NCBI RefSeq assembly: GCF_020804225.1
Contig: NZ_WJBI01000008.1
Span: 45,485 to 109,484 of the forward strand
Source: Methanosarcina sp. DH2
GTDB lineage: Archaea > Halobacteriota > Methanosarcinia > Methanosarcinales > Methanosarcinaceae
Reading direction: 5' to 3'
Length of the DNA: 64,000 nucleotides
In this document: positions 1 to 64,000 of the stretch, in pieces
Layout: every line of letters starts with the position of its first letter
How positions within the stretch are numbered: position 1 is the stretch's first letter
Program-made: the position numbers and the translations under genes
Notes under the pieces: generated by a model
What the model was told of the DNA's origin: nothing
Seen by the model: only the letters and a program-made list of their open reading frames with translations
Database searches by the model: none

Positions 1-215
1 CACCCCCAGAAATTCTTCAATTTCCTGTGATCCCGAAGCGAAATTCGGGAAGTGAAATCTGTGATTTTATAAATTAGTCTGCTTGAACGAGCGAAGCGAG
101 TGAAACAGACCTCGTGCTGTTGCACTTGCAGTGCAACTCCCAGAAAATCTTCGATTTCCTGTGATCCCGAAGCGAAACTCGGGAAGCGAAACTCGGGTGG
201 GTCAGAAGAGAGCCA
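1..215. repeat. Dispersed intergenic repeat (CGAAGCGAAACTCGGG family), copy A
   Basis: This stretch contains two partial tandem copies of a module built from 'cccagaaa-tcttc-atttcctgtgatc' followed by one or two runs of 'cgaagcgaaaytcggg'. Between them is a block containing 'gcttgaacgagcgaagcgag'. The same blocks recur in a different order at 27245-27540, and a fragment lies near 21535-21585. No reading frame looks coding; the open frame on the minus strand is a by-product of the repeat. The repeat ends about 40 bases before the RIO2 gene, so it may sit in that gene's upstream region. Confidence 0.75.
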
Positions 216-254
216 TCATTTAAATATCGAGGATGATATGTATAACAGGATAGG

Positions 255-1388
255 ATGATCGAAGAAGTGCTAAAGGTTTTTAAGACGCTTGATGCAAAGG
301 ATTTCAGGATACTTACAGGCATCGAGACAGGGATGAAACATTTTGAGTGGGTGCCAGTAGAAGAACTTGGTAAATATACAAAAATGCCTTTTGATAAGCT
401 TGAGTACAGGCTGAGGAAGCTTGTGCGTGATAAGCTTGTTGTCAGAACCACCCAGCCTTACGACGGTTTCCAGATTTACTTTGAAGGCTATGATGCCCTT
501 GCTCTCAATGCATTTGTGAAAAGGAAAAGCATCAGCGCCATAGGGGATGAAGTTGGGGTAGGCAAAGAGTCCGTCATTTTTGAGGCGATCCGGCAGCCTG
601 AGCTTGCAATTGGGGGACCTATTCCGGTTATAATTAAATTTCACAGGGAAGGCAGGACCAGCTTTAAGCAAATAAAAAGAGTACGTGACCACCTCGGAGA
701 AAGAGAACATTTTTCCTGGATTTATGCTGCCAGGCTTGCCGCTCAGAGAGAGTACGGGATAATGACCACGCTGTATCCGAAGGTCTCGATCCCGAAACCT
801 TTTGACCAGAACAGGCATGCAATTGTGATGGAGCTTGCAAAAGGCAGCCTTCTTTCAAAAACAAAACTTCTTAACGCTGAATGGTATCTTGATGAGATTC
901 TCAAGCAGGTAAAAATAACCTATTCTCTGGGAATCGTCCACGCCGACTTAAGTGAATATAATATCTTTGTCTCCGAAGAAGGCATCCAGCTCATTGACTG
1001 GCCTCAATATATCACTCTGGACCATCCTCATGCCGACGAAATTCTAGAAAGGGATGTTTCGAATGTACTGGTCCATTTCTACCGAAAATACGACATTAAA
1101 ATGGAGCTTGAAGAAGTTCTCGAGGAAATTAAAAGTGGAGCAAGCTTAATCGAAGCAACTAAAGAAGAAGCAAGTAGAGACGAAACAGGCAGAGACGAAG
1201 AAGATAATGAAGAGTCAAACGAAGAAGAAACAAACATGGACGAAGCAATTATAGAAGAAACAGGTAAAAAGGAGGAAGGTCTAAATGAAGGGAATATCAG
1301 CGAAGAAAATAAAGATAAAGAAAATTATAGCGAAGAAGAAGCGTTCGGAGAAGAGAGGAATTCAAAGAAACAGATGAAAGATAAGTAA
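255..1388 (+). CDS. rio2: RIO2-type serine/threonine protein kinase with acidic C-terminal tail
   Basis: A RIO2 atypical kinase, known in archaea and eukaryotes for late maturation of the small ribosomal subunit. Residues 1 to about 90 match the winged-helix domain that distinguishes RIO2 from RIO1. The kinase domain follows: a P-loop-like GVGKES at 101-106, an ATP-contacting lysine in IIKFHREG, the catalytic loop HADLSEYN near residue 230 (Asp and Asn as expected) and the metal-binding IDWPQ near 248. Archaeal RIO2 proteins usually stop near 290-300 residues. Here about 75 more residues form a Glu-rich low-complexity tail (EETN, EENKDKEN and similar) that is probably disordered. The ATG start lies just upstream of the winged helix, so nothing is missing. 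The gene stands alone, with a repeat upstream and a PKD fragment downstream. Confidence 0.93.
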   Translation: MIEEVLKVFKTLDAKDFRILTGIETGMKHFEWVPVEELGKYTKMPFDKLEYRLRKLVRDKLVVRTTQPYDGFQIYFEGYDALALNAFVKRKSISAIGDEVGVGKESVIFEAIRQPELAIGGPIPVIIKFHREGRTSFKQIKRVRDHLGEREHFSWIYAARLAAQREYGIMTTLYPKVSIPKPFDQNRHAIVMELAKGSLLSKTKLLNAEWYLDEILKQVKITYSLGIVHADLSEYNIFVSEEGIQLIDWPQYITLDHPHADEILERDVSNVLVHFYRKYDIKMELEEVLEEIKSGASLIEATKEEASRDETGRDEEDNEESNEEETNMDEAIIEETGKKEEGLNEGNISEENKDKENYSEEEAFGEERNSKKQMKDK

Positions 1389-1512
1389 ACTCAGATTGGA
1401 TAAATAAAATAATAAACTGAAACCTTTTACTCTTCAGTAGCACATCACTGAGGATTCATAACCCTCCCTCAGTCCAGTTTATTGATTATTCAAAAAATGG
1501 ATTTCAATGAGC

Positions 1513-1696
1513 TGGAACATTAGAGGCGAAGCTAATTCGACCCATCAGAATCTCGCATACTTATTCAAAAGCAGGAACCTATACTGTCAACCTGACAGTA
1601 AGCAATGGAAGTAGTACAGATTCGAAACTCGCTACTATAACTGTTCTCGAACATCCTGTTTATAAATATATTACGAACATAATGATGAAGGGCTAA
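1513..1696 (+). pseudogene. PKD-domain fragment of a surface protein
   Basis: The stretch from 1556 reads HTYSKAGTYTVNLTVSNG and continues ...SKLATITV to a stop at 1694-1696. This is the C-terminal half of a PKD domain as found in the beta-helix protein encoded at 13.9-16.9 kb. Upstream, in another frame, 1513 onward gives W-N and N-S-T-H-Q-N, which corresponds to the WNFGDG part, so at least one frameshift separates the halves. There is no start codon, signal peptide or anchor. The rest of 1389-2029 shows nothing recognisable. Confidence 0.6.
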
Positions 1697-2029
1697 ACCT
1701 TTCATCTTATTTTTTGGTATTTTTGTATCCAGCAAATTAAATTTTTATTACGTTGAAAAAAGATCAGAAAAAGCTCTAGAGATTCATGCCGCTAAGGAAT
1801 AAAGCTCGAACGTAGATATCTGGTTATCTGCTATGAGCAGGTAATATTTTGATACTTGGTCTATACAGCTAGGATTTAGTTTATACAACAAAGCTGCCTG
1901 CTTTTGCCTTTATCTCTCGAAGTCGGTGAGTTTCAGCCGTGCAGACGCACTGGATAAGAACAGTTGAGGAATGACGGTCAGATTTTCCTGGAGCACTCTT
2001 ACTCGATTCTTTTACTCGATTAATCTCTT

Positions 2030-5016
2030 TTACTCAGTTTGTTCCTCTTTTGTAGGCCATAAAACTGTGAAAGTGCTCCCTTTTGTTAATTCACTTTTAA
2101 CTTTTATTTCTCCACCCTGCATCTCAACCAGGTGCTTGACTATAGTCAGGCCTAACCCTGTCCCGCTGTACATTCTGGAAAGTGAAGAGTCTATCTGTTT
2201 AAATGGCTCAAAAATTACCTGCTGTTTATCTTCCGGGATTCCGATTCCATTATCTTTGACACAAATTTCGATTGTGTTTTCCAACTTTCTAGCCCAGATC
2301 TCTATGCGTCCGTCTTCAGGAGTAAACTTCAATGCGTTATTCACGAGGTTGTGGAGAATCTGTTTAAATTTTACTTTATCAATATATACTCAGATCAGCA
2401 GGTTTGACTGAGAATTCCATGGATATGCTTTTGGAAGTAGCGAAAGGGATTGCGATGTTTTTTACATCCTCAAAAACATCTGCAGTACGTACGGTTTCAA
2501 AAGATAGTGAAACATCTCCGGATTCTATTCTTGAAATATCGAGAATATCATTGATCAGATTGAGAAGATGATTTCCACTTGAAGAGATATTTCTCAAATA
2601 TTTTAACTGCTTTTCATTTAGGGGTCCAAACATCTGGTCAATCAGTAGATCAGAATAACCTATTATTGAATTCAGAGGAGTTCGCAGTTCATGGCTCATT
2701 GTTGCAAGGAACTCACTTTTGGTCCTATTAGCCTCCTCTGCATTGATTTTTGCACTAACAAGAGCTTTTTCCACTTCAACTTTTTCCGTAACATCCCTCA
2801 AACTCCATACACGGCCTTTAAGAATTCCATTGCTTACCAGCGGCGCTGAGGACCTTTCAAATACTCGTCCGTCTTTAAAATATACATAAGAAATATCGGT
2901 TTCATTTGATCGATAAAGGGCCTGAATCTTTGATAAATCCTCTTCAGGATCTTTTACCCGCTCTAAAATCAAATCAGTCAGTTTTTCGTTATTATTCAGG
3001 TAATCCAGATTTTCCGGCAGCTTTAACATTTTGGCAAACTTTGAATTTAAAAAAAGAAGTTTATGGTTGCTGTCAGTAACAAAAATACCATCAACAGTTG
3101 ACTCAAAAATTGATTTTAAAAGAGTGTCTCTATATTGAATCTGCATTGAAGCTCGCTTTTGCTGAAGTGCCAGTGCATAAAGTGCAGCAACTCGTCTGAT
3201 TGCTTCAAATTCACAGTCAGAATATCCCTTTTTTGAATTTGCAAGGGAAATCTGTCCCATGATTTCATTTCCAACAACTGCAGGAATACTTATAAAATTT
3301 TTTAGCTTTATGTGCCCATCAGGGATTCCTCCCGAACATGGATGTATCTCTGGAAAATTTGTGTAAAAGCCCTCTTCTGTATTTAAAGAATGGCCGATTA
3401 ATTTAGAATAGAGGCCATCCGGACCTTTTGGAAAAGTAATTTTTTTCTTATTTTCATTAATACAGCAACTTTCCATCATTCTGGTCAGAGTATGACATAC
3501 ATTATCGCCGGTTTCAGGATCAATAGAAGAAACATATCCGTGTTCGCTTTCTGTCAGACTTTGAGAGGCTGAAAATACAATGTCTGCTATCGTCTCAATA
3601 GAATTATTCGGGTCCAGCAGGGCATCTGCCAGTTCTGCCAGTTCTCTGTTGACAGCAAGTTCCCATTTTAATTTTCTTTCGGATTTTTTGTGTTCCGTGA
3701 TATCCACTGAGAAGATATCAAAATGGGAAAACTGGCGAGAAGAATCGTAAACTGGATAAATATTATGGAGAAAATGAACTCCTTTTCGTATATCTTCGAA
3801 TTTCGTGGGTTTTCCTTCAGCCAATACAGCGTCAAACATTTTTACCCTCTGGGTCAAGATATCTTCAGGATTTATATTATCAAGTTTTTTTCCAGTAAAT
3901 TCGTCCTGTGTGATATTCAGCCTTTTAGCTGCTGTTTCATTAATGTAAGCAACCGTATGGTCGGGCTTAAAGAGAATTACAGATTCGGTAACAGCATCCA
4001 TCATTGAACGCAGGAGCTTTTCATTTTCGAGAGCTTTTTTTTCAGCTTCTTTCTGTGCCGTTATATCCTTGAAAACGCAATGTATCTGCTTGAAGCTGCC
4101 ATTCTCATTGTATGCAATTTTTCCATCAACAACAATGTTTATTATTTTACCATCTTTCCTTACAGCTTCACATTCAGCGCCCTGTATTTTCCCATGCAAC
4201 CTGAAATTACATAAATTATTTCTAACTTTTTCCGAGAACTGCGGTGTAAGGAAATCCCTGAAAGACTTTCCGATTACTTCTTCTCGGGAATAACCAAGGG
4301 TTTCAAGCCATGTCTTGTTTACATCAATAAAATATCCATTTTCATCAAGGGAATGGTAGCTGAGTGGAGCCTGCTGGAAAAGGATCTTGAATCTGTTTTC
4401 AGCTTCAAAAAATTCTTTTTTTGTTTTGATATCCCGGATTCTTTTCGAAACATGAGTAACTATTGTTTCTATTGCAGGAATATTCTGAATTTTTTTCCTT
4501 CAGGCACCAGTATAGAGATACTGCCAAAAACTTTCTTTTCATTAGAAAAGCCACTGACTAAGATGGAACCTATGTTAAGATCATGTTCGATTTTTTTGTA
4601 CAGATTAGGGGGAACTTTTTTTGCCAGTAAAGCAAAAAGTCCCCCTTTGAAATATTCAAGTTTGCCGCTTGAAAAGAGCCGACTGTTTAATTTCAGATCC
4701 TCAAAGCTAAAACAGATGTCATTGAAGTTCTAACCAAGAGCTGCTTTATCTGTCAGGCCTTCTATTCCTGTTACAGCTTTTATCCTGACAGCATTTATAA
4801 AGTTATCATATAGCGATACGACAATAAAACAGTCCTTATTTAACCTGTGAACAGCTTCTCCAGTTAACCTGCATATCCTGTCAACATCTTCTGATTGATA
4901 GGTTCCGGTTAATATCTCGTTAATAACCTGAAGTTCCTGTAGACGCTGGCGTAGCCGGATAAACTCGAAACACTTTCAGGAGACTTGTTATTACTGGCTT
5001 CGTTTTGATCGCTCAT
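2030..5016 (-). pseudogene. Decayed multi-PAS/GAF sensor histidine kinase
   Basis: Read from the ATG at 5016, this is a roughly 990-codon sensor kinase with four lesions. They are a frameshift near 4960 (the next frame resumes at ELQVINEIL), an in-frame TAG at 4732-4730, a frameshift at a seven-base A/T run at 4490-4496, and a frameshift near 2380-2388 that separates the dimerisation and ATPase domains. The order is: a GAF-like region, PAS, PAS, GAF (HGYVSSIDP), PAS, HisKA with the phospho-acceptor motif MSHELRTPLNS, then HATPase with N-box NNALKF, DNGIGI and GTGLGL. The longest intact frame (4199-2379) carries PAS to HisKA; the ATPase frame (2344-2030) is separate. All the domains are of ordinary methanogen type, so this is decay rather than a new architecture. 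An annotator who splits it would report two or three short kinase genes. Confidence 0.85.
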
Positions 5017-5356
5017 CCAGTATTATCTCTTCAGTTATATATATAAACATATTTACTCAGTTAAATGTTTCCGATAAAAACGAGGAGAAATCCTATAAAA
5101 TTTTGGGTAAATCCGTCAACAAATTCTGTTTTCGCTTTCATTTGTACTCTGGCATTAATAAAAAGGTTAATTGCAGAAAAAGGATAATTCTAAAATGTAT
5201 TTTTCTGCTAATTTAAGACCAGTAAATCTTCAATTTTCTAAAGTTCTAAAGATTAACTGATACGAAAAAGTAGACTTTATAGATTTAGTTAAGTTTATTT
5301 AATAGATGTAGAATCAGTTAAATATATATTCTACAAAAAATAAAATATAGGTGTTC
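5017..5356 (+). other. A+T-rich intergenic region upstream of the DUF460 gene
   Basis: About 340 bases with no open frame of note. The last 80 bases are A+T-rich ('gtttatttaatag', 'aaatatatattc') and could hold a TATA box. The sequence 'ataggtg' immediately precedes the DUF460 gene. Confidence 0.4.
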
Positions 5357-7342
5357 ATGCAAAAAAGGATTATCTATGGAATCGATATTGCCCGGGGCTC
5401 TCCCAGGGCGAGGGAACTTCCCAGGTATGCCCTTGCCATTCTCAGGGATGGGGAGGTTTCCCATCAGAGTATGCTCCGCCGCCAGAAGATCTTTAATATG
5501 ATCCAGAGGGACAGGCCGGAGATAATAGCCGTTGACAACATTTTCGAGCTTGCGGCTGACAGAAGCGAGCTCCTTTCTCTTATGGAACGTCTGCCTGACG
5601 GCGTTAAACTTGTCCAGGTCACAGGCGGGCTGCACCCTGAACCTCTTGTCAGGATTGCACGCAAGCACGGGTTTTCCTTTGACCCCGAAAACCCCAATGA
5701 CGAAGCTGAAGCCTGTGCAAGGCTTGCAGATCTCGGGGTCGGGCATGAGGTTTCTCTTTTTGAAGACATTACGAAAATTAAGGTCAGCAGGGCACGTTCT
5801 CTCGGGAGGGGAGGCTGGAGCCAGAACCGGTATAGAAGAAAAGTACACGGAGCCGTGCTTCAGAGGAGCAGGGAGATTGAAAACGTCCTAAAGGACCTTT
5901 CACGGGAAAAAGGCATCAGGTTCGAAGCTGTAAATGTGAAAGGGTTCGGAGGCTATGTGAGGTCCGAATTTACAGTCTATGCAAAGCGCGGAGAGATTCC
6001 AATACACCCTATGGCAAGCAGCGATGCGCAGGTAAGTGTGAGAAGTGTCGAACGCGACAAAATTCGCTACGTTCCTCTTAAACCCAGGAGCCAGAGGCGT
6101 AAATTCACAATAGTCGGGCTCGATCCGGGAACAACTGTAGGCATAGCTATTCTTTCTCTCGACGGGGACCTCCTGTATTTGAAAAGTTTTAGGGGGATAG
6201 CTCCTGACGAGGTTGTCAAGCTTATTGCAGAATACGGAAAACCTGCAGTAATTGCAAGTGATGTTACTCCGATGCCGGGCTCGGTTGAAAAAATCAGGAG
6301 GAGCTTTAACGCAGTTCCTGCAAGCCCTGGAATCGAGGTATCTGCCGAAGAAAAAATTGCGCTTGGGAAGACTTTTGGCTATTCCAATGACCACGAAAGG
6401 GATGCATTGACTGCTGCTCTTCTCACCTACAGAGGTTACAAGAATATCTTTACGCGTATCGAAAAGAAAGCTCCGGAAGATGCGGACCTTGAATTGATAA
6501 AGCTTCATGTAATCCGCGGAGACTCAATAGAAGCTGCTGTCGAAAAAGTCCGGGCTGCATCAGGTGCTCCTGAAAAGTCGAAGGCAAGGGCTACTCCTGA
6601 AAAACCCGAGGAAAGGGCAGTTGACGAGTCTCTTCTTAAAGTGAGAGAGACTGTCCAGAGGCAGGGAGAACAGATCCAGAACCTGCAGGATTATGTTGAG
6701 GAACTAAAACAGGCCCTTATTGCAAAAGACCGAAAAATTTCAAAACTTGAATCAAGGTTGAAAGGTTTCAAAAAGGAAGCTTACAGTGAAGTCAGGAAAT
6801 TAAAAGAGCTCCAGATTAGAGATAGCACTATAGAGAGCCTGAAAAAAGAACTCAGCAATAAAAACAAAACCGTAAGAGAACTCAGACGCAGAAGCAACAA
6901 ACTACGCAAAATCCAGAAAATGGAGATCCGAGGTGAAGGCACTCCTGTAAAGGTTATTGCAGCTTTTACGAAGGAATCCATTGCCGAAACACAGGAAAAG
7001 TACGGGCTCAAAGCAGGAGACGTAGTTTTTCTGGAAAACCCTAGCGGGGGCGGAGCTGCAACTGCTCAGATCCTTGTGGAAGCCAGAGTTCGGGCTGTAA
7101 TTATCCCTGAGGATATCTCTCATGTAGCAGAAGAGACCTTCTTTAAAGGAGATGTGCCGGTCATAAGGGATATTCAGCTTGAGAGAGCTGAAGATTTTGC
7201 AATGGCAGAGCCGGAAGCCCTGAAAGCTTCAATTGCTGCCTGGGAAAAAGAAGCCGAAATAAAGCGTCACAAAGCCAAAGAGGATAAGCTCGAGAGCCTT
7301 TTTGAAGAATATAGAAGTGAACGGCGGAGGGGCCTGGTTTAA
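5357..7342 (+). CDS. DUF460 family protein (RNase H-like fold, archaeal)
   Basis: A 661-residue member of the archaeal DUF460 family (Pfam PF04312), whose members have a predicted RNase H/RuvC-like domain; no experimentally defined function is known to me. The N-terminus shows YGIDIARGSPRAR, with an acidic residue after the first strand, and VDNIFELA. A second RNase H-like signature, VGLDPGTTVGIAIL, lies near residue 255, and DHERDALTAAL near 350 supplies further acidic residues. A long coiled coil (about 415-530, Lys/Glu-rich) follows, then a C-terminal alpha/beta domain of about 110 residues. Both GTG at 5351 and ATG at 5357 are possible starts. I prefer ATG because 'aggtg' lies just before it. 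The 3' end is met head-on by the tautomerase pseudogene. Confidence 0.88.
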   Translation: MQKRIIYGIDIARGSPRARELPRYALAILRDGEVSHQSMLRRQKIFNMIQRDRPEIIAVDNIFELAADRSELLSLMERLPDGVKLVQVTGGLHPEPLVRIARKHGFSFDPENPNDEAEACARLADLGVGHEVSLFEDITKIKVSRARSLGRGGWSQNRYRRKVHGAVLQRSREIENVLKDLSREKGIRFEAVNVKGFGGYVRSEFTVYAKRGEIPIHPMASSDAQVSVRSVERDKIRYVPLKPRSQRRKFTIVGLDPGTTVGIAILSLDGDLLYLKSFRGIAPDEVVKLIAEYGKPAVIASDVTPMPGSVEKIRRSFNAVPASPGIEVSAEEKIALGKTFGYSNDHERDALTAALLTYRGYKNIFTRIEKKAPEDADLELIKLHVIRGDSIEAAVEKVRAASGAPEKSKARATPEKPEERAVDESLLKVRETVQRQGEQIQNLQDYVEELKQALIAKDRKISKLESRLKGFKKEAYSEVRKLKELQIRDSTIESLKKELSNKNKTVRELRRRSNKLRKIQKMEIRGEGTPVKVIAAFTKESIAETQEKYGLKAGDVVFLENPSGGGAATAQILVEARVRAVIIPEDISHVAEETFFKGDVPVIRDIQLERAEDFAMAEPEALKASIAAWEKEAEIKRHKAKEDKLESLFEEYRSERRRGLV

Positions 7343-7592
7343 GGCTCCTTCCAACAAAACTCATCTGCTTTCTCGTAGTACCCGCTTGCAGAACCCTGAT
7401 CTCCTGCAGCCCCAGAGCTTTTCCATCTATCCCCCAGTTTCCACTCTTTACCTCCTGGATCACGACCCAGATAGCGCTGCGCAGATTCTCTCCCGAAAAC
7501 GAGACCATAACATCAGTAACAGCTTCAGTAATCTTCTTTTTCTAGTCTTCGGAGAACTCCCCTTCAAAAACTTTTATCTCGATAAATGGCAT
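7343..7592 (-). pseudogene. 4-oxalocrotonate tautomerase-like gene with in-frame TAG
   Basis: From ATG 7592 the frame reads MPFIEIKVFEGEFSED, then TAG at 7544-7542 (codon 17), then resumes in the same frame with KKKITEAVTDVM and ends its recognisable domain near 7380 (IRVLQAG). This is a small tautomerase of the 4-OT/MIF superfamily, in which Pro2 becomes the catalytic N-terminal proline; that proline is present. Family members commonly have Gln or another polar residue at codon 17, so CAG to TAG would explain the stop. 'Ggggg' lies 9-13 nt before the ATG. There is no other lesion in the domain, but no stop follows the domain: the frame runs on to 7161, inside the convergent DUF460 gene. It may be a pseudogene, or, because Methanosarcina decodes UAG as pyrrolysine, a read-through gene. 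Confidence 0.72.
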
Positions 7593-7819
7593 TTCACTTT
7601 TCCCCCAATATTTTAGTGTTTGTGCCTTTATTCCCAATTTCTAACGAGTCTCTGGTCAGGTGAAACCCATTCCTATCTCCATCCGCCTTTAAAAAACAAA
7701 TTTTATTTTTATTTTTATTTTTCTCCTCTTTTTAATAATTATATATTTAGTTTTATTTAATTATTTTTTATTATATCTCTATTTTCCCAGAATAAAACCC
7801 CTTTTTCCTTTAAAGGTGT

Positions 7820-8365
7820 TTATCTCCTGTCAAAAAAGATATTCTTCCCGGTTACACTTAACGGAATTCCAAAAGCAACATCTGCATCCAGCAAGCCTGA
7901 AACCCTTGCTGCTGCACCAACTGTATACATGACCCTGTTGTCAATACAGAGATCCTTAGCCTTTGCAGCAGCTGCGCCTACGACAATTCCCATGTCTGTG
8001 CATTTGATCATGCAGTTTGGGCCCCGGAATTAGACTTCTACCTTCTGACGGTCCAGCATCTCTGCCCAGGTCTCAAAGCCGCAGGCTCCGCAGTTTAAGC
8101 CTGCAGCTCTGCTGGCTTTAACTCCTATAAGGATAACATCGGGCGTTTCTGAGGTTTGCAGCATCTCTTTTGAAAGGGTAAACGAAACCTGCACCTTTTT
8201 CATCTGCTAGCTTTTCCATTGTCTAGACAAGGGCTTCAATATCATCTTTTTCAACAAGAGCAGTTACTATATCGTCCATTCCTTTGGCTTTCGGGGCAGT
8301 CCTGGCAGCCAGAGAATACTTTTTGCAAACGTTTCAAGCATTTCGGATTCGTAATGGAGGATCAT
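7820..8365 (-). pseudogene. Decayed DUF2148 (ferredoxin-domain) gene
   Basis: Reading from ATG 8365, the pieces MILHYESEMLETFAKSI, LAARTAPKAKGMDDIVTAL, FKRDAANLRNA, LNCGACGFETWAEML and FRGPNCMIKCTDMGI match the DUF2148 family in order. That family consists of small proteins with a Cys-rich, ferredoxin-like motif and unknown role. The 3' part ends normally with IPLSVTGKNIFFDRR. Lesions: a frameshift near 8310, TAG at 8225-8223, a frameshift near 8145, and TAA at 8032-8030. The intact C-terminal piece (63 codons) should not be taken as a gene on its own. Between it and the tautomerase (7593-7819) the sequence is very A+T-rich and empty. Confidence 0.82.
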
Positions 8366-8471
8366 ACCCAGATTATTGGAATTTTGGGGGCGTAAGTATA
8401 TCGCAGGTTTTGTAAGAGACCTTCAGTCTTTGAAAGAGATTTTATACTTTGTTTTCTTTTTCCTTTCCCTT

Positions 8472-9722
8472 TTAAAAGCTGAAAGATTTCCCGTTTGCAG
8501 GCGCATAAGCCTCAACTCCGATTTCTTCTAAAATCCATTCTGCAAAGGCTTCCGTTTTCTCTCCGTGCATGACAAAAACTCTTTCAGTGCCCCTGTTGCA
8601 GAAGTCCTTTACTAGCTGCTTTAGCTCCCCGTCCCCACAATGGGCAGAAAAGTCATACTGTTCGACTGAGGGCTTGAGGGTAAGGACATCTCCCCTGGTT
8701 TCGATCATCCTGTGTTCGAGGGCCAGCCTTCCGTTCGTGCCTTCAACCTGGTAGCCGGTCAGCAGGACTTTTGATTTCGGGTCTTTGTAAAGCCTGCTCA
8801 GGTAATAGAGTACAGGACCCCCATTCAGCATCCCGGCAGTGGTGACAATTACCGCCGGTTCCCCAAGTACTGAATCCCGCTGCTGATCTTTTACCTGCGT
8901 GGCGCGATCAAAAGCCCTGTCAAGGAGGTCCGGGCTCCTGAGGTATTCAGGATATTTTTTGAGGATTTTGTACACGTCCCTGCCCATTCCGTCAACATAA
9001 GCCCTAATTCCGTAAGCATCAAGGAGCATCAGGACTTCCTGGGTTCTACCTATTGCAAAAGCAGGGATAAGGGCAGTTCCGCCTCTGTCAATGGTCTCAT
9101 GGACGGATTCTATGAACCGCTCTTCGGTTTCTTTACGCGGGATATGGTCTTCCCCAAAGTACGTACTTTCAAGCACGAGGGTATCAGCCTCAGGAAACTC
9201 TTCCGCACCCGGGACAAGTCTTGTCTCCTGCAGATTGAGATCCCCTGTATAATACAGGCTTTCTCCTGATTCGGATTCGATGCGAATTCCCGAAGCTCCG
9301 GGGATATGGCCTGCGTTGTAAAAGCAAACACTGTAGCCATGAGTTTTGAAGGTTTCTCTGTAGTCTTTTCTGCGTGTTAGCTGGTTAAGCTTTTGGAGGT
9401 CATCAGGGTCAAACGGGGATACACCCGAAAGAGTGGTTTCTGCAAGCTTGAGGGTATCTCTCCCCAGCAGGCTGGTAAACTCTGCTGTTGGAGGAGTCAT
9501 GAAAACCTCAGGGCTCAGGTACATCAGGTTAGGGACAGCTCCGCAGTGGTCCAGATGTCCGTGGGATACCAGGACGGCTTTCGGTTCCATACCATCCCTG
9601 GGATATTCGGGAATATCTCCAGCCTTTATACCGTAGTCGAGCAAAATTTCCCCGTTAACAAGCAAACCCGAACGTCCTACTTCCCTGCATCCGCCTTTAA
9701 AACTAAGCTCCAGAACAAACAC
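8472..9722 (-). CDS. Metallo-beta-lactamase/beta-CASP ribonuclease, aCPSF2-like
   Basis: A 416-residue RNA-processing nuclease of the beta-CASP branch of the metallo-beta-lactamase fold. Motif 2 is SHGHLDHCG (near 55), motif 3 is the His of AGHIPGAS, motif 4 the Asp of YTGDLN, motif A the Glu of VLESTYFG, motif B the His of DFSAHCGDGEL, and motif C the His of VFVMHGEK near the end. All are present, so the enzyme should bind two zinc ions and be active. It lacks the N-terminal KH domains of aCPSF1, which places it with aCPSF2 or archaeal RNase J-like proteins; I cannot separate these without alignment. The ATG start at 9722 begins directly at the first beta-strand. It is monocistronic. Confidence 0.88.
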   Translation of the reverse strand: MFVLELSFKGGCREVGRSGLLVNGEILLDYGIKAGDIPEYPRDGMEPKAVLVSHGHLDHCGAVPNLMYLSPEVFMTPPTAEFTSLLGRDTLKLAETTLSGVSPFDPDDLQKLNQLTRRKDYRETFKTHGYSVCFYNAGHIPGASGIRIESESGESLYYTGDLNLQETRLVPGAEEFPEADTLVLESTYFGEDHIPRKETEERFIESVHETIDRGGTALIPAFAIGRTQEVLMLLDAYGIRAYVDGMGRDVYKILKKYPEYLRSPDLLDRAFDRATQVKDQQRDSVLGEPAVIVTTAGMLNGGPVLYYLSRLYKDPKSKVLLTGYQVEGTNGRLALEHRMIETRGDVLTLKPSVEQYDFSAHCGDGELKQLVKDFCNRGTERVFVMHGEKTEAFAEWILEEIGVEAYAPANGKSFSF

Positions 9723-9914
9723 CCCTTGAAAATTATTTTTTACGATTTAATTTTTTGAATAAGCTTATCAAAAAGCCTTATGAAATAAATCTGGCTTTAC
9801 AGACCTTATAAGTTATGATACGACGGCTAAAGGCTTAAAGGTACGGAAACCCACAGAAACTGATTGAATATTATGATCTGATGATGAAAATCATAAATCA
9901 TCTGATCAATCGGT

Positions 9915-10550
9915 TGATATTGTCCAGCATATCCAACACGGTATTTCTTGTTTCTCTACCCTTGCGCCGCGCAGAGCTTTGCCGACTTGCCATAGATAAG
10001 AAAAGACAATAGTTGAGTATACAAATCAATTGAAAGAAACTGAGTAATACAGGGAAACGGTCACCTAGTATGAAAAATAATTATCTTAACTACAGAAACC
10101 ATATCTCATCTAAGGACATATAAGTGCCTCCGCCAGCTTGCCTGGCGGCCTTTTCCAAAAAGAAGGGAGAAACCGAAGAAAAAAGAAGGGAGAAACCGAA
10201 GAAAAAAGAAGAGAGAAATCGAAGAAAAAAGAAGAGAGAAATCGAAGAAAAAAGAAGAGAGAAATCGAAGAAAAAAGAAGAGAGAAATCGAAGAAAAAAG
10301 AAGAAACTGGAAAATTCAGTAAAAAGTAGCAAAAAGCCATGTTGAAAATAGTATTTTTCGGTAAAGTTTTATTTTGTTTTGATACACATTGCCGGTTTTT
10401 TCTGCCGCTTCCAGCTTTGCCTATTTCTTGTTGCTTTTACTATTTGCCGATTCTCTTCTTCGTGTTTGTTTGCAAGATCTCTTTCCTTTCTCGAGCGTGG
10501 CAAGAATGACCCCATATGGCAAATAAGGTTTTGTTGATCGGAATTAAAGA
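9915..10550 (+). repeat. Dispersed ~600-nt intergenic element, copy 1
   Basis: This region lines up by eye with 26645-27240 and, less closely, with 42930-43740, all in the same orientation. Shared blocks in order are: 'ttgcgccgc-cag' (9962), 'aaagaaac' and 'gaaacggtca' (10034-10066), the hairpin CCGCCAG-cttgc-CTGGCGG (about 10132-10150), a run of 'aaaagaag', 'gtatttttc' followed by 'ttctgccgctt' (about 10350-10413), and 'tcgagcgtg-caa-aa' (10493-10508). No frame is conserved between copies, so it is not a gene. I see no inverted repeats at its ends. Confidence 0.65.
10161..10311 (+). repeat. 23-nt tandem repeat array
   Basis: About six copies of a 23-nt unit, 'gaagaaaaaagaagrgagaa' plus 'ayc', lie inside dispersed-element copy 1. 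Because 23 is not a multiple of three, all frames stay open across the array on both strands and produce spurious Lys/Glu- or Phe/Ser-rich frames of 63-80 codons. The other element copies have only a short 'aaaagaag' tract here, so the array expanded locally. Confidence 0.9.
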
Positions 10551-11010
10551 TTCAAATTTATAACCAGCCATACTTTACTGAAAAATATCAATCATGTGAT
10601 GGCTGATTTCCAAACGCTATAACAATTTGTCCCAAAAGAAATTATATCAATTAACTTGATTATTCCGTGACTTAATTTCGCTGTTTGTAGATATTCTCGA
10701 GATAATTATAATCTTCCAGCGTAATACTTTTTGGGTCCTTATTAACAGAAAAAAGTAGCATGAAATGTTGTTTATTAATGTGTATTCTTCTCCAGTTGTT
10801 TAGTGGCGCGTGAAGATTCTTATATCTATGGGGATTTTCCAGGATCTCGTCGACTGTATATTTTCAAAATCAGGCTTAATTTTTAAAATCAGAAGATTAA
10901 GATCTCATGAAAAACAGCAAGGGAAAATAGTATGGGAAAATAGTATGGGAAAAAATTAAGATGAAGGAGCTATACCTCCATCCAGCATTTTTCTTACTGA
11001 TTAAGTTATT
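10551..11010. other. Intergenic stretch without recognisable genes
   Basis: About 460 A+T-rich bases between the dispersed element and the beta-helix gene. There is a short direct repeat 'aaaatagtatggg' near 10926-10950. No coding frame or clear hairpin was found. Confidence 0.4.
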
Positions 11011-11062
11011 TAGTTATATTTCTTAGTTATGTTTCCTAGTTATGTTTCTTAGTTATATTTCT
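11011..11062. repeat. 13-nt tandem repeat, four copies
   Basis: Four contiguous copies of 'tagttatrtttcy' (11011-11023, 11024-11036, 11037-11049, 11050-11062) lie just beyond the 3' end of the minus-strand beta-helix gene. They would be transcribed only as part of its 3' untranslated region. Confidence 0.85.
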
Positions 11063-11075
11063 GTGAAACCGAGCT

Positions 11076-13121
11076 TTATATCCACTCCGTTTTGTTGATT
11101 GTGGTTTCATTTTTATACGTAGTTTCATTTTCGTAAGTCTTTGTTTCCGTTTCGTTGGTGCTTATCTCCGTCTCGTTGACAGCTACTTCTGTCTCGTTTG
11201 TAGATATCTCCGATTCGTTTGTGGATGTTCCTGTTTGATTATCCGTTAAATTTTCTGGAATTATGGGCTGTTGTGTTTCAGAGGTAGCGACAAGCGGGAG
11301 GTAATCCGTATATCCGCTATTTGAAATATTGAACACTCCATCGGCAATGCCGTCTCCATCTGCATCGGTTGCATTCTGGGAAAAGCCTGTCCCATCGGGT
11401 TTTGCCCAGAAATTGCCCCCTATACTGGATCCGCCTGTTATGCTTGTGCCCGCAGTTTTCGTTGTGTTCCAGATAGTTCCAACGCTTCCCTGTTTAACAT
11501 CTGCGTTAATGTTGTTGTTCAGATAGTTATTAAAGACGGTGTTATTGTTGCTTGTTGAAGCTATATGTATACCGGAAATACCGTTTGAGACAACAGTATT
11601 GCCTGAAAGTATATTGTCGCTTGAGGTGCTCAGGTGGATACCCCGGTTGCTGTTAGAAGCCTCATTTTCCGAGATATTGTTACCTGAGGAATAAGCTAGC
11701 AGGACTGCATATTCGCCACTATTCAGAACAGTATTGTTCAAAAGAGTGTTCCTGCTCGATGTCATAAGGTAAAGTCCTCTATTATTGCCGGAGACTTCGT
11801 TGCTGCTTAGGTTATTGTTATTTGAACCTGTGAGGTATATGCCATAAGCACGGTTAGAACTTGCTATGTTGCTAGTAAGGTCATTGTAATTGCTTGAGTT
11901 CTCCAGCACAATACCATGGTCATTGCTTTCGCTTGCCGTGTTGTTTGAGAGTAAGTTCCAGCCTGAGCGCAGCAGGTAAGCTCCGTACCTGTTGTTCAAA
12001 GCTGTATTGTTTAAGAGTATATTGTAATTGGAGTCCTGCAGGTTAAGTCCTCTTCCCCCGTCCTGAATACTGTTATTAAGGACTGTACTGTTGCTTGAGA
12101 AAGCCAGATCTATTCCAAGTCCGTTGTTCGACAGTATATTCTCACTTATATTGCAGTTAGTAGAGTTTAGTAAAGATATTCCAGAGATGTTATTTTGCGA
12201 AATTGTATTCTCCGTGAAATTACTGTTTCCTGCGGATGTAAGCAGGATACCGTTCCCGTTATTTGAAACCGTGTTGCCCGACAGTATACTTTCGCCTGAC
12301 CTTAACAGGAAAATGCCTCTGCTGTTATTCATTACTGTGTTGTTTGTCAGGTTGTTACCACTGGAATCCATCAGATGGATGCCATAGACCATGTTTGAAT
12401 CTACCGTATTGCCTGTCAGGTTATTGTTACCTGAACCAATAATGTGAATTCCATTATCTTCATTTGAGCTTGCGTTGTTGTTTTCGAGGCTGGTGTTACT
12501 GCAGCTCTCCAGGACAATACCATGGTCAGCACTCATACTTACCGTATTATTTGAGATGATATTCCCTTCGGAGACAAGGAGATATATTCCGAATCTCTGA
12601 TTCGAAACAGTGTTGTCTGAAACTATATTATAGTTTGATCTCTCAACATTAACTGCTCTCCTACCTTCTGCTGCCGTATTATTGATAATAAGGTTATAAT
12701 TTGAGTTCTTAAGGTATATTCCGAGAGCGTCATTTAAAAACGCGTTATCTTCGATAGTACAGTTACCGGACCTTATCAGGTAAACCCCTGCGCGGTCGTT
12801 TCCGGCATTATTAATGCTGAGATCTCTAATTGTTACGTTATTTGCTTCGACATAAAATGCATCCTCAGCCTGATTGTTTGCCGTCACTATTGTATCTTCT
12901 GGATTCCCGGAAGCTGACCTGATAATCAGGTCACCTGTCGTTATTCTGATATTTTCAGTATAGTTCCCAGGGCTGATGACAATCTCATCGCCTGAAACCG
13001 AACTATTCACTGCGTCCTGTATTGATTGTCCTGGCTGGACAACAATTTCGGCTGCAGTTCCGATACCCAAGCTTAATGTCAAAACTAGTAAGGCTAAAAA
13101 TAGAGCAATCACTCTGTGTAT
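11076..13121 (-). CDS. Secreted right-handed beta-helix (NosD/CASH-like) protein, no C-terminal anchor
   Basis: A secreted protein of about 680 residues. A hydrophobic signal peptide ending near TAAE is followed by PGQSIQDAV, the usual opening of methanosarcinal beta-helix proteins. About 20 parabeta-helix turns of the N-N-x-G-I-x-L type follow (roughly residues 60-540), and the helix is closed by a GNFWAKPDGTGFSQ module. The C-terminus is only a Thr/Asn/Glu repeat (NETE, STNE) ending KTEWI. Unlike the paralogues at 13.9 and 52.8 kb it has no PGF-pre-PGF domain and no PGF-CTERM anchor, so it is either released or truncated. Start: GTG at 13112 has no close ribosome site. An in-frame ATA at 13121, giving x-HRVIALFLALLV with a basic N-region, lies 6 nt after GGGGG. 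I therefore extend to 13121, tentatively. Confidence 0.85.
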   Translation of the reverse strand: MHRVIALFLALLVLTLSLGIGTAAEIVVQPGQSIQDAVNSSVSGDEIVISPGNYTENIRITTGDLIIRSASGNPEDTIVTANNQAEDAFYVEANNVTIRDLSINNAGNDRAGVYLIRSGNCTIEDNAFLNDALGIYLKNSNYNLIINNTAAEGRRAVNVERSNYNIVSDNTVSNQRFGIYLLVSEGNIISNNTVSMSADHGIVLESCSNTSLENNNASSNEDNGIHIIGSGNNNLTGNTVDSNMVYGIHLMDSSGNNLTNNTVMNNSRGIFLLRSGESILSGNTVSNNGNGILLTSAGNSNFTENTISQNNISGISLLNSTNCNISENILSNNGLGIDLAFSSNSTVLNNSIQDGGRGLNLQDSNYNILLNNTALNNRYGAYLLRSGWNLLSNNTASESNDHGIVLENSSNYNDLTSNIASSNRAYGIYLTGSNNNNLSSNEVSGNNRGLYLMTSSRNTLLNNTVLNSGEYAVLLAYSSGNNISENEASNSNRGIHLSTSSDNILSGNTVVSNGISGIHIASTSNNNTVFNNYLNNNINADVKQGSVGTIWNTTKTAGTSITGGSSIGGNFWAKPDGTGFSQNATDADGDGIADGVFNISNSGYTDYLPLVATSETQQPIIPENLTDNQTGTSTNESEISTNETEVAVNETEISTNETETKTYENETTYKNETTINKTEWI

Positions 13122-13132
13122 TTGAATCCCCC
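13119..13132 (-). promoter_or_regulatory. Shine-Dalgarno-like GGGGG 6 nt before an ATA codon
   Basis: GGGGG at 13132-13128 can pair with the CCUCC of the 16S tail using one G-U pair. It is followed after six bases by ATA (13121-13119) in frame with the signal peptide. The first GTG comes three codons later, at a spacing of 15. A similar layout occurs at 16869 and 31892. Confidence 0.45.
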
Positions 13133-13534
13133 ACGTCCGATATAATTTATTATTTTAATTTATATTCTCCAAGCTGAAATAAACATGAAATAATATAAAT
13201 GTATTAGAAAATAATATCAGAATAATAGCGATAAAAGTACATGAAGAAAAGAAAATCAATCCTGGTCTATTGAAATAAAATCAATATTTTCTCTTTTCCG
13301 AGGTTTAAGATTAACTTTCAGAATAACGAGCTGACAGTTGATCCTTTAAAATTAGCCTTACCTGCCGTTTATCAGAGGCAGGTGTTCCACCCGGTAAGAC
13401 ATGATCCTGCTAAGATCTTTTTACTTTCAGGTTAAGAATTTGTTTTTCCTGTTCTCCATGAAAAATGGATTTTAGAATCCTGTAAGTAATGGATATAAAT
13501 CTAAAAGTCAGAAGGAAGCAGTACATAATAAAAA

Positions 13535-13661
13535 GCTCATCCCAAAACCAGTTTTATTCTTAAATCAATAATTGCTCAGAACTATTCTCCATATAGGAAA
13601 CTCGATTTATCGTTCGAGATATAGGATTTAGAAAAACAATTTTGAGTTTTGGGATCGGCTC
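13535..13661. mobile_element. MITE-like element with inverted ends (copy 1)
   Basis: The left end 'gctcatcccaaaac' and the right end 'gttttgggatcggctc' are imperfect inverted repeats enclosing about 100 bases with no gene. The right end matches that of the element at 31918-32031 ('gttttgggataggctc'). I find no convincing target duplication. The remainder of 13122-13878 holds no gene. Its distal part (13675-13815) is strongly A-rich on this strand. Confidence 0.6.
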
Positions 13662-13878
13662 AAAGAGTAAGATATGACAGAAAAAGGAAAAATGGAAGGA
13701 AAAAGTAAAGGATAAAAGGGTAAGCGAAAAAAAGCGGTAGAAAAGAGCGTGTAGGAAACGCTACAAGAAAAAGAATAAAACGAAAAAAAGAAGAATAAAA
13801 AAATAGGATAAAGACATCAAACCTTTATCCATTTTTTCTGCACTTATATCTACTGTTTTTTACTTTCATCTAACTGTT

Positions 13879-16869
13879 TTATTTCCTTTTATACAGGGAT
13901 ACTGCAAGTAGACCGGCTATTCCATAAATCATCTCAAAGCCAGGCGTACCTGGGCTTTCGTCTTCGTCGGACCCTTGATCAGCTTCTTCTGATCCCGTGT
14001 CTCCCATATTTTCTTCAGAGTTGTCAGACTCATCTTCAGGCTGTATTTCAGTTACGGTTTCTTCCGAAGAAACATCTGTCTTCCCTGTTACTGCAAAGAA
14101 AGAATATGCCGGAACATCGGCTGTAAAGTACAGATACTTGCTATCTTCCCCTGACAGGTCAACTGACAGCTGTTCCCACTTTTTATCACTGTACCTGTTA
14201 AGGGTGATAGAATCTTTATCGATCTTTTTATCCTGTATCCAGGACTTTTCAACCTTGAAGCAGAGCACAGGATTATCTATATTCTTTGAAGTTGCAAACC
14301 CGCTGTTGCCAACCCAGACATTGAAGTACCTGTAGACTTCTCCTTCAGACAGTACGGAAACAAGTGTAGATTTGTTTTTCAACTGCTCGACAATAGTTGT
14401 GGTCTTGCCAACAGTCTTTTTTGCATCGAAGCCAACATATACAACGCAGGTTGCATTCTTCGTAAAATTAAACTTCGTTTCTTTGCCGTTCGTAATAAAT
14501 GTCTGTGAAAGTTCCTTTACGTCAACATTTCTTGCAGGTTCAGGAGAACCACCGCCACCGCCGCTGCTGTGGCTGCTTCCGCCGCTGCTGTGGTGCTCTT
14601 CTTCCTTGCTGGAAACAGTTATTGTAGCAAGTTTTGATTTCGTACCATTTTGGTTGCCTGACGTCAGGTTAACGGTATAGATCCCAGGAGCAGTGTACAC
14701 ATAAACAACCGGTGACACATCGGCGTCACCAGTTCCGTCATTGGTGAAGTCCCAGATTCTTGATGTTGCGTTTTGTGACAGGTCGGTAAACATGACCGAG
14801 AGAGGAGCATATCCGCTCGTAACATTAGCGCTGAAGTCTACTACAGGAAGACCGTTACTTCCATTTCCTCCCTGCTCTTGCAGTACAACTAGTGTAGTAG
14901 TTTTTGAATCCGTGCCGTTTGCGTTGCTTACTGTCAGGTTAACGGAATAGTTCCCTACTGAGGAATAAGTATGTGTTGTATTCCGCTCAGTTGAATTGGT
15001 TCCGTCTCCAAAGTTCCAGTTCCATCCAGTTGCATTTTGAGAGTTGTCTGTAAACAGGACTGCAAGAGGAGCATTCCCGCTGGTGACATTAGTAGTGAAA
15101 TTTGCGATAGGATACACCGGCTCCGGTACATAGACAGCTAAAAGCGGGTAGTAGTCTGTTAAGTTATCTCCGTCATATTTAAAATCAATAATGCCGTCCC
15201 CATTTGAATCGTGAGCTGCATTTAGCTGGGAGAAGCCTGTCCCGGAGGGGTTTGCCCAGTAATTGCCTCCTATACTGGATCCACCCACAATGCTTGCACC
15301 TGAAGCTTTTGTTGTGTTCCACGTGCTTCCACTGTTTTTATTGTTTACATTCATTGTATTGTTCAGGTAATTGTTGTAAATACGGTTATTGGTGCTCTGA
15401 GCACATAAAAATAGGCCGTTACTAGTACTCGAAGTTACATTGTTGCTTGAGACATTGTTGTTTTTAGAAGAGTTCAAAGAAATTCCATATGTGTTGCTAA
15501 TAGCTTTGTTCATATATAGGATGTTGTTATCGGAAAGCGAGAGCATTATCCCATTCGAGGTATTATGTACTGTATTATTAGATACTGTATTGTTGGAGAT
15601 CATATTCCCGCTTGAAGTCATTAAATAGATACCTTTAGAATTGCTTGAAGCTATATTGCCGATCAGGTAATTATTGCTGGAACTTGCCAGGTAAATCCCA
15701 TAAACACCGTTCGAACTTGCTGTGTTGCCGGTAAGGTTGTTATTGCTGACATTTTCAAGTTGAATACCATTACCAGTATTCGAATTCACAACATTACCCG
15801 AAAGTGTGTTTCCACTGGCTGAGGTAAGTACGTAGATTCCTTTACTGTTTCCAGATGCGCTGTTATTGGTCAGGGTATTGTCTCTGGCATTCCCGAGAAC
15901 GATACCACTAGCAGTGTTTAACCTGGCGGTATTGTTGATAAGGTTGTTGTTGCCAGCGTTATCCAGAATAATGCCGTTCATTAAATTTGAATTTGCCTGA
16001 TTGCCTGAAAGAGTGTTTATGCTGGATGTTAAGGTTAGGTAGATACCTCTATTATTGTTATAAGCATTATTGTTAACCAGGTTGTTATTGTTGGAATACC
16101 TCATGGCTATTCCATAGTCACAGTTTGAAACTGTATTGCTTTGCAGATTATTATTGTGAGAATTATTCAGGAAAATACTATGAGTGTTCAAACTCAGGGT
16201 GTCATCAAAAACAGTGTTACCCGAGACTGTGTTTCCTGAAGAAAATACCAAGTTGATACCATTATTGGTGTTATTAAACATCGTGTTGCTTGTCAGGTTA
16301 TTGCTGTCTGCATAGTACAGATAGATACCATAAATTCCGCTTGAGTTCACATCATTATTTTCTATAATACTTCCTGTTGTGTTTTCCATAACTATACCGT
16401 GGGAAGCGCTCAGGTTCACAGTATTTTCTGAGAGCCTGTTCCCCCGAGAACCAGAAATACGAATACCTAAATAATTATTGTATAATACATTGTCCTCAAT
16501 GGTACAGTAATTACTTCCGGTCAAATAGACTCCTGAAGTATTAGTTCCTGCACCGGTAATCTTAAACCCTTCAATTGTTACATTATTTCCGTTCTGTATA
16601 CTGATTACGGATACGCCTGGGTTGTTAGCAGAAATTATCGTATTCGCAGGGTTTCCGGCTCCTGACCTTATTGTCAGGTCATTTTTATTTATGATGATAT
16701 TTTCTGTATAAGTTCCGGGCGCGACGATAATCACATCTCCAGAAGATGCATTATTCACCGCAGCCTGTATCGAGTCTCCAGGAGCAACTGGATATTCAGT
16801 CGCTGCCTCAGCACAGGAGCTTAGTGTGAGTATGAGAGTGGTCAATATTAAAATTCTTAATATGTTTAT
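13879..16869 (-). CDS. Beta-helix surface protein with two PKD domains and PGF-CTERM anchor
   Basis: A large cell-surface protein of about 996 residues. A signal peptide (ending near SSCAEA) is followed by PGDSIQAAV and about 20 parallel beta-helix turns (to residue ~510), then the GGNYWANPSGTGFSQ closing module. Next come two PKD domains (WNWNFGDGTNST; DFSANVTSGYAP with WDFTNDG), a Ser/Gly linker (SGGGGGSPE), the PGF-pre-PGF domain (WVGNSGF ... RYSDKKWEQL ... YSFFAVTGK), an acidic linker, and the C-terminal GTPGFE plus hydrophobic stretch plus KRK. PGF-CTERM tails are processed by archaeosortase A and lipid-linked. The TTG at 16845 lies inside the signal peptide. GGAGG at 16881-16877 instead points to an ATA at 16869, which gives a full signal sequence (NILRILILTTLILTL). 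The paralogues at 11.1 and 52.8 kb suggest an expanded surface family. Confidence 0.9.
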   Translation of the reverse strand: MNILRILILTTLILTLSSCAEAATEYPVAPGDSIQAAVNNASSGDVIIVAPGTYTENIIINKNDLTIRSGAGNPANTIISANNPGVSVISIQNGNNVTIEGFKITGAGTNTSGVYLTGSNYCTIEDNVLYNNYLGIRISGSRGNRLSENTVNLSASHGIVMENTTGSIIENNDVNSSGIYGIYLYYADSNNLTSNTMFNNTNNGINLVFSSGNTVSGNTVFDDTLSLNTHSIFLNNSHNNNLQSNTVSNCDYGIAMRYSNNNNLVNNNAYNNNRGIYLTLTSSINTLSGNQANSNLMNGIILDNAGNNNLINNTARLNTASGIVLGNARDNTLTNNSASGNSKGIYVLTSASGNTLSGNVVNSNTGNGIQLENVSNNNLTGNTASSNGVYGIYLASSSNNYLIGNIASSNSKGIYLMTSSGNMISNNTVSNNTVHNTSNGIMLSLSDNNILYMNKAISNTYGISLNSSKNNNVSSNNVTSSTSNGLFLCAQSTNNRIYNNYLNNTMNVNNKNSGSTWNTTKASGASIVGGSSIGGNYWANPSGTGFSQLNAAHDSNGDGIIDFKYDGDNLTDYYPLLAVYVPEPVYPIANFTTNVTSGNAPLAVLFTDNSQNATGWNWNFGDGTNSTERNTTHTYSSVGNYSVNLTVSNANGTDSKTTTLVVLQEQGGNGSNGLPVVDFSANVTSGYAPLSVMFTDLSQNATSRIWDFTNDGTGDADVSPVVYVYTAPGIYTVNLTSGNQNGTKSKLATITVSSKEEEHHSSGGSSHSSGGGGGSPEPARNVDVKELSQTFITNGKETKFNFTKNATCVVYVGFDAKKTVGKTTTIVEQLKNKSTLVSVLSEGEVYRYFNVWVGNSGFATSKNIDNPVLCFKVEKSWIQDKKIDKDSITLNRYSDKKWEQLSVDLSGEDSKYLYFTADVPAYSFFAVTGKTDVSSEETVTEIQPEDESDNSEENMGDTGSEEADQGSDEDESPGTPGFEMIYGIAGLLAVSLYKRK

Positions 16870-16881
16870 TCTAATTCCTCC
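16867..16881 (-). promoter_or_regulatory. Shine-Dalgarno GGAGG 7 nt before an ATA codon
   Basis: A canonical GGAGG (16881-16877) is followed after seven bases by ATA (16869-16867). This ATA is in frame with the beta-helix protein, and an in-frame TAG lies directly upstream. No ATG, GTG or TTG occurs in frame until TTG at 16845, which is 31 nt from the ribosome site and would remove the start of the signal peptide. Confidence 0.55.
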
Positions 16882-17552
16882 CTATGAATAGAAGAAATTT
16901 ATACTGATACTTCCTCTAATTAATTAGGAATTAATTACATTTACAATATAAACGTACTGGTTATATTTAATATTTTTCAAAAGAGATATATTCTGGAAAA
17001 CCGGGACGAAAAATAGCTATGTTTATTGAAATTAACGGTACGTCTTTTCTGTTAAATTATCCTTTTCCCAGTCTGGTTATAACGTTGCTTAAATCAGTTA
17101 GTGCCGACAACACATTATTTTGTCCATTCCAACAAGTCAAGATTAATTTAGTTTTATATGGGTAATTTTTCCGGTTGGGCAAGTGAGATTTTTCAAATAG
17201 TGTGATAAATTTTATGGATAATATAATTACTTCAACTGCACCAGGGAAAATCAATATATTTACAATGTTTTTCCCGAAAAAAGTGTTATCTTATCTAAAT
17301 TATTCTTATAGAATAGCTTGCAGAATTCTGGTAAAGAAAAATGTAAAAAATAAAAGTTAAATAAGATTCACTGGAATGTAGAAAGATACTTAAAATTGGC
17401 GGGACTTGAGAAAAAAATGGAAAATTAAAAGGGTGAGAAGCCCCGGACTCTACTGGTTCAAGGTTTTATCAGGAGATGAATCGGAGCCTTCAAAGCTTCT
17501 CAATGCCCGGATAGTAACCGGTTTCCCGCTCTTAATAAGCGTTTTCTTGATT
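16882..17552. other. Intergenic region between beta-helix and deacetylase genes
   Basis: About 670 A+T-rich bases. A 65-codon minus-strand frame at 17254-17057 has no ribosome site and no recognisable product. A short minus-strand frame at about 17575-17455 reads IKIKKTLIKSGKPVTIRAL and stops at TAG. It looks codon-like but lacks a start, and may be a remnant or part of the 3' untranslated region of the deacetylase gene. Confidence 0.35.
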
Positions 17553-19310
17553 TTAATATGAGATTTCCTGTTTTGTCCTCATATTGTATTCTCTATATTC
17601 GTCCGCTTTCTTATCCTGAAGGTAAACGTACTCGTATTCTGGAGAATTGAGCCTTTTCCTGTACTCTTCCCCGGCTTCAGCCTGGCAGCGGTCACAGGCG
17701 TAGATAGGGATCGAAACCCCGAATATTCTGGTATCGTTTATGCTCCTGTGGGCATGAGAGTCTATGGTTACGTAACCCTGGCAGTCAGGGCACATCCGGA
17801 CTGTTTCTTCCTGAAATTCCTGAATCATATCGGTGTCATAGAAGATCTGCTTTTTCCGGCGATAAAAGTCTCCGTGTTTTGCTATCTCTGTTTCTACAAG
17901 CCTGTCCCGGTTTTTCCAGTTTTCGAGCTGGGTTGCAATAACTTCCTCGAGGATCTGTCTGTCCCTTGCAGCCTGGACAAACATCCCGGGCTTGAAATCG
18001 GGTTCCTTTACGCAGGAATAGTCAAGCCCGGCCATGGCAAGGATTATTCCTGTGTTCACATATGGCAGTGCGCTCTGGATTGCATAGCCTCCTTCAAGTA
18101 CTGCCATATCGGGGGCAAGTTTCTCATTTAATTTTGCATACCCCTGTGCGGAAAAGCGCATATTTGCAAGCGGATCCGTGTAATGGTTGTCCTGCCCTGC
18201 AGAATTGAGGACAAGCTCAGGCTTGAAGTCCTCAAGGATGGGCAGTACAAGGGCACCCAGCACGTAGAGAATACCCTCATCCGGCGTCCCGGGAGGAAGA
18301 GGAATATTTATTGTCCTTCCAAGGGCTTTTGGGCCTCCGAGTTCGTTCATGAAGCCGGATCCGGGATAGAGTGTCCTCCCATCCTGATGGAAGGAGATAA
18401 AAAGCACATCCGGATCATTGTAAAAGATCTCCTGTGTTCCGTCCCCATGATGGACATCAGTATCCACAATTGCAATCCTGCGGATCCCATACTTTTTTCT
18501 CAGGTACTCTACAAGGATTGCTTCATTATTTATATTGCAAAAGCCGCGGTTTCCATGGGCTACAGTCATGGCATGATGCCCGGGAGGGCGGACAAGAGCA
18601 AAAGCATTTTTAACCTCTCCCCTCATGAGCGCATCAGCAAGAACCAGGCAGCTGCCTGCTGCAATCAGGTGAGGGGTTGTAGCCTGAGCTTTTATATCAG
18701 GGACGCAGAAATGGACCCTCGCAATATCTCTGTAATCTGCAAGGCGTGGTTTGTATTCGGCTATTTGCGGGAGATCCATCAGCCCTTCTTCAAAGATCTG
18801 ATCTCGCGTATAGAGGAGGCGCTCCTCTCTTTCCGGGTGGGTTGGAGAAATTGCCCAGTCAAAAGCCGGGAAGAAAATAAGGCCTGTCTTTCGGGTTCCT
18901 GTCTGGTTTGCCGGGACCATGGTTTCTTTTACCAATCCATTTAACAATCCGTTTACCGGTTCATTCACCAGTTCCTGTTTTGATTCACGTTTTGATTCAT
19001 GTTTTGATTCATGTTTTGATTCACATTTTGATTCATTTCTCGGTTTATCTTCAGATTGCTGCTCTGAAGTTTTTATTTTCATTGTAACTTCCTCTAATCT
19101 CTCAGGCTCAGTTTCTTCATTGTTTTCGGCATCAATTTCAGCATGATTTTTAGCACCATTTTCAGGATATCTTCCGGAATTCTCTATTCTGTAGTTCTCT
19201 TTTCCTTTTTTCTGATTTTTCTCTTTTTCCCCTTTTTCTTTCTCCATTCCGGTATTTTTTTCGGCTCCGCCTTTGAGTGCATCCTTAATTTTCCCAAGCC
19301 CGAGTTTCAT
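17553..19310 (-). CDS. Histone deacetylase / acetylpolyamine amidohydrolase family protein
   Basis: A zinc-dependent deacetylase of the HDAC/AcuC family, about 585 residues. Active-site motifs are present: RPPGHHA (His pair), GFCNINN, DTDVHHGDGTQ (Asp/His zinc ligands), AGQDNH (second zinc Asp) and LEGGYA (glycine hinge; the family has GGY). The catalytic domain spans about 140-450. After it come CPDCQGY and CDRCQAE about 40 residues apart, a probable zinc ribbon not usual in this family. The N-terminal 130 residues are charged low complexity, including a 4-residue ESKH-like repeat. The start is ATG 19310: GGAGG lies 8 nt upstream and the ATG overlaps the stop of the preceding hydantoinase gene (ATGA), indicating translational coupling. 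The substrate is unknown; methanogens have histones, but polyamines or small molecules are equally possible. Confidence 0.9.
   Translation of the reverse strand: MKLGLGKIKDALKGGAEKNTGMEKEKGEKEKNQKKGKENYRIENSGRYPENGAKNHAEIDAENNEETEPERLEEVTMKIKTSEQQSEDKPRNESKCESKHESKHESKRESKQELVNEPVNGLLNGLVKETMVPANQTGTRKTGLIFFPAFDWAISPTHPEREERLLYTRDQIFEEGLMDLPQIAEYKPRLADYRDIARVHFCVPDIKAQATTPHLIAAGSCLVLADALMRGEVKNAFALVRPPGHHAMTVAHGNRGFCNINNEAILVEYLRKKYGIRRIAIVDTDVHHGDGTQEIFYNDPDVLFISFHQDGRTLYPGSGFMNELGGPKALGRTINIPLPPGTPDEGILYVLGALVLPILEDFKPELVLNSAGQDNHYTDPLANMRFSAQGYAKLNEKLAPDMAVLEGGYAIQSALPYVNTGIILAMAGLDYSCVKEPDFKPGMFVQAARDRQILEEVIATQLENWKNRDRLVETEIAKHGDFYRRKKQIFYDTDMIQEFQEETVRMCPDCQGYVTIDSHAHRSINDTRIFGVSIPIYACDRCQAEAGEEYRKRLNSPEYEYVYLQDKKADEYREYNMRTKQEISY
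18978..19037 (-). repeat. 12-nt in-frame repeat coding for ESKH-type tetrapeptides
   Basis: Five copies of a 12-nt unit ('ttttgattcayr' on the plus strand) encode repeated E-S-K-H/R/C tetrapeptides in the charged N-terminal region of the deacetylase. The unit length is a multiple of three, so copy-number changes keep the frame. Confidence 0.9.
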
Positions 19311-21019
19311 GCTTTTTCCCTCCTTTTCCATTCGTTAATCAGGCCTGCCGGGATCTGCATACTTATATCAAAAATCCGCCCTGCCGTAAACCAGCCTTCA
19401 ACTACGTTAAATACCTCACTGTTAGCAATCTCGGCTTCATCTGCATACTCGGAAATGCCAAACCTATCTGCACGTTCCCCGAGGAGTTTTGCTGCAAGTG
19501 TTTCGGCTTCCTCTGAACGCATTTTATTGAAATTCCCTATGTTCGTTGAGTTAAGGCTTACAACCTCTCCTTCTTCAGCTACCGAATAGACCTTCTGCTG
19601 GGTATCGATTCGCAGGTTAAGGGTAAGAGTGGGTCTTGCAACAGCTGCCCCTATCGCGTTTCCGACTTCAGAGTATTCGGGAATAATCGGTTTTGCACTC
19701 AGCTTTTCCGCAACTACTGAAATCAGGCCCTTTGCCCCCCCTCCTATTCCGACCACATTTTCAGGCCTTTCTTTTTTCTTCTGCAGGACTTCCCATATCC
19801 TGTAAGCAGGCTCCTGTTCCCACTCAAGAAACATCTCCCTGACAGCTTTTTCAATCATTTCTGCAGTCATATCCACTATCCGGGAAGCAGTCTCTGTTTC
19901 GGATTTACCGAGGCAGACGGCTATGGATGCAACTGCCTCCTTTGCACGTTCAGGGTCCCCAATATCAATAAGCCCGAGTACTTTCAGAGCGTCCGTTGGA
20001 GTTGGCTCTTCTCCTCCCATGCAGTAAGAAGGACCTGCCCTTTCGGGGCCTATGGTTACCATCCTGATCCCACTGTCTGTTTCTCTAACCCTTACAATGC
20101 TGTCCCCTCCTACAGCTATAGAGCGGACGGCAAAAGCCCGGGCATGGGTCAGGAAGTTTCCGAGTTTTGCGCCTTTAGAACCAATAAGAGGTTTTCCGGA
20201 AAGGATAAGGGCAAGGTCGGTAGTAGTCCCGCCTATATCCACCACAACAGATGTCTGGCCTTCAGGGGTAAGGGCAAGAGCTCCTATCGTGCTTGCTGCG
20301 GGCCCCGAAAAAATAGTTTCCACAGGGAACTCTACTGATTTTTCAATTGGCAGAGTCCCTCCATCGGCTTTAAGGATGTATACCGGAGCCCTGATATTTC
20401 TTTCCTCCATAGCCTTTTTTATCTCCTCAACAAACTGCTGGTAACGCTCTCCCGTTGCAGAAGCCAGCATGGAAGTAGCAACTCTTCTCGGAAAATTCAG
20501 TTTCCCTGAAACTTTATGTCCGAGTTTTACTTTACAGCCCGGGTGCAGTTCCATGAGAATTTCTTCTATCCTGAGTTCATGGGAAGGATTCCTCTGTCCG
20601 AATTTGCTTACTATGGCAGCGCTGAAAAACCCCTGCTCCCGGATCAGGCTCACCGTTTCTCGAACTTCAGCTTCATCAAGGGGCTGAATTTCTCTTCCCC
20701 TGTAGTCCATAGCTCCTTTAAGATAGAAGCTGCCAGGAAAAGTATAGCTTGCAGGATTAACGCCAGGGCCAGGAACAAGTAGCAGAGCCACACGATCAGT
20801 TTTGCCCTCTGCGATAAGATTTGTTATTACGGTTGTACTGAACACCACCCTTTCAAACTGTTCCGGGGGGACTTCTCTGCTAACTTTATCAAGGGCATTA
20901 AGCAGAGATTTCAGAAGATTTGCTGGTTCGGTGGGAACCTTAGCTGTGTTGTATACCTCTCCGTTCCTAATAAGCACCGCATCCGTGGTGGTGCCCCCTA
21001 CATCAATTCCTATGAGCAT
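19307..21019 (-). CDS. Hydantoinase/oxoprolinase family protein (HyuA-like)
   Basis: A 570-residue protein with an actin-like ATPase fold. It opens with MLIGIDVGGTTTDAVL, the phosphate-1 loop of the hydantoinase A/5-oxoprolinase family. VVFSTTVITNLIAEGK follows, then VVVDIGGTTTDLALI near residue 265 (second phosphate loop), GGDSIVRV, and VGIGGGAKGL near 425 (adenosine motif). Family members hydrolyse cyclic amides with ATP, or act in acetone carboxylases; the substrate cannot be read from sequence. No HyuB-like partner gene is adjacent. Instead the gene overlaps the histone-deacetylase-family gene by four bases, an unusual pairing that suggests a shared pathway. The start is ATG 21019. Confidence 0.9.
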   Translation of the reverse strand: MLIGIDVGGTTTDAVLIRNGEVYNTAKVPTEPANLLKSLLNALDKVSREVPPEQFERVVFSTTVITNLIAEGKTDRVALLLVPGPGVNPASYTFPGSFYLKGAMDYRGREIQPLDEAEVRETVSLIREQGFFSAAIVSKFGQRNPSHELRIEEILMELHPGCKVKLGHKVSGKLNFPRRVATSMLASATGERYQQFVEEIKKAMEERNIRAPVYILKADGGTLPIEKSVEFPVETIFSGPAASTIGALALTPEGQTSVVVDIGGTTTDLALILSGKPLIGSKGAKLGNFLTHARAFAVRSIAVGGDSIVRVRETDSGIRMVTIGPERAGPSYCMGGEEPTPTDALKVLGLIDIGDPERAKEAVASIAVCLGKSETETASRIVDMTAEMIEKAVREMFLEWEQEPAYRIWEVLQKKKERPENVVGIGGGAKGLISVVAEKLSAKPIIPEYSEVGNAIGAAVARPTLTLNLRIDTQQKVYSVAEEGEVVSLNSTNIGNFNKMRSEEAETLAAKLLGERADRFGISEYADEAEIANSEVFNVVEGWFTAGRIFDISMQIPAGLINEWKRREKA

Positions 21020-21666
21020 TCACAATTCGCCTATCCTCACTTGAATGAATTATCTGTCGCTTTTTTCGTATTTCTCTGCATTTTATATCTAACTTAATTT
21101 ATAGCCAGTTCCAATTGATTTCGATATAGAAATAAGTGTGTGCTTTATTTCGATATGGTAAGGTCTATACGGCATCTTCTTAATAAATAATCCCGAGCCC
21201 CTAGAGCCTAATCCATCCAGTCTGATGCCCGGGTTAAATGCTTTCTTCTATTTTTTGCGTCTGAATGGTGTAGCCAGCCTGCCAGCCAAATTAAGTGCTG
21301 ATCGTCTGTACGACTATTTATAGTACTATTAAAAATCTGAATTTATGAATGTAGTAAAAATTAAGAGTTACTTCCTTTAGTTACTTCCTTTAACTCCAGG
21401 AAACCGCTCTTCAATTATAAATCATATCAGCGCCCCCACCAGCTTTTCTGGCGGTTCTCTCCAAAAAGAAAATATAAACGGTAAACAAATAAAAAGAAGT
21501 AAAAAGAGTAAAAAGGAGTAAAAAGGAGGAGACTTGAAGAAGCAATATTTTCTGCAATCTCGAAGTGAAATTCGGGAGGGTTAAAATCTAGGAGGGTTAA
21601 AATCCAGGAGGCTGGATTTCGATCGATCTTAACTGTTATTTTCTCTTTAATCGGCTTTTTTCAGGC
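21020..21666. other. Intergenic region with fragments of two dispersed repeats
   Basis: No gene was found in about 650 bases. At 21441-21462 'ccaccagcttttctggcgg' plus 'ccaaaaagaaaa' resembles the hairpin block of the dispersed element seen at 10.1, 26.9 and 43.0 kb. At about 21535-21585, 'tcgaagtgaaattcgggagg' resembles the repeat family of 1-215. Short direct repeats are also present: 'gttacttccttta' (about 21368-21393), 'gtaaaaag' runs, and 'aggagggttaaaat' at 21587. Confidence 0.5.
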
Positions 21667-24330
21667 TTACCCAGGAGGGCTCTTATCATCGAATCTGATA
21701 GTAAATTTTGTTTCTTCTCCTTTCTCAAGTTCAATCATCCCATCGAGTTGTTCAACCAGAGCATTTACAAGTTGTAAACCAAGGGTGTCAGGGTTGTCAA
21801 AATCGATATTTTCTGGGAAACGACCCCCATTGTCCGAATAAATCAATGTAAATCCGGGGTATACCCCTGAGTCTGTGTCGGCTCCTTTTTCGGGTGCAAC
21901 GCGATGTCTCGAAGCTTCAGGCTGTCTGCAAAGAGAAATCCGGATCTCCCCATCGGTACCTTTCGGAAATGCATATTTCAGGGAATTTGAGAAAAGCTCG
22001 TTAATTATTATTCCAAGGGGAATTGCAGTGTCGATTCCGAGGAATATATGACCTACATCAAGGAAAAGCCTGACTTTTTCATTTCCGACTCTGTAAGAGT
22101 AAAGAAGGTCAGAAGTCAGTTTTCTGAGATAAGCTGCAAAATCTATGCTTGTCGTGTCCTCGGATTTATGAAGCTCCTCATGGATTATGGACATGGAGAC
22201 AACGCGGTTTTCGCTTTCTCTGAAAGCTTCAATAACATCCTTATCTTTGAACTTATCAGCCTGAAGGCTGAGAAGGGACGAAACAATCTGAAGGTTATTC
22301 TTGATCCGATGGTGAATTTCCCTCATACCTATCTCTTCGGCTTTTGCAAGGGTTTCTTCGGCTTTCTTTTTCTGAGTAATATCATAAGAATAGCCCTGGA
22401 TAAATTCGGTCTCTCCTGAAGAGTTACAGATGTTGTGGATTAATTCATGAACCCACTTTACAGTTCCATCTTTCCGCATGAGCCTGTACTCATATTCAAT
22501 AATGGAATTTGGGGAATGGCTCATTTTTTCCCTGCTTATATCGAGTATTGTTATATCTTCAGGATCAATGAGATCAAACAACTTTATTCTGCCGGAGATA
22601 AAATCTTCTTCTGTGTACCCGGTTATTTCCTCAACAGCCCCTTCCATAAATAGTGGGGTAAAATCCCTGTCCAGCTTAAATGAGATCCCTTTAAAATTCT
22701 GTAAAAATGAACGATAAAGCTCCTCGCTTTCTTTCAGTTTTTCCGAGGAAAGTTTGATTTCAGTAACATCCTTCATTACCCCAAGGGCTTTGCATACGTA
22801 GCCTTCTTCGTCCCTGAGATAGACGCCTTTGTTTTCCACGCAAAAATAGCTTCCATCTTTCCGCCGGAAGCTGAATTCTTCATTGAATTTTTCTCCTGTC
22901 TTCCAGCACATTTTAAATGTCTGCTGCACCCTTCTGCGTTCTTCAGGGTGAATGTGCTCAAGCCAGTCATAATAAGTAAAATTCTGCATCTCTTTATAGC
23001 TGTAGCCCGTAAGTTCCGTGACTGCTCCTGCCCATTCAACATGGCCGTTTTGCAGGTCAAACTCGTATATCAGCTGGCCTGTCTGTTCGGCAGCCAGCCG
23101 ATATCTTTCTTCACTTTTTAACAAGTTGTCTTCGATACGTTTGCGCCCGGTTATGTCGAGCATTACTCCTACGAGCCCTTCCACAGTCCCATTAAGATTT
23201 CTGTATACGGCTTTATTGAAAAGGAAATCCCGGGTTATCCCATCAGAGCACATGACTCTGGACTCATAAACCTGGCTTCCTCCTCTCTGGAGCAGCTGCC
23301 TGTCAATTCTTTTATAAACATTATTCAGTTCTGCCGGAATCACTTCGGAAAGTTCATCTGTAGAGCATCCTATTACTTTTTCCTTTGAGCTCCCAAGAAT
23401 CATCCTTGAAAAGAGTTCGTTGCAGCCGCGGTAAATCCCCTCTCTGTCTTTGTAGAATACGGGAGCCGGAATCGTGTCAAGAAGAGTTTCAAGAAAATGT
23501 ACTTTATCCCGGAGGGTACCCTCGACCTCATCTCGCTCGATGGTTAACGAGATGAGGGATGCAACGCCGTTCAAAAAATAAGTATCTTCTTTTGTAAATC
23601 TTTCTTTCTTTGTACTGTGAACCGCGAGCACTCCATAGGGTTTTTCAACACTCCCGATGAGGATGCTCACTCCACTCTTTATTTCCTGGTATCCTTTAAA
23701 TCCCATTCCTTCAATGGAACCTTTTCTGTTTAATTTCTCTATCCGAATAGGTTTTTTTGAAAGCACTGTATATCCGGCAGTCGAAGCTGCATCTCTTTTT
23801 ATAACCTTACCTGTATCTTCGATCTTCCATCCAATTCCTGTCTCAAACAGAAAGTTTCCATCAGGCAAAAGCTTCAAGATTTTGCAATACTCTACGTCAA
23901 GTGCCGAAGCAGTCAAAATTAAGGATTCGTCCAGCAGGGTTCGAATGTCCGGGGTTTTAAGAGCCAGTTCGGCAACCTGGGAAAGAGCTTCATGGTGCCT
24001 ATCTGTTAAAGATAGCTTTAAAGATAGCTTTTTCTCGGCCAGTTTGAAAAAAGTGGCATCCGATGCGTGAAGAATAATGTATTTACCGTCAGCAGAAGGT
24101 GTGAAAGTGGCTGAATACACCTTTTCGCCTGCTTCAAGTTCCATGTATTCTGGCTTCTTCTTAAGAGCTGCTTTTTGCACGTTTCTCCGGATTTCTAAAG
24201 GAGCCTTTTCTCCGACCCCACTCTCCCATGCTTCAAGTAATGCTCTTCCTGCTTCGTTAGCATAAAGAATTGTTCCTTCTTTTTTTATCCTCAGAACCGG
24301 GCTGGGGCTGTTTAAAAGGAATTCTTCCAT
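21667..24330 (-). CDS. PAS/GAF sensor histidine kinase (HisKA_2 type)
   Basis: An 887-residue kinase without membrane segments, hence probably cytoplasmic. Domain order by eye: PAS (1-95), GAF (about 125-275, with ILIGSVEKPYGVL), PAS (about 285-400, DRYGIYRG-like start and DITGRKRIED end), PAS (about 405-525, GVMKDVTEI), PAS (about 530-655, YSYDITQKK), HisKA_2 with the phospho-acceptor motif IHHRIKNNLQIVSSLL (about 673), and HATPase with NELFSNSLKYAF, SDNGG and LGLQLVNALVEQ. The HRIKNNLQ signature defines the HisKA_2 subfamily abundant in Methanosarcina. No response regulator lies nearby, so its partner is elsewhere. The C-terminal half is closely similar to that of the kinase at 33.5-35.9 kb. 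Confidence 0.92.
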   Translation of the reverse strand: MEEFLLNSPSPVLRIKKEGTILYANEAGRALLEAWESGVGEKAPLEIRRNVQKAALKKKPEYMELEAGEKVYSATFTPSADGKYIILHASDATFFKLAEKKLSLKLSLTDRHHEALSQVAELALKTPDIRTLLDESLILTASALDVEYCKILKLLPDGNFLFETGIGWKIEDTGKVIKRDAASTAGYTVLSKKPIRIEKLNRKGSIEGMGFKGYQEIKSGVSILIGSVEKPYGVLAVHSTKKERFTKEDTYFLNGVASLISLTIERDEVEGTLRDKVHFLETLLDTIPAPVFYKDREGIYRGCNELFSRMILGSSKEKVIGCSTDELSEVIPAELNNVYKRIDRQLLQRGGSQVYESRVMCSDGITRDFLFNKAVYRNLNGTVEGLVGVMLDITGRKRIEDNLLKSEERYRLAAEQTGQLIYEFDLQNGHVEWAGAVTELTGYSYKEMQNFTYYDWLEHIHPEERRRVQQTFKMCWKTGEKFNEEFSFRRKDGSYFCVENKGVYLRDEEGYVCKALGVMKDVTEIKLSSEKLKESEELYRSFLQNFKGISFKLDRDFTPLFMEGAVEEITGYTEEDFISGRIKLFDLIDPEDITILDISREKMSHSPNSIIEYEYRLMRKDGTVKWVHELIHNICNSSGETEFIQGYSYDITQKKKAEETLAKAEEIGMREIHHRIKNNLQIVSSLLSLQADKFKDKDVIEAFRESENRVVSMSIIHEELHKSEDTTSIDFAAYLRKLTSDLLYSYRVGNEKVRLFLDVGHIFLGIDTAIPLGIIINELFSNSLKYAFPKGTDGEIRISLCRQPEASRHRVAPEKGADTDSGVYPGFTLIYSDNGGRFPENIDFDNPDTLGLQLVNALVEQLDGMIELEKGEETKFTIRFDDKSPPG

Positions 24331-24765
24331 CCAGTTTACTTTTGCTTCGGATTCTCCATCAGTAATGTTTATGCTATTACCCCCAGCCTTTAAGTGCCTG
24401 CTCTTTTTTTCTTAGAACGTTTTCCAGATTTTGAGTCTTTCTGTCCGTAACTCCGGGTTTCCTGAATTCGTTTTTATGAAACTTTATCCGATAATCACAT
24501 GTATGATAAAGTTATTGACATATTAATATTTTGGATATAATATTAAAGGAATATTAATAAGTGATAATATAATGTGATATTATTCGCATCTTTTACCGAA
24601 CATGAATATATATAAAAAGCCTATCATTAGAGATCTGTCTATTACCGGGGATTTATTAATACTGGCAGGCACCCGCAGCAGCCCTCTAAAATACTTTTGG
24701 GAACTCGCTGACATATATATGGAAACGTAAGTATAATTTCGCTTTTTGCAAGAGAGGTATCTTTT
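24331..24765. other. Divergent intergenic region (kinase / small acidic protein)
   Basis: About 435 bases between divergent genes. Several A+T-rich TATA-like stretches occur ('gttattgacatattaatatt' near 24509; 'gaatatatataaaaagcc' near 24603; 'gacatatatatgg' near 24710). No coding frame was seen. The small-protein ribosome site GAGGT lies at about 24753. Confidence 0.4.
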
Positions 24766-24951
24766 ATGGAGGATTTTAACCAGCTCAAAAGAAAACTTGA
24801 CGATATGACTGTTCCGGAACTTTACGAATATGTTAGAGAAAAATATCCTGAAAACGAAGACCTTGCATTCGGGTCCAAAAAGATAGTTGTCAGGAAAGTG
24901 CTGAACTTCGAAAGAAACCGGCTGAATGAACTGGAAGAAGCTGGTCAGTAA
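24766..24951 (+). CDS. Small acidic protein of unknown function (61 aa)
   Basis: I do not recognise this protein. It is 61 residues, highly charged, without cysteines or a membrane segment, and predicted mainly helical (MEDFNQLKRKLDDMTVPELY at the start). The ATG is preceded by GAGGT at an 8-nt spacing and by TATA-like sequences. Codon use resembles that of neighbouring genes, so I regard it as real. It stands alone between the divergent kinase gene and the metallopeptidase gene. Confidence 0.75.
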   Translation: MEDFNQLKRKLDDMTVPELYEYVREKYPENEDLAFGSKKIVVRKVLNFERNRLNELEEAGQ

Positions 24952-25328
24952 GAATTATATTTTTACAGTTCATTTTTTAAGCTTTTTCTGTTCTGAAAAT
25001 ATCCTGCCTTCGGGGCGTTTTCAGGAACACTTCCATTTAGAGAGTGAGCCTGAGGTTTCAGAACAGGTACATAAGTGTTGTTTTTAATACGAGGAAATCT
25101 GGAAACTAGAAATCACAGGGTTCCCTTTGATATAATCGATTCAATTGGTTTAATGGATTTTAGGGATGGATATCAGGAATTTGAAAAATATTGGAAATTT
25201 GGATAACAGCATCCTCTTTTATAATCCAGGGTTTAATGTAAGATTAAGATTAACCCATAATAGGGGGACTACTTACTGAAAAGTGCCAGTTTATTGAATT
25301 TCTGCCACCTGCCAGAGAGTCATTCTTT

Positions 25329-25408
25329 ACTGATCATTTCTTTTACCGATCATTTCTTTTACTGATCAGTCCTTTCACTGATTAGCCTTCTTACTGATAA
25401 GTCCTGAT
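25329..25408. repeat. 16-nt tandem repeat array upstream of the DUF1704 peptidase gene
   Basis: Five contiguous 16-nt units begin 'actgatcatttctttt' and diverge progressively ('actgataagtcctgat'). The first units contain the palindrome TGATCA. The array ends 60 nt before the ATG at 25468. It could be a set of operator sites or a simple minisatellite. The rest of 24952-25328 holds nothing I recognise. Confidence 0.85.
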
Positions 25409-25467
25409 ATTACTAAAAAATACACACAGGGAAAAGTTAGAAAGATAAGCAAGGGAACTGGTTTAGG

Positions 25468-26625
25468 ATGTTTGCAGCAGAATCGGAAAAATACGTTCTT
25501 GAATATGACAGGCGCCTGTTTGATATTGAAAAGCAGCTGAATATTCTTCGCTATCTCAACCCTGTGAATACCAGAAAAGAAAAAGAGAAGTTCCTCAGGG
25601 CATACACTGAAGGCAAACCTTACGACCCGGTTTTCGAGTACGAAAGCTGTGGGCCGGAAGTCGGGGCTTTTTGCAAGGAACTTAAAAAAATAAGAGGAAA
25701 ACTTGAGTACTGTAAAGATTCTGTTTTTGCTCCTTTCTACATCAAAAAGATCAATTACCTCCTTCGCTTTCGTGAACTTTTGACTCACAGAGATTCCCCG
25801 GATTTCGGGGGTGAGCTTTCAGCCTTTTACGGAACCCCTTCAAAATCTCTCCTGCAGGAGGCCCGGAGAAACCTTGAAGACTTAAAAGACGAGCAGGTAG
25901 AGAAAAACCTGAGTCCTGAAGATATCAGAGACGTTTTTGAGAAGGAATTAAAACGTCTGGGTCTAGAATGGGAGGTCAGGCCTGCGGATGGAGGAGGAGT
26001 GAAAATGGCAGTAAATGCAGCATGCAGTGAGGTTCATATCGATTTTTCTGCCATTTTTTCTGAAGCCGGGGTCAAAGGGTATCTCTGCCACGAAATCGGG
26101 ACGCACGTCTTTCGGGCAGAAAATGGAAAATTCCAGCCTCTTATGCTTTTCCGCTCGGGTTTTCCAGGGTATATGGAAACCGAAGAGGGACTTGCAGCCT
26201 ATAACGAAGCAAGAAATGAGGTTCTGTCGCCGGAAAACCTTAGAAAGTACAGTGCAAGGGTTGTAGCGGCTGCGATATGTAATGAAGCTTCCTTTTCAGA
26301 GCTCGTGGACGAATTGGCAGATAGTTTCCCTCTCGAAGAAGCTTTTACCTTTGCCCTGAGAGTCAAAAGAGGGCTTAGTGATACATCTCTACTCGGAGGC
26401 TACACAAAAGACTGTGCATACCTGAGCGGTTTTCGGAAAGTGAACGACTTTTTACAAAAACAGCCCTCAGAGCAAGAGGCTTTGAAGATCCTTTACTGCG
26501 GGAAAATAGGTCTCCAGCACTTCCAACTGGTAAAGGACCTGCTGGCTGAAGGAATTCTCAAACAACCACGCTACCTTCCGGAAGCAAACTTTCCTTCCCC
26601 TGCTTTTTCCTTTGTCCGTAATTAA
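25468..26625 (+). CDS. DUF1704 zinc metallopeptidase family (HExxxH ... EEGLA)
   Basis: A 385-residue protein of the DUF1704 family (PF08014), related to bacterial 'QEGLA-motif' proteins and to eukaryotic tubulin carboxypeptidases (MATCAP/KIAA0895). The zinc motif is HEIGTH (near residue 208), followed about 27 residues later by EEGLAAYNE, whose Glu would be the third ligand; both are intact. The N-terminal 180 residues are helical and charged. There is no signal peptide, so it is probably cytoplasmic. The ATG at 25468 has only a weak ribosome site (AGG directly before the start). It is monocistronic, preceded by the five-unit 16-nt array. The natural substrate of archaeal members is not known to me. 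Confidence 0.87.
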   Translation: MFAAESEKYVLEYDRRLFDIEKQLNILRYLNPVNTRKEKEKFLRAYTEGKPYDPVFEYESCGPEVGAFCKELKKIRGKLEYCKDSVFAPFYIKKINYLLRFRELLTHRDSPDFGGELSAFYGTPSKSLLQEARRNLEDLKDEQVEKNLSPEDIRDVFEKELKRLGLEWEVRPADGGGVKMAVNAACSEVHIDFSAIFSEAGVKGYLCHEIGTHVFRAENGKFQPLMLFRSGFPGYMETEEGLAAYNEARNEVLSPENLRKYSARVVAAAICNEASFSELVDELADSFPLEEAFTFALRVKRGLSDTSLLGGYTKDCAYLSGFRKVNDFLQKQPSEQEALKILYCGKIGLQHFQLVKDLLAEGILKQPRYLPEANFPSPAFSFVRN

Positions 26626-26644
26626 AGGCAGCTCCTGCTTAATT

Positions 26645-27240
26645 GTTTGGTCTTATCCAGGACGCCAAAACTGAGCCTTTCTGTTTTCTCTGTTGCGCCG
26701 CACAGGGCTGGTTGACCCGCCGCCTACCAAAAAAACAATAGCTGAACATATAACACAACTAAAAGAAACCTAATACTAAGGAGAAACGGTCATCCTGCAT
26801 GAGAAACAATCCTCTTGGCCCCGGAAAGCCGCATTTTAATTCACAGGATATACAAACGTTCCCTCCAGCTTGTACAGGATATATAAACGTTCCTTCCAGC
26901 TTCTCTGGCGGCCCTTCAAAAAAAGAAGAGGGAAGTGGAAGGGGAGAACTGAAAATAACAATAAAATTAACAAAAACACACGTGAAAAGCGTATTTTTCA
27001 AGTATGATTTAATTCTGTTTTGTTTGTACTGTGTTGCTTTTTTCTGCCGCTTTGGCTTGTCAGTTTGTCGTTCTTACTTACAAGCGTTCCCAGTAGCTTT
27101 TAATTTTTGATTTTCTTTTTTTTCTTTTTTTTCTTTTTTTTCTTCTTTTTTGGGACCGGCCGGTCTCCTTCGTCGAGCGTGACAAAAACGGTTCAGTATG
27201 TGAATACGGTTATACCGGTTATAGAGATTCGTAGTTTAGA
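26645..27240 (+). repeat. Dispersed ~600-nt intergenic element, copy 2
   Basis: This matches copy 1 at 9915-10550 block by block: 'gttgcgccgcacagggc', 'aaaagaaacc', 'gagaaacggtcat', the 'ccttccagcttctctggcgg' hairpin region, 'ttcaaaaaaagaagag', 'gtatttttcaagt', 'tttctgccgctt', a T-rich tract, and 'cgtcgagcgtgacaaaaacgg'. It also has a perfect 12-bp palindrome GACCGGCCGGTC (about 27153), which copy 3 carries in imperfect form and copy 1 lacks. It has no conserved open frame. Confidence 0.65.
26843..26904 (+). repeat. 31-nt direct duplication within element copy 2
   Basis: Two adjacent 31-nt units beginning 'acaggatataYaaacgttcc' and ending in 'tccagctt' plus two bases (26843-26873 and 26874-26904). 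This doubles the left arm of the hairpin block. Confidence 0.85.
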
Positions 27241-27244
27241 ACCA

Positions 27245-27540
27245 TAAATTAGTCCTCTTGAGCGAAACAAAGTGGAGCGAAAAGGACCGCGTACTCCCGA
27301 GTCGCAATTCGGGCGAGTCGCAATTCGGGCGAGTCGCAATTCGGGGCGAAAAGGACATTGTGCTGTTGAACTTGCAGTGCAACTCCCAGGAAATCTCTGA
27401 TTCCCTGTGACCCCGAAGCGCAATTAGAGAGTAAAATCTGTGATTTATAAATTAGTCTGCTTGAACGAGCGAAGCGAGTGAAACAGACCTCGTGCTCCCG
27501 AAGCGAAACTCGGGAAGCGAAACTCGGGCGGGTGAGGAAT
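27245..27540. repeat. Dispersed intergenic repeat (CGAAGCGAAACTCGGG family), copy B
   Basis: It shares long identical stretches with 1-215, for example 'aaattagtctgcttgaacga', 'gcgaagcgagtgaaacagac', and 'gaagcgaaactcgggaagcg'. Within it 'cgagtcgcaattcgggg'-like units are repeated three times in tandem at about 27297-27345. It ends just beyond the 3' end of the minus-strand reductase gene. Confidence 0.8.
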
Positions 27541-27568
27541 ATTTTTATTAGGCTCGAATGCCAATTCA

Positions 27569-28831
27569 TTAAAAGAGCGTCTTTATAAATGTCCCGAAGG
27601 CTCTCATGAGCCTCAGTGAGTTTCCTGAAAACATCAGCTTCCTCATAAGGACAGATGGGTGGTCCATATCTCCGTACTCGGTAATTGTGTTCAGGATGGA
27701 AGGGCTATTTAATGAGCCTATGAGTTCGTTTAACTGGTGGTCTTCCAGCTTTCCCATATAATCATGGATTTTCATGCCTATTTCAAGTTCTTTTGACAGG
27801 CCTTTTCGCCAGAGCCTATCGTATTCGGAAAGCCTGCTTGCAGAGGTATCTCCTTCTAAGGAGGCTTCAGCTGCAATTTTTCCGGCAATTTTTGCTGCAA
27901 AAGCTCCTGTATAGACTCCGCCTCCTGATGTGGGCTTAGCCTGTCCTGCAGCATCGCCTGCGAGCAGGATGCCGTCGGAATAGGTTCTTTCCTGAGGGCC
28001 GATAGGAATTCCCCCAACTACAAAATCAAGCATACCTCCTGAGTACCTAGCTTTTACGTGGGGATTTGAGCGCAGGAATTTTTCAAGATAGAAAAGCGGT
28101 GAATTCTCGCAGTGTCTGCTTTTGCACGCGATTCCCGGCTCTATAGCAAGTGCTATCCTTGAGATTTTTTCGTCAAGGGGCACAGTCCAGGCAAAGAAAC
28201 CCGGAGCTGAAGAACCGGGAAACAGTTCGACAAAGTCACTGTCTTCTGAGGCATAGGGAGCTTCAATCTGAATTCCCGGGAGCACACGCGCAGGTTTTCC
28301 AAGGTCTGCGTAACTGGCTATGCGGCTTTTTACCCCGTCCGCGCCTATAACTACAGATGCGGATATGGTTTCGAGCTTGCCGTTTTTAAGTACTTTGAGT
28401 TTCACGGGGGAGTTCTTTTCTTTATCACTTCTTTTCCCGTTTTCGGCTTTGAAGTTTTCCTTCTCAAGCCCTATAGCCCTCGTTTTCAGGGAGAGTTCAA
28501 CGCCTTCTTCTACAGCCATTACTGCAAGGGTCCGGTCAAAGTTTTTCCTAGAAACAACATACGCTTTTGTCCGCTTCCCGTCAATTGGCAGGCACTGCCC
28601 ATCTGGAGCATGCACAAAAGCGCCGCGAACAGAATTGAACACAAATTCGTCCGAAGGCTTGAGATCACACTCTTCAACAGCTCTTGTGCTCAGAAGCCCT
28701 GTACAGCCCACAGGAGAGCCTATTGAGGCATGCTCTTCGAGCAGAAGGACTTTTGCTCCGTTCATTGCCGCATATCGGGCAGCAGTGGAACCTACAGGGC
28801 CAGCTCCTACCACAACAACATCGTATTTCAT
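27569..28831 (-). CDS. Geranylgeranyl reductase family FAD-dependent oxidoreductase
   Basis: A 420-residue flavoprotein of the geranylgeranyl reductase/digeranylgeranylglycerophospholipid reductase family. These enzymes saturate isoprenoid chains of archaeal membrane lipids or of menaquinone-like quinones. The FAD-binding Rossmann motif VVGAGPVGSTAARYAA is at 6-21, followed by EEHASIGSPVGCTG (family Cys motif). VIGADGVKSRIA near 165 and the second FAD motif LLAGDAAGQAKPTSGGGVY near 290 follow, as does the FAWTVPLDE substrate-region motif. Length is normal. Methanosarcina has several paralogues, so which lipid this one reduces is not decided. The ATG start at 28831 begins one residue before the first strand. 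It is monocistronic. Confidence 0.9.
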   Translation of the reverse strand: MKYDVVVVGAGPVGSTAARYAAMNGAKVLLLEEHASIGSPVGCTGLLSTRAVEECDLKPSDEFVFNSVRGAFVHAPDGQCLPIDGKRTKAYVVSRKNFDRTLAVMAVEEGVELSLKTRAIGLEKENFKAENGKRSDKEKNSPVKLKVLKNGKLETISASVVIGADGVKSRIASYADLGKPARVLPGIQIEAPYASEDSDFVELFPGSSAPGFFAWTVPLDEKISRIALAIEPGIACKSRHCENSPLFYLEKFLRSNPHVKARYSGGMLDFVVGGIPIGPQERTYSDGILLAGDAAGQAKPTSGGGVYTGAFAAKIAGKIAAEASLEGDTSASRLSEYDRLWRKGLSKELEIGMKIHDYMGKLEDHQLNELIGSLNSPSILNTITEYGDMDHPSVLMRKLMFSGNSLRLMRAFGTFIKTLF

Positions 28832-28845
28832 ACAGTATCACATTC

Positions 28846-28934
28846 GAATCGCAATTAAGTTTGAATTACGAATTAAGTTTGAGTAGTAAATCAAGTTCGA
28901 ATAGTAAATCAAGTTTGAGTAGTAAATCAAGTTC
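28846..28934. repeat. 18-nt tandem repeat between divergent genes
   Basis: Five units of 17-18 nt, the last three being 'gagtagtaaatcaagttc' and its 'gaatagtaaatcaagttt' variant, begin 14 nt before the reductase start codon. The array therefore lies in the likely 5' leader or promoter of the reductase. The remaining space to 29249 is A+T-rich with TATA-like sequences ('aatttaaatataag', 'gttatatttaaaaac'), presumably the promoter of the next gene. Confidence 0.85.
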
Positions 28935-29249
28935 GAATGAAATGCATGGCTTTTACTGAAAACTTGATTCCTTTCCTTCCAATAGACCTTAACGCTTCTC
29001 AGGAAGTTTAATATACCCCTGATTCATATAATTCGTTAATATCACAATTTAAATATAAGATTCATGTTATATTTAAAAACTGGCTATTTACTGATAAACC
29101 ACATTTAATACCTTTTTAGAATTATTATCAGTTTTATTTTACGGATCTCCCTTTCTTTCAAAATATTGATATATCGATAAACGCATCCTTGCAGAAAACT
29201 GAACAATAAGGTACTTAATCATTTCTTCGAACTACCGGTCAGGGCTCCC

Positions 29250-31520
29250 ATGCATCAGAAAAAAGAAAAATACCAGGCTTCCAGCTCACAAAAACAAAAA
29301 AGAAACAGTCCAGATATAAATAGTCAGGACAGAAAGGGTCCGCAAACCCGTGAAAAAGGCGCAGAAAACAAATCACGGGGTTTTAAAGAGAAATCCTCTG
29401 CCAGAAAGAGCTCTGGCTCTGAAAAGCGATCGGATATGGTAGCTTTCTCAAAGAAGAAATCCTCTCCGCGTTTCGAATATGAAGATGATTATATTTTCTG
29501 GTGCAGGAAATGCAACCTGCCACTCTTAGGGGAAGAATGCGGGATCTGTGGTAATAAAGGCGAGATACTCCACCTTTCCCAGCCTGCCGATGTAAGGTTT
29601 TGCTCTCCTTATGAGCGCGAGATCCTTGCAGGTCAGTTAATTTCATCATTTGGCTGCGATCCTCTTAGAAAAAGGCTTATTCTCCTGAATAAAATCCCAG
29701 GAGAAGACAAAACTGATGAAGTCATTGTAGACGGCTTCATTTTCGGAGTGTTACGCTTTGAACTTTCGGAAATGGACTACAGTTTTGAGCCTTCCCTTCA
29801 GGGAGCAAAAATTCTCATCAAATGTGCAGAAGGCAGAAAAGTCGAGCTTAAGAAAACAAACAGGCACCTTAATGGAAAAAATATACCGGCAGAGCTTATA
29901 GATTCCTTTACTGGCAACATAAAAGCAGGGGATTTCGTCCTTGTGACTGCTGGCAGCCTTAGCGGATACGGAGTCTCTTACATCAACGGCGCGGATTTTA
30001 CAGATCTGAAGAGGCTGGCAAAGCCCGAAGCTCAATCTAAGATCTCAGCTCAATCCGATACCGGGGTTCAACCTGAACTCATATCCCTATCCGAGTCCGA
30101 ATCCTCGCCCGAAACCGGAGCAAAAGTTCTCAGGGTTAGAAAGGTTGACAGCAGTGAGGCGTGCCTGCACCCCGAAGTTCCGGATCTCAGGGCATGCATA
30201 GATGCTAACAGAAAGCATCTGCAGATCCTGGGGAAAAATGCCATCAATACCATTCGCGGGATTATTTCAAGGAATGAATACCGGGACCTGCCTGTGTATG
30301 TGTCCTTTAGCGGAGGAAAAGACAGCCTTGTCGTGCTGGACCTTGCAAAGGCTGCTCTCAAGCAGAGGGAGTTTAAGGCTTTTTTCCTGAATACGGGGAT
30401 AGAATTCCCTGAGACTGTGGAGTTTGCCCGGAGCTTCTGCAGGGAGATGAAAGTCCCGCTTGAAGAGATGAGTTCGGGTTCTGCTTTCTGGGATCAGGTA
30501 GAAAAGTTCGGACCTCCTGCAAAGGACTTCCGCTGGTGCTGCAAGGTTTGCAAACTGGCTTCGGCAGGGGATCTGCAAGCAGGAAAAAGGGCCTACTCTC
30601 TCCCGGAAAAGGAGGTTACAAATGAAGTTGCTTACCTGACAATAGATGGCAAGAGGAAGCATGAATCTTTTTCCAGGGCAAGAATTGCGACAAGTGAGAC
30701 AAACCCCTTCGTCCCGACACAGCTCAATATTTTCCCTATCCGGGACTGGCGTGCACTTGAAGTCTGGCTCTATATCCATTGGAGAGGGCTTTCATACAAC
30801 CCGCTCTACGACCTGGGCTTTGAAAGGGTTGGGTGCTGGCTCTGTCCGTCTGCCCTTGCTGCCGAGTATGCCAGGGTAAAGGATCTGCACCCTGAAATGC
30901 ATGCGAGGTGGAATGCCTTCCTTCTTGAGTGGGCAAAAATGCGCGGGCTGTCGGAAAAGTTCATAGAGCACGGGTTCTGGCGCTGGAAAGAACTTCCCCC
31001 GAAAATGCTCAGGCTGGCAGAGGAGCTTGAGATCTCTGTCCTGCCGGAAGAAAAAGCTGAAGACTTTGAAATTGAGGTCGTGGGAGGAATTTCCCCCTGT
31101 AAAGCAGGAGGCTTTTCTGTTGAGGCAGGAATTAAAGGCATCAGGGAAAAAGAAGCCTCAGATTTCATTAATGTGCTCGGGAAGACTGTTTATGCAGAAG
31201 AACTTGGCATGCTGCTGGTAAAAACCGGCACAGGAACTGTAAAGTTTTTCTCTAATGGAAACCTGCTGGTAAGCTCGGAAACAAAGGAAAAAGCTGTCTG
31301 CCTTTTTAAAGAGACTGCAAAACAGTTTGTAAGGCTTTCCCGTTGTACAGGATGTGGTATATGTAAAAAAGCCTGCCCTGTCGGAGCGGTTTCAATTAAG
31401 GAAGGAAAGCCTCATGTAAATGAAACCTGTATAAGGTGTGGAAAATGCATGGAGTCCTGTGTGGTAACAAGATATTTTGACAAACTTGTGCCCGGGCTGG
31501 ATAAAAAACTGAAGGTTTGA
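29250..31520 (+). CDS. Composite PAPS-reductase-like protein: Zn finger, PUA-like, PP-loop, 2x[4Fe-4S]
   Basis: A 756-residue fusion. Residues 1-75 are basic low complexity. CRKCNLP...CGICGN at about 84-105 is a zinc finger. A PUA-like region lies near 180-260. The PAPS reductase/ATP-pyrophosphatase domain (about 330-590) has the PP-loop VSFSGGKDSLVV and ends near VGCWLCPSALAAE, with WCCKVCK between. The C-terminus (about 690-750) has two ferredoxin motifs: CTGCGICKKACPVGA and CIRCGKCMESCVV. Similar fusions occur in methanogens and are annotated as PAPS reductases, but the PUA-like and zinc-finger parts suggest RNA binding, so a role in tRNA sulfur modification is also possible; I cannot decide. 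All metal-binding cysteines are present. The ATG start follows a divergent intergenic region. No sulfur-assimilation genes are adjacent. Confidence 0.87.
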   Translation: MHQKKEKYQASSSQKQKRNSPDINSQDRKGPQTREKGAENKSRGFKEKSSARKSSGSEKRSDMVAFSKKKSSPRFEYEDDYIFWCRKCNLPLLGEECGICGNKGEILHLSQPADVRFCSPYEREILAGQLISSFGCDPLRKRLILLNKIPGEDKTDEVIVDGFIFGVLRFELSEMDYSFEPSLQGAKILIKCAEGRKVELKKTNRHLNGKNIPAELIDSFTGNIKAGDFVLVTAGSLSGYGVSYINGADFTDLKRLAKPEAQSKISAQSDTGVQPELISLSESESSPETGAKVLRVRKVDSSEACLHPEVPDLRACIDANRKHLQILGKNAINTIRGIISRNEYRDLPVYVSFSGGKDSLVVLDLAKAALKQREFKAFFLNTGIEFPETVEFARSFCREMKVPLEEMSSGSAFWDQVEKFGPPAKDFRWCCKVCKLASAGDLQAGKRAYSLPEKEVTNEVAYLTIDGKRKHESFSRARIATSETNPFVPTQLNIFPIRDWRALEVWLYIHWRGLSYNPLYDLGFERVGCWLCPSALAAEYARVKDLHPEMHARWNAFLLEWAKMRGLSEKFIEHGFWRWKELPPKMLRLAEELEISVLPEEKAEDFEIEVVGGISPCKAGGFSVEAGIKGIREKEASDFINVLGKTVYAEELGMLLVKTGTGTVKFFSNGNLLVSSETKEKAVCLFKETAKQFVRLSRCTGCGICKKACPVGAVSIKEGKPHVNETCIRCGKCMESCVVTRYFDKLVPGLDKKLKV

Positions 31521-31575
31521 ATAGAAAAATTGAATATTCGAATAGAAAGTATGATTGAATATTCTAATAGAAAGT

Positions 31576-31892
31576 ATGAAGTTCGTAGAATCCGGTAGCA
31601 GGGACAAGACACCGTTTCTTAAAAAACGAGTGGCGGAATGCAGGTAATGTGTCAACAGTTTCAGCTTTAGTGTTTATTGTTTTGTATTTATACTGTTCAT
31701 CAGCAGAAAAGTGAGGTAGTATCCCCAAACCATTAACTCAATTTCCTTATTTCCCTGATTTACTACGACAGGATTTGATTGTCCTGGTCTGATATTCCAT
31801 CTTGGTTTGAATTCATCTAAAAAATTTACAATATCATATCTATCCATAGGATTTTGTATGTTTCGTACTGAAAGCCCATACGCTCCACATAT
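31576..31892 (-). pseudogene. Truncated SRAP (YedK/HMCES-like) gene
   Basis: From 31892 the minus strand reads x-CGAYGLSVRNIQNPMDRYD, FKPRWNIRPGQSNPVVV and ELMVWG. After a frameshift near 31700 it continues PHFSADEQYKYKTINTKAET and FRHSFFKKRCLVPATGFYE. These are the ordered motifs of SRAP proteins, which form a DNA-protein crosslink at abasic sites through Cys2. The expected start Met is ATA here (31892-31890), six bases after GAGGTT. The gene ends abruptly after GFYE at about 31576, where short direct repeats ('aatagaaagtatga') begin, so the C-terminal third, including the catalytic His region, is gone. Confidence 0.8.
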
Positions 31893-31917
31893 GGCACTAA
31901 CCTCTTCTATATATTAA

Positions 31918-32031
31918 GAGCCTATCCGGAAAGTCCACTGCTTTGAATATTATCCATGCAGATACGAAATACAGAATTGCAGGGTTAATGGTAGTCAATA
32001 ATTGGATTACATGAAGTTTTGGGATAGGCTC
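31918..32031. mobile_element. MITE-like element with 10-bp perfect terminal inverted repeats (copy 2)
   Basis: GAGCCTATCC at 31918-31927 and GGATAGGCTC at 32022-32031 are perfect inverted repeats around 94 bases without an open frame. The extended right end 'gttttgggataggctc' matches the right end of the element at 13535-13661. Its size and lack of transposase fit a MITE. I see no exact target duplication at the borders. It lies just upstream of the SRAP pseudogene start. Confidence 0.65.
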
Positions 32032-32187
32032 ATTATTAATATTGGAATAAAACAATCGATAATTACTATATTTTATCTAATGAGAAGCTAGCAACGTGCT
32101 ATTTTACTCTCTGGAAAGCTTTCAATACTCTTAAGTAAATCAGAGAATATTCTAAAAATAAAATTAGATATTTTCGAGGAAACAGAT

Positions 32188-32580
32188 ATGAGAATTAAGT
32201 TAACCAGTGTACTTGTAGATGATCAGGATAAGGCTCTTAAGTTTTATACTGAGATTTTAGGTTTCGTTAAGAAAAATGATATACCAGTGGGAAAATTCAA
32301 GTGGTTAACAGTTGTCTCTCCCGAGGAGCCTGAAGGTATAGAATTACTTCTTGAGCCAAATGACAATCCAGCTGCCAGAACATTCCAGGAAGCACTTTAT
32401 AATCAGGGAATACCGTTAACAGTGTTTTTCGTGGACGATATTCAAAAAGAATACGAACAAATGAAAAATATTGGCGTGAAATTTGCTCAAGAACCAACAA
32501 AAATGGAAACAACAATCATTGCCGTATTTGATGACACCTGTGGCAACTTCATACAAATGATACAGAATAGTTCTGTTTAA
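32188..32580 (+). CDS. VOC family (glyoxalase/bleomycin-resistance fold) protein
   Basis: A 130-residue single-domain member of the vicinal oxygen chelate superfamily. It starts MRIKLTSVLVDDQDKALKFY, the usual first beta-alpha unit with TEILGF. It then shows GIELLLEPN, IPLTVFFVDDIQKEY and a closing FDDTCGNFIQMIQ. The two halves give the paired beta-alpha-beta-beta-beta repeats. The substrate cannot be inferred; relatives include glyoxalases, dioxygenases and antibiotic-binding proteins. GAGGA lies 8-9 nt before the ATG. It is monocistronic, between the MITE and a long empty region. Confidence 0.87.
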   Translation: MRIKLTSVLVDDQDKALKFYTEILGFVKKNDIPVGKFKWLTVVSPEEPEGIELLLEPNDNPAARTFQEALYNQGIPLTVFFVDDIQKEYEQMKNIGVKFAQEPTKMETTIIAVFDDTCGNFIQMIQNSSV

Positions 32581-33457
32581 ATCCTGTTGAATGTACTGTA
32601 TCCTACGCAACAGTTACTTGCTATACCATAAAACAGAGAATATATGCAGTATAACCATGTTGGAATTTACTCCATACCATATGACTTTTCTAATACACTC
32701 TAAGCGCTTATATGAGACATACTTTTAAGGTAGCTCCTTTATGGAATAGTAAGTCTATAAATTTAATACTTTCATCCAGCTTTCTCATCCTTATCCTACT
32801 TTCCGCACTATTTTTTCACACATAATATTTTTCGTATTTTTCACCCATTATTTATAAAAAATAATTGGATGATTTCAAAAATATAAAATCCAGAAATTTT
32901 ACTGCGGAAAATAGGTCCTAAAATAGTGCTGTTAAATTATTGCACTTGAGTTTATTTTTTATTGACCCGAATCTATAAAAATGAACTGATTTTTGCTAGG
33001 GCAATTATTGAATAAAAACGGCTGTGCATTATTCACACAAAACAGCGTATAAAAAGTTCGAGATTCCTATACCCCTAAAGGTTTAGTGCGAGGGTATACT
33101 TCAAACGCATAGTTCTTATGAGAATAATCTTTGAACCCAGCATTTGACTTGCCTAGACGATCCTCACACGTATAATATATTATCCCCTGTTTACAATCCT
33201 GTTTGCCTAATGCTTAATCCTCAATTTATGTATTCGAAGTTTCATTTGTGAAATATAAATATCAGATATTATAAATTACTTAAAGAAAAAAACCTCTTAT
33301 TTGTAATAGAAATATATTATTACAAAACTATTCTGGAAAAATATTTACATTTAATACTGTATCTTTAGGGATGTTCCATGGGAAATGTGTGTCTAAGAGT
33401 TCTCTCAGATACCGCAGGATCTCACTGACAGACTATTCAAATCTTGACTGGAGAATT
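32581..33457. other. Long intergenic region with a stem-loop at 33068-33098
   Basis: Nearly 880 bases up to the preferred kinase start, A+T-rich, with no coding frame. TATACCC (33068-33074) and GGGTATA (33092-33098) form a 7-bp stem with a 17-nt loop, about 360 nt before the kinase. TATA-like runs occur at 33290-33320. The distance is long for a leader, so the stem-loop could belong to a non-coding transcript. I see no tRNA or rRNA in it. Confidence 0.4.
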
Positions 33458-35851
33458 ATGACCTCTAATTACCTGAGTGAAGAAGAACTGGAGAGCCGGG
33501 TACAAAGACGGACTGCTGAGTTAGAGAAAGCTAATCAGGATTTACGTGTCGAGATTATCGAGCATAAACGTAAGGAAGAAGCGTTGTTACAATCTGAATT
33601 CATATATCAAACTTTGTTCAACTCGATTGACGAAGGTTTTTGCGTCATAGAGATGATCTTCGATGAAAACGGAAAACCGGTAGATTATCGCTTTCTGGAA
33701 ACAAATTCGGCCTTTGAGAAGCAAACAGGACTTATCGATGTGCAGGGAAAGAGAATGCGAGAATTTGCCCCAAAGCACGAAGAACACTGGTTTGAGATCT
33801 ACGGCAGGGTTGCTTTGACCGGACAACCGGCTCGCTTCCAGAATCATGCTGAACAGTTGAACCGCTGGTATGACGTATACGCCTTTCGTTTCGGAGAGCC
33901 GGGAAAGCGGCAAGTTTCCATCCTTTTCAATGATATCACAGAGCGCAAGCAAACTGAAGAGGCGTTACGCCTTTCAGAAGAAAAGTTCTCCATTGCTTTT
34001 GCCAACAATCCAGCAGCTATAGCACTGACCCGTCTCGAGGATGGACTACTTTTAGACGTTAACGACACATGGGTGGCATTAAACGGCTACAGTCGGGATG
34101 AGGCAATTGGTGACTTCGCCAGGACAATGAATATCTGGCCGACCTGCGAGGCTGCATCCCGCTTCGTTCAAGAGTTACGGGAAAAAGGCTCTCTGAGTGG
34201 ATGGGAACAGAAATTCTATAAGAAGTCTGGAGAATCCTATGTAGCTCAGCTGTCGGCTCAGGTTCTGACCATCAGAGGAGAAAAAGTTATTCTTTCGACC
34301 TTTGTAGATATAACAGAGCGCAAACGAGTTGAGGAGGCTTTACGCGAGAGTGAGACGCGCTTCCGCACGATGTTCGAGGCACACGGAGCACCCATGATGC
34401 TCATCGAGCCCGACAGCGGGCAGATTATCGACGCCAATGATGCAGCGGCCCGGTTCTACGAGTACTCGCGCGAGCAGTTGCGGGCGATGCGTATCGACCA
34501 GATAAACCAGCTGTCGCCCGAGGAAGTCGCCGCCGAACGCTACAAGGCTTTGGAACGCGGCAAGAACGTGTTTGTCTTCCGGCACCGGCTCGCCAGCGGC
34601 AACATCCGCTGGGTGGAGGTTTACTCCTCACCGGTAACAATCCAGCGCCAGTCCATTCTTTTCTCGATTATCCACGACATCACAGAGCGCAAGTGGGTAG
34701 AGGAAGCACTGAAAGAAGCATATGATTCCTTAGAAGAAAAGGTTAAGGAACGTACAGCAGAACTTAAAAAAGCATATAACTTATTGAAAGAAAGTGAAAT
34801 AAGTCTTGCTGAAGCTCAACAGATGGCACATCTTGGAAATTGGGACTGGAACATTATAACCAATGAAATGTACTGGTCTGATGAAATTTACCGAATCTTC
34901 GGACGCACTCCACAAGAGTTTGGAGCAACTTATTATGAATTTCTGGACTATGTACATCCGGAAGATAGGTACTATGTGAATAGTGCTGTTAAAGAAGCCT
35001 TGAACGGAAAAACCTATAGTATCGATTACCGGATTATCATGGCCAATGGAGAGGAGCGTATAGTACACGAGCAGGCCGAGGTTATTTTTGACAAGAAGAA
35101 TAGCCAGAATAGCCCAGTTCGAATGAAAGGAATTGTTCAGGATATTACCGAGAGAAAAAAAGCAGAAGAAGCCCTGGCAAAGATGGAACAAGTGCGCATA
35201 AAAGAAATTCACCATAGAATTAAGAATAATTTACAGGTAATTTCATCCTTGCTTGACCTTCAAGCGGAAAAATTCGGTTATGTAGAAGTGCTTGAAGCCT
35301 TTAAGGATAGTCAGAACCGCATAGCTTCTGTGGCTCTAATTCACGAAGAACTATACCAGGGTAAAGGAACTGGTAACCTGGACTTTGCAGCTTACATTAA
35401 GAGGCTCACACGAGAACTTTTTTCCTCATACAATCTTAGAAAAGAAGACATCAGCCTGGTTCTGGATCTCCAAAATGCTTATCTTGGCATGGATACCGCA
35501 GTTCCTCTTGGTATCGTTGTCAATGAATTGGTCTCTAATTCTTTGAAACACGCTTTTCCAGAGGGTAAAAACTGGAAAGTAAGTATAAGCTTAAGGAAAA
35601 CGGAAGACTTCGATATAAACAAAGTAAATTCCGAAACAGACTATATATGCGGAGAAGAAGGTAATTTCCAGTACATAATCACAGTTGCAGACAATGGAAA
35701 AGGAATTCCAGAAGGAATAGACCTTCAAACTGCTGATTCTCTTGGACTTCAGCTTGTTAATGCCCTCGTAGAACAGATAGATGGTTGTATAGAACTTAAA
35801 AGAAATCAAGGAACGGAATTCACTATCTGGTTTAACAGTATAGAAAAATGA
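33458..35851 (+). CDS. Multi-PAS sensor histidine kinase (HisKA_2 type)
   Basis: A cytoplasmic kinase of 797 residues from ATG 33458, which has GGAG five bases upstream; an in-frame ATG at 33371 would add 29 residues but has a poor ribosome site. Order: a coiled region (RRTAELEKANQDL), four PAS domains each ending in D-I-T-E-R-K (33590-33950, 33965-34325, 34345-34690, 34800-35160), then HisKA_2 with IHHRIKNNLQVISSLLDL and HATPase with NELVSNSLKHAF, ADNGKG and LGLQLVNALVEQ. The third PAS domain is G+C-rich (58-65% in 34381-34560 by hand count, against about 37% at 33541-33600) and uses CGC/GCC codons. This points to recent acquisition from a G+C-rich source. No response regulator is adjacent. 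Confidence 0.92.
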   Translation: MTSNYLSEEELESRVQRRTAELEKANQDLRVEIIEHKRKEEALLQSEFIYQTLFNSIDEGFCVIEMIFDENGKPVDYRFLETNSAFEKQTGLIDVQGKRMREFAPKHEEHWFEIYGRVALTGQPARFQNHAEQLNRWYDVYAFRFGEPGKRQVSILFNDITERKQTEEALRLSEEKFSIAFANNPAAIALTRLEDGLLLDVNDTWVALNGYSRDEAIGDFARTMNIWPTCEAASRFVQELREKGSLSGWEQKFYKKSGESYVAQLSAQVLTIRGEKVILSTFVDITERKRVEEALRESETRFRTMFEAHGAPMMLIEPDSGQIIDANDAAARFYEYSREQLRAMRIDQINQLSPEEVAAERYKALERGKNVFVFRHRLASGNIRWVEVYSSPVTIQRQSILFSIIHDITERKWVEEALKEAYDSLEEKVKERTAELKKAYNLLKESEISLAEAQQMAHLGNWDWNIITNEMYWSDEIYRIFGRTPQEFGATYYEFLDYVHPEDRYYVNSAVKEALNGKTYSIDYRIIMANGEERIVHEQAEVIFDKKNSQNSPVRMKGIVQDITERKKAEEALAKMEQVRIKEIHHRIKNNLQVISSLLDLQAEKFGYVEVLEAFKDSQNRIASVALIHEELYQGKGTGNLDFAAYIKRLTRELFSSYNLRKEDISLVLDLQNAYLGMDTAVPLGIVVNELVSNSLKHAFPEGKNWKVSISLRKTEDFDINKVNSETDYICGEEGNFQYIITVADNGKGIPEGIDLQTADSLGLQLVNALVEQIDGCIELKRNQGTEFTIWFNSIEK

Positions 35852-36461
35852 ACCGCTATTGGATCATTAATATTAGAGAACACAATAGTCCAGTAAAAGT
35901 AGCATACAACAGAACTTTACAATACTCCTTTTCTTAAACCACAAGTACTCCCAACGTCCATCTAACGCTTTCAGCGCCCAAAATCGCCTCCCTGAATATA
36001 ATAATCCCAGATTTCAGAACAGATTGACAGCCAGTGAATACCGAAATTAGGTAGTTTTAAATTCGGTGATAGCAGTGCCGAAAGTTATAAATGAATAGGG
36101 TTTGAAATTCCAGAAGAATTTCATACGAGATTGAAAGACTTCAACAAGACTACTCCCTGATCAACTTCGTTAGGCTGATAAAGGTACCTTTAGAGTCGAA
36201 CCTGGACAAGGCAAAGGGCTAAAGCCCCCAATCTCTTTTTAAAACCACGTTGTGCAAAATCATAGTTTAAAATTATGAATTTTCATTTTTATAATCAGAA
36301 TCTTCACCTTTATATTTAACAATGATTTCAAAATCACTTTTTGGACATTTTTTATTAGATATTCACAAATTTCGCTATCTCTGGATTACGTTTTTGAACT
36401 TATTGAACCTGTATATACGCACATCATTTTATATATTAAGAATTTCTAACTGTCCTATAGG
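35852..36461. other. Intergenic region with a possible gene remnant
   Basis: About 610 bases without an intact gene. Near 36097-36215 short codon-like stretches (FEIPEEFHTRLKDFNKTTP, then a stop; KVPLESNLDKAKG, then a stop) suggest the decayed end of an unknown gene. Just after it GGGC-taaa-GCCC (36217-36228) followed by 'ctcttttt' could be a weak terminator. Confidence 0.35.
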
Positions 36462-37592
36462 ATGCTGAAAGATGTAAAACACGATAGACCAGTTTTCCAG
36501 CAGGGATATCTGGACGGAGTCAGCCAGCTTATTGCCAGCCGATGGAAAATAGGAGTAGCCATTGCATTAGCTGTGCTTTTGTTCTTTGCTTTACTCATCC
36601 TGCTGCCCCTGGCAGACGGAATAGTGCTCGGGATAGTCTTTGCTTATATTGCCAGGCCTATCCAGGTAAAATTTGGAAAATACCGAAAAATTGGAGCTTT
36701 AATAGCCAGTCTTTTCATTTTTATTCCTATAGTATTCATTGTAGGAGCCGGAATTGTTGAGATTCTTAACCAGGTCTCCTGGGTTATTGAACACCAGACC
36801 TCAGTCATGGGTGGAATTTTAGATTTTATAAATGCTCTGGAAATTCCGGATACATATGTTGAAAGGATAAACAATGCTATCTGGAACCTTTTTACTTCCC
36901 TGCTCCCTGCAGTCGGCAGCATTGGACTAATATCATATGCCCAGAGTATCGGTCTTTTTGTTATTAATTTCATAGTTGCGATTTTCTTCTGTTATTTTCT
37001 GCTTGCAGATGGGGACAGACTTTACTGTGCTTTTCTTGGCATGATACCGGGTGATTACCAGAAAATTGTAAACCGCTATGCAGCTCACCTGGACCTTATC
37101 CTGAAAGGAGTTTTCATAGGTAATGCCTACTCTGCCCTCATAGTGAGCATAACCTCAGTGTTTGTCTTTTATGCTTTTGGATTTACCCATGTGCTGGCAC
37201 TTGCAACCCTGATCTTCGTAGCTTCAGTTATCCCTCTCTTTGCCGGATATATGGTGCTCGTGCCTCTGGCTATAATACGCTACTTTGAACAGGGATTTGA
37301 AAGCGCATCTCTTTTCTTTGTAGTTTCTTCCCTTGTAATCTACGGCCCTCCGGAACTTATCCTCAGGCCTTTCCTGACCAGCCTGAAGTCAAAGATCCAT
37401 CCTATGCTGCTCATGCTCGCCTTCTTAGGAGGGGCTTTTGTGGGAGGAGTTGCAGGTTTTTTTGCAGCCCCTATTCTCCTGGGAGCGCTCGTTGCAGCTT
37501 ACAGGGTTTATCAGGAGCAAATCCACCCTGAATTGGCAGCCCAGACTGACCTCAACCTCAAAAATCCTGCAGAATCCTGCAGGATTGATTGA
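36462..37592 (+). CDS. AI-2E family transporter (PF01594)
   Basis: A 376-residue polytopic membrane protein of the AI-2E/PerM family. About eight hydrophobic segments are visible. Two lie near the N-terminus (about 30-75, with LLPLADGIVLGIVFAYIARP, the typical first signature), one at 85-110 and one at 155-185. Four or five lie in the C-terminal half (210-350), with the family motifs GNAYSALI, GPPELILRPFL and GGAFVGGVAGFFAAPI. Members export varied substrates or act as Na+/H+ antiporters; the AI-2 link applies only to some bacteria. The ATG at 36462 is preceded by AGG. It is monocistronic, 256 nt upstream of thrS. Confidence 0.9.
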   Translation: MLKDVKHDRPVFQQGYLDGVSQLIASRWKIGVAIALAVLLFFALLILLPLADGIVLGIVFAYIARPIQVKFGKYRKIGALIASLFIFIPIVFIVGAGIVEILNQVSWVIEHQTSVMGGILDFINALEIPDTYVERINNAIWNLFTSLLPAVGSIGLISYAQSIGLFVINFIVAIFFCYFLLADGDRLYCAFLGMIPGDYQKIVNRYAAHLDLILKGVFIGNAYSALIVSITSVFVFYAFGFTHVLALATLIFVASVIPLFAGYMVLVPLAIIRYFEQGFESASLFFVVSSLVIYGPPELILRPFLTSLKSKIHPMLLMLAFLGGAFVGGVAGFFAAPILLGALVAAYRVYQEQIHPELAAQTDLNLKNPAESCRID

Positions 37593-37848
37593 GGAAATCT
37601 TTTTCAATGAGGCGAAAGGGATTGCTTTATATCATTGCAGGATGTTAGGACTGTCATATATTCTTCTTTACTTCCTTTAATCAAGATCTACTGACGGGTA
37701 CAGACTTCAAACAGCTCTGAAATCAGATCCTAGAACTGAACCGCAGTACTGAACCATAGTACTGATCATACTACTGTTTGATTCTCTGTTTGATCCAGAA
37801 ACAAAGCCAGTTCGGAATATATTCGGCTTAGAAAACACAGGTGATAGA

Positions 37849-39756
37849 ATGCAGTTATTGCTCATTCACTCTGATTATATTGAATACGAAACCAAAAAAC
37901 AAACCCCAGTTGCTGAAAAAATAGAAGAGTCCTTAAAGTCAGGCAGACTTGAGGAAGCCCTTACCGCTTTTACGGCTGTTGAAAGCGTGGATGAAGCCAA
38001 TCCAGAAGAAGCCATAGAAAAGGCTGTTTCTGAAATAGAAAAGGTTGCAGCCCAGGTCAAAACCAGCCGTATAATGCTTTATCCTTATGCCCACCTGAGC
38101 TCTGACCTCTCCTCCCCGAAAGTTGCAATAGAGGTCTTAAAAGGCATTGAAACAGCTCTCTCAGGCAAATACGAGGTCAAAAGGGCTCCTTTTGGATGGT
38201 ACAAATCCTTTACCGTAAGCTGTAAAGGGCACCCCCTCTCCGAACTTTCCAGGAGCATCCGTCCCGAAGGGACGACAAAAGCAGTATGCAAAACCGTGGC
38301 AGTTGAAGAAAAAGGAGAGGTAGTTTCCGAAGCCCTGAAAGCTGAGAGCACTGCAAGGTCTTACTGGCGCATTCTGACTCCGGACGGAGAACTCCATGAG
38401 ATCGAAGGCTTTGACCTTGCCCCTCACCCGAAGCTTCAGCAGTTTGTAAATTATGAAATTTCCAAGAGCAGGGCGGTTGAAAGGGCTCCTCCCCACGTTG
38501 AACTTATGCGGAGGCTTGAACTTGCAGATTACGAGCCAGGGTCAGATTCCGGAAACATGCGCTATTATCCCAAGGGAAGGCTTGTCAAATCCCTAATTGA
38601 AAACTATGTGCTTGATGTCGCAACTGATTTCGGGGCAATGGAAGTCGAAACTCCCCTGATGTACGACATGAACCACCCGACCCTTAAGAAGTATCTTGAC
38701 AGGTTCCCTGCAAGGCAGTACTCTATCGAGTCGGATAAGCGGCAGATGTTCCTGCGCTTTGCAGCCTGTTTCGGGCAGTTCCTTATGAACCACGACATGA
38801 CGATCTCCTACAAGAACCTGCCTCTGAGGATGATCGAAATGACTCGCTACAGTTTCAGAAAAGAACAGCGCGGGGAACTTGTGGGCTTAAGAAGGCTCAG
38901 GGCTTTCACCATGCCGGATATGCACACCCTTTGTGAGGATATGAACCAGGCTGTAAACCAGTTCAAGGAACAGTACGACCTCTGCATCAGTGTGCTTGAA
39001 AATGTGGGGATCCATATTAACGATTATGAAGTTGCCATCCGCTTTACAAAGGACTTCTATGAGTCCAATAAAGACCTTGTAGTTAGTATGGCACAAACCG
39101 TCAACAAGCCCGTGCTTGTGGAGATGTGGGACACCCGCTTCTTCTACTTCGTGCTCAAGTTCGAGTTCAATTTCGTAGACGCCCTTGCCAAGGCTAGCGC
39201 TCTTTCGACTGTCCAGATCGATGTGGAAAATGCTGAAAGGTACGATATTTCTTACGTGAGTACAGACGGCAAATTGGAGAGGCCTACAGTGCTCCACTGC
39301 TCTCCGAGCGGAGCAATCGAACGCTGTATCTATGCTCTCCTCGAAAAAGCAGCAATGGAAACCGAAGAAGGAAAGGTCCCTATGCTGCCTGTCTGGCTTT
39401 CTCCCACCCAGGTCAGGGTTGTGCCGATTTCCGAAAAACACCTTGCTTTTGCCGAAGAGTTTTCAAAGAAACTGGACTGCAGGGTTGATATTGACGACCG
39501 CGACCTGTCCATAGGAAAGAAGGTAAGAGAAGCGGGCAGGGAATGGGTACCATATGTCGTGGTTATCGGAGATAAGGAAATGGAGGAAAACACGATTAAC
39601 GTAACCATCCGGGCCGAGTCCGAAAAGGATAAGCCGAAAAAAATCCAGATGGTTCCGGAAGAACTCAATACCCGCATAAAGGAAGAAACCGCTGGCAAGC
39701 CTTACAGGAAGCTGCCGCTTGCAAAGTACCTTTCTGCAAGACCGAAGTTCTTCTAA
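37849..39756 (+). CDS. thrS: Threonyl-tRNA synthetase, archaeal type
   Basis: A class II synthetase of 635 residues that charges tRNA-Thr. The N-terminal 140 residues ([14 protein letters not shown]...) are the archaeal editing domain related to D-aminoacyl-tRNA deacylase, which removes mis-attached serine. The catalytic core (about 200-510) shows VETPLMYDM (motif 1 region), the zinc Cys in RFAACFGQF, motif 2 [25 protein letters not shown], and motif 3 [16 protein letters not shown]. The anticodon-binding domain begins near 525 ([15 protein letters not shown]). GGTGAT four bases before the ATG is a good ribosome site. Length and motifs are normal, and the gene stands alone. Confidence 0.96.
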
Positions 39757-40583
39757 ACCCTTTTAAATTTCCTTTTCCAGAAGATCTCAAAGGATAGAGA
39801 ACCTCTACAACGAGCCTTTTCCTTTGAATTTTCCCCTTTTCGCGATAAATTGCTGCATTTATTTGTTTATTTATTTGTTTATTTACTTATTATTTATTAT
39901 TTATTACGTATCACTCATTACGCATTAATTATTACGCTTTACTTATTATGTATTATTTATTATGTGTTCTTTATTCTATGTTCTTTATTATGTGTTACTT
40001 ATTATGCATTATTATTCATTTGTTTATATATTTCTTCATTTCAATATTAGCTATAGTCCTTTATTTTAGTAGCATTCTCTGTGTTTTCACAGCTTTAATT
40101 AATAGTAACTCTTGTGCATTCGCAGTCCTTAATTAATAGTAATTCTTGAATTTTCACAGTCTTTACATCTGTACTTTCATAACCTTTATATCTTCACTTC
40201 CATAATCCTTATATTTCCATGGTTATTATACTCCACAACTTTATATATTCCATAACTTTATATTATAGTAATTCTTATACCGCCGTAATTCTTATATCGC
40301 CGTAGTTCTTATTATTGAAAAGGGATTCCTTTTAATTAAAAGCAGTTTGACATGCTCTTTTCGATTTCAGAACGAAAGGAGACAGCCCAGATTTTCTGGA
40401 CTGGAGATTTTTATTCTTTATTTTGTAGTGAGGGGAATTAATTCTTAGAATATTTCCAGTTGCATGCACTGTTTCCTGTGCATGGAGCATTCAGTTTCCC
40501 AGAAAACTCTTTGAAAGGTAGCTTTCTGGTTTTAATGGACATTAAAAATCTCGTTGAGTGAAAAGCGTGAGGACAGCGTACTG
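39757..40583. other. Low-complexity A+T-rich intergenic tract
   Basis: 39850-40050 consists of 'ttatttgttta' and 'ttattatgtattat' type repeats, and 40080-40330 of degenerate 20-25-nt repeats such as 'ttaattaatagtaaytcttg' and 'ccgtaattcttatatc'. Open frames here (62-66 codons, Tyr/Leu/Ile-rich) come from base composition. 'Gtgagg' at 40567-40572 is the likely ribosome site for the helicase ATG at 40584. Confidence 0.5.
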
Positions 40584-42776
40584 ATGACAATTTCAAATGA
40601 AGCCGCAGCCGACATGGAAACAGTCGAGCTCGAGCCTTTGAGGGAAGATAAGAAGAAAATCTTTGAGGATATTCTGGAATATTTTGAAACCCATCAGAGA
40701 GGATATATCAAAGTTCCCACTGGCTGGGGTAAGACCTTTCTTTCGAAACATATAATGAAAAAATATTACGAAGAAGGAAAACTTGTACTTTTCCTTATTT
40801 CGAAAAACAACCCCCTCCTGAGCCAGACTTACTACGACAGGAAAAAAAACAGGCCACTCTTTCCCAATAGTGCGCTCCTCTCTTCCGAACTTAAGGTATC
40901 TAGAAAAGATATTGCAGAAGCCCTTAAAAAATCCGGGCGGGAAATAGGTGAAGGTTTTGTGCTCTTTGCCTCGCTGCAGACAGTACTCGGAAAACAGGCG
41001 TCAGAAATCAAAGAACTGCTCCTCGAGTATACCGATCTTGCAATCGTGGATGAGATCCATAACTTCATCAATAACAGGGGAAACGACTTTCTCAACGAGT
41101 TCGGAGATCGGACCAGAATCCTGGGGATGACTGCAACTCCTTTCCAGGGTGTGGTCGGAAACGTCAAATTCGTGGACGAGATTGCCGGAGATATGAGGGA
41201 AGTCTATGCAAAGACCCTTCCTGAGTGTATCCTTGATGAAGAACTTTCGCCCCTTAAGTATACTATTGCCGAAAGTTCGGAAGATATCTTTGAGATCTTC
41301 GATTTTGAAAAAGGGCTGGATGAACTTGACAAGCAGGACCTCTTCCTTGACTGCAGTACTGCCGACAAACTGAAAAAAGTAATCCGAAGAACGCAGCTTG
41401 CAAAAGATGTGTACGATTCGATGGTAAAGCAGAGGAATGCAAAGACCCTCGTCTTCTGCGCCCCTGTCCGAAAGCGTGTCTATGGAGCCGGAGCTGACGG
41501 AGGGGAAATCAACGCTTTTCACGCAAAAATTACTTCTTCGGTTTTTAATGGGGAAATCTCTGCCCCGGAGCTGGAAAAGGACTCTAATCCTGTCTTGCCA
41601 CTCGATTTTGATAATTATACCTCTGAAGGGAATTTCAAATATGCCGCTTTCATGACCTCTGAACTGCCTAAGGAAGAACAGAGCGCCCTTCTTGCAGCTT
41701 TCAGGGATGAAGGAAAGCCGCCCCATGTCCTGTGCACTGTCGGCATGCTGATCGAGGGCTTCGATTTTCCGGCACTTGAAACCCTTATTCTGCTGCGTCC
41801 CACCCTGAGCATGCGGCTCTTTGAACAGCAGGTAGGAAGGGTTACAAGGCTTTCTCCGGTTTCCGGGAAGGATAGGGGAAACATCTTTGAGATCTCAGAC
41901 AGCATCGATTCCCTTTACCAGCACTTCGGAGAAGGAGTTTTCAACGGGGAAAAGGTTGACCAGGTCCAGATGCTCCAGCCCGAAATCCGCCTTGAAGAGC
42001 TTTTCTCCGAAGGGGATGCAGCCCGGGCAATCGAAGAAGGAAAAATCGAAATTATCAAAGTAGATTTCAGCAACCTGAAAAAAGGAAAGGGAAAAGGAAA
42101 GGATGCGCAGGCAGGAGAAATCCCTGTCAGGCTTCCCCCAACTGCCCTGAGGGCAAAATATTTCTCGCGCCTTCTTGCCCTTACAGAGGAAAAGGATATC
42201 GGAGCCTTTGAACGTGAAAAGCGGGAACTCATGCGGGGAGCCTTAAGGTTCAGGGTCAGGGAACTCAGAGATGCAGAAGAGCTCGCGAACCTTTCTGGCC
42301 AGTTAAATAAGCTCAAGAGGGAAGCTTACGAAGACCGCAGGCTAGGGGACGTTTCAAGACAGCACAAGCCCAAGGTTTTTGGAGAAGTTGAATGGCTCCT
42401 GAAACTTCGAGCCTTAAATTCCCTTAAGTTTGAAGGTAAACGCATTTCGATGCCCGAGAAAAATAGAATTCTAAGGACCCTGGGATTTGAACCTGACATT
42501 CGAAAGATAGACAGCTACAGGCTTAAATGCTTGAAACTCGGTTCAGCCCAGAAGACTATTCCTGATCTTGTAAAGGTACTCGCGTTTGTAAGCCGCCTTT
42601 CCTCTTCTGAAACCTACCAGTTCCTTGATAAAAAGAAAAAAGAGCAGTGGAAAAGAGAATTTCTGCCTGCAGTTTACTGGGGTTTCTGTTTCATTAATGA
42701 TTCTCCCGAACTCAGGGAACTCTTCGAGTCCACGGAATGGGACAGGCGGGTTAAGAATATTATTCGGCAAAAGTAA
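40584..42776 (+). CDS. Stand-alone superfamily 2 helicase/ATPase
   Basis: A 730-residue SF2 enzyme. Motif I is KVPTGWGKTFLSKH (about residue 45-58), motif II is VDEIHNF (DEIH box, about 155), motif III is GMTATPFQG, and the second RecA domain shows KTLVFCAP, CTVGMLIEGFDFPALETLIL and the arginine finger motif VI QQVGRVTRL. The C-terminal 270 residues are Lys/Arg/Glu-rich, helical and unassigned. It is related to SSL2/ERCC3-like DExH proteins and to helicases of restriction or phage-defence systems, but no nuclease or methylase partner lies next to it. Start choice: ATG 40584 has GTGAGG 11 nt upstream; a GTG at 40554 would add ten residues but has no ribosome site. Confidence 0.85.
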   Translation: MTISNEAAADMETVELEPLREDKKKIFEDILEYFETHQRGYIKVPTGWGKTFLSKHIMKKYYEEGKLVLFLISKNNPLLSQTYYDRKKNRPLFPNSALLSSELKVSRKDIAEALKKSGREIGEGFVLFASLQTVLGKQASEIKELLLEYTDLAIVDEIHNFINNRGNDFLNEFGDRTRILGMTATPFQGVVGNVKFVDEIAGDMREVYAKTLPECILDEELSPLKYTIAESSEDIFEIFDFEKGLDELDKQDLFLDCSTADKLKKVIRRTQLAKDVYDSMVKQRNAKTLVFCAPVRKRVYGAGADGGEINAFHAKITSSVFNGEISAPELEKDSNPVLPLDFDNYTSEGNFKYAAFMTSELPKEEQSALLAAFRDEGKPPHVLCTVGMLIEGFDFPALETLILLRPTLSMRLFEQQVGRVTRLSPVSGKDRGNIFEISDSIDSLYQHFGEGVFNGEKVDQVQMLQPEIRLEELFSEGDAARAIEEGKIEIIKVDFSNLKKGKGKGKDAQAGEIPVRLPPTALRAKYFSRLLALTEEKDIGAFEREKRELMRGALRFRVRELRDAEELANLSGQLNKLKREAYEDRRLGDVSRQHKPKVFGEVEWLLKLRALNSLKFEGKRISMPEKNRILRTLGFEPDIRKIDSYRLKCLKLGSAQKTIPDLVKVLAFVSRLSSSETYQFLDKKKKEQWKREFLPAVYWGFCFINDSPELRELFESTEWDRRVKNIIRQK

Positions 42777-42929
42777 TCCTGTATCTGTGATTACCTGGTG
42801 ATTCCTGATTAATCTGTAGTACTATTCAGAATCTCTTAAGGTGAAATCTTTTGTTTTTCTCTTCTGCACCTTGAAGATGAAGCCACTAGCCATCCACACA
42901 TGAAAAATAACAGGTTATTTATGCTGGTA

Positions 42930-43740
42930 TTGAGAGAAAACGAGTGCTATAGAGAAATCTCCCTGGCATAAGAAAAATCCGATACATACACTTATCTCGA
43001 TCCGGAAGTTTCATTCCAACTCACAGGTAAATATAATCACCTATACCAGCTTGCCTGGCTGCCCGTCAAAAGAAGTGAAAAGAAAAGTAAAGAGAATTGA
43101 AACTTCTACTTTTTCGTTTCTCACAGGGACCTTAATAGTTTTTATTTACCGCATTTTCTCTTATTTTCTTCTTATTTTTTCGCTGGAAAGGTAGCTCTCC
43201 TGTGTTAAGCATAAAAAAATAATCCAATATGGAGAATAAAGTCCACACATAACTAATTCTGTACCTCATAGGTATATCGTCAATATTCCAAATAGATATT
43301 ATGCAGAAGTTCTGGAGGAATGCACCATTTGGACAAAAAATACTCTATTATCCCAGAAACCGTTTTTAATCCACAGTTAAATTTAAGCTCCGCCAGCCTG
43401 ACTTGCACCCTTCAAAAAAGAAGAAAGAAGTAGAAAGAAATTGAAAAAAAGAGTCTTGACAAAGCATTAAATAGCAATAAAAGCAGGCATGGAAGGATTG
43501 TTTTGGTAGTATTTATTTCGGTTTTTCTGCGTTTCCACGGACTTTTAATGTCATTTTTACTCTCTGGCTTTTATTTGTTGGTTTTTATTTGTCGGCTTTT
43601 ATTTGTTAGCTTTTATTTGTTAGCTTTTATTTGTTGGCTTTTTTCTTTCTTTTCTCTTTTTTGGGACCGGCCGCTCTCTTCCTTCGAGTGTAACAAGAAC
43701 GGTTCAGTATAATGAATAAGATTTTAAAGGTCGAGGTTGC
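42930..43740 (+). repeat. Dispersed intergenic element, copy 3 (rearranged)
   Basis: This resembles copies 1 and 2: 'gagaaatctccctggcataag', 'aactcacagg', 'ccagcttgcctggctgcccgtcaaaagaag' (split hairpin, 43045-43075), a second hairpin-like 'ctccgccagcctg' plus 'cccttcaaaaaagaagaaag' near 43388-43430, 'tttctgcgttt', a T-rich tract, then 'ttttttgggaccggccgctc' and 'cttcgagtgtaacaagaacgg'. The doubled hairpin block makes it longer than the others. The rest of 42777-43903 has no gene. Confidence 0.55.
43568..43637 (+). repeat. 14-nt tandem repeat in element copy 3
   Basis: Five units of 'cttttatttgttrg' (43568-43581 through 43624-43637). Copies 1 and 2 have a different sequence at this place, so the expansion is local. 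Confidence 0.85.
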
Positions 43741-43796
43741 AGTTTTGTCCTTTTAGTTTTGTCCTTTTAGTTTTGTCCTTTTAGTTTTGTCCTTTT
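43741..43796 (+). repeat. 14-nt tandem repeat, four perfect copies
   Basis: Four identical units 'agttttgtcctttt' lie just past the end of element copy 3. Their perfect identity suggests a recent expansion. Confidence 0.9.
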
Positions 43797-43903
43797 TAGC
43801 CTTCTTGATTAAAGCTCATTGTTATAACCTATAATTTAGTCCTCTATAAACTATAATTTTTTTTCCTGAGCACAGTTCGCTGCTAATAACTATAATTATA
43901 TTT

Positions 43904-44461
43904 TTACTCAACTTTTTTATACTCATTTTTTGCTGGTTGTTTAATGTATTCAAAGTTCCAGAGCGGAATCCCTTCAATTTCTCCTTTCTCAAGATGTTCC
44001 AATTCATGAGCTGCACTATAAGCCGGAGTGCCTTTCAATAATATACTTTTTTTCTTCAGTTCCCTGATTGTTATCTTTCTAATCTCCGGATTTACTTCTG
44101 CAAGTATTACTTTTTTCGCCTTCATAGTTATGGAATAGGGTCTTTCAACCAATTCTCTTTCTTCATTTGTCCCGCATTTTTCCAGCCTGCGGACAATCCC
44201 TTCTTCCTTTATAACTTCAGGATCGATGAAGAGATATATTTTTTCCAGAGTATAGCCAGTCTTGCTATCCTCATCGTAATAAGTGATCACGTCCTTTACT
44301 GCAATGCTTTTTGTTTCTTCGGAGGCATAACTCCAGGAGCCTCCTGATTTCAGCGATAGCAGAAAAGGAAGAAATAGCTCTTCTTGAGTTTCAAAACTGG
44401 AAACTATATTTTTTTCCTGGACTGAAAACTTGAAAATCGCCCGGATTTCTTCAGCATCCAT
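43904..44461 (-). CDS. Unrecognised 185-residue protein with an HELEH motif
   Basis: I do not recognise this protein. It is soluble and charged, with no signal peptide or membrane segment. Near residue 149 it reads AAHELEHLEKGEIEG, which contains HExxH and recalls the HExxHLxG zinc motif of peptide deformylase. However, the other deformylase motifs (the glycine-rich loop and EGCLS) are absent, so this may be chance. ITIRELKKKSILLKGTPAYS precedes it. The ribosome site GGGGAT lies 6 nt before ATG 44461, and the codon use looks normal. The 3' end overlaps an A+T-rich stretch. It is divergent from the nitroreductase gene. Confidence 0.7.
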   Translation of the reverse strand: MDAEEIRAIFKFSVQEKNIVSSFETQEELFLPFLLSLKSGGSWSYASEETKSIAVKDVITYYDEDSKTGYTLEKIYLFIDPEVIKEEGIVRRLEKCGTNEERELVERPYSITMKAKKVILAEVNPEIRKITIRELKKKSILLKGTPAYSAAHELEHLEKGEIEGIPLWNFEYIKQPAKNEYKKVE

Positions 44462-44706
44462 ATTCGCATCCCCTTCTTAAGAGATTGAATATCGAAGTCT
44501 ATTTAATTTTTCTTTCTAAAAAAGCAATTTTAAGCCTTGAAATTAACTCGAAAATAATTCAGGAAAAGAATCTAGCATCCTTTTGGATTACCATCAAGAA
44601 TCCATAATTAATGTAAAACAAATGAATTAGCTTCACAGGCAGAGAAATGAAGAAAAATAATAAATGCTGGCTGGTTATATATCTGCCCTCAACAGGATTT
44701 GATATA

Positions 44707-45525
44707 ATGGCTCACATTATTGTTGATAAGGATCTTTGCACAAGGTGCAGTATTTGTGCAAAGGTATGCCCTTCAGGTGTTATCGATCCAGCTGATGAGG
44801 CTCATCTCCCGCAAGTGCAGGAACCAAACGTTTCACGCTGTCTCTACTGCGGGCACTGCGAGGTTTTCTGCCCGTCTCAAGCTCTCGTTTTGGACCTCCG
44901 TCCTGATGAGAAAATTCTCCTGCCTGCCGACGCAGTTACTATCTCTCCAGAGGATATAGCTTTCTATCTCAAGAAACGCAGGTCTGTCAGGCATTTTACC
45001 AGGGAGCCTGTGCCAAGGGAGAAAATTCTTGAAGTCCTTGATATCGCCCGTTATGCAGCGTCCGGAACCAATGGTCAGCCGGTGCAGTGGCTGGTTATCC
45101 ATGATCCGGAAAAGGTCAGGAAGATTGCCGGGCTCACCATTGAATGGATGAGAACCCTGCTGAACACCCCACATCCCATGAGCGGCTATGTGCCGATGCT
45201 TATTTCGGCTTGGGATCAGGGATACGATATCATTTGCCGGGGAGCCCCTCATTTGCTCTTTGCCCACATTCCTGAGGAAAACCCGATTGCATCTATTGAT
45301 GCCACTATCGCCCTCACCCATTTTGATATCGCTGCACCGGCGTTCGGTATCGGCACCTGCTGGGCGGGCTTTGTTGCAGCGGCTGCCATGTTCTATGAAC
45401 CTCTCCAGAAGGAACTCAATCTGCCCACAGGGAGGAAATTTGCTTATGCAATGATGTTCGGCAACCCTAAGTACAAAATCCATGGAATCCCACGCAGGAA
45501 ACCACTTGATGTTACGTGGCAGTAA
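44707..45525 (+). CDS. Ferredoxin-nitroreductase fusion protein
   Basis: A 272-residue protein. The N-terminal ferredoxin domain has two [4Fe-4S] motifs, CTRCSICAKVCPSG and CLYCGHCEVFCPSQ (about 10-60). The flavin-binding nitroreductase domain follows (about 85-272), with RRSVRHFTREPVP, ARYAASGTNGQPVQW, and a late GTCWAGF and FGNPKYK. Such fusions are common in anaerobes and pass electrons from ferredoxin to FMN; the electron acceptor is unknown. I start at ATG 44707, 7 nt after GGAT and directly at the ferredoxin fold. An in-frame ATG at 44647 would add 20 residues outside the domain. A terminator-like hairpin follows the stop. It faces the broken DJ-1 gene. Confidence 0.9.
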   Translation: MAHIIVDKDLCTRCSICAKVCPSGVIDPADEAHLPQVQEPNVSRCLYCGHCEVFCPSQALVLDLRPDEKILLPADAVTISPEDIAFYLKKRRSVRHFTREPVPREKILEVLDIARYAASGTNGQPVQWLVIHDPEKVRKIAGLTIEWMRTLLNTPHPMSGYVPMLISAWDQGYDIICRGAPHLLFAHIPEENPIASIDATIALTHFDIAAPAFGIGTCWAGFVAAAAMFYEPLQKELNLPTGRKFAYAMMFGNPKYKIHGIPRRKPLDVTWQ

Positions 45526-45557
45526 GGCTTGAAAGGTTTTGGAAAGCTTCAGGGGTG

Positions 45558-45578
45558 AGGGACGTTCAGTCCCTTTTC
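45558..45578 (+). terminator. Hairpin terminator after the nitroreductase gene
   Basis: AGGGAC-gttca-GTCCCT, a 6-bp stem with a 5-nt loop, is followed by 'tttcct'. It lies 33 nt after the stop codon. Confidence 0.5.
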
Positions 45579-45612
45579 CTCAAATACTCAGGAGCCTGCT
45601 GAATTTTATGCA

Positions 45613-46188
45613 TCATACCGTATGACCTGCCTGACGGATAGTATCGGCACCGAGCTGAATTTTGCCCGCCGTTATTTCATTTGCCATGCATTCGATAAAT
45701 GCAAGCGCCAGATTGCCAGCAGAAATGCCGGCCGAGATCCAGATATTTCCATCCCTTACAATCCGGTCCTCCATTACTTCAACATCACCCAGTTCTCGCA
45801 ATTTCTGGAGTGAAGCCCAGTGGGTATTAGCTCGTTTGTTTGAGAGCTGACCAGCGCGGTGGAGAATGAATGTGCCGGTGCAGACAGAAAGCACGGCTTT
45901 ACAATTCTTAGCCTGCGCGGCAACGAATTGAATAAGACACGGATTATCTACCTCTCGCGTGCCTTCGCCGCCCGGTATCGGGAGAAAATCAAGCGGAGGG
46001 CAATCTGTAAAGGTGACGTGAGGATTTATTGACATTCCCTTGTTACAGATCACGGGGCCGGGATTTTCAGCAATCATGAGGCACTTCTCAGGCCCCTGAG
46101 CAAATTTGCTCCAGAGCGATATTATTTCTCACGGGCTGACAAGATCAAGTTCTTCGAGCTCCGGGAAAACTAAAAATCCAAAATTCAT
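45613..46188 (-). pseudogene. DJ-1/PfpI family gene broken by one TGA codon
   Basis: From ATG 46188 the frame reads MNFGFLVFPELEELDLVSP, then TGA (46131-46129, codon 20), then continues unbroken as EIISLWSKFA through PIPGGEG, VLSVCTGTFILHRAG (nucleophile elbow with Cys) and NIWISAGISAGNLALAFIE to the stop at 45613. Family members have tryptophan at codon 20 (GPWE), so one G-to-A change (TGG to TGA) explains the stop. The full product would be 191 residues of the DJ-1/PfpI glutamine-amidotransferase fold, close to those found in AraC-type regulators. An internal start at 46077 would drop the first strand and helix and is unlikely to fold. Confidence 0.85.
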
Positions 46189-46444
46189 GATACAAAGTTT
46201 ATGGGTGTTTTGTAAATATTTTTCTATAGCGTAACTTGAATGAATTCTGTCTCTATACTATACATTTTTAGGATCAAAAATAAAGTGAAACTTACGCAGA
46301 TGAACTGAAGAATTAACTGATTTTTTTTGTTGGTTGAGAATAAGTTTGGGGTAGAGTATCTTAAAAATAATGAATTTGTGACAAAGTCTGGAAATCGACT
46401 TAATGGATTCTTGATGTCTGGAAGAAAATCGATAATTTATAGAT

Positions 46445-47296
46445 ATGTTTGATCCTTATAGAAGTACTATGAGAGACAAAATAATTTATCACTACTGTAG
46501 CATGGACTCTTTTTTTGGGATCATCACAAATAAAAATATCAGATTGTCCAATGCCTATAAGACGAATGATTATACTGAGTTAGAGTGGATTTTTTCGATT
46601 ATGGAATATTCAATGACTGATGTTTTTAAAACTGAATTTAGAGATTCACTTCGAAAAAGTTATCGAAGATGGCTGGAAAATTATTTTAGGCCGCATATAG
46701 CTTGTTTTTCAAGAGAAGGAGACTTATTGAGCCAGTGGAGGGCATACGCAAATAATCGAAAAGGCATTTCAATAGGGTTTAATCGGAGATATTTTGAATC
46801 AATTAAAACTTTGGATAACAAAGAATTCGAAGTACTTGATGTTGTTTACAGCTTAAAAGAACAAGAAAAAAAGCTGAAAGATTTGGTTTCTATTATTGGA
46901 ACAGAGAAGTTAAAAATTTTAGAAGGTTTTTATATAAATAAAGGAGACAACAATTATTTTCATGAGATTGAACTTGCTAGTGTTCTTCTTAAATATGGAA
47001 TGATATTTAAGAATGAAACCTTCTCTGAAGAAAAAGAGGTTAGATTAATACATGGCTTTGACAAAATAGCCGCAGAACCTGATATGTTTGAATATCGAGT
47101 TACACAAGATGATTTAATTTCTTTTGTAGAAATACCAATACATATTGAGAGTGATTACACACCAATTAAAGAGATTATTTTAGGACCAAACTGTAAGGTG
47201 AATTCAAAAAATCTGAGACATTTTTTAGGACAAAAATTACCTGCTAAAGCAATAGAAATAGAAATAAAAAAATCCATGTCGAGTTACAGGTCGTAG
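46445..47296 (+). CDS. DUF2971 family protein
   Basis: A 283-residue protein of the DUF2971 family, of unknown biochemical function and scattered across bacteria and archaea, often in accessory regions. Signatures: YHYCSMDSFFGIITNKNIRL followed by SNAYKTND near the N-terminus, ACFSREGDLLSQWRAYANN with KGISIGF near residue 95, and NETFSEEKEVRLI near 190. There is no signal peptide. Its codon use is more A+T-rich than that of neighbouring genes, which fits horizontal transfer. No ribosome site precedes the ATG at 46445; a TATA-like 'aatttatag' ends just before it, so a leaderless transcript or the ATG at 46469 is possible. It converges on the Nudix gene 16 nt away. Confidence 0.82.
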   Translation: MFDPYRSTMRDKIIYHYCSMDSFFGIITNKNIRLSNAYKTNDYTELEWIFSIMEYSMTDVFKTEFRDSLRKSYRRWLENYFRPHIACFSREGDLLSQWRAYANNRKGISIGFNRRYFESIKTLDNKEFEVLDVVYSLKEQEKKLKDLVSIIGTEKLKILEGFYINKGDNNYFHEIELASVLLKYGMIFKNETFSEEKEVRLIHGFDKIAAEPDMFEYRVTQDDLISFVEIPIHIESDYTPIKEIILGPNCKVNSKNLRHFLGQKLPAKAIEIEIKKSMSSYRS

Positions 47297-47312
47297 AATT
47301 TTTGATTAACGT

Positions 47313-47942
47313 TTAAAATAGTGTAGTTTGCCTGTACCTTTTTTCCTTGTCCAAGTCCTTTTCCGTCTGAGAGTAATTAATAATACCCATGAGTCTATCA
47401 AGAAAGCCGATCTGTCCCTTTCGTATTTTTTTCTTAGCCAGCTCAATATCGAACCAGCCTGCTCTATCGACCTCAGGATACTCCCGTATTTTCCCGGAGT
47501 TTTTTGGCCATTCAAAAGGAAATGTGTTACTTATAATATTTGTTACATCCAGATCCTTTTCAAGAGCCCATACATGCACTATCCTGTTGCCGGATTGATT
47601 TAACTCTCCCAGATCAATAAACTCGCCGTCAACCTCAAAACCTGTTTCTTCTCTAAATTCTCTTTTTGCCGTGTCCAGGGGGCTTTCATGCCCTTCGGGT
47701 AGTCCTTTGGGTATTGACCATACTCCATGGTCTTTTTTTCCCCAAATTGGCCCACCCGGATGAACCAGCATTACTTCGAGTCTCTCGTTCCTGAACCTGA
47801 ATAAAAGAATACCATTACTATAAGTGCTCACTTTTCTACTTCCTCTCCCAACTGCTTGATCTCCCGGTTTCATAATAAACTCATAGGCGCCGCTTTCTAA
47901 CTGAAGCAGAAGGGCGATAGTGGCATCAATAGATGTAGCCAT
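47313..47942 (-). CDS. Nudix hydrolase
   Basis: A pyrophosphohydrolase of 209 residues. The Nudix box GLPEGHESPLDTAK plus REFREETGF matches GX5EX7REUXEEXGU exactly (about residues 80-102). WSIPKG before it and GWFDIELAKKKI after it fit MutT/diadenosine-polyphosphatase-like members, but the substrate is not predictable. The first 37 residues (MATSIDATIALLLQL...) lie before the usual first strand. A GTG at 47831, ten bases after AGAGG, starts at VSTYSNGILLF and is a realistic alternative giving 172 residues. The ATG at 47942 has no ribosome site. The gene lies 23 nt downstream of the secreted protein gene, in the same direction, and may be co-transcribed. Confidence 0.88.
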   Translation of the reverse strand: MATSIDATIALLLQLESGAYEFIMKPGDQAVGRGSRKVSTYSNGILLFRFRNERLEVMLVHPGGPIWGKKDHGVWSIPKGLPEGHESPLDTAKREFREETGFEVDGEFIDLGELNQSGNRIVHVWALEKDLDVTNIISNTFPFEWPKNSGKIREYPEVDRAGWFDIELAKKKIRKGQIGFLDRLMGIINYSQTEKDLDKEKRYRQTTLF

Positions 47943-47965
47943 TTAATTAGATCATAAATAGCTTA

Positions 47966-48769
47966 TTACTGCCTGCGTCTTACAATCGGAACTGCCCCGA
48001 AAACTGCTGCAAGCACCCAGAAAGAGCTCATGAAAGGAATTCTTTTTGATTGAATAGTAGAACCGAATCCTTCTTGCTTACCTACTGTTTCTTTATTTGC
48101 TGCTTCTTTATTTGCTGTTTCTTTGTTATCTGATGCTTCGGTACCATTTGTGTTATTATCTGTTTGATTAATTGTACTCAACAATTCTTCCAGAGTAACA
48201 GTTTCATCGGGGGTTATAGCTTTCCCGTCCTCGGTTAGTGTATATTTTCCGCGGTAAAAATCTGTAACTATGAAGTGTTCAGAACCAATATCCTTTGTAT
48301 TCGGATTAGCATCTTTTCTCAGATAGAGCAAAACTTTTTCACCAGCATTGAAGCTTGGATCAGCATCTGTAGTCATGCTAAAATCCCCAATCGTCCCACC
48401 GGTGACTCTTACAATGAGCTCTTCGGATGATAACGGGTTTTTCAGGTATTCATCAACACTTATAACGATGTCAGTGTAAATGATGTCGTCAGGATAGTCA
48501 AGTTTATGAAGTAATTTATTCGGCTGTTTTCCGTCTGCTGTATTCCATCTGGGTGGAAGCATTTCTTTAACTGTACCTATTACAATCGTATCTGAGTAGT
48601 TACTTAACTCTTTATGGGTGTATGGTATGAAATCTATACATATGTTAATACCAACGGGTTCATTGTTATTGTTTTCGAGTTCAGTATTATCGTTTGAAGG
48701 ACTGGACAGCGCTAAAGCATTTAATGTCAGCAAAGAAAGAACCAAAACCAAAAAAATCCCATATTTCAT
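47966..48769 (-). CDS. Secreted, C-terminally membrane-anchored protein of unknown function
   Basis: I do not recognise the domain. The 267-residue product has a signal peptide (MKYGIFLVLVLSLLTLNALA). A region of about 170 residues follows that begins with a YSDTIVIGTVKEM beta-strand and later has EKVLLYLRKD and HFIVTDFYRGKY. Next come an Asn/Lys/Glu linker with NKETANKEAANKET repeats, and a C-terminal hydrophobic segment ending VRRRQ. The tail looks like a sorting signal but lacks the PGF motif. The YSDTIVIGTV block resembles proteins that monitor extracellular conditions in other methanogens, but this is only an impression. The ATG at 48769 has no clear ribosome site. Confidence 0.72.
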   Translation of the reverse strand: MKYGIFLVLVLSLLTLNALALSSPSNDNTELENNNNEPVGINICIDFIPYTHKELSNYSDTIVIGTVKEMLPPRWNTADGKQPNKLLHKLDYPDDIIYTDIVISVDEYLKNPLSSEELIVRVTGGTIGDFSMTTDADPSFNAGEKVLLYLRKDANPNTKDIGSEHFIVTDFYRGKYTLTEDGKAITPDETVTLEELLSTINQTDNNTNGTEASDNKETANKEAANKETVGKQEGFGSTIQSKRIPFMSSFWVLAAVFGAVPIVRRRQ

Positions 48770-48889
48770 AATATTTTTTATTTTACCGCCTCCATAGATG
48801 GAGTAAAAATTAGATTTGGCTAATACATTTGGACTTTTTAACTAAGTTTTTAATAAACCTTTGTAAATTTTTAAGTCCAATTCCTCAAA

Positions 48890-49160
48890 TTGACCATTTT
48901 CATCTCTTTTTTCATCTATAATTATTTCCTGACCCTTGATTGTTTGATACTCTGGCCAGAAAACTTATAAAGAGATAACATAAAACAGTTTATGAAATTC
49001 AAGTACACAAGTAGAATGAATTTTTCTTGCGATACTGGACAAATATAATATTCAAATGAAAAGGTCTCAATTGACTGTTATATTCTCTTTGAAGATGAAT
49101 CCAGGAATTGGATTCCGGAAGAAGATGCAATCTCAATAAAGTATGAGCTTAAAATGAATT
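48890..49160 (+). pseudogene. Decayed copy of the small-gene locus at 50.4-51.0 kb
   Basis: The segment 48915-49020 ('aattatttcctgacccttga' ... 'tttATGaaattcaagta') aligns with 50450-50550 ('aattatttcctaatctttgg' ... 'tttATGgagttcaaatg'), including an A+T-rich promoter-like 'aacttataaagagataac'. The tail at about 49110-49160 reads NWIPEEDAISIKYELKMN and stops, matching NWIPERDVVRMKNDIEMN of the 60-residue protein at 50799-50981. The middle part is not open. It is therefore a duplicated locus with one decayed copy. Confidence 0.6.
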
Positions 49161-49598
49161 AAAATATCTTTACTGTATCCCTTAATTATCGTAGCTAGTT
49201 TATTCATATTTCCCCGTCAATTTTTCGAAAAACTTTCGGTTGACGTTTAGAGTGATTCAGGATCAATTGCTCTATATGATAAAAAAAGTTAAAACCATAC
49301 TATTTTTTCATTCATCAGAGATGCCGGACTGAAGGAAATCGTAGGGCACAATCTGGATTTCTATTTCTATTTCTATTTCTATTATTACTGTCAATAAGTA
49401 TGGACTTCTGAGCCCTGAAAAAGCAACTGAGATCAATAAATATAGAACTTGCACACTTTAGGTATAAAAATAAGTTACAATAAAAATATCATGATTGAAA
49501 ATGACGCTTCAGGTAATCAAAGGCTTAATTCTATTGATTTTTCAGTTCTACCGCATAATTACTAAAGAAAAAAAATCATAGATTGGAGGAAAGGAAAA
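49161..49598. other. Intergenic region with a short remnant
   Basis: Near 49319-49350 the frame reads RDAGLKEIVGHNLD and near 49390-49440 TVNKYGLLSPEKATEINKYR. They are separated by a (tatttc)n microsatellite (49360-49383). These are codon-like but unidentified. GGAGG at 49585-49589 is the ribosome site of the methyltransferase. Confidence 0.4.
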
Positions 49599-50159
49599 AT
49601 GGAGAAAAAATCTACGGAAGTATGCCCTTATCAGAGGGCCTGGACCCTTGACAACTGGATTCGCAAGCTTTTACAAAACCCCTACAAAATTGTTGGCGAA
49701 TATATCAAAGAAGGTCAGGTTATTATGGATCTGGGCTGCGGGCCGGGTTTCTTTTCTTTGGCAATGGCGAAGCTGGTAGGCGAAAAAGGAAAGGTTATCT
49801 CGGTGGATATTCAGGATGAAATGCTTCAGATCTTAAGGCACAAAAGCGAGCTTAAGGGGCTTAATTCTCGTATCATCTTTCATAAAGCCCAACCGGGAAA
49901 GTTAGGCATCTCCGAGATGGTGGATTTTGCACTGGCTTTCTATATGGTTCATGAGGTCCCGGATAAAAAGAGTTTCTTGATCGAGGTCGCTTCCCATCTC
50001 AAGCCTGATGGCAGGTTTTTGATTGTCGAGCCTAAATTCCATGTCTCAAAGTCTAACTTTGACAACACACTGGAGCTTGCCCGATCCGCGGGTCTTGAAC
50101 AGGTCTCTGAACCAAAGTTTTCTTTCGACAGAGCGGTGCTTTTGAAGCCTGTTTCCTGA
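49599..50159 (+). CDS. Class I SAM-dependent methyltransferase
   Basis: A 186-residue methyltransferase with a Rossmann fold. Motif I VIMDLGCGPGFFSLAMA is near residue 43, motif II is VISVDIQDEML (Asp binding the SAM ribose), and motif IV-like VDFALAFYMVHEV is near 107. LKPDGRFLIVEPKFHVS supplies the later strand. The N-terminus CPYQRAWTLDNWIRKLLQNP carries an unusual CPYQ but no iron-sulfur motif. The closest type is the UbiE/arsenite-methyltransferase-like group; the substrate is unknown. GGAGG 9 nt before the ATG is a strong ribosome site. It lies between the two copies of the small-gene locus. Confidence 0.87.
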   Translation: MEKKSTEVCPYQRAWTLDNWIRKLLQNPYKIVGEYIKEGQVIMDLGCGPGFFSLAMAKLVGEKGKVISVDIQDEMLQILRHKSELKGLNSRIIFHKAQPGKLGISEMVDFALAFYMVHEVPDKKSFLIEVASHLKPDGRFLIVEPKFHVSKSNFDNTLELARSAGLEQVSEPKFSFDRAVLLKPVS

Positions 50160-50798
50160 ATAAAAACTTCATAGAGCAATGTGAGTGGCTTTCCCAAGAT
50201 GTTTTTTAGGGATAATTTGCCTGGTTTATTCCTAAAAGCGACATGATCCAAATTTTCTTGTAGAACATGGATTTTGTAAAATTTAGTCATCTATATCTTA
50301 AATTGACCAGTTTTACCACCAATATAAAAGTTGTAGACTCATGTAGCTTTTTTTATTTATCTTATGGAAACATTTGCGGTAAGTATAATCTTATAAGTTT
50401 TCTCTCCAGATCATCAAACTGACTGTTTTTCATACTCATTTCTAATCCGTAATTATTTCCTAATCTTTGGTTGTTTGAGACTATGAAGAGAAAATTTATA
50501 AGGAATTAACAAAAAGAAATTTATGGAGTTCAAATGCACTTCCCAAGCTCATAAGAACTCAAGGTATCCTGAGATTTGTAATTACTTAGGATCTAATTAG
50601 AAAGCTAGTTCTTCGATTCCAAAATAAATTCCTTATTTAATGGGAAAATTGGTGACCATTGGATATATTCAAACTTCAACTTTTGTGAACATACTTCGGA
50701 ATCGCAATACTATATTCTATTTGAGTGGAAGTATAAAAATATCTGTGGTTAAGAGTTTTGCATCTTTGAAAAATAGGAGCAAGAACTTGAAGGATAGG
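50160..50798. other. Intergenic region with the second small-locus promoter copy
   Basis: 50430-50560 is the better preserved copy of the segment described at 48890-49160. It carries 'aaaatttataaggaattaac' as a TATA-like stretch and then a short frame, MEFKCTSQAHKNSRYPEICN, that stops after about 25 codons. A plus-strand frame is open from 50640 but its first 53 residues look non-coding. Confidence 0.4.
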
Positions 50799-50981
50799 AT
50801 GTATATGGGAAATATTTACTACGTAAAAGTAGATGAAAATAAAAGAGACGAATTAAGTAAAGAGGAGAATTGGAATGAACCAAATAATTGGATTCCAGAG
50901 AGAGATGTAGTCAGGATGAAAAATGATATTGAAATGAATGAAAAAGTTTTGATCATAAGCCCTGACTATATTGACGAGTAA
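50799..50981 (+). CDS. Small hypothetical protein (about 60 aa), paralogue of a decayed copy
   Basis: I do not recognise this product. The likely protein starts at ATG 50799 or 50805 (AGGAT upstream of the latter) and reads M-G-N-I-Y-Y-V-K-V-D-E-N-K, then NWNEPNNWIPERDVVRMKND and VLIISPDYIDE. It is acidic and soluble, and resembles a short SH3-like beta protein more than a membrane protein. A decayed paralogue of the C-terminal half lies at about 49110-49160, which supports it having been a real gene. Confidence 0.45.
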   Translation: MYMGNIYYVKVDENKRDELSKEENWNEPNNWIPERDVVRMKNDIEMNEKVLIISPDYIDE

Positions 50982-51114
50982 AAAATATGCTGCAATAAAT
51001 TATCATTGGATAGTATTATGATATTATTGTAAAGTTACAAAGAAAATATCTTAGTATTTAGTGTTTCTGTTTCATTGAGTACTGAACGGGCACCATGTAT
51101 TTTGGGGTGATAGA

Positions 51115-52296
51115 ATGATTAAGAATTTAGAGTATAGAATTTTCCAGATTTTTCTTGTTTTAATTCTGTTTTCGCAGTTATTGAATGTAACATCTGCAGA
51201 AGCACCTGCAGAACAATGGAACAGGTCTTTTGGTGGAGATCTTGAAGATAGTTCCTGGTGTGTTCAACAGACGTCAGATGGCGGGTATGTAGTTGCAGGT
51301 ATAACAGCTTCGTATGGCAAAGGCACGGAAAGCTATCCGGATGCCTGGCTTATCAAGGTTGATGAGAAGGGGAATCTGCAATGGAATAAAACTTTCGGGG
51401 GGACATACTTTGATGAGGGATACTTTACTCGACAAACCTCAGATGGCGGTTATGTGCTATCGGGTTATACATTCCCTTCTGGCTATGCTGAACCCTGGCT
51501 GATCAGGACTGACAATAATGGAAATGAGGTCTGGAACAAGGTATCTGATGAAATCACTCACGAGGACTATCTTCAATATCTGGCTGAACGTACCTCTGAC
51601 GGGGGATACATTATTGGAGATACGGTTGAACAAGAAATTGGAGGTTATTACGCTTCTCTTCTAGTCGATTATGATATCAGGATTACTAAATATGATATAA
51701 ATGGCAATCAGCAATGGGATAGTACATTTGGCAAAAATCATAGTCTTGAAACATTAGGTTCTATGCTAGATTCTGTTAAGCAGACTTCAGATGGTGGTTA
51801 TATAATTGCCAGCTCGACTAGATCAAAAGAATCGAACAGTGATGATATCTGGTTAATCAAGACCGATGAATATGGTAAGGAGCAGTGGAATAAGACCTTC
51901 GGTGGCCCGATGGATGATATTGGAATCTCTATTTATATGACTTCAGACAGTGGGTATGTGTTAACAGGAAGGTATAACGATTCTTCATCTTTCGTGATAG
52001 ATGGTTCTGCTTTCATACTTAAAACGGACGGTGAAGGTAATCAGGAATGGATAAAAGAATTCACAAATTGCACGCTGTATTCCGTTCAACAGACTTCGGA
52101 CGGCGGGTACATAGCTGCAGGCGTTAAAAATGGGAATGCATGGTTAGTTAAGCTGGCAGGAGTTGGAGAAGGTGCTGATTATAAGGATGGAAAAGGTATT
52201 GAGCATGAGGATACATCAGAAGGTAGTTTCAGCCTAATAAAAGATTATATTTATGACGCTTTTCCATGGGTTTTTTCAGTGAAGCCACTTAAGTAA
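51115..52296 (+). CDS. Secreted beta-propeller-like repeat protein (QTSDGGYV repeats)
   Basis: A 393-residue exported protein. A signal peptide (through VTSAEAPAEQW) is followed by about six repeats of some 50 residues. Each contains QTSDGGYVVAG or a close variant, then a strand like AWLIKVDEKGNLQWNKTFGG. Such repeats are widespread in Methanosarcina secreted proteins and probably build a beta-propeller. No catalytic residues are visible and there is no C-terminal anchor, so it is probably released or part of a surface complex. GGGGTGAT six bases before the ATG is a strong ribosome site. The 3' end overlaps the TetR remnant on the other strand by 21 bases. Confidence 0.85.
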   Translation: MIKNLEYRIFQIFLVLILFSQLLNVTSAEAPAEQWNRSFGGDLEDSSWCVQQTSDGGYVVAGITASYGKGTESYPDAWLIKVDEKGNLQWNKTFGGTYFDEGYFTRQTSDGGYVLSGYTFPSGYAEPWLIRTDNNGNEVWNKVSDEITHEDYLQYLAERTSDGGYIIGDTVEQEIGGYYASLLVDYDIRITKYDINGNQQWDSTFGKNHSLETLGSMLDSVKQTSDGGYIIASSTRSKESNSDDIWLIKTDEYGKEQWNKTFGGPMDDIGISIYMTSDSGYVLTGRYNDSSSFVIDGSAFILKTDGEGNQEWIKEFTNCTLYSVQQTSDGGYIAAGVKNGNAWLVKLAGVGEGADYKDGKGIEHEDTSEGSFSLIKDYIYDAFPWVFSVKPLK

Positions 52297-52660
52297 ACGA
52301 ATCGTTCCAAAACTCACTCCTTTTTTCTGCTTTTCAATTTTACCTGGACTCCTTGATACGTTATTACAATCCTCAAATCGTTTACAATCTCTGGGGCATT
52401 CTGCCTGCTCTCCTTTTTTCGTCATTCCAAATAAATTTCGGACTATCTGGATCCAGCAAGAACACACCTCTTCCCAATCAACGCCGAGGAGAATAAGAAC
52501 CCGCATTCCATTGAGCAACGATACGATAGCGACTGCAAGGGTGCGCGGATCAGTCTCGGCCGGATTAAGGTCTTTCTGTTATTGTTCTGTGATTTCATGG
52601 ACTGGATCAATGCTACTTTTCATGTCTTCGATCAATAGGACTTTTCATTAATTGCAGATT
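52276..52660 (-). pseudogene. TetR-family regulator, C-terminal remnant
   Basis: The minus strand reads LIEDMKSSIDPVHEITEQ, then TAA (52581-52579), then QKDLNPAETDPRTLAVAIVS, LLNGMRVLILLGVDWEEV, and CWIQIVRNLFGM. This is the ligand-binding end of a TetR/AcrR repressor of the kind with DPRxLA and LLGVDWEE. The N-terminal DNA-binding helix-turn-helix is missing, and a frameshift lies near 52655. The gene is dead. Confidence 0.72.
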
Positions 52661-52837
52661 CACTTTGCGCAGCAATGTCCATTTATGATCGAGCCGTCCC
52701 CTGAAGGATCTAACTATTTATATCTTCAGTTACACTAATAATAAACAATATATAAAAATTTAGCAGATATTTCATCTGGAATAAAATTGAATCTAGCGCA
52801 CTACTGCTGTAATTTAGGCGCTAGGAGACTTGAAAAA

Positions 52838-55800
52838 ATGGCATTACTATACAAAAAAAATGAGCTGCAATTCCTAACAATTGCATTTTTTATCATTCTT
52901 GTCTTGAATGGAACCGCAGCCGCTACGTCTGTACCTTCCACGTTATATGTGGATGCAGAAGGTAATGGAAATTATACAACTATCCAGGCTGCGGTAAACA
53001 ACTCCAGTTCCGGAGACACAATTCTTGTCTATCCTGGAACGTACACTGAGAATGTGAATGTTAGTGTGGCAAACATAAGTATCCTCTCTTATTCTGGAAA
53101 TCCTGAGGATACAATTGTGAAACGCTTGAATGTGCTGAGCCATAATTTCAAAATAACTGCTAACAATGTGACTATCAGCGGCTTCAACATCACCGGGGCA
53201 GGTTCTACAGGAATTTATATGAGCGGGTTTTCAGGAGCTAATATTACAAATAACAAGCTCTCTGGAGTTGGCTGCGGTGTCCAGATAGAGAGTTCCAGCA
53301 GATGCAGTCTGACCAATAACACAATTACTGATTCTGCGGAAAAGGGCTTCTATCTCGATACTTCCAGTAACTGTACCATAGCCGACAACACAATCTCGCA
53401 TACCGTGGAAGAGGGAATATTACTCGAGGATTCTATTAACTGTACTCTGACCAACAATGCAGTTACAAACTCAGATGGCATTTATCTGGTTAATTCCGAT
53501 GAATGTGTCCTGAGAAACAACACCGCAAGTTCAGGAACTTATGGAATCGGCCTCCTTGACAGTGAGAACTGTACTCTTACAGACAATATCATGATTGGAA
53601 ATAACTACAATTTTGATGTTTACTCCAGCAACTTTGATAATGCGACAGGGAATATAATCGACACCAGCAATCTTGTTGACGGAAAATCTGTCTATTATCT
53701 TGAAGAAGATCCCGATCCTTCAATTGGAAGCGATGCAGGGGTTGTCTACTGCATAAACTGTGGAGATGTCGAAATTAAGGATCTTGTCCTGAAAAACAAC
53801 ATATACGCAATTTTTCTATACAATACCAGTTCGGAACTGCAAAACAATACCATAAATAATACCATATACGGAGTTACGGTTTACTCTTCTCAGGATGTCA
53901 GACTTTCGAACAGTACGGTCGAAAACTCAATGTTTGGAATTGAGCTGGTCGAGTCCAGGAATGTTACAATTGAGTCTACGAATCTTACCTTCAATGACGA
54001 TTTTGTTCCAGAACCCATATTCGGGATTGCTGCTCTTGGTTCTGAGGACTGCACATTTACGGACAATAATATTCAGAACTTCACACTTGGAATTGGCGTC
54101 CTTGGTTCTCAGAACTGCATACTTACGGACAATAATGTTAGGAATTCCATGCTTGGAATTGCCACCTTAGTATCCGAGAACTGTACGCTTACAGGCAATT
54201 CTATTCAAGAATCAATTAGCAGACGTGTCGCTTCTGGAAACTCTCAGCTTGTAAGAGGCGAGGAAAATACTCTCCTGACGGAAAATAAGTTCATTAATGC
54301 GAACCTCGTACTGTCCGAGGGACCTGAGTTCTCCGGGATCTATTCTGCATATTGCGAGAACCTGAGGCTTGAAAATAACATCATCGACAGGATATATAGC
54401 ACAGGAATTTATCTTGCAGACTGCCAGAACCCCTATCTTGTGAACAACTCTGTACAGGAAATCGGATATAGGGGGATTTATGCGGTTAATTCTTCCGATG
54501 TAGAACTTCTGGACAACACGGTTCAGAATGTAACCGGTACATCCATGCTATTTGATGCTGGAGTAAGAGAAAGTACTCTAACAAACTCAAATCTCGTGCA
54601 GGGCATATCTTATGACTTAACAGGGATCTGTTTTATTGACTCACATGGTCTAAGGCTTGAAAACAATACTATTGATCATATAAATAACAAAGGAGTTTAT
54701 CTTGCAAATTGCCAGAATGCCAGTCTTATGAGCAATTTTGTAAGGGATATAGGGGGTACGGGAATTTATGCGGTTGATTCTTCCAGTATTGAACTTCTGG
54801 ACAACGTCGTTCAGAATGTAACAGGTGAGACTCGACATACTTATACTGGGAATTCTCCCCTTGTCAGCAGGATTCAGGAATCGGGATATGGAATTTATTT
54901 TGAAGAATCCCGGAATATCAAGCTTGCGAGAAACGCAGTAAGTGATATAGAAGGATATGTGGGTGTGGGAATTTATATAGTAGACTCTGCCAGTATGGAG
55001 CTTCTGGGTAATACCGTTCAGAATATAACTTATATGCAGCTGCCTGCAGCCGGGAACTTCTCATCTGTCAGTTCCTCCCTTGTCAGCAAAGGTATTGAAT
55101 CTCCTGGATGTGGAATCTGTTCTGTTTATTCAGAGAACCTGATGATTAAGAATAATATTATTAACCAGACAGATAACACAGGAGTTCTTCTTAGCAGGTG
55201 CCAGAATATCGGGCTTATAAGCAACTCGATACGGGACGTTGGATATATAGGGATCTATGCAGCTGATTCTTCCGGTGTAGAACTTCTGGACAACATGGTT
55301 CTGAATGTAACAGGGAAGATCAGGATCTATAATGCTGGAAATTTCCCCACTGTCAGTTCCCCCATTGTCGGCATAAATCGGGTATCAGGGTATGGAATCT
55401 ATTTTGATTCTCCAGAAGATATCAGACTCAAAGGCAACACCGTTAAGGACTCTTGTCAGGTCTGGGGAATTTATCTCTATGAACCTGTGAACGCAACCTT
55501 TGAAAGCAATACTCTTGAAAACTGTCAGGGCGGACTTGTTGCAGTCCTGGGTGAGAATTTCAGCATAAGTGACTGTTCCGTAACTAATTGCACTTCCGGA
55601 GGAATTCTGGTTATTAATCCCGAGGAAGGTACAGGGACCGGATATACGGTCACAGGCTGTACTGTCGAAGGGAGTGATATCGGTCTACTGGTAACAGGAG
55701 AAGGCACTTTTTCAGAAAATACTTTGTCCGGAAACTCCTACGGACTAATTCTCTATAATGTAAATAACAGTCTTATCCGTGACAATACACTGGATCAGAA

Positions 55801-56821
55801 CAGTCTGGCAGGGCTTGCCTTTGATCTTGAATATGTTGAAATTATGGCACGCAGCGGGCTGATGAAGAGTATGGGAAGTCCTGAAAGCACAAATAACACT
55901 ATTTATAACAATTATTTCAACAACGTAAACAATACCCTAATTAACAGCGAGGCAAACAACACCTGGAACATCAGCAAAACCTCAGGGGAAAGTATAGTTT
56001 GCGGTCCGTACCTGGGAGGTAACTACTGGGCAAATCCTAACGGAACGGGCTTTTCCGAAAACTGCACTGACGCTGATAAAGACGGAATTGCAGATTCCTC
56101 CTATGAAATTATAAACGGAACGTCTGACTATCTGCCCCTTACAATTATCCCTACTTCCACAACGACCAGGCAAAAAAGTTCTGCTAACTACATTCCATCA
56201 AGCGGAAGTTCCGGAGTTACAGGTATTGACAGTGCACAGAAGAGAGTTGCTGCAGGATCAAAAACAAGCTTTAGCTTCAACAATCCTGTTTCCGGTATAC
56301 TGGGACTGAGTTTTACCTCACAACAGTACTCCGGGAATGTCATAGTAAGGATTGAGGTGCTTGACGGAAGTTCCGGAGAAAAACCTGACGGAGAAGTCTA
56401 CCAGCTGATGAACATCCTGGTCGGAAACGAACGGTTTGAAAGTGGAAGCAATATCAATGGAGCATCCATTAACTTCAGGGTGTCAAAGAGCTGGGTCGAA
56501 GAAAACAATATTGGTGTCTCAACCATAACGATAAACAGATTCCATGACGAAAAATGGAACGCGCTTGTCACAGAAATGACCTCTGAAGACAAAGAATACT
56601 ACTATTTCACGGCAGAAACACCGGGATTCTCCCGCTATGCAATTACAGGAGACAAGCTTGGTAATGCAGTAATCATTCCGTCTGAAGAAGAAACAGGAAC
56701 AGTTACCGGAGAAGAACAAACAAATGGTGTACAAAAGAGTACACCTGGATTCGAAAGTACCTTTGCGGTTCTCGGAATCCTTGCTTCAGTATTCTTTGCA
56801 AAGAAAAGAATCTTAAAATAA
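52838..56821 (+). CDS. Giant beta-helix surface protein with PGF-CTERM anchor
   Basis: A 1,327-residue surface protein. The ATG at 52838 has GGAG ten bases upstream and precedes a signal peptide ending near GTAAAT; an in-frame TTG at 52787 would add 17 residues before it and is less likely. The opening GNYTTIQAAVNNSSSGD starts a long right-handed beta-helix with some 35 turns (about 45-1090). Within it four copies of a roughly 130-residue block (LRLENNIID ... GIYAVDSS-ELLDN-VQNVTG) point to internal duplication. The GGNYWANPNGTGFSEN module closes the helix. Then come the PGF-pre-PGF domain (LVGNERFESG ... FHDEKWNAL ... SRYAITGD) and the anchor STPGFESTFA plus hydrophobic stretch plus KKRILK. 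It is an archaeosortase substrate. It matches the domain plan of the 13.9-kb paralogue without PKD domains. Confidence 0.92.
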   Translation: MALLYKKNELQFLTIAFFIILVLNGTAAATSVPSTLYVDAEGNGNYTTIQAAVNNSSSGDTILVYPGTYTENVNVSVANISILSYSGNPEDTIVKRLNVLSHNFKITANNVTISGFNITGAGSTGIYMSGFSGANITNNKLSGVGCGVQIESSSRCSLTNNTITDSAEKGFYLDTSSNCTIADNTISHTVEEGILLEDSINCTLTNNAVTNSDGIYLVNSDECVLRNNTASSGTYGIGLLDSENCTLTDNIMIGNNYNFDVYSSNFDNATGNIIDTSNLVDGKSVYYLEEDPDPSIGSDAGVVYCINCGDVEIKDLVLKNNIYAIFLYNTSSELQNNTINNTIYGVTVYSSQDVRLSNSTVENSMFGIELVESRNVTIESTNLTFNDDFVPEPIFGIAALGSEDCTFTDNNIQNFTLGIGVLGSQNCILTDNNVRNSMLGIATLVSENCTLTGNSIQESISRRVASGNSQLVRGEENTLLTENKFINANLVLSEGPEFSGIYSAYCENLRLENNIIDRIYSTGIYLADCQNPYLVNNSVQEIGYRGIYAVNSSDVELLDNTVQNVTGTSMLFDAGVRESTLTNSNLVQGISYDLTGICFIDSHGLRLENNTIDHINNKGVYLANCQNASLMSNFVRDIGGTGIYAVDSSSIELLDNVVQNVTGETRHTYTGNSPLVSRIQESGYGIYFEESRNIKLARNAVSDIEGYVGVGIYIVDSASMELLGNTVQNITYMQLPAAGNFSSVSSSLVSKGIESPGCGICSVYSENLMIKNNIINQTDNTGVLLSRCQNIGLISNSIRDVGYIGIYAADSSGVELLDNMVLNVTGKIRIYNAGNFPTVSSPIVGINRVSGYGIYFDSPEDIRLKGNTVKDSCQVWGIYLYEPVNATFESNTLENCQGGLVAVLGENFSISDCSVTNCTSGGILVINPEEGTGTGYTVTGCTVEGSDIGLLVTGEGTFSENTLSGNSYGLILYNVNNSLIRDNTLDQNSLAGLAFDLEYVEIMARSGLMKSMGSPESTNNTIYNNYFNNVNNTLINSEANNTWNISKTSGESIVCGPYLGGNYWANPNGTGFSENCTDADKDGIADSSYEIINGTSDYLPLTIIPTSTTTRQKSSANYIPSSGSSGVTGIDSAQKRVAAGSKTSFSFNNPVSGILGLSFTSQQYSGNVIVRIEVLDGSSGEKPDGEVYQLMNILVGNERFESGSNINGASINFRVSKSWVEENNIGVSTITINRFHDEKWNALVTEMTSEDKEYYYFTAETPGFSRYAITGDKLGNAVIIPSEEETGTVTGEEQTNGVQKSTPGFESTFAVLGILASVFFAKKRILK

Positions 56822-56947
56822 TTTAGAAACTAAACAATTTAGAAACTAAACAATTTAGAAACTAAACAATTTAGAAATTAAACAATTTAGAAACTAAATA
56901 ATTTAGAAACTAAACAATTTAGAAATTAAACAATTTAGAAAATAAGG
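56820..56947 (+). repeat. 16-nt palindromic tandem repeat directly after the surface-protein gene
   Basis: Eight units of 'aatttagaaactaaac', with minor variants, begin inside the stop codon of the surface protein. Each unit contains TTTAG-aaa-CTAAA, a 5-bp dyad, so the RNA could form a row of small hairpins. The array leads straight into a terminator hairpin. Confidence 0.92.
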
Positions 56948-56985
56948 GAACATGAAGTAATATTCCCTTATTTTCTACTTTTTCT
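56941..56985 (+). terminator. Strong hairpin terminator of the surface-protein gene
   Basis: AATAAGGGAA (56941-56950) and TTCCCTTATT (56963-56972) form a perfect 10-bp stem with a 12-nt loop, followed by 'ttctactttttctttt'. It overlaps the last unit of the 16-nt array. Confidence 0.75.
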
Positions 56986-57378
56986 TTTGCCTTTAAGATT
57001 TTCTTCTCGAGCTTTTTTTACTTTATTTTTCCTAACTTCTCATTATCTTAAACATTAAATGCTCATAAATGGCTACCGTATATAATACTCGCTCATGGGC
57101 ATATAAAATAGGACTATTTATAACACTAAGAGCCCATAAATTAAAAAATCAGACTATTATACGCATCATAATAACAACTTAAAAAGTTTCTTTCTTTTAT
57201 TTTTCTGCATGATCTATTTTTCTTCAAAGCTTTTTTCATTTTTTGGAACTTAATGAATTATTATGTATTTTTCTAAGCTTTTATATAATTTAATGTAAAA
57301 GTAATTACCTGAATAACTAAATTTCTAAAAGAAGAAACAGACTCTTGAGACCCCAGCGATTTTTAATTGTGATCCCCC
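56986..57378. other. Intergenic region upstream of the symporter gene
   Basis: About 390 A+T-rich bases with no coding frame. Direct repeats 'gctcataaatg' / 'gctcatgggcatataaa' / 'agcccataaatta' occur near 57060-57145, and TATA-like 'gcttttatataattt' near 57279. Confidence 0.35.
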
Positions 57379-58935
57379 ATGAAAGACAAGGAAAACCATT
57401 ATATCCCGAATCCGAGAGAATTTGCTCAGGAAATTGCAGAGGAGACCAGGCTGCTTCGCCAAGAAATCACTGAAGGAATCACGCGTATTTATTACCCTCT
57501 GGATTTCAGGCGAAACAATTCCCTTAAAAACCTTAGCAATCAGCTTCGTGATTTACTTGAAAAGAAGCTCTGGCTAAAGATTCTTATAGCAATGGGGCTC
57601 GGAGTATTTATGGGGCTTTTCCTCGGCCCTTTTGGAGGGTACGTTGATCCCGTTTCCGCAGAAATCATGGGAGAATGGATTGCTCTGCCGGGTTATATTT
57701 TCCTCGGGCTCCTGAAGATGATTGTAATCCCACTTGTTTTTGCCTCCATTATTCTTGGGGTGGCTTCAAGCCAGAGCATGACCGCCCTCAAAAAGACAGG
57801 GGTTTCAACAGCTATTTATTTTGTAATAACGACTGCAATTGCAACTGCTATTGGTCTGGGAATGGCGCTTTATATCCAACCCGGGCAGTATATAAGTGGA
57901 GACCTTATTGAGAGTGCACTGGGGAGCGAGGTCCAGGTAGGATCGGCCGGCTTAAGTTTCAATCCTTCATTTCTTACTCTGCCCTCATTGCTTATTGGAG
58001 GTCTCCTGCCTTCTAATCCTCTCGGAGCTATGGTTAATGGAGAAATGCTGCAGGTTGTAATCATTGCAATAATAATAGGTATTGCCCTTGTGTCTCTGAA
58101 TAAGGACCAATCAACTCCAATGGTCAGCTTCCTGACCTCCGTACAGGCCGTTTGTATGACAGTGGTCAAATGGAGCATGTCTCTTGCTCCGATTGCAGTT
58201 TTCGGACTTCTTACCAAGTTTACCATCAAACTGGGAATCGAAGCTCTTCTCGGAATGGCGGTATATGTGGGCACAGTACTTGCAAGCCTGCTGCTCCTTA
58301 TGTGCCTGAACCTCCTTATCGTCACTTTTGTTGCAAGGTATAACCCCTTTGAATTCCTTAAAGCCATAAGAGACGTTATGCTCCTTGCTTTCTCCACGTC
58401 CAGCTCGGCTGCAGTTATGCCTTTATCTATCAAAACCGCAGAAGAAAAGTTAGGTGTCAGGCCTTCGATTTCACAGTTCGTAGTCCCTCTCGGAGCCACA
58501 GTAAATATGAATGGGACTGCCCTTTATCAGGGAGTAGCTACAGTCTTTCTGGCTGAAGTCTTCGGGATAGAACTCGGGCCTTTCCAGCTACTTTTCGTAA
58601 TGGTTATGGCTGTTGCAGCTTCCATAGGGACACCTTCGATTCCGGGGGTGGGAATTGTTGTCCTTGCCATGATTCTCAGCAGCGTAGGGATTCCTACAAG
58701 CGGGATAGCTCTCATAATGGGAGTGGACAGGATTCTTGATATGAGCAGGACTGCAGTGAATGTAGCAGGAGACCTTGTGACCTGCAAGGTTATGGACCGC
58801 TGGATTGGAGGGGACGTTAAAGAAAGGGTCGATGAAATAGTCGAAATAAAAGTTGAGAAAGTCCCTGAAGAAAAAATTGAGGACAAAATTAAGGCAAATA
58901 AGGATCTTACAACATCTGAAAGCTCAAGTGTTTAA
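57379..58935 (+). CDS. Dicarboxylate/amino acid:cation symporter (DAACS family)
   Basis: A 518-residue membrane transporter of the glutamate/dicarboxylate symporter family (PF00375), importing anionic substrates with Na+ or H+. About eight membrane helices plus re-entrant loops lie between residues 70 and 480. The diagnostic motifs are present: the serine-rich STSSSAAVMPLS of hairpin 1, VNMNGTALYQG in helix 7 (NMxGT), ASIGTPSIPGVG of hairpin 2, and MSRTAVNVAGDL in helix 8 (NVxGD). The N-terminal 65 residues and the last 40 are charged and cytoplasmic, longer than usual. Substrate specificity (glutamate, aspartate or a dicarboxylate) cannot be assigned. The ATG at 57379 follows 'gatcccccc'-like sequence with no strong ribosome site. 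It is monocistronic. Confidence 0.92.
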   Translation: MKDKENHYIPNPREFAQEIAEETRLLRQEITEGITRIYYPLDFRRNNSLKNLSNQLRDLLEKKLWLKILIAMGLGVFMGLFLGPFGGYVDPVSAEIMGEWIALPGYIFLGLLKMIVIPLVFASIILGVASSQSMTALKKTGVSTAIYFVITTAIATAIGLGMALYIQPGQYISGDLIESALGSEVQVGSAGLSFNPSFLTLPSLLIGGLLPSNPLGAMVNGEMLQVVIIAIIIGIALVSLNKDQSTPMVSFLTSVQAVCMTVVKWSMSLAPIAVFGLLTKFTIKLGIEALLGMAVYVGTVLASLLLLMCLNLLIVTFVARYNPFEFLKAIRDVMLLAFSTSSSAAVMPLSIKTAEEKLGVRPSISQFVVPLGATVNMNGTALYQGVATVFLAEVFGIELGPFQLLFVMVMAVAASIGTPSIPGVGIVVLAMILSSVGIPTSGIALIMGVDRILDMSRTAVNVAGDLVTCKVMDRWIGGDVKERVDEIVEIKVEKVPEEKIEDKIKANKDLTTSESSSV

Positions 58936-59098
58936 CCCCTTAAGTAAAACCCTTTTTCCTGGCGCATGAGGGCTTCTACCAGTCAATGCGGTATGGAAAA
59001 TACGCTCTCGAATAACAGGATATAGGGTGATAAACATAACTTCGGGGTTTTTTAAATTGATCCATAATCTCTTATTACAGGATCTTAATCTGTCTTTG

Positions 59099-59132
59099 AG
59101 GCATCTCAGGCTGCAGCAGATTTGAGATGCCT
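59099..59132 (-). terminator. Hairpin at the 3' end of the AOR-ferredoxin operon
   Basis: AGGCATCTCA (59099-59108) and TGAGATGCCT (59123-59132) form a perfect 10-bp stem with a 14-nt loop containing CTGCAG. It starts at the last base of the oxidoreductase stop codon. The minus strand beyond it lacks a long T-run, so RNA stabilisation is as likely as termination. Confidence 0.55.
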
Positions 59133-60895
59133 TAAACTCCCCTTTTTTCTCTATACATTTCAATTGCTTTCCTTACCCTTTCTTCTTCGAGCATCCCGGT
59201 AGTCGAGGCAGTTTCAAAAAATCTTTTTGGGAGAGTGAGATTTTCGAACCTGAAACCGAATTTCTTTTTTAGTTCGTGTTTTTTCCTGAAAATATCCTTG
59301 CCCAGTTCTTTCAATTCTTCTTCGGTTCTTTCTATCCCTATAGACTTAAGGGCCAGGATTATATTTTCGTATGTGTAGACATTTCTGGCAAAGAGACAGG
59401 CAACCATGCAATTCAGAACACTGCGGCGGTCTTCTTCTTCTATTATGTATTCAACAATTTTCTCGTCCGGAATCGGGCGGTTAAACGCAGCCTGGTCTGC
59501 TGCATAGCCTGCGTTGTCAAGATGAGAGTGCCGGGAGCTTACACTAAGCCCGAGTGTATTTCCAAGTCCGGTATGGTAACCTGGAATTTCCAGCCCTCCC
59601 AGCTGGACTGCAAATTCTTCTCCCCCGTACTTTTTTGAGGCATAATCCACACCTTTTCCAAGGGCTGTATAGAATTCGTTAGGAGCCTGGACTACAAGCT
59701 CTATTGCCCGGAGGTAAGAGGCTTTATCTCCCCATGACAGTTTGAGCCCAATGGTCTCTTGAGTGGAGATTTTTCCTCGCTGCTGCATCTCCGTAGCCCA
59801 GGCAAGCACCACTCCCATACTTATTATATCGACCCCGGCCTTTTCGCAGGCATCAATAAGTTCGAGCACGGCTTCAGGGTCCGCCACTCCAAGATTCGAA
59901 CCAAGAGCATAAATCAGTTCGAAATCATAGGAAATATTCAGGGTCTCGTACTCATGAGCTTTTGAGAATTGACGCTTTAGCATAGCTATATGGACGCAGC
60001 CTATGGGGCAGCCTGCACAGGAAACCCGCCGGATAAGGTATTTATCCGCAAAGACCTCTCCCGATATCGTTTCGGCTCCTTCGAAAGAAGCTTCCTGCAG
60101 GTTTCGGGTAGGAAGGCCTTTGAGTTCATTTAAGACCAGGATATTTTCGCTCGTGCCCAGGTTGTGATACTTCTCGGTGAGTCCTGTTTTCACAATTGTA
60201 TCGTAAAGCATGCTGACAGTCTTTCTGTAGGCCTTGTGCTCAGGGCTTTTTATCTCCCTGTTTCCGGAAATCAGAAGGGCTTTAAGTTTTTTTGCCCCGA
60301 AAACGGTTCCTAACCCGAGGCGCCCGAAATGGCGATAGGTGTCAACATTAACACTTGCATATGTGATTCCTTTTTCTCCTGCAGGTCCTATCCGGATAAT
60401 ACTGCGCCTGCCTGCTCCGGGCTCTACTTCGCGGAGGATTTTCCCCACGTCAATTGCTGAAGATAGGTGCCATATGGAAGACGCGTCCCTGAAAGTAACC
60501 TTATCATCGTGAACTGCCACATAAACAGGGTATCGGGAAGCCCCTTTTATAACAATTGTTTCGTATCCTGAATAACGCATGGACATAGCAAGGTGGCCAC
60601 CTGCATAGGATTCTCCGAGTTCTCCGTTAAGAGGAGAGCGGAATAATGCAACGGTTTTGGTGCAGGTTGGATATACACCTGAGAGAGGTCCTGTGCTTAA
60701 GATTAGTGGCATTTCAGGATCTAGAGGACCTGTCCCCTCTTTATACTCTTCAAGCATGAGGTTTGTGGCAATTCCTATGCCTCCAAGATACTTTTCATAA
60801 AGATCCGGCCTTTCCTCAATATGATAACTCTGGCTGGTCAGGTCAATATAAAGTACATTTGTAAGACCTGGAATAGCATATTGCTCTGTTGTCAT
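59132..60895 (-). CDS. Aldehyde:ferredoxin oxidoreductase (tungstopterin enzyme)
   Basis: A 587-residue enzyme of the AOR family, which oxidises aldehydes to acids and reduces ferredoxin, using tungsten bound to two pterins and one [4Fe-4S] cluster. The N-terminal domain has YLGGIGIATNL and STGPLSG, then ESYAGGHLAMSMRYSGYE and GLGTVFGAKKLKAL. The cluster ligands are CAGCPIGC (about 290) and the distal Cys in VLNCMVACLFAR (about 500). Length is close to the usual 600. The real substrate may be an aldehyde or an aryl-carboxylate. The start ATG overlaps the stop of the upstream ferredoxin gene by four bases, so the two are translated together. A perfect hairpin follows the stop. Confidence 0.93.
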   Translation of the reverse strand: MTTEQYAIPGLTNVLYIDLTSQSYHIEERPDLYEKYLGGIGIATNLMLEEYKEGTGPLDPEMPLILSTGPLSGVYPTCTKTVALFRSPLNGELGESYAGGHLAMSMRYSGYETIVIKGASRYPVYVAVHDDKVTFRDASSIWHLSSAIDVGKILREVEPGAGRRSIIRIGPAGEKGITYASVNVDTYRHFGRLGLGTVFGAKKLKALLISGNREIKSPEHKAYRKTVSMLYDTIVKTGLTEKYHNLGTSENILVLNELKGLPTRNLQEASFEGAETISGEVFADKYLIRRVSCAGCPIGCVHIAMLKRQFSKAHEYETLNISYDFELIYALGSNLGVADPEAVLELIDACEKAGVDIISMGVVLAWATEMQQRGKISTQETIGLKLSWGDKASYLRAIELVVQAPNEFYTALGKGVDYASKKYGGEEFAVQLGGLEIPGYHTGLGNTLGLSVSSRHSHLDNAGYAADQAAFNRPIPDEKIVEYIIEEEDRRSVLNCMVACLFARNVYTYENIILALKSIGIERTEEELKELGKDIFRKKHELKKKFGFRFENLTLPKRFFETASTTGMLEEERVRKAIEMYREKRGV

Positions 60896-61410
60896 TTTTC
60901 CTCCCCGGATTCCTTTTCCCCGTAAAGTTCTTTATGGGATGCAGTAGGGCTAACCGGGTTTGTATCCTCAACCGGGCCTGTGTCAGTAACCTTTATTTCT
61001 CCGCTATCTTCTACTTCAATCATTTCCAGAACATCATGAGGGCAGAACTTCGGGCAGACCCCGCAGTGCTTGCAAATAACCGCTTTTTTTTCCGCGTCAA
61101 GATGAATGGCCCCCATTATGCAGGCTTCTATACAGTTTCCGCAACCATCGCAGATCTCTTCATTGAGGTTGACCCCTCCCCCTTTCCGTTTGGTCAGCGC
61201 GCCAAGCGGGCACGCTCTCATACATGGAGGGTCGATGCAGGCATGGCAGACAATTTGAGCGTAAGGAGTTTCGATTCCGCCTTTTGTCTGGATGTCAATC
61301 CTGCTGTTTTTCAGAGATATGGTATCGTACCAGGTCCTGGCACAGGCCATCATGCAAGAATAGCAGCCTATGCAACGGGCCGGGTTTGCAACTTTTAACC
61401 TTTTTGCCAT
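60892..61410 (-). CDS. Four-cluster ferredoxin subunit partner of AOR
   Basis: A 172-residue polyferredoxin of the DmsB/HycB type. Sixteen cysteines in four groups bind up to four [4Fe-4S] clusters: CIGCYSCMMAC, CHACIDPPCMRAC, CDGCGNCIEAC and CKHCGVCPKFC. It should carry electrons between the AOR and a soluble ferredoxin or other partner. It is the first gene of the two-gene operon and overlaps the AOR start (ATGA). The last 40 residues are acidic, without motifs. Start ATG 61410 (MAKRLKVANPARC) lies a few residues before the first cluster. Confidence 0.92.
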   Translation of the reverse strand: MAKRLKVANPARCIGCYSCMMACARTWYDTISLKNSRIDIQTKGGIETPYAQIVCHACIDPPCMRACPLGALTKRKGGGVNLNEEICDGCGNCIEACIMGAIHLDAEKKAVICKHCGVCPKFCPHDVLEMIEVEDSGEIKVTDTGPVEDTNPVSPTASHKELYGEKESGEEK

Positions 61411-61717
61411 TGCGTTCCCACTCTGGATTCCCTTTTACAAAAAATAGGTTTCCTCAGTTTATATAATGTAGTATTGAAATGCAGCATCAATCGAGCCCCG
61501 GATTTATAGATAATTTGAAAAATGGAAAAGACTTCCTGTGTAAGATTTCCTGTGTAAGATTTCCTGTATAATATATTAAGATTGCATTGAAAGAAATCCT
61601 TCCTTGAATGTAAATAGAAAGGTCTTTATCATCGGATCACATAACTAGGATAGCGGATTCCGGTTCTGTGAATCACCAAAAAATAGTTATCGGAGATATT
61701 TGGTCTGGAAGATTCGT
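61411..61717 (+). other. Leader/promoter region of the first small membrane protein
   Basis: It contains triplicated 'aagatttcctgtgtaa' (61529-61572) and the block 'gtaaatagaaaggtctttat' (about 61609), then 'tatcggagatattt' (about 61689). The last two blocks recur in the same order and at similar distances before the second small protein at 62706, marking a duplicated leader. Confidence 0.55.
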
Positions 61718-61834
61718 ATGCAACAGGATGAAATGATACAGCAAAACAAAATGATGCAGCAAAATAAAGTGATAATTGGTACCTTTAGTTTAGTGTTTAT
61801 TTTGTTAGCGCTAATCAGTTTGTACTGGATCTGA
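61718..61834 (+). CDS. Small membrane protein (38 aa), paralogue of the one at 62706
   Basis: A 38-residue frame: MQQDEMIQQNKMMQQNK followed by a single hydrophobic helix beginning VIIGT and ending LYWI. One membrane segment is predicted with a short polar Gln/Asn/Met-rich N-terminus made of a repeated QQN/D-E/K-M unit. It shares QQN-VIIGT and its leader sequence with the 26-residue frame at 62706-62786. Conservation of both peptide and leader between two copies, while the surrounding DNA has diverged, is the evidence for it being translated. The function is unknown; small one-helix proteins often modulate larger membrane complexes. GGA about 9 nt before the ATG is a modest ribosome site. Confidence 0.6.
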   Translation: MQQDEMIQQNKMMQQNKVIIGTFSLVFILLALISLYWI

Positions 61835-61919
61835 CCTCAAGCCCCAGTGGGGTAAGGGATGGTAATCCAGGAGGAAGCGTTAATTCGACTTTCAGAAGGA
61901 TAAAAGCTTTCTTCCGGGC

Positions 61920-62279
61920 ATGCTTGATACTGTTTCCCATGAAGCTCAGATGCAAAAAAATCATTTTAGATATGGAACCGAGCATTTTCTTTGTGGTTCC
62001 AATCAATTACCTGAAGTTCACCCTGGACCGCAGGAAATCCAGGGCTCCCCTGGCTTTTCCAAGCAGGTTGTACAGGTTGACAATAGTTCCAGTTTATTGG
62101 CCGGCCCGGCAGAGGACGTTGTAGAAAAAATGGCCATGGCTCAAAACAGCGGAACATGACTCATCACACACTTTATACCAGGTCCGGAAAAAGAAGCCTC
62201 GAAAAGAGACGTTGTTGTAAGAGGGACTTTGAAAGACCTGGAAAAGGTGCAAAGACAGGAAGTAGAGCAGGAAGTGTGA
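61920..62279 (+). pseudogene. Possible decayed gene of unknown family
   Basis: One frame reads GFSKQVVQVDNSSSLLAGPA then EDVVEKMAMAQNSGT, stops at TGA 62157-62159, and goes on in frame as LITHFIPGPEKEASKRDVVV, RGTLKDLEKVQRQEVEQEV to a stop at 62277-62279. The second part has protein-like helix periodicity. I cannot name the family and no start is certain, so this may also be non-coding. Confidence 0.3.
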
Positions 62280-62494
62280 ACCTGCAAAAGAGTAATCGTG
62301 TAGAGGCCCTGAAAAAAAAGGAAGGTGGAAGGAAGTTTCAGTTTTCCTCGATTTCAGGGTTACTTTTTTAGGATAGAATTTTTCAGAGTTACTCTTTTCA
62401 AATGGCGTATTTCAGGGTCAGTTTTTTGGACATAATATTTCGAGGCAAAGATAGTTCAGGCTCTCAAATCTGAAGAAATTGCTCTTTTAATCCT

Positions 62495-62560
<66 letters not shown>

Positions 62561-62705
62561 GGGCTGTGTAAAAAAGTTTCTCCCTGAGCGTAAATAGAAA
62601 GCTTTTTATCCTTATTCTACATAAATAATACTGTAGATTTCGGTTTTTTTATAATTATAAATCAACTATCGGAGATATTTTACACATCTTTACGGAAGGT
62701 TCCCC

Positions 62706-62786
62706 ATGCAGCAGAACAATGTGATAATTGGTACATACGGTTTATTATTTACTTTAGTTTTGATTATCGCCTTTTTGTTGTTATAA
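62706..62786 (+). CDS. Very small membrane protein (26 aa), paralogue of the one at 61718
   Basis: ATG 62706 to TAA 62784-62786 encodes MQQNNVIIGTYGLLF followed by further Leu/Ile/Val residues, a single membrane helix. AAGGT five bases before the ATG is a good ribosome site. The upstream blocks 'gtaaatagaaagctttttat' (about 62590) and 'tatcggagatattt' (about 62667) copy those of the 38-residue paralogue. The frame is short enough to be missed by standard gene finders. Confidence 0.6.
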   Translation: MQQNNVIIGTYGLLFTLVLIIAFLLL

Positions 62787-63138
62787 AACTAATACTCCTC
62801 ATGCTGTTTTCGCAACGATTTCCGGCTGCCCTGAAATCGACAAAGAGATACGAGCTGGCCTGATATTTTTTGGGGCCTAATTCTGAAAATACGTATTAAT
62901 TTTCCTGCGATCGAGTTCTTAAAAAGATTCTGCTGAAGAAGTGGTCGAAAAGAAGGAGCTTTTAGAATTGGATCGGCTTCTTTTATCAATTGAATATGCC
63001 AAGAAGCGTAGCTTATGGAAAATTTAGATTGGATTATAAAATCGGAAAAGCTCTTTAGCTTGATAATCAGCAAAAAAGGTCTTCAGGGTAAAATATCATA
63101 CCCTGGATCTAGATTCTAAGTTGCTAATAATTATCGTG
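62787..63138. other. Intergenic stretch without a convincing gene
   Basis: A 94-codon minus-strand frame (63073-62789) is open but has no ribosome site, no recognisable domain and unusual composition (many Ile, Arg, Ser). I treat the stretch as non-coding. Confidence 0.35.
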
Positions 63139-63880
63139 TTACTCAAGTAATACCGACGAGTCGTCGAAGTTAACATACATTCCGCCAGTGGACAAGCTAC
63201 TGACAAGCTCTACGGCAGTAATAGGTTTTCCGGCGCTTTCAGTTCCATGGTTCGGGTTGAAGATGTCCCCAACTGTGGGAATAGAGCCTGTAGCTGCAGG
63301 CTCTCCAATAAAGCCCGTCAGGACGAAACCGTCAACCTGTTTATGAGTACGTGCATCAAACTGTACGTCACTGTTAACAGCTGTATTTCTTTCGTGGACC
63401 ACTGAGTGAGTGATTATTTTTGGCTCTTTTCCACCGGTAGTAATGTTCCACTCAACTGTCACATTGTAGACTTCTACTACATTATAAGTAAATATGGTAT
63501 GATTTTTCTACCCCACACGATTATATTGCCGTAAATAGAAGGAACGCTGCTGCTGTCTACATCTTTAGTATGTAAGACATGACCCTTGTTTTGAGATCAT
63601 ACACAGTAAGCCTTGGCACTCCAGTGCTCTCGTCATGCCATACTAGCTTATTGCCAGAGATAGCCGGATGAGACGCTGCAGAAGATCTAATTATAGTGTC
63701 TGTTTTAGTGGTCAGGTTGTATACATGAATAACACCATCATCTGTCCACGCTACTTTACTAATATCGATAGCAGGCTCAGAGCCACTGACAATTTTTGTA
63801 TATTACACGGCTGAAGCCACTGTCGATACAAAAATCGAAATCATAAAAACTGACAATATCGAAAGTAATCTACCTTTCAT
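63139..63880 (-). pseudogene. Decayed secreted TolB-like beta-propeller protein
   Basis: From ATG 63880 the frame gives a signal peptide (MKGRLLSILSVFMISIFVST...ASAV), then TAA (63805-63803). The same frame then continues KIVSGSEPAIDISKVAWTDD, AASHPAISGNKLVWHDES and LTVYDLKTR, the alternating 'xPAISGxKxVWxD / xxVYxLxT' pattern of methanogen surface beta-propellers. Frameshifts near 63575 and 63500 lead into NVTVEWNITTGG and then a frame open to 63139 (YVNFDDSSVLLE). It has at least three lesions. The 63881-64000 stretch upstream is A+T-rich and contains no gene. Confidence 0.75.
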
Positions 63881-64000
63881 TTTCTTCCCCACTATCTGTC
63901 GATATAAAGCCTTTCTAACTTTATATGCCGACATAAACTCATATAATTTTAATTTATTTATAATAATTTAATTTACTTGTTGATTTATTTTTTAGTTATT

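Follow-up and report, generated by a model that had tools for sequence, protein, structure and literature searches.

What is the intergenic, non-coding repeat that recurs on the plus strand of a 64,000-nt stretch of the Methanosarcina sp. DH2 genome (contig NZ_WJBI01000008.1; hereafter the window)? A sequence-only reading had offered two answers, a mobile or structural non-coding element or an expressed RNA family. With a probability of about 90%, we consider the repeat to be a non-autonomous, MITE-like Methanosarcina DNA transposon of ~540-940 nt, for which we infer mobilization in trans by an IS1-family transposase. Terminal inverted repeats, 8-bp duplications, an empty orthologous site and IS1-family relatives with the same ends point to that class and, together with unequal copy numbers, strongly support the mobile half of the earlier proposal.

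Copies in the window and in the genus

All three copies, and a fragment retaining the left block alone, were present where they had been reported, as judged from matches to two sequence-only profiles, R1 for the right block and R2 for the left block (10074-10554, 26803-27239, 42988-43739, and the fragment at 21382-21464; Table 1). The similarity of the blocks was far above chance, with E-values down to 8e-27 for blastn and 2.5e-25 for profiles in the own genome (G000), and a private minisatellite was recovered in each copy. The extents first proposed were too short. Among the ordered blocks described as shared, the hairpin and T-tract parts proved to be family-wide, but GCGCCGC, GAAACGGTCA and TTCTGCCGC were common to copies 1 and 2 and a few other family members and were not found in copy 3. 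The latter is a double or nested copy, in which a left block is followed by a partial right block, another left block, and a full right block. The plus-strand-only pattern and the 16-17 kb spacing held within the window, but both strands were used genome-wide, and the two are local coincidences.

Table 1. Features of the repeat copies in the window; C32 coordinates are those of the contig in G000.
Feature	Position	Strand	Evidence or remark
Copy 1, near-complete MITE-like element, ~718 nt	9894..10611	+	both ends recognizable, decayed; end scores 5′ 52 vs shuffles 24.3 ± 3.3, 3′ 36 vs 21.0 ± 2.8
Copy 1, left terminal inverted repeat	9894..9934	+	outer 8 nt decayed
Copy 1, left block	10074..10158	+	R2 50.2 bits, C32:55558-55642
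Copy 1, hairpin CCGCCAG-loop-CTGGCGG inside left block	10130-10150	+	
Copy 1, private 23-nt minisatellite in A-rich middle	10157..10304	+	6.4 units
Copy 1, right block (T-tract, core, downstream part)	10454..10554	+	R1 64.2 bits, C32:55938-56038
Copy 1, right terminal inverted repeat	10575..10611	+	
Fragment, left block alone	21382..21464	+	R2 47.3 bits, C32:66866-66948
Copy 2, ~925-bp insert between MATCAP and FAD genes	26627..27553	+	5′ end score 34 vs shuffles 18.9 ± 3.0; 3′ terminal repeat not found by end scoring
Copy 2, left block, partly duplicated through 31-nt repeat (26843-26902, 1.9 units)	26803..26922	+	R2
Copy 2, right block	27136..27239	+	R1 70.2 bits; core 27158-27191
Copy 2, 3′ module, repeated hairpins (GTCCTCTTGAGCG..., CCCGA..TCGGG, GTTGAAC..)	27252..27545	+	sequence, module survey
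Copy 3, double/nested copy	42797..43800 (end approximate)	+	5′ end score 64.5 vs shuffles 22.3 ± 3.4; 3′ end lost
Copy 3, first left block	42988..43071	+	R2 53.4 bits
Copy 3, second left block	43337..43418	+	R2 40.2 bits
Copy 3, right block	43647..43739	+	R1 68.7 bits; core 43669-43702
Copy 3, private 14-nt minisatellites	43565-43642 and 43741-43796	+	5.6 and 4 units

Scanning genomes with profiles built from the copies, as the sequence-only reading had suggested, exposed ~130 pieces in the own genome (4.6 Mb, 37 contigs). Specifically, blastn with copy 2 returned 47 matches, R1 gave ~70 matches above 48 bits, and R2 gave 84; pairing of the two lists left 46 loci with both blocks, 52 with the right block alone, and 38 with the left block alone. 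The corresponding numbers were 43, 30 and 23 in G032, a complete congeneric genome in which cdc6 marks position ~0. Copies were present in 29 of 31 congeneric genomes, from 0 to 92 per genome at E ≤ 1e-6, and their number was not proportional to genome size. Across the family, the left block reads GGAAACCG..TTTTAATTCACAGGTAAATATAAACGCCTCCGCCAGCTTGTCTGGCGGCC and runs into an A-rich tract, the right block consists of a T-tract followed by GGGAAAGGCCGCTCTCCTKCGTCGAGCGTGACAAGAACGG..., and the two lie 6 to 850 nt apart.

When 257 billion bases of GTDB genomes were searched for exact occurrences of TCTCCTNCGTCGAGCGTGACA, nearly all matches fell in sequences titled Methanosarcina or Methanosarcinaceae, the exceptions being a pair of contigs with the title Euryarchaeota archaeon and a single contig labeled Cloacimonadota. 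The last of these (L188, JAQVBK010000173.1) derives from a sample in which a Methanosarcina MAG was recovered as well, and its label is probably a mis-binning. A phage, plasmid or viral origin was considered and set aside, there being no matches among viral contigs, plasmids or phages. The copies are intergenic and occur in all four gene-orientation contexts (++ 27, +- 32, -+ 22, -- 41); 20 of 130 overlap just short open frames, of ~100 codons with one of 211, which we took as spurious.

A separate hairpin repeat, comprising GTCCTCTTGAGCGNAGCGAAAAGGAC and hairpins of the CCCGA..TCGGG or GTTGCAC..GTGCAAC types, was often located 3′ of the right block, and in the window it is seen behind copy 2 and at positions 2-191. 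A further element lies directly left of the window (G000:C32:45080-45167), and the repeats at 2-191 probably stem from its 3′ module. Matches to this module numbered 38 in G000, 67 in G032, 14 in G061 and 95 in G078. Additionally, tandem arrays with a period of ~113 nt, made up of the downstream part of the right block and the 3′ hairpin module, were observed in G032 (L086, G032:C1:2021733-2022311; and G032:C1:2235355-2235805).

Ends, target duplications and IS1-type relatives

Orthologous sites differed in whether they held the repeat. At the copy 2 site, the gap between the MATCAP and FAD genes is 944 bp, versus ~130 bp and element-free in G069; the copy 3 site is occupied in G032, G078 and G068, and lacks the element in G083 and G021; for copy 1, several genomes have the element at the orthologous site and others lack it.

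Intact copies in the genus have abrupt ends formed by imperfect terminal inverted repeats of ~30 bp (GGTGGTYC...GTTGATATT), the 5′ end reading GGTGGTYCC..TTAATCRGTTGATATTATTC and the other GGTCGTCCACCKTTACATGGTTGATATTTTT. A recent G032 subfamily, of ~750 nt and mostly 80-87% identical, sets these boundaries at GGTGGTTCCTGCTTAATCGGTTGGTATTATTC... and ...AATATCAACCATGTAACGGTGGACGACC, the latter resembling the former when reverse-complemented. When all loci were scanned for paired ends, 34 elements were obtained, a few IS copies among them, and their 8-bp flanks had a mean identity of 0.68 versus 0.39 when permuted (z = 9.4), with no comparable signal at other lengths. Flanks matched at seven or all eight positions in 16 of the 34; the target duplications were mostly AT-rich, and perfect ones, including AAAAGATT, TGCAGATT, AATATTTT and ACTGTTTT, bordered L324, L328, L331, L333 and L335/L323. 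In the window, no target duplication was recognizable; copy 1 keeps both ends in decayed form, and copies 2 and 3 just the 5′ end.

The long non-coding forms measured 538-943 nt, which mostly exceeds the usual size of MITEs, typically below ~600 bp. A tblastn search of five full elements with the IS1 transposase produced spurious matches of 8-10 residues alone. Short forms of 173-194 nt (L339, L167, L049 and others) share the terminal repeats of the long ones, and perfect 8-bp duplications flank some of them; they are a second, smaller MITE type.

The search for the end pattern in the genus also recovered paired ends 1163-1166 bp apart, and these were insertion sequences encoding a transposase of IS1 type (PF03400, DDE_Tnp_IS1, E = 4.9e-5; L368 scored at the curated cut-off with 24.1 bits, and L365 slightly under it with 21.7 bits). 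Members of the IS1 family produce 8-9-bp target duplications and have GGTG-like ends. The elements with matching ends came from G064, G067, G032 and G078, and perfect 8-bp duplications flanked L365, L366, L367, L368, L382, L387, L384 and L397. Ends of the non-coding element matched IS ends at 20-27 of 30 positions, agreement at 20 or more having a frequency of 7e-5 among window 30-mers, and the 5′ end of L335 was 90% identical to an IS end over 31 nt (E = 2.6e-7). Comparison of the interiors, on the other hand, found no meaningful similarity between the element and the IS1-type element, and by this sequence criterion the interior is not derived from an IS, nor is the repeat a deleted one. DDE_Tnp_1 transposase genes near the ends of L325 and inside L381 were taken as neighbors or later insertions, not as the partner.

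Because full-length IS1-type elements in the genus agree with the non-coding element in their ends and in the 8-bp length of the duplication, an IS1-family transposase would be expected to cut or copy the element in trans. The interior is a modular non-coding cargo, consisting of the left hairpin block with its A-rich tract, a slippage-prone middle that breeds the private minisatellites, and the T-tract with a core of ~30 nt; a 3′ hairpin module follows in some lineages. The A-rich tract and the T-tract are predicted to form U-tract terminators on both strands, and these may make insertions tolerable. The own genome, in which the closest IS1 type survives just as remnants (C29:64325) beside one divergent IS1-like gene (C2:18417), fits the decayed condition of the copies in the window. 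Points that count against the transposon reading are this shortage of an intact partner in the own genome, the lost outer ends and missing duplications of the window copies, the borderline Pfam scores, and the many loci that keep one block alone.

Alternative readings of the cargo and its core

The repeat might instead represent non-coding RNA genes that are structured and expressed, forming one family of dozens of paralogs, as the sequence-only reading had allowed; this we regard as very improbable. The conserved hairpin CCGCCAG-loop-CTGGCGG, the complementarity of left and right segments (GGCGGCCTTTCCCAAAAAGAAG / CTTCTTTTTGGGAAAGGCCGC), and the second hairpin of the 3′ module, whose variants are compensatory (TTGCAC/GTGCAA, TTGCGA/TCGCAA, TTTCAC/GTGAAA), all speak for it. 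However, mutual information across 82 joined copies revealed no nested Watson-Crick pairs, left and right arms paired not significantly better within the same copy than between copies (p = 0.08 on the plus strand, 0.25 on the minus), the window contained no Rfam match at the gathering score, and the spread of the family is already explained by terminal repeats and target duplications. A long-range RNA stem joining the left and right blocks was likewise rejected, the two being complementary by eye and lacking covariation, as was the notion that they are inverted halves of one repeat, for which the profiles aligned well at first sight but not significantly once the T-tract was removed (13.9 versus 10.9 shuffled, SD 2.2).

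Archaeal U-tracts function as terminators (PMC8716108), and 113 of 130 copies have a run of at least five T before the core. This run and the A-rich tract 3′ of the left hairpin could be read as a dedicated bidirectional terminator or insulator selected between genes; this is hard to reconcile with the lack of preference for convergent genes among the orientation counts given above and with the presence or absence of the element at orthologous sites, and we consider it highly unlikely.

The core itself (GGCCGCTCTCCTKCGTCGAGCGTGACAAG, with the dyad CGCTC-N9-GAGCG) raises a further, separate idea, that the transposon dispersed a host DNA-protein site, for instance one that organizes the chromosome. 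Among 23 copies picked by the left block alone, the core was 94% conserved versus 78% over the following 42 nt (Wilcoxon p = 3e-5), and in 12 orthologous pairs, both members of which were found via the right block, the values were 84% and 68% (p = 3e-7). In the sister genus g11 (L442-L447), the core is preserved almost unchanged at unrelated loci, at which the left-block profile and the end patterns matched nothing. A chromosomal role had also been suggested earlier, with orientation bias as its pointer; in G032, we found no bias relative to the replication strand, 56 of 96 copies being co-oriented, but position was skewed, the origin-distal half holding 66 of the 85 loci (p = 3e-7, a raw count unscaled for intergenic length). 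That enrichment also fits general insertion tolerance, and copy number, at 0 to 92 among congeners, sits uneasily with a host function. Moreover, old copies lose the core (the copy 1 orthologs L271, L272 and L274), and elements flanked by duplications exist without an intact one (L335/L323, L326 and L364), so the core is not required for movement. A host site of this kind is thus an unlikely reading on present evidence. Since g11 retains the core without a recognizable left block or ends, there is an outside chance that this stretch of ~30 nt serves the host as a functional site and outlives the transposon body, in which case tens of putative nucleoid- or transcription-protein sites would have been seeded around Methanosarcina chromosomes.

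Relation to known elements

If the MITE-like transposon is the correct reading, much of the odd, minisatellite-rich intergenic DNA of Methanosarcina would be explained as copies and debris of one family, for which the ends, the 8-bp duplication, and the left and right profiles supply an annotation model. It also advises caution, in that intergenic minisatellites and hairpins in this genus can arise as side products of mobile DNA and need not mark RNA genes, and it leaves the over-conserved core as a concrete and testable puzzle. A description of the family was not found in the literature searched, to which most subscription papers and ISfinder did not belong, and it may be catalogued elsewhere.

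Archaeal MITEs have been listed for Sulfolobus, Halobacterium and Haloquadratum, with Methanosarcina unmentioned (PMC10969869); these, too, are non-autonomous elements moved by resident IS. IS1-family insertion sequences of the Methanosarcinaceae have been mentioned as uncharacterized relatives of ISCaa4 (PMC3196728). They are alike in having terminal inverted repeats (GGTNGTCC...GTTGATATT) and 8-bp duplications, whereas the element described here has no transposase ORF and an unrelated interior.

By analogy of architecture, the nearest described counterpart is BrickBuilt of Porphyromonas gingivalis (PMC4596501), a MITE holding a minisatellite. Both are intergenic, non-coding and multicopy, with inverted-repeat ends and a restricted host range, and in both a minisatellite, with a 23-nt unit in BrickBuilt and in window copy 1, is framed by a conserved leader and tail. 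The description of BrickBuilt gives a single 23-nt repeat and 19 copies (PMC4596501). In contrast, each copy of the Methanosarcina element has its own minisatellite or none, a genome can hold up to ~90 profile matches, and the element is further set apart by its IS1-type ends, its 8-bp duplications and its conserved, non-repeated core.
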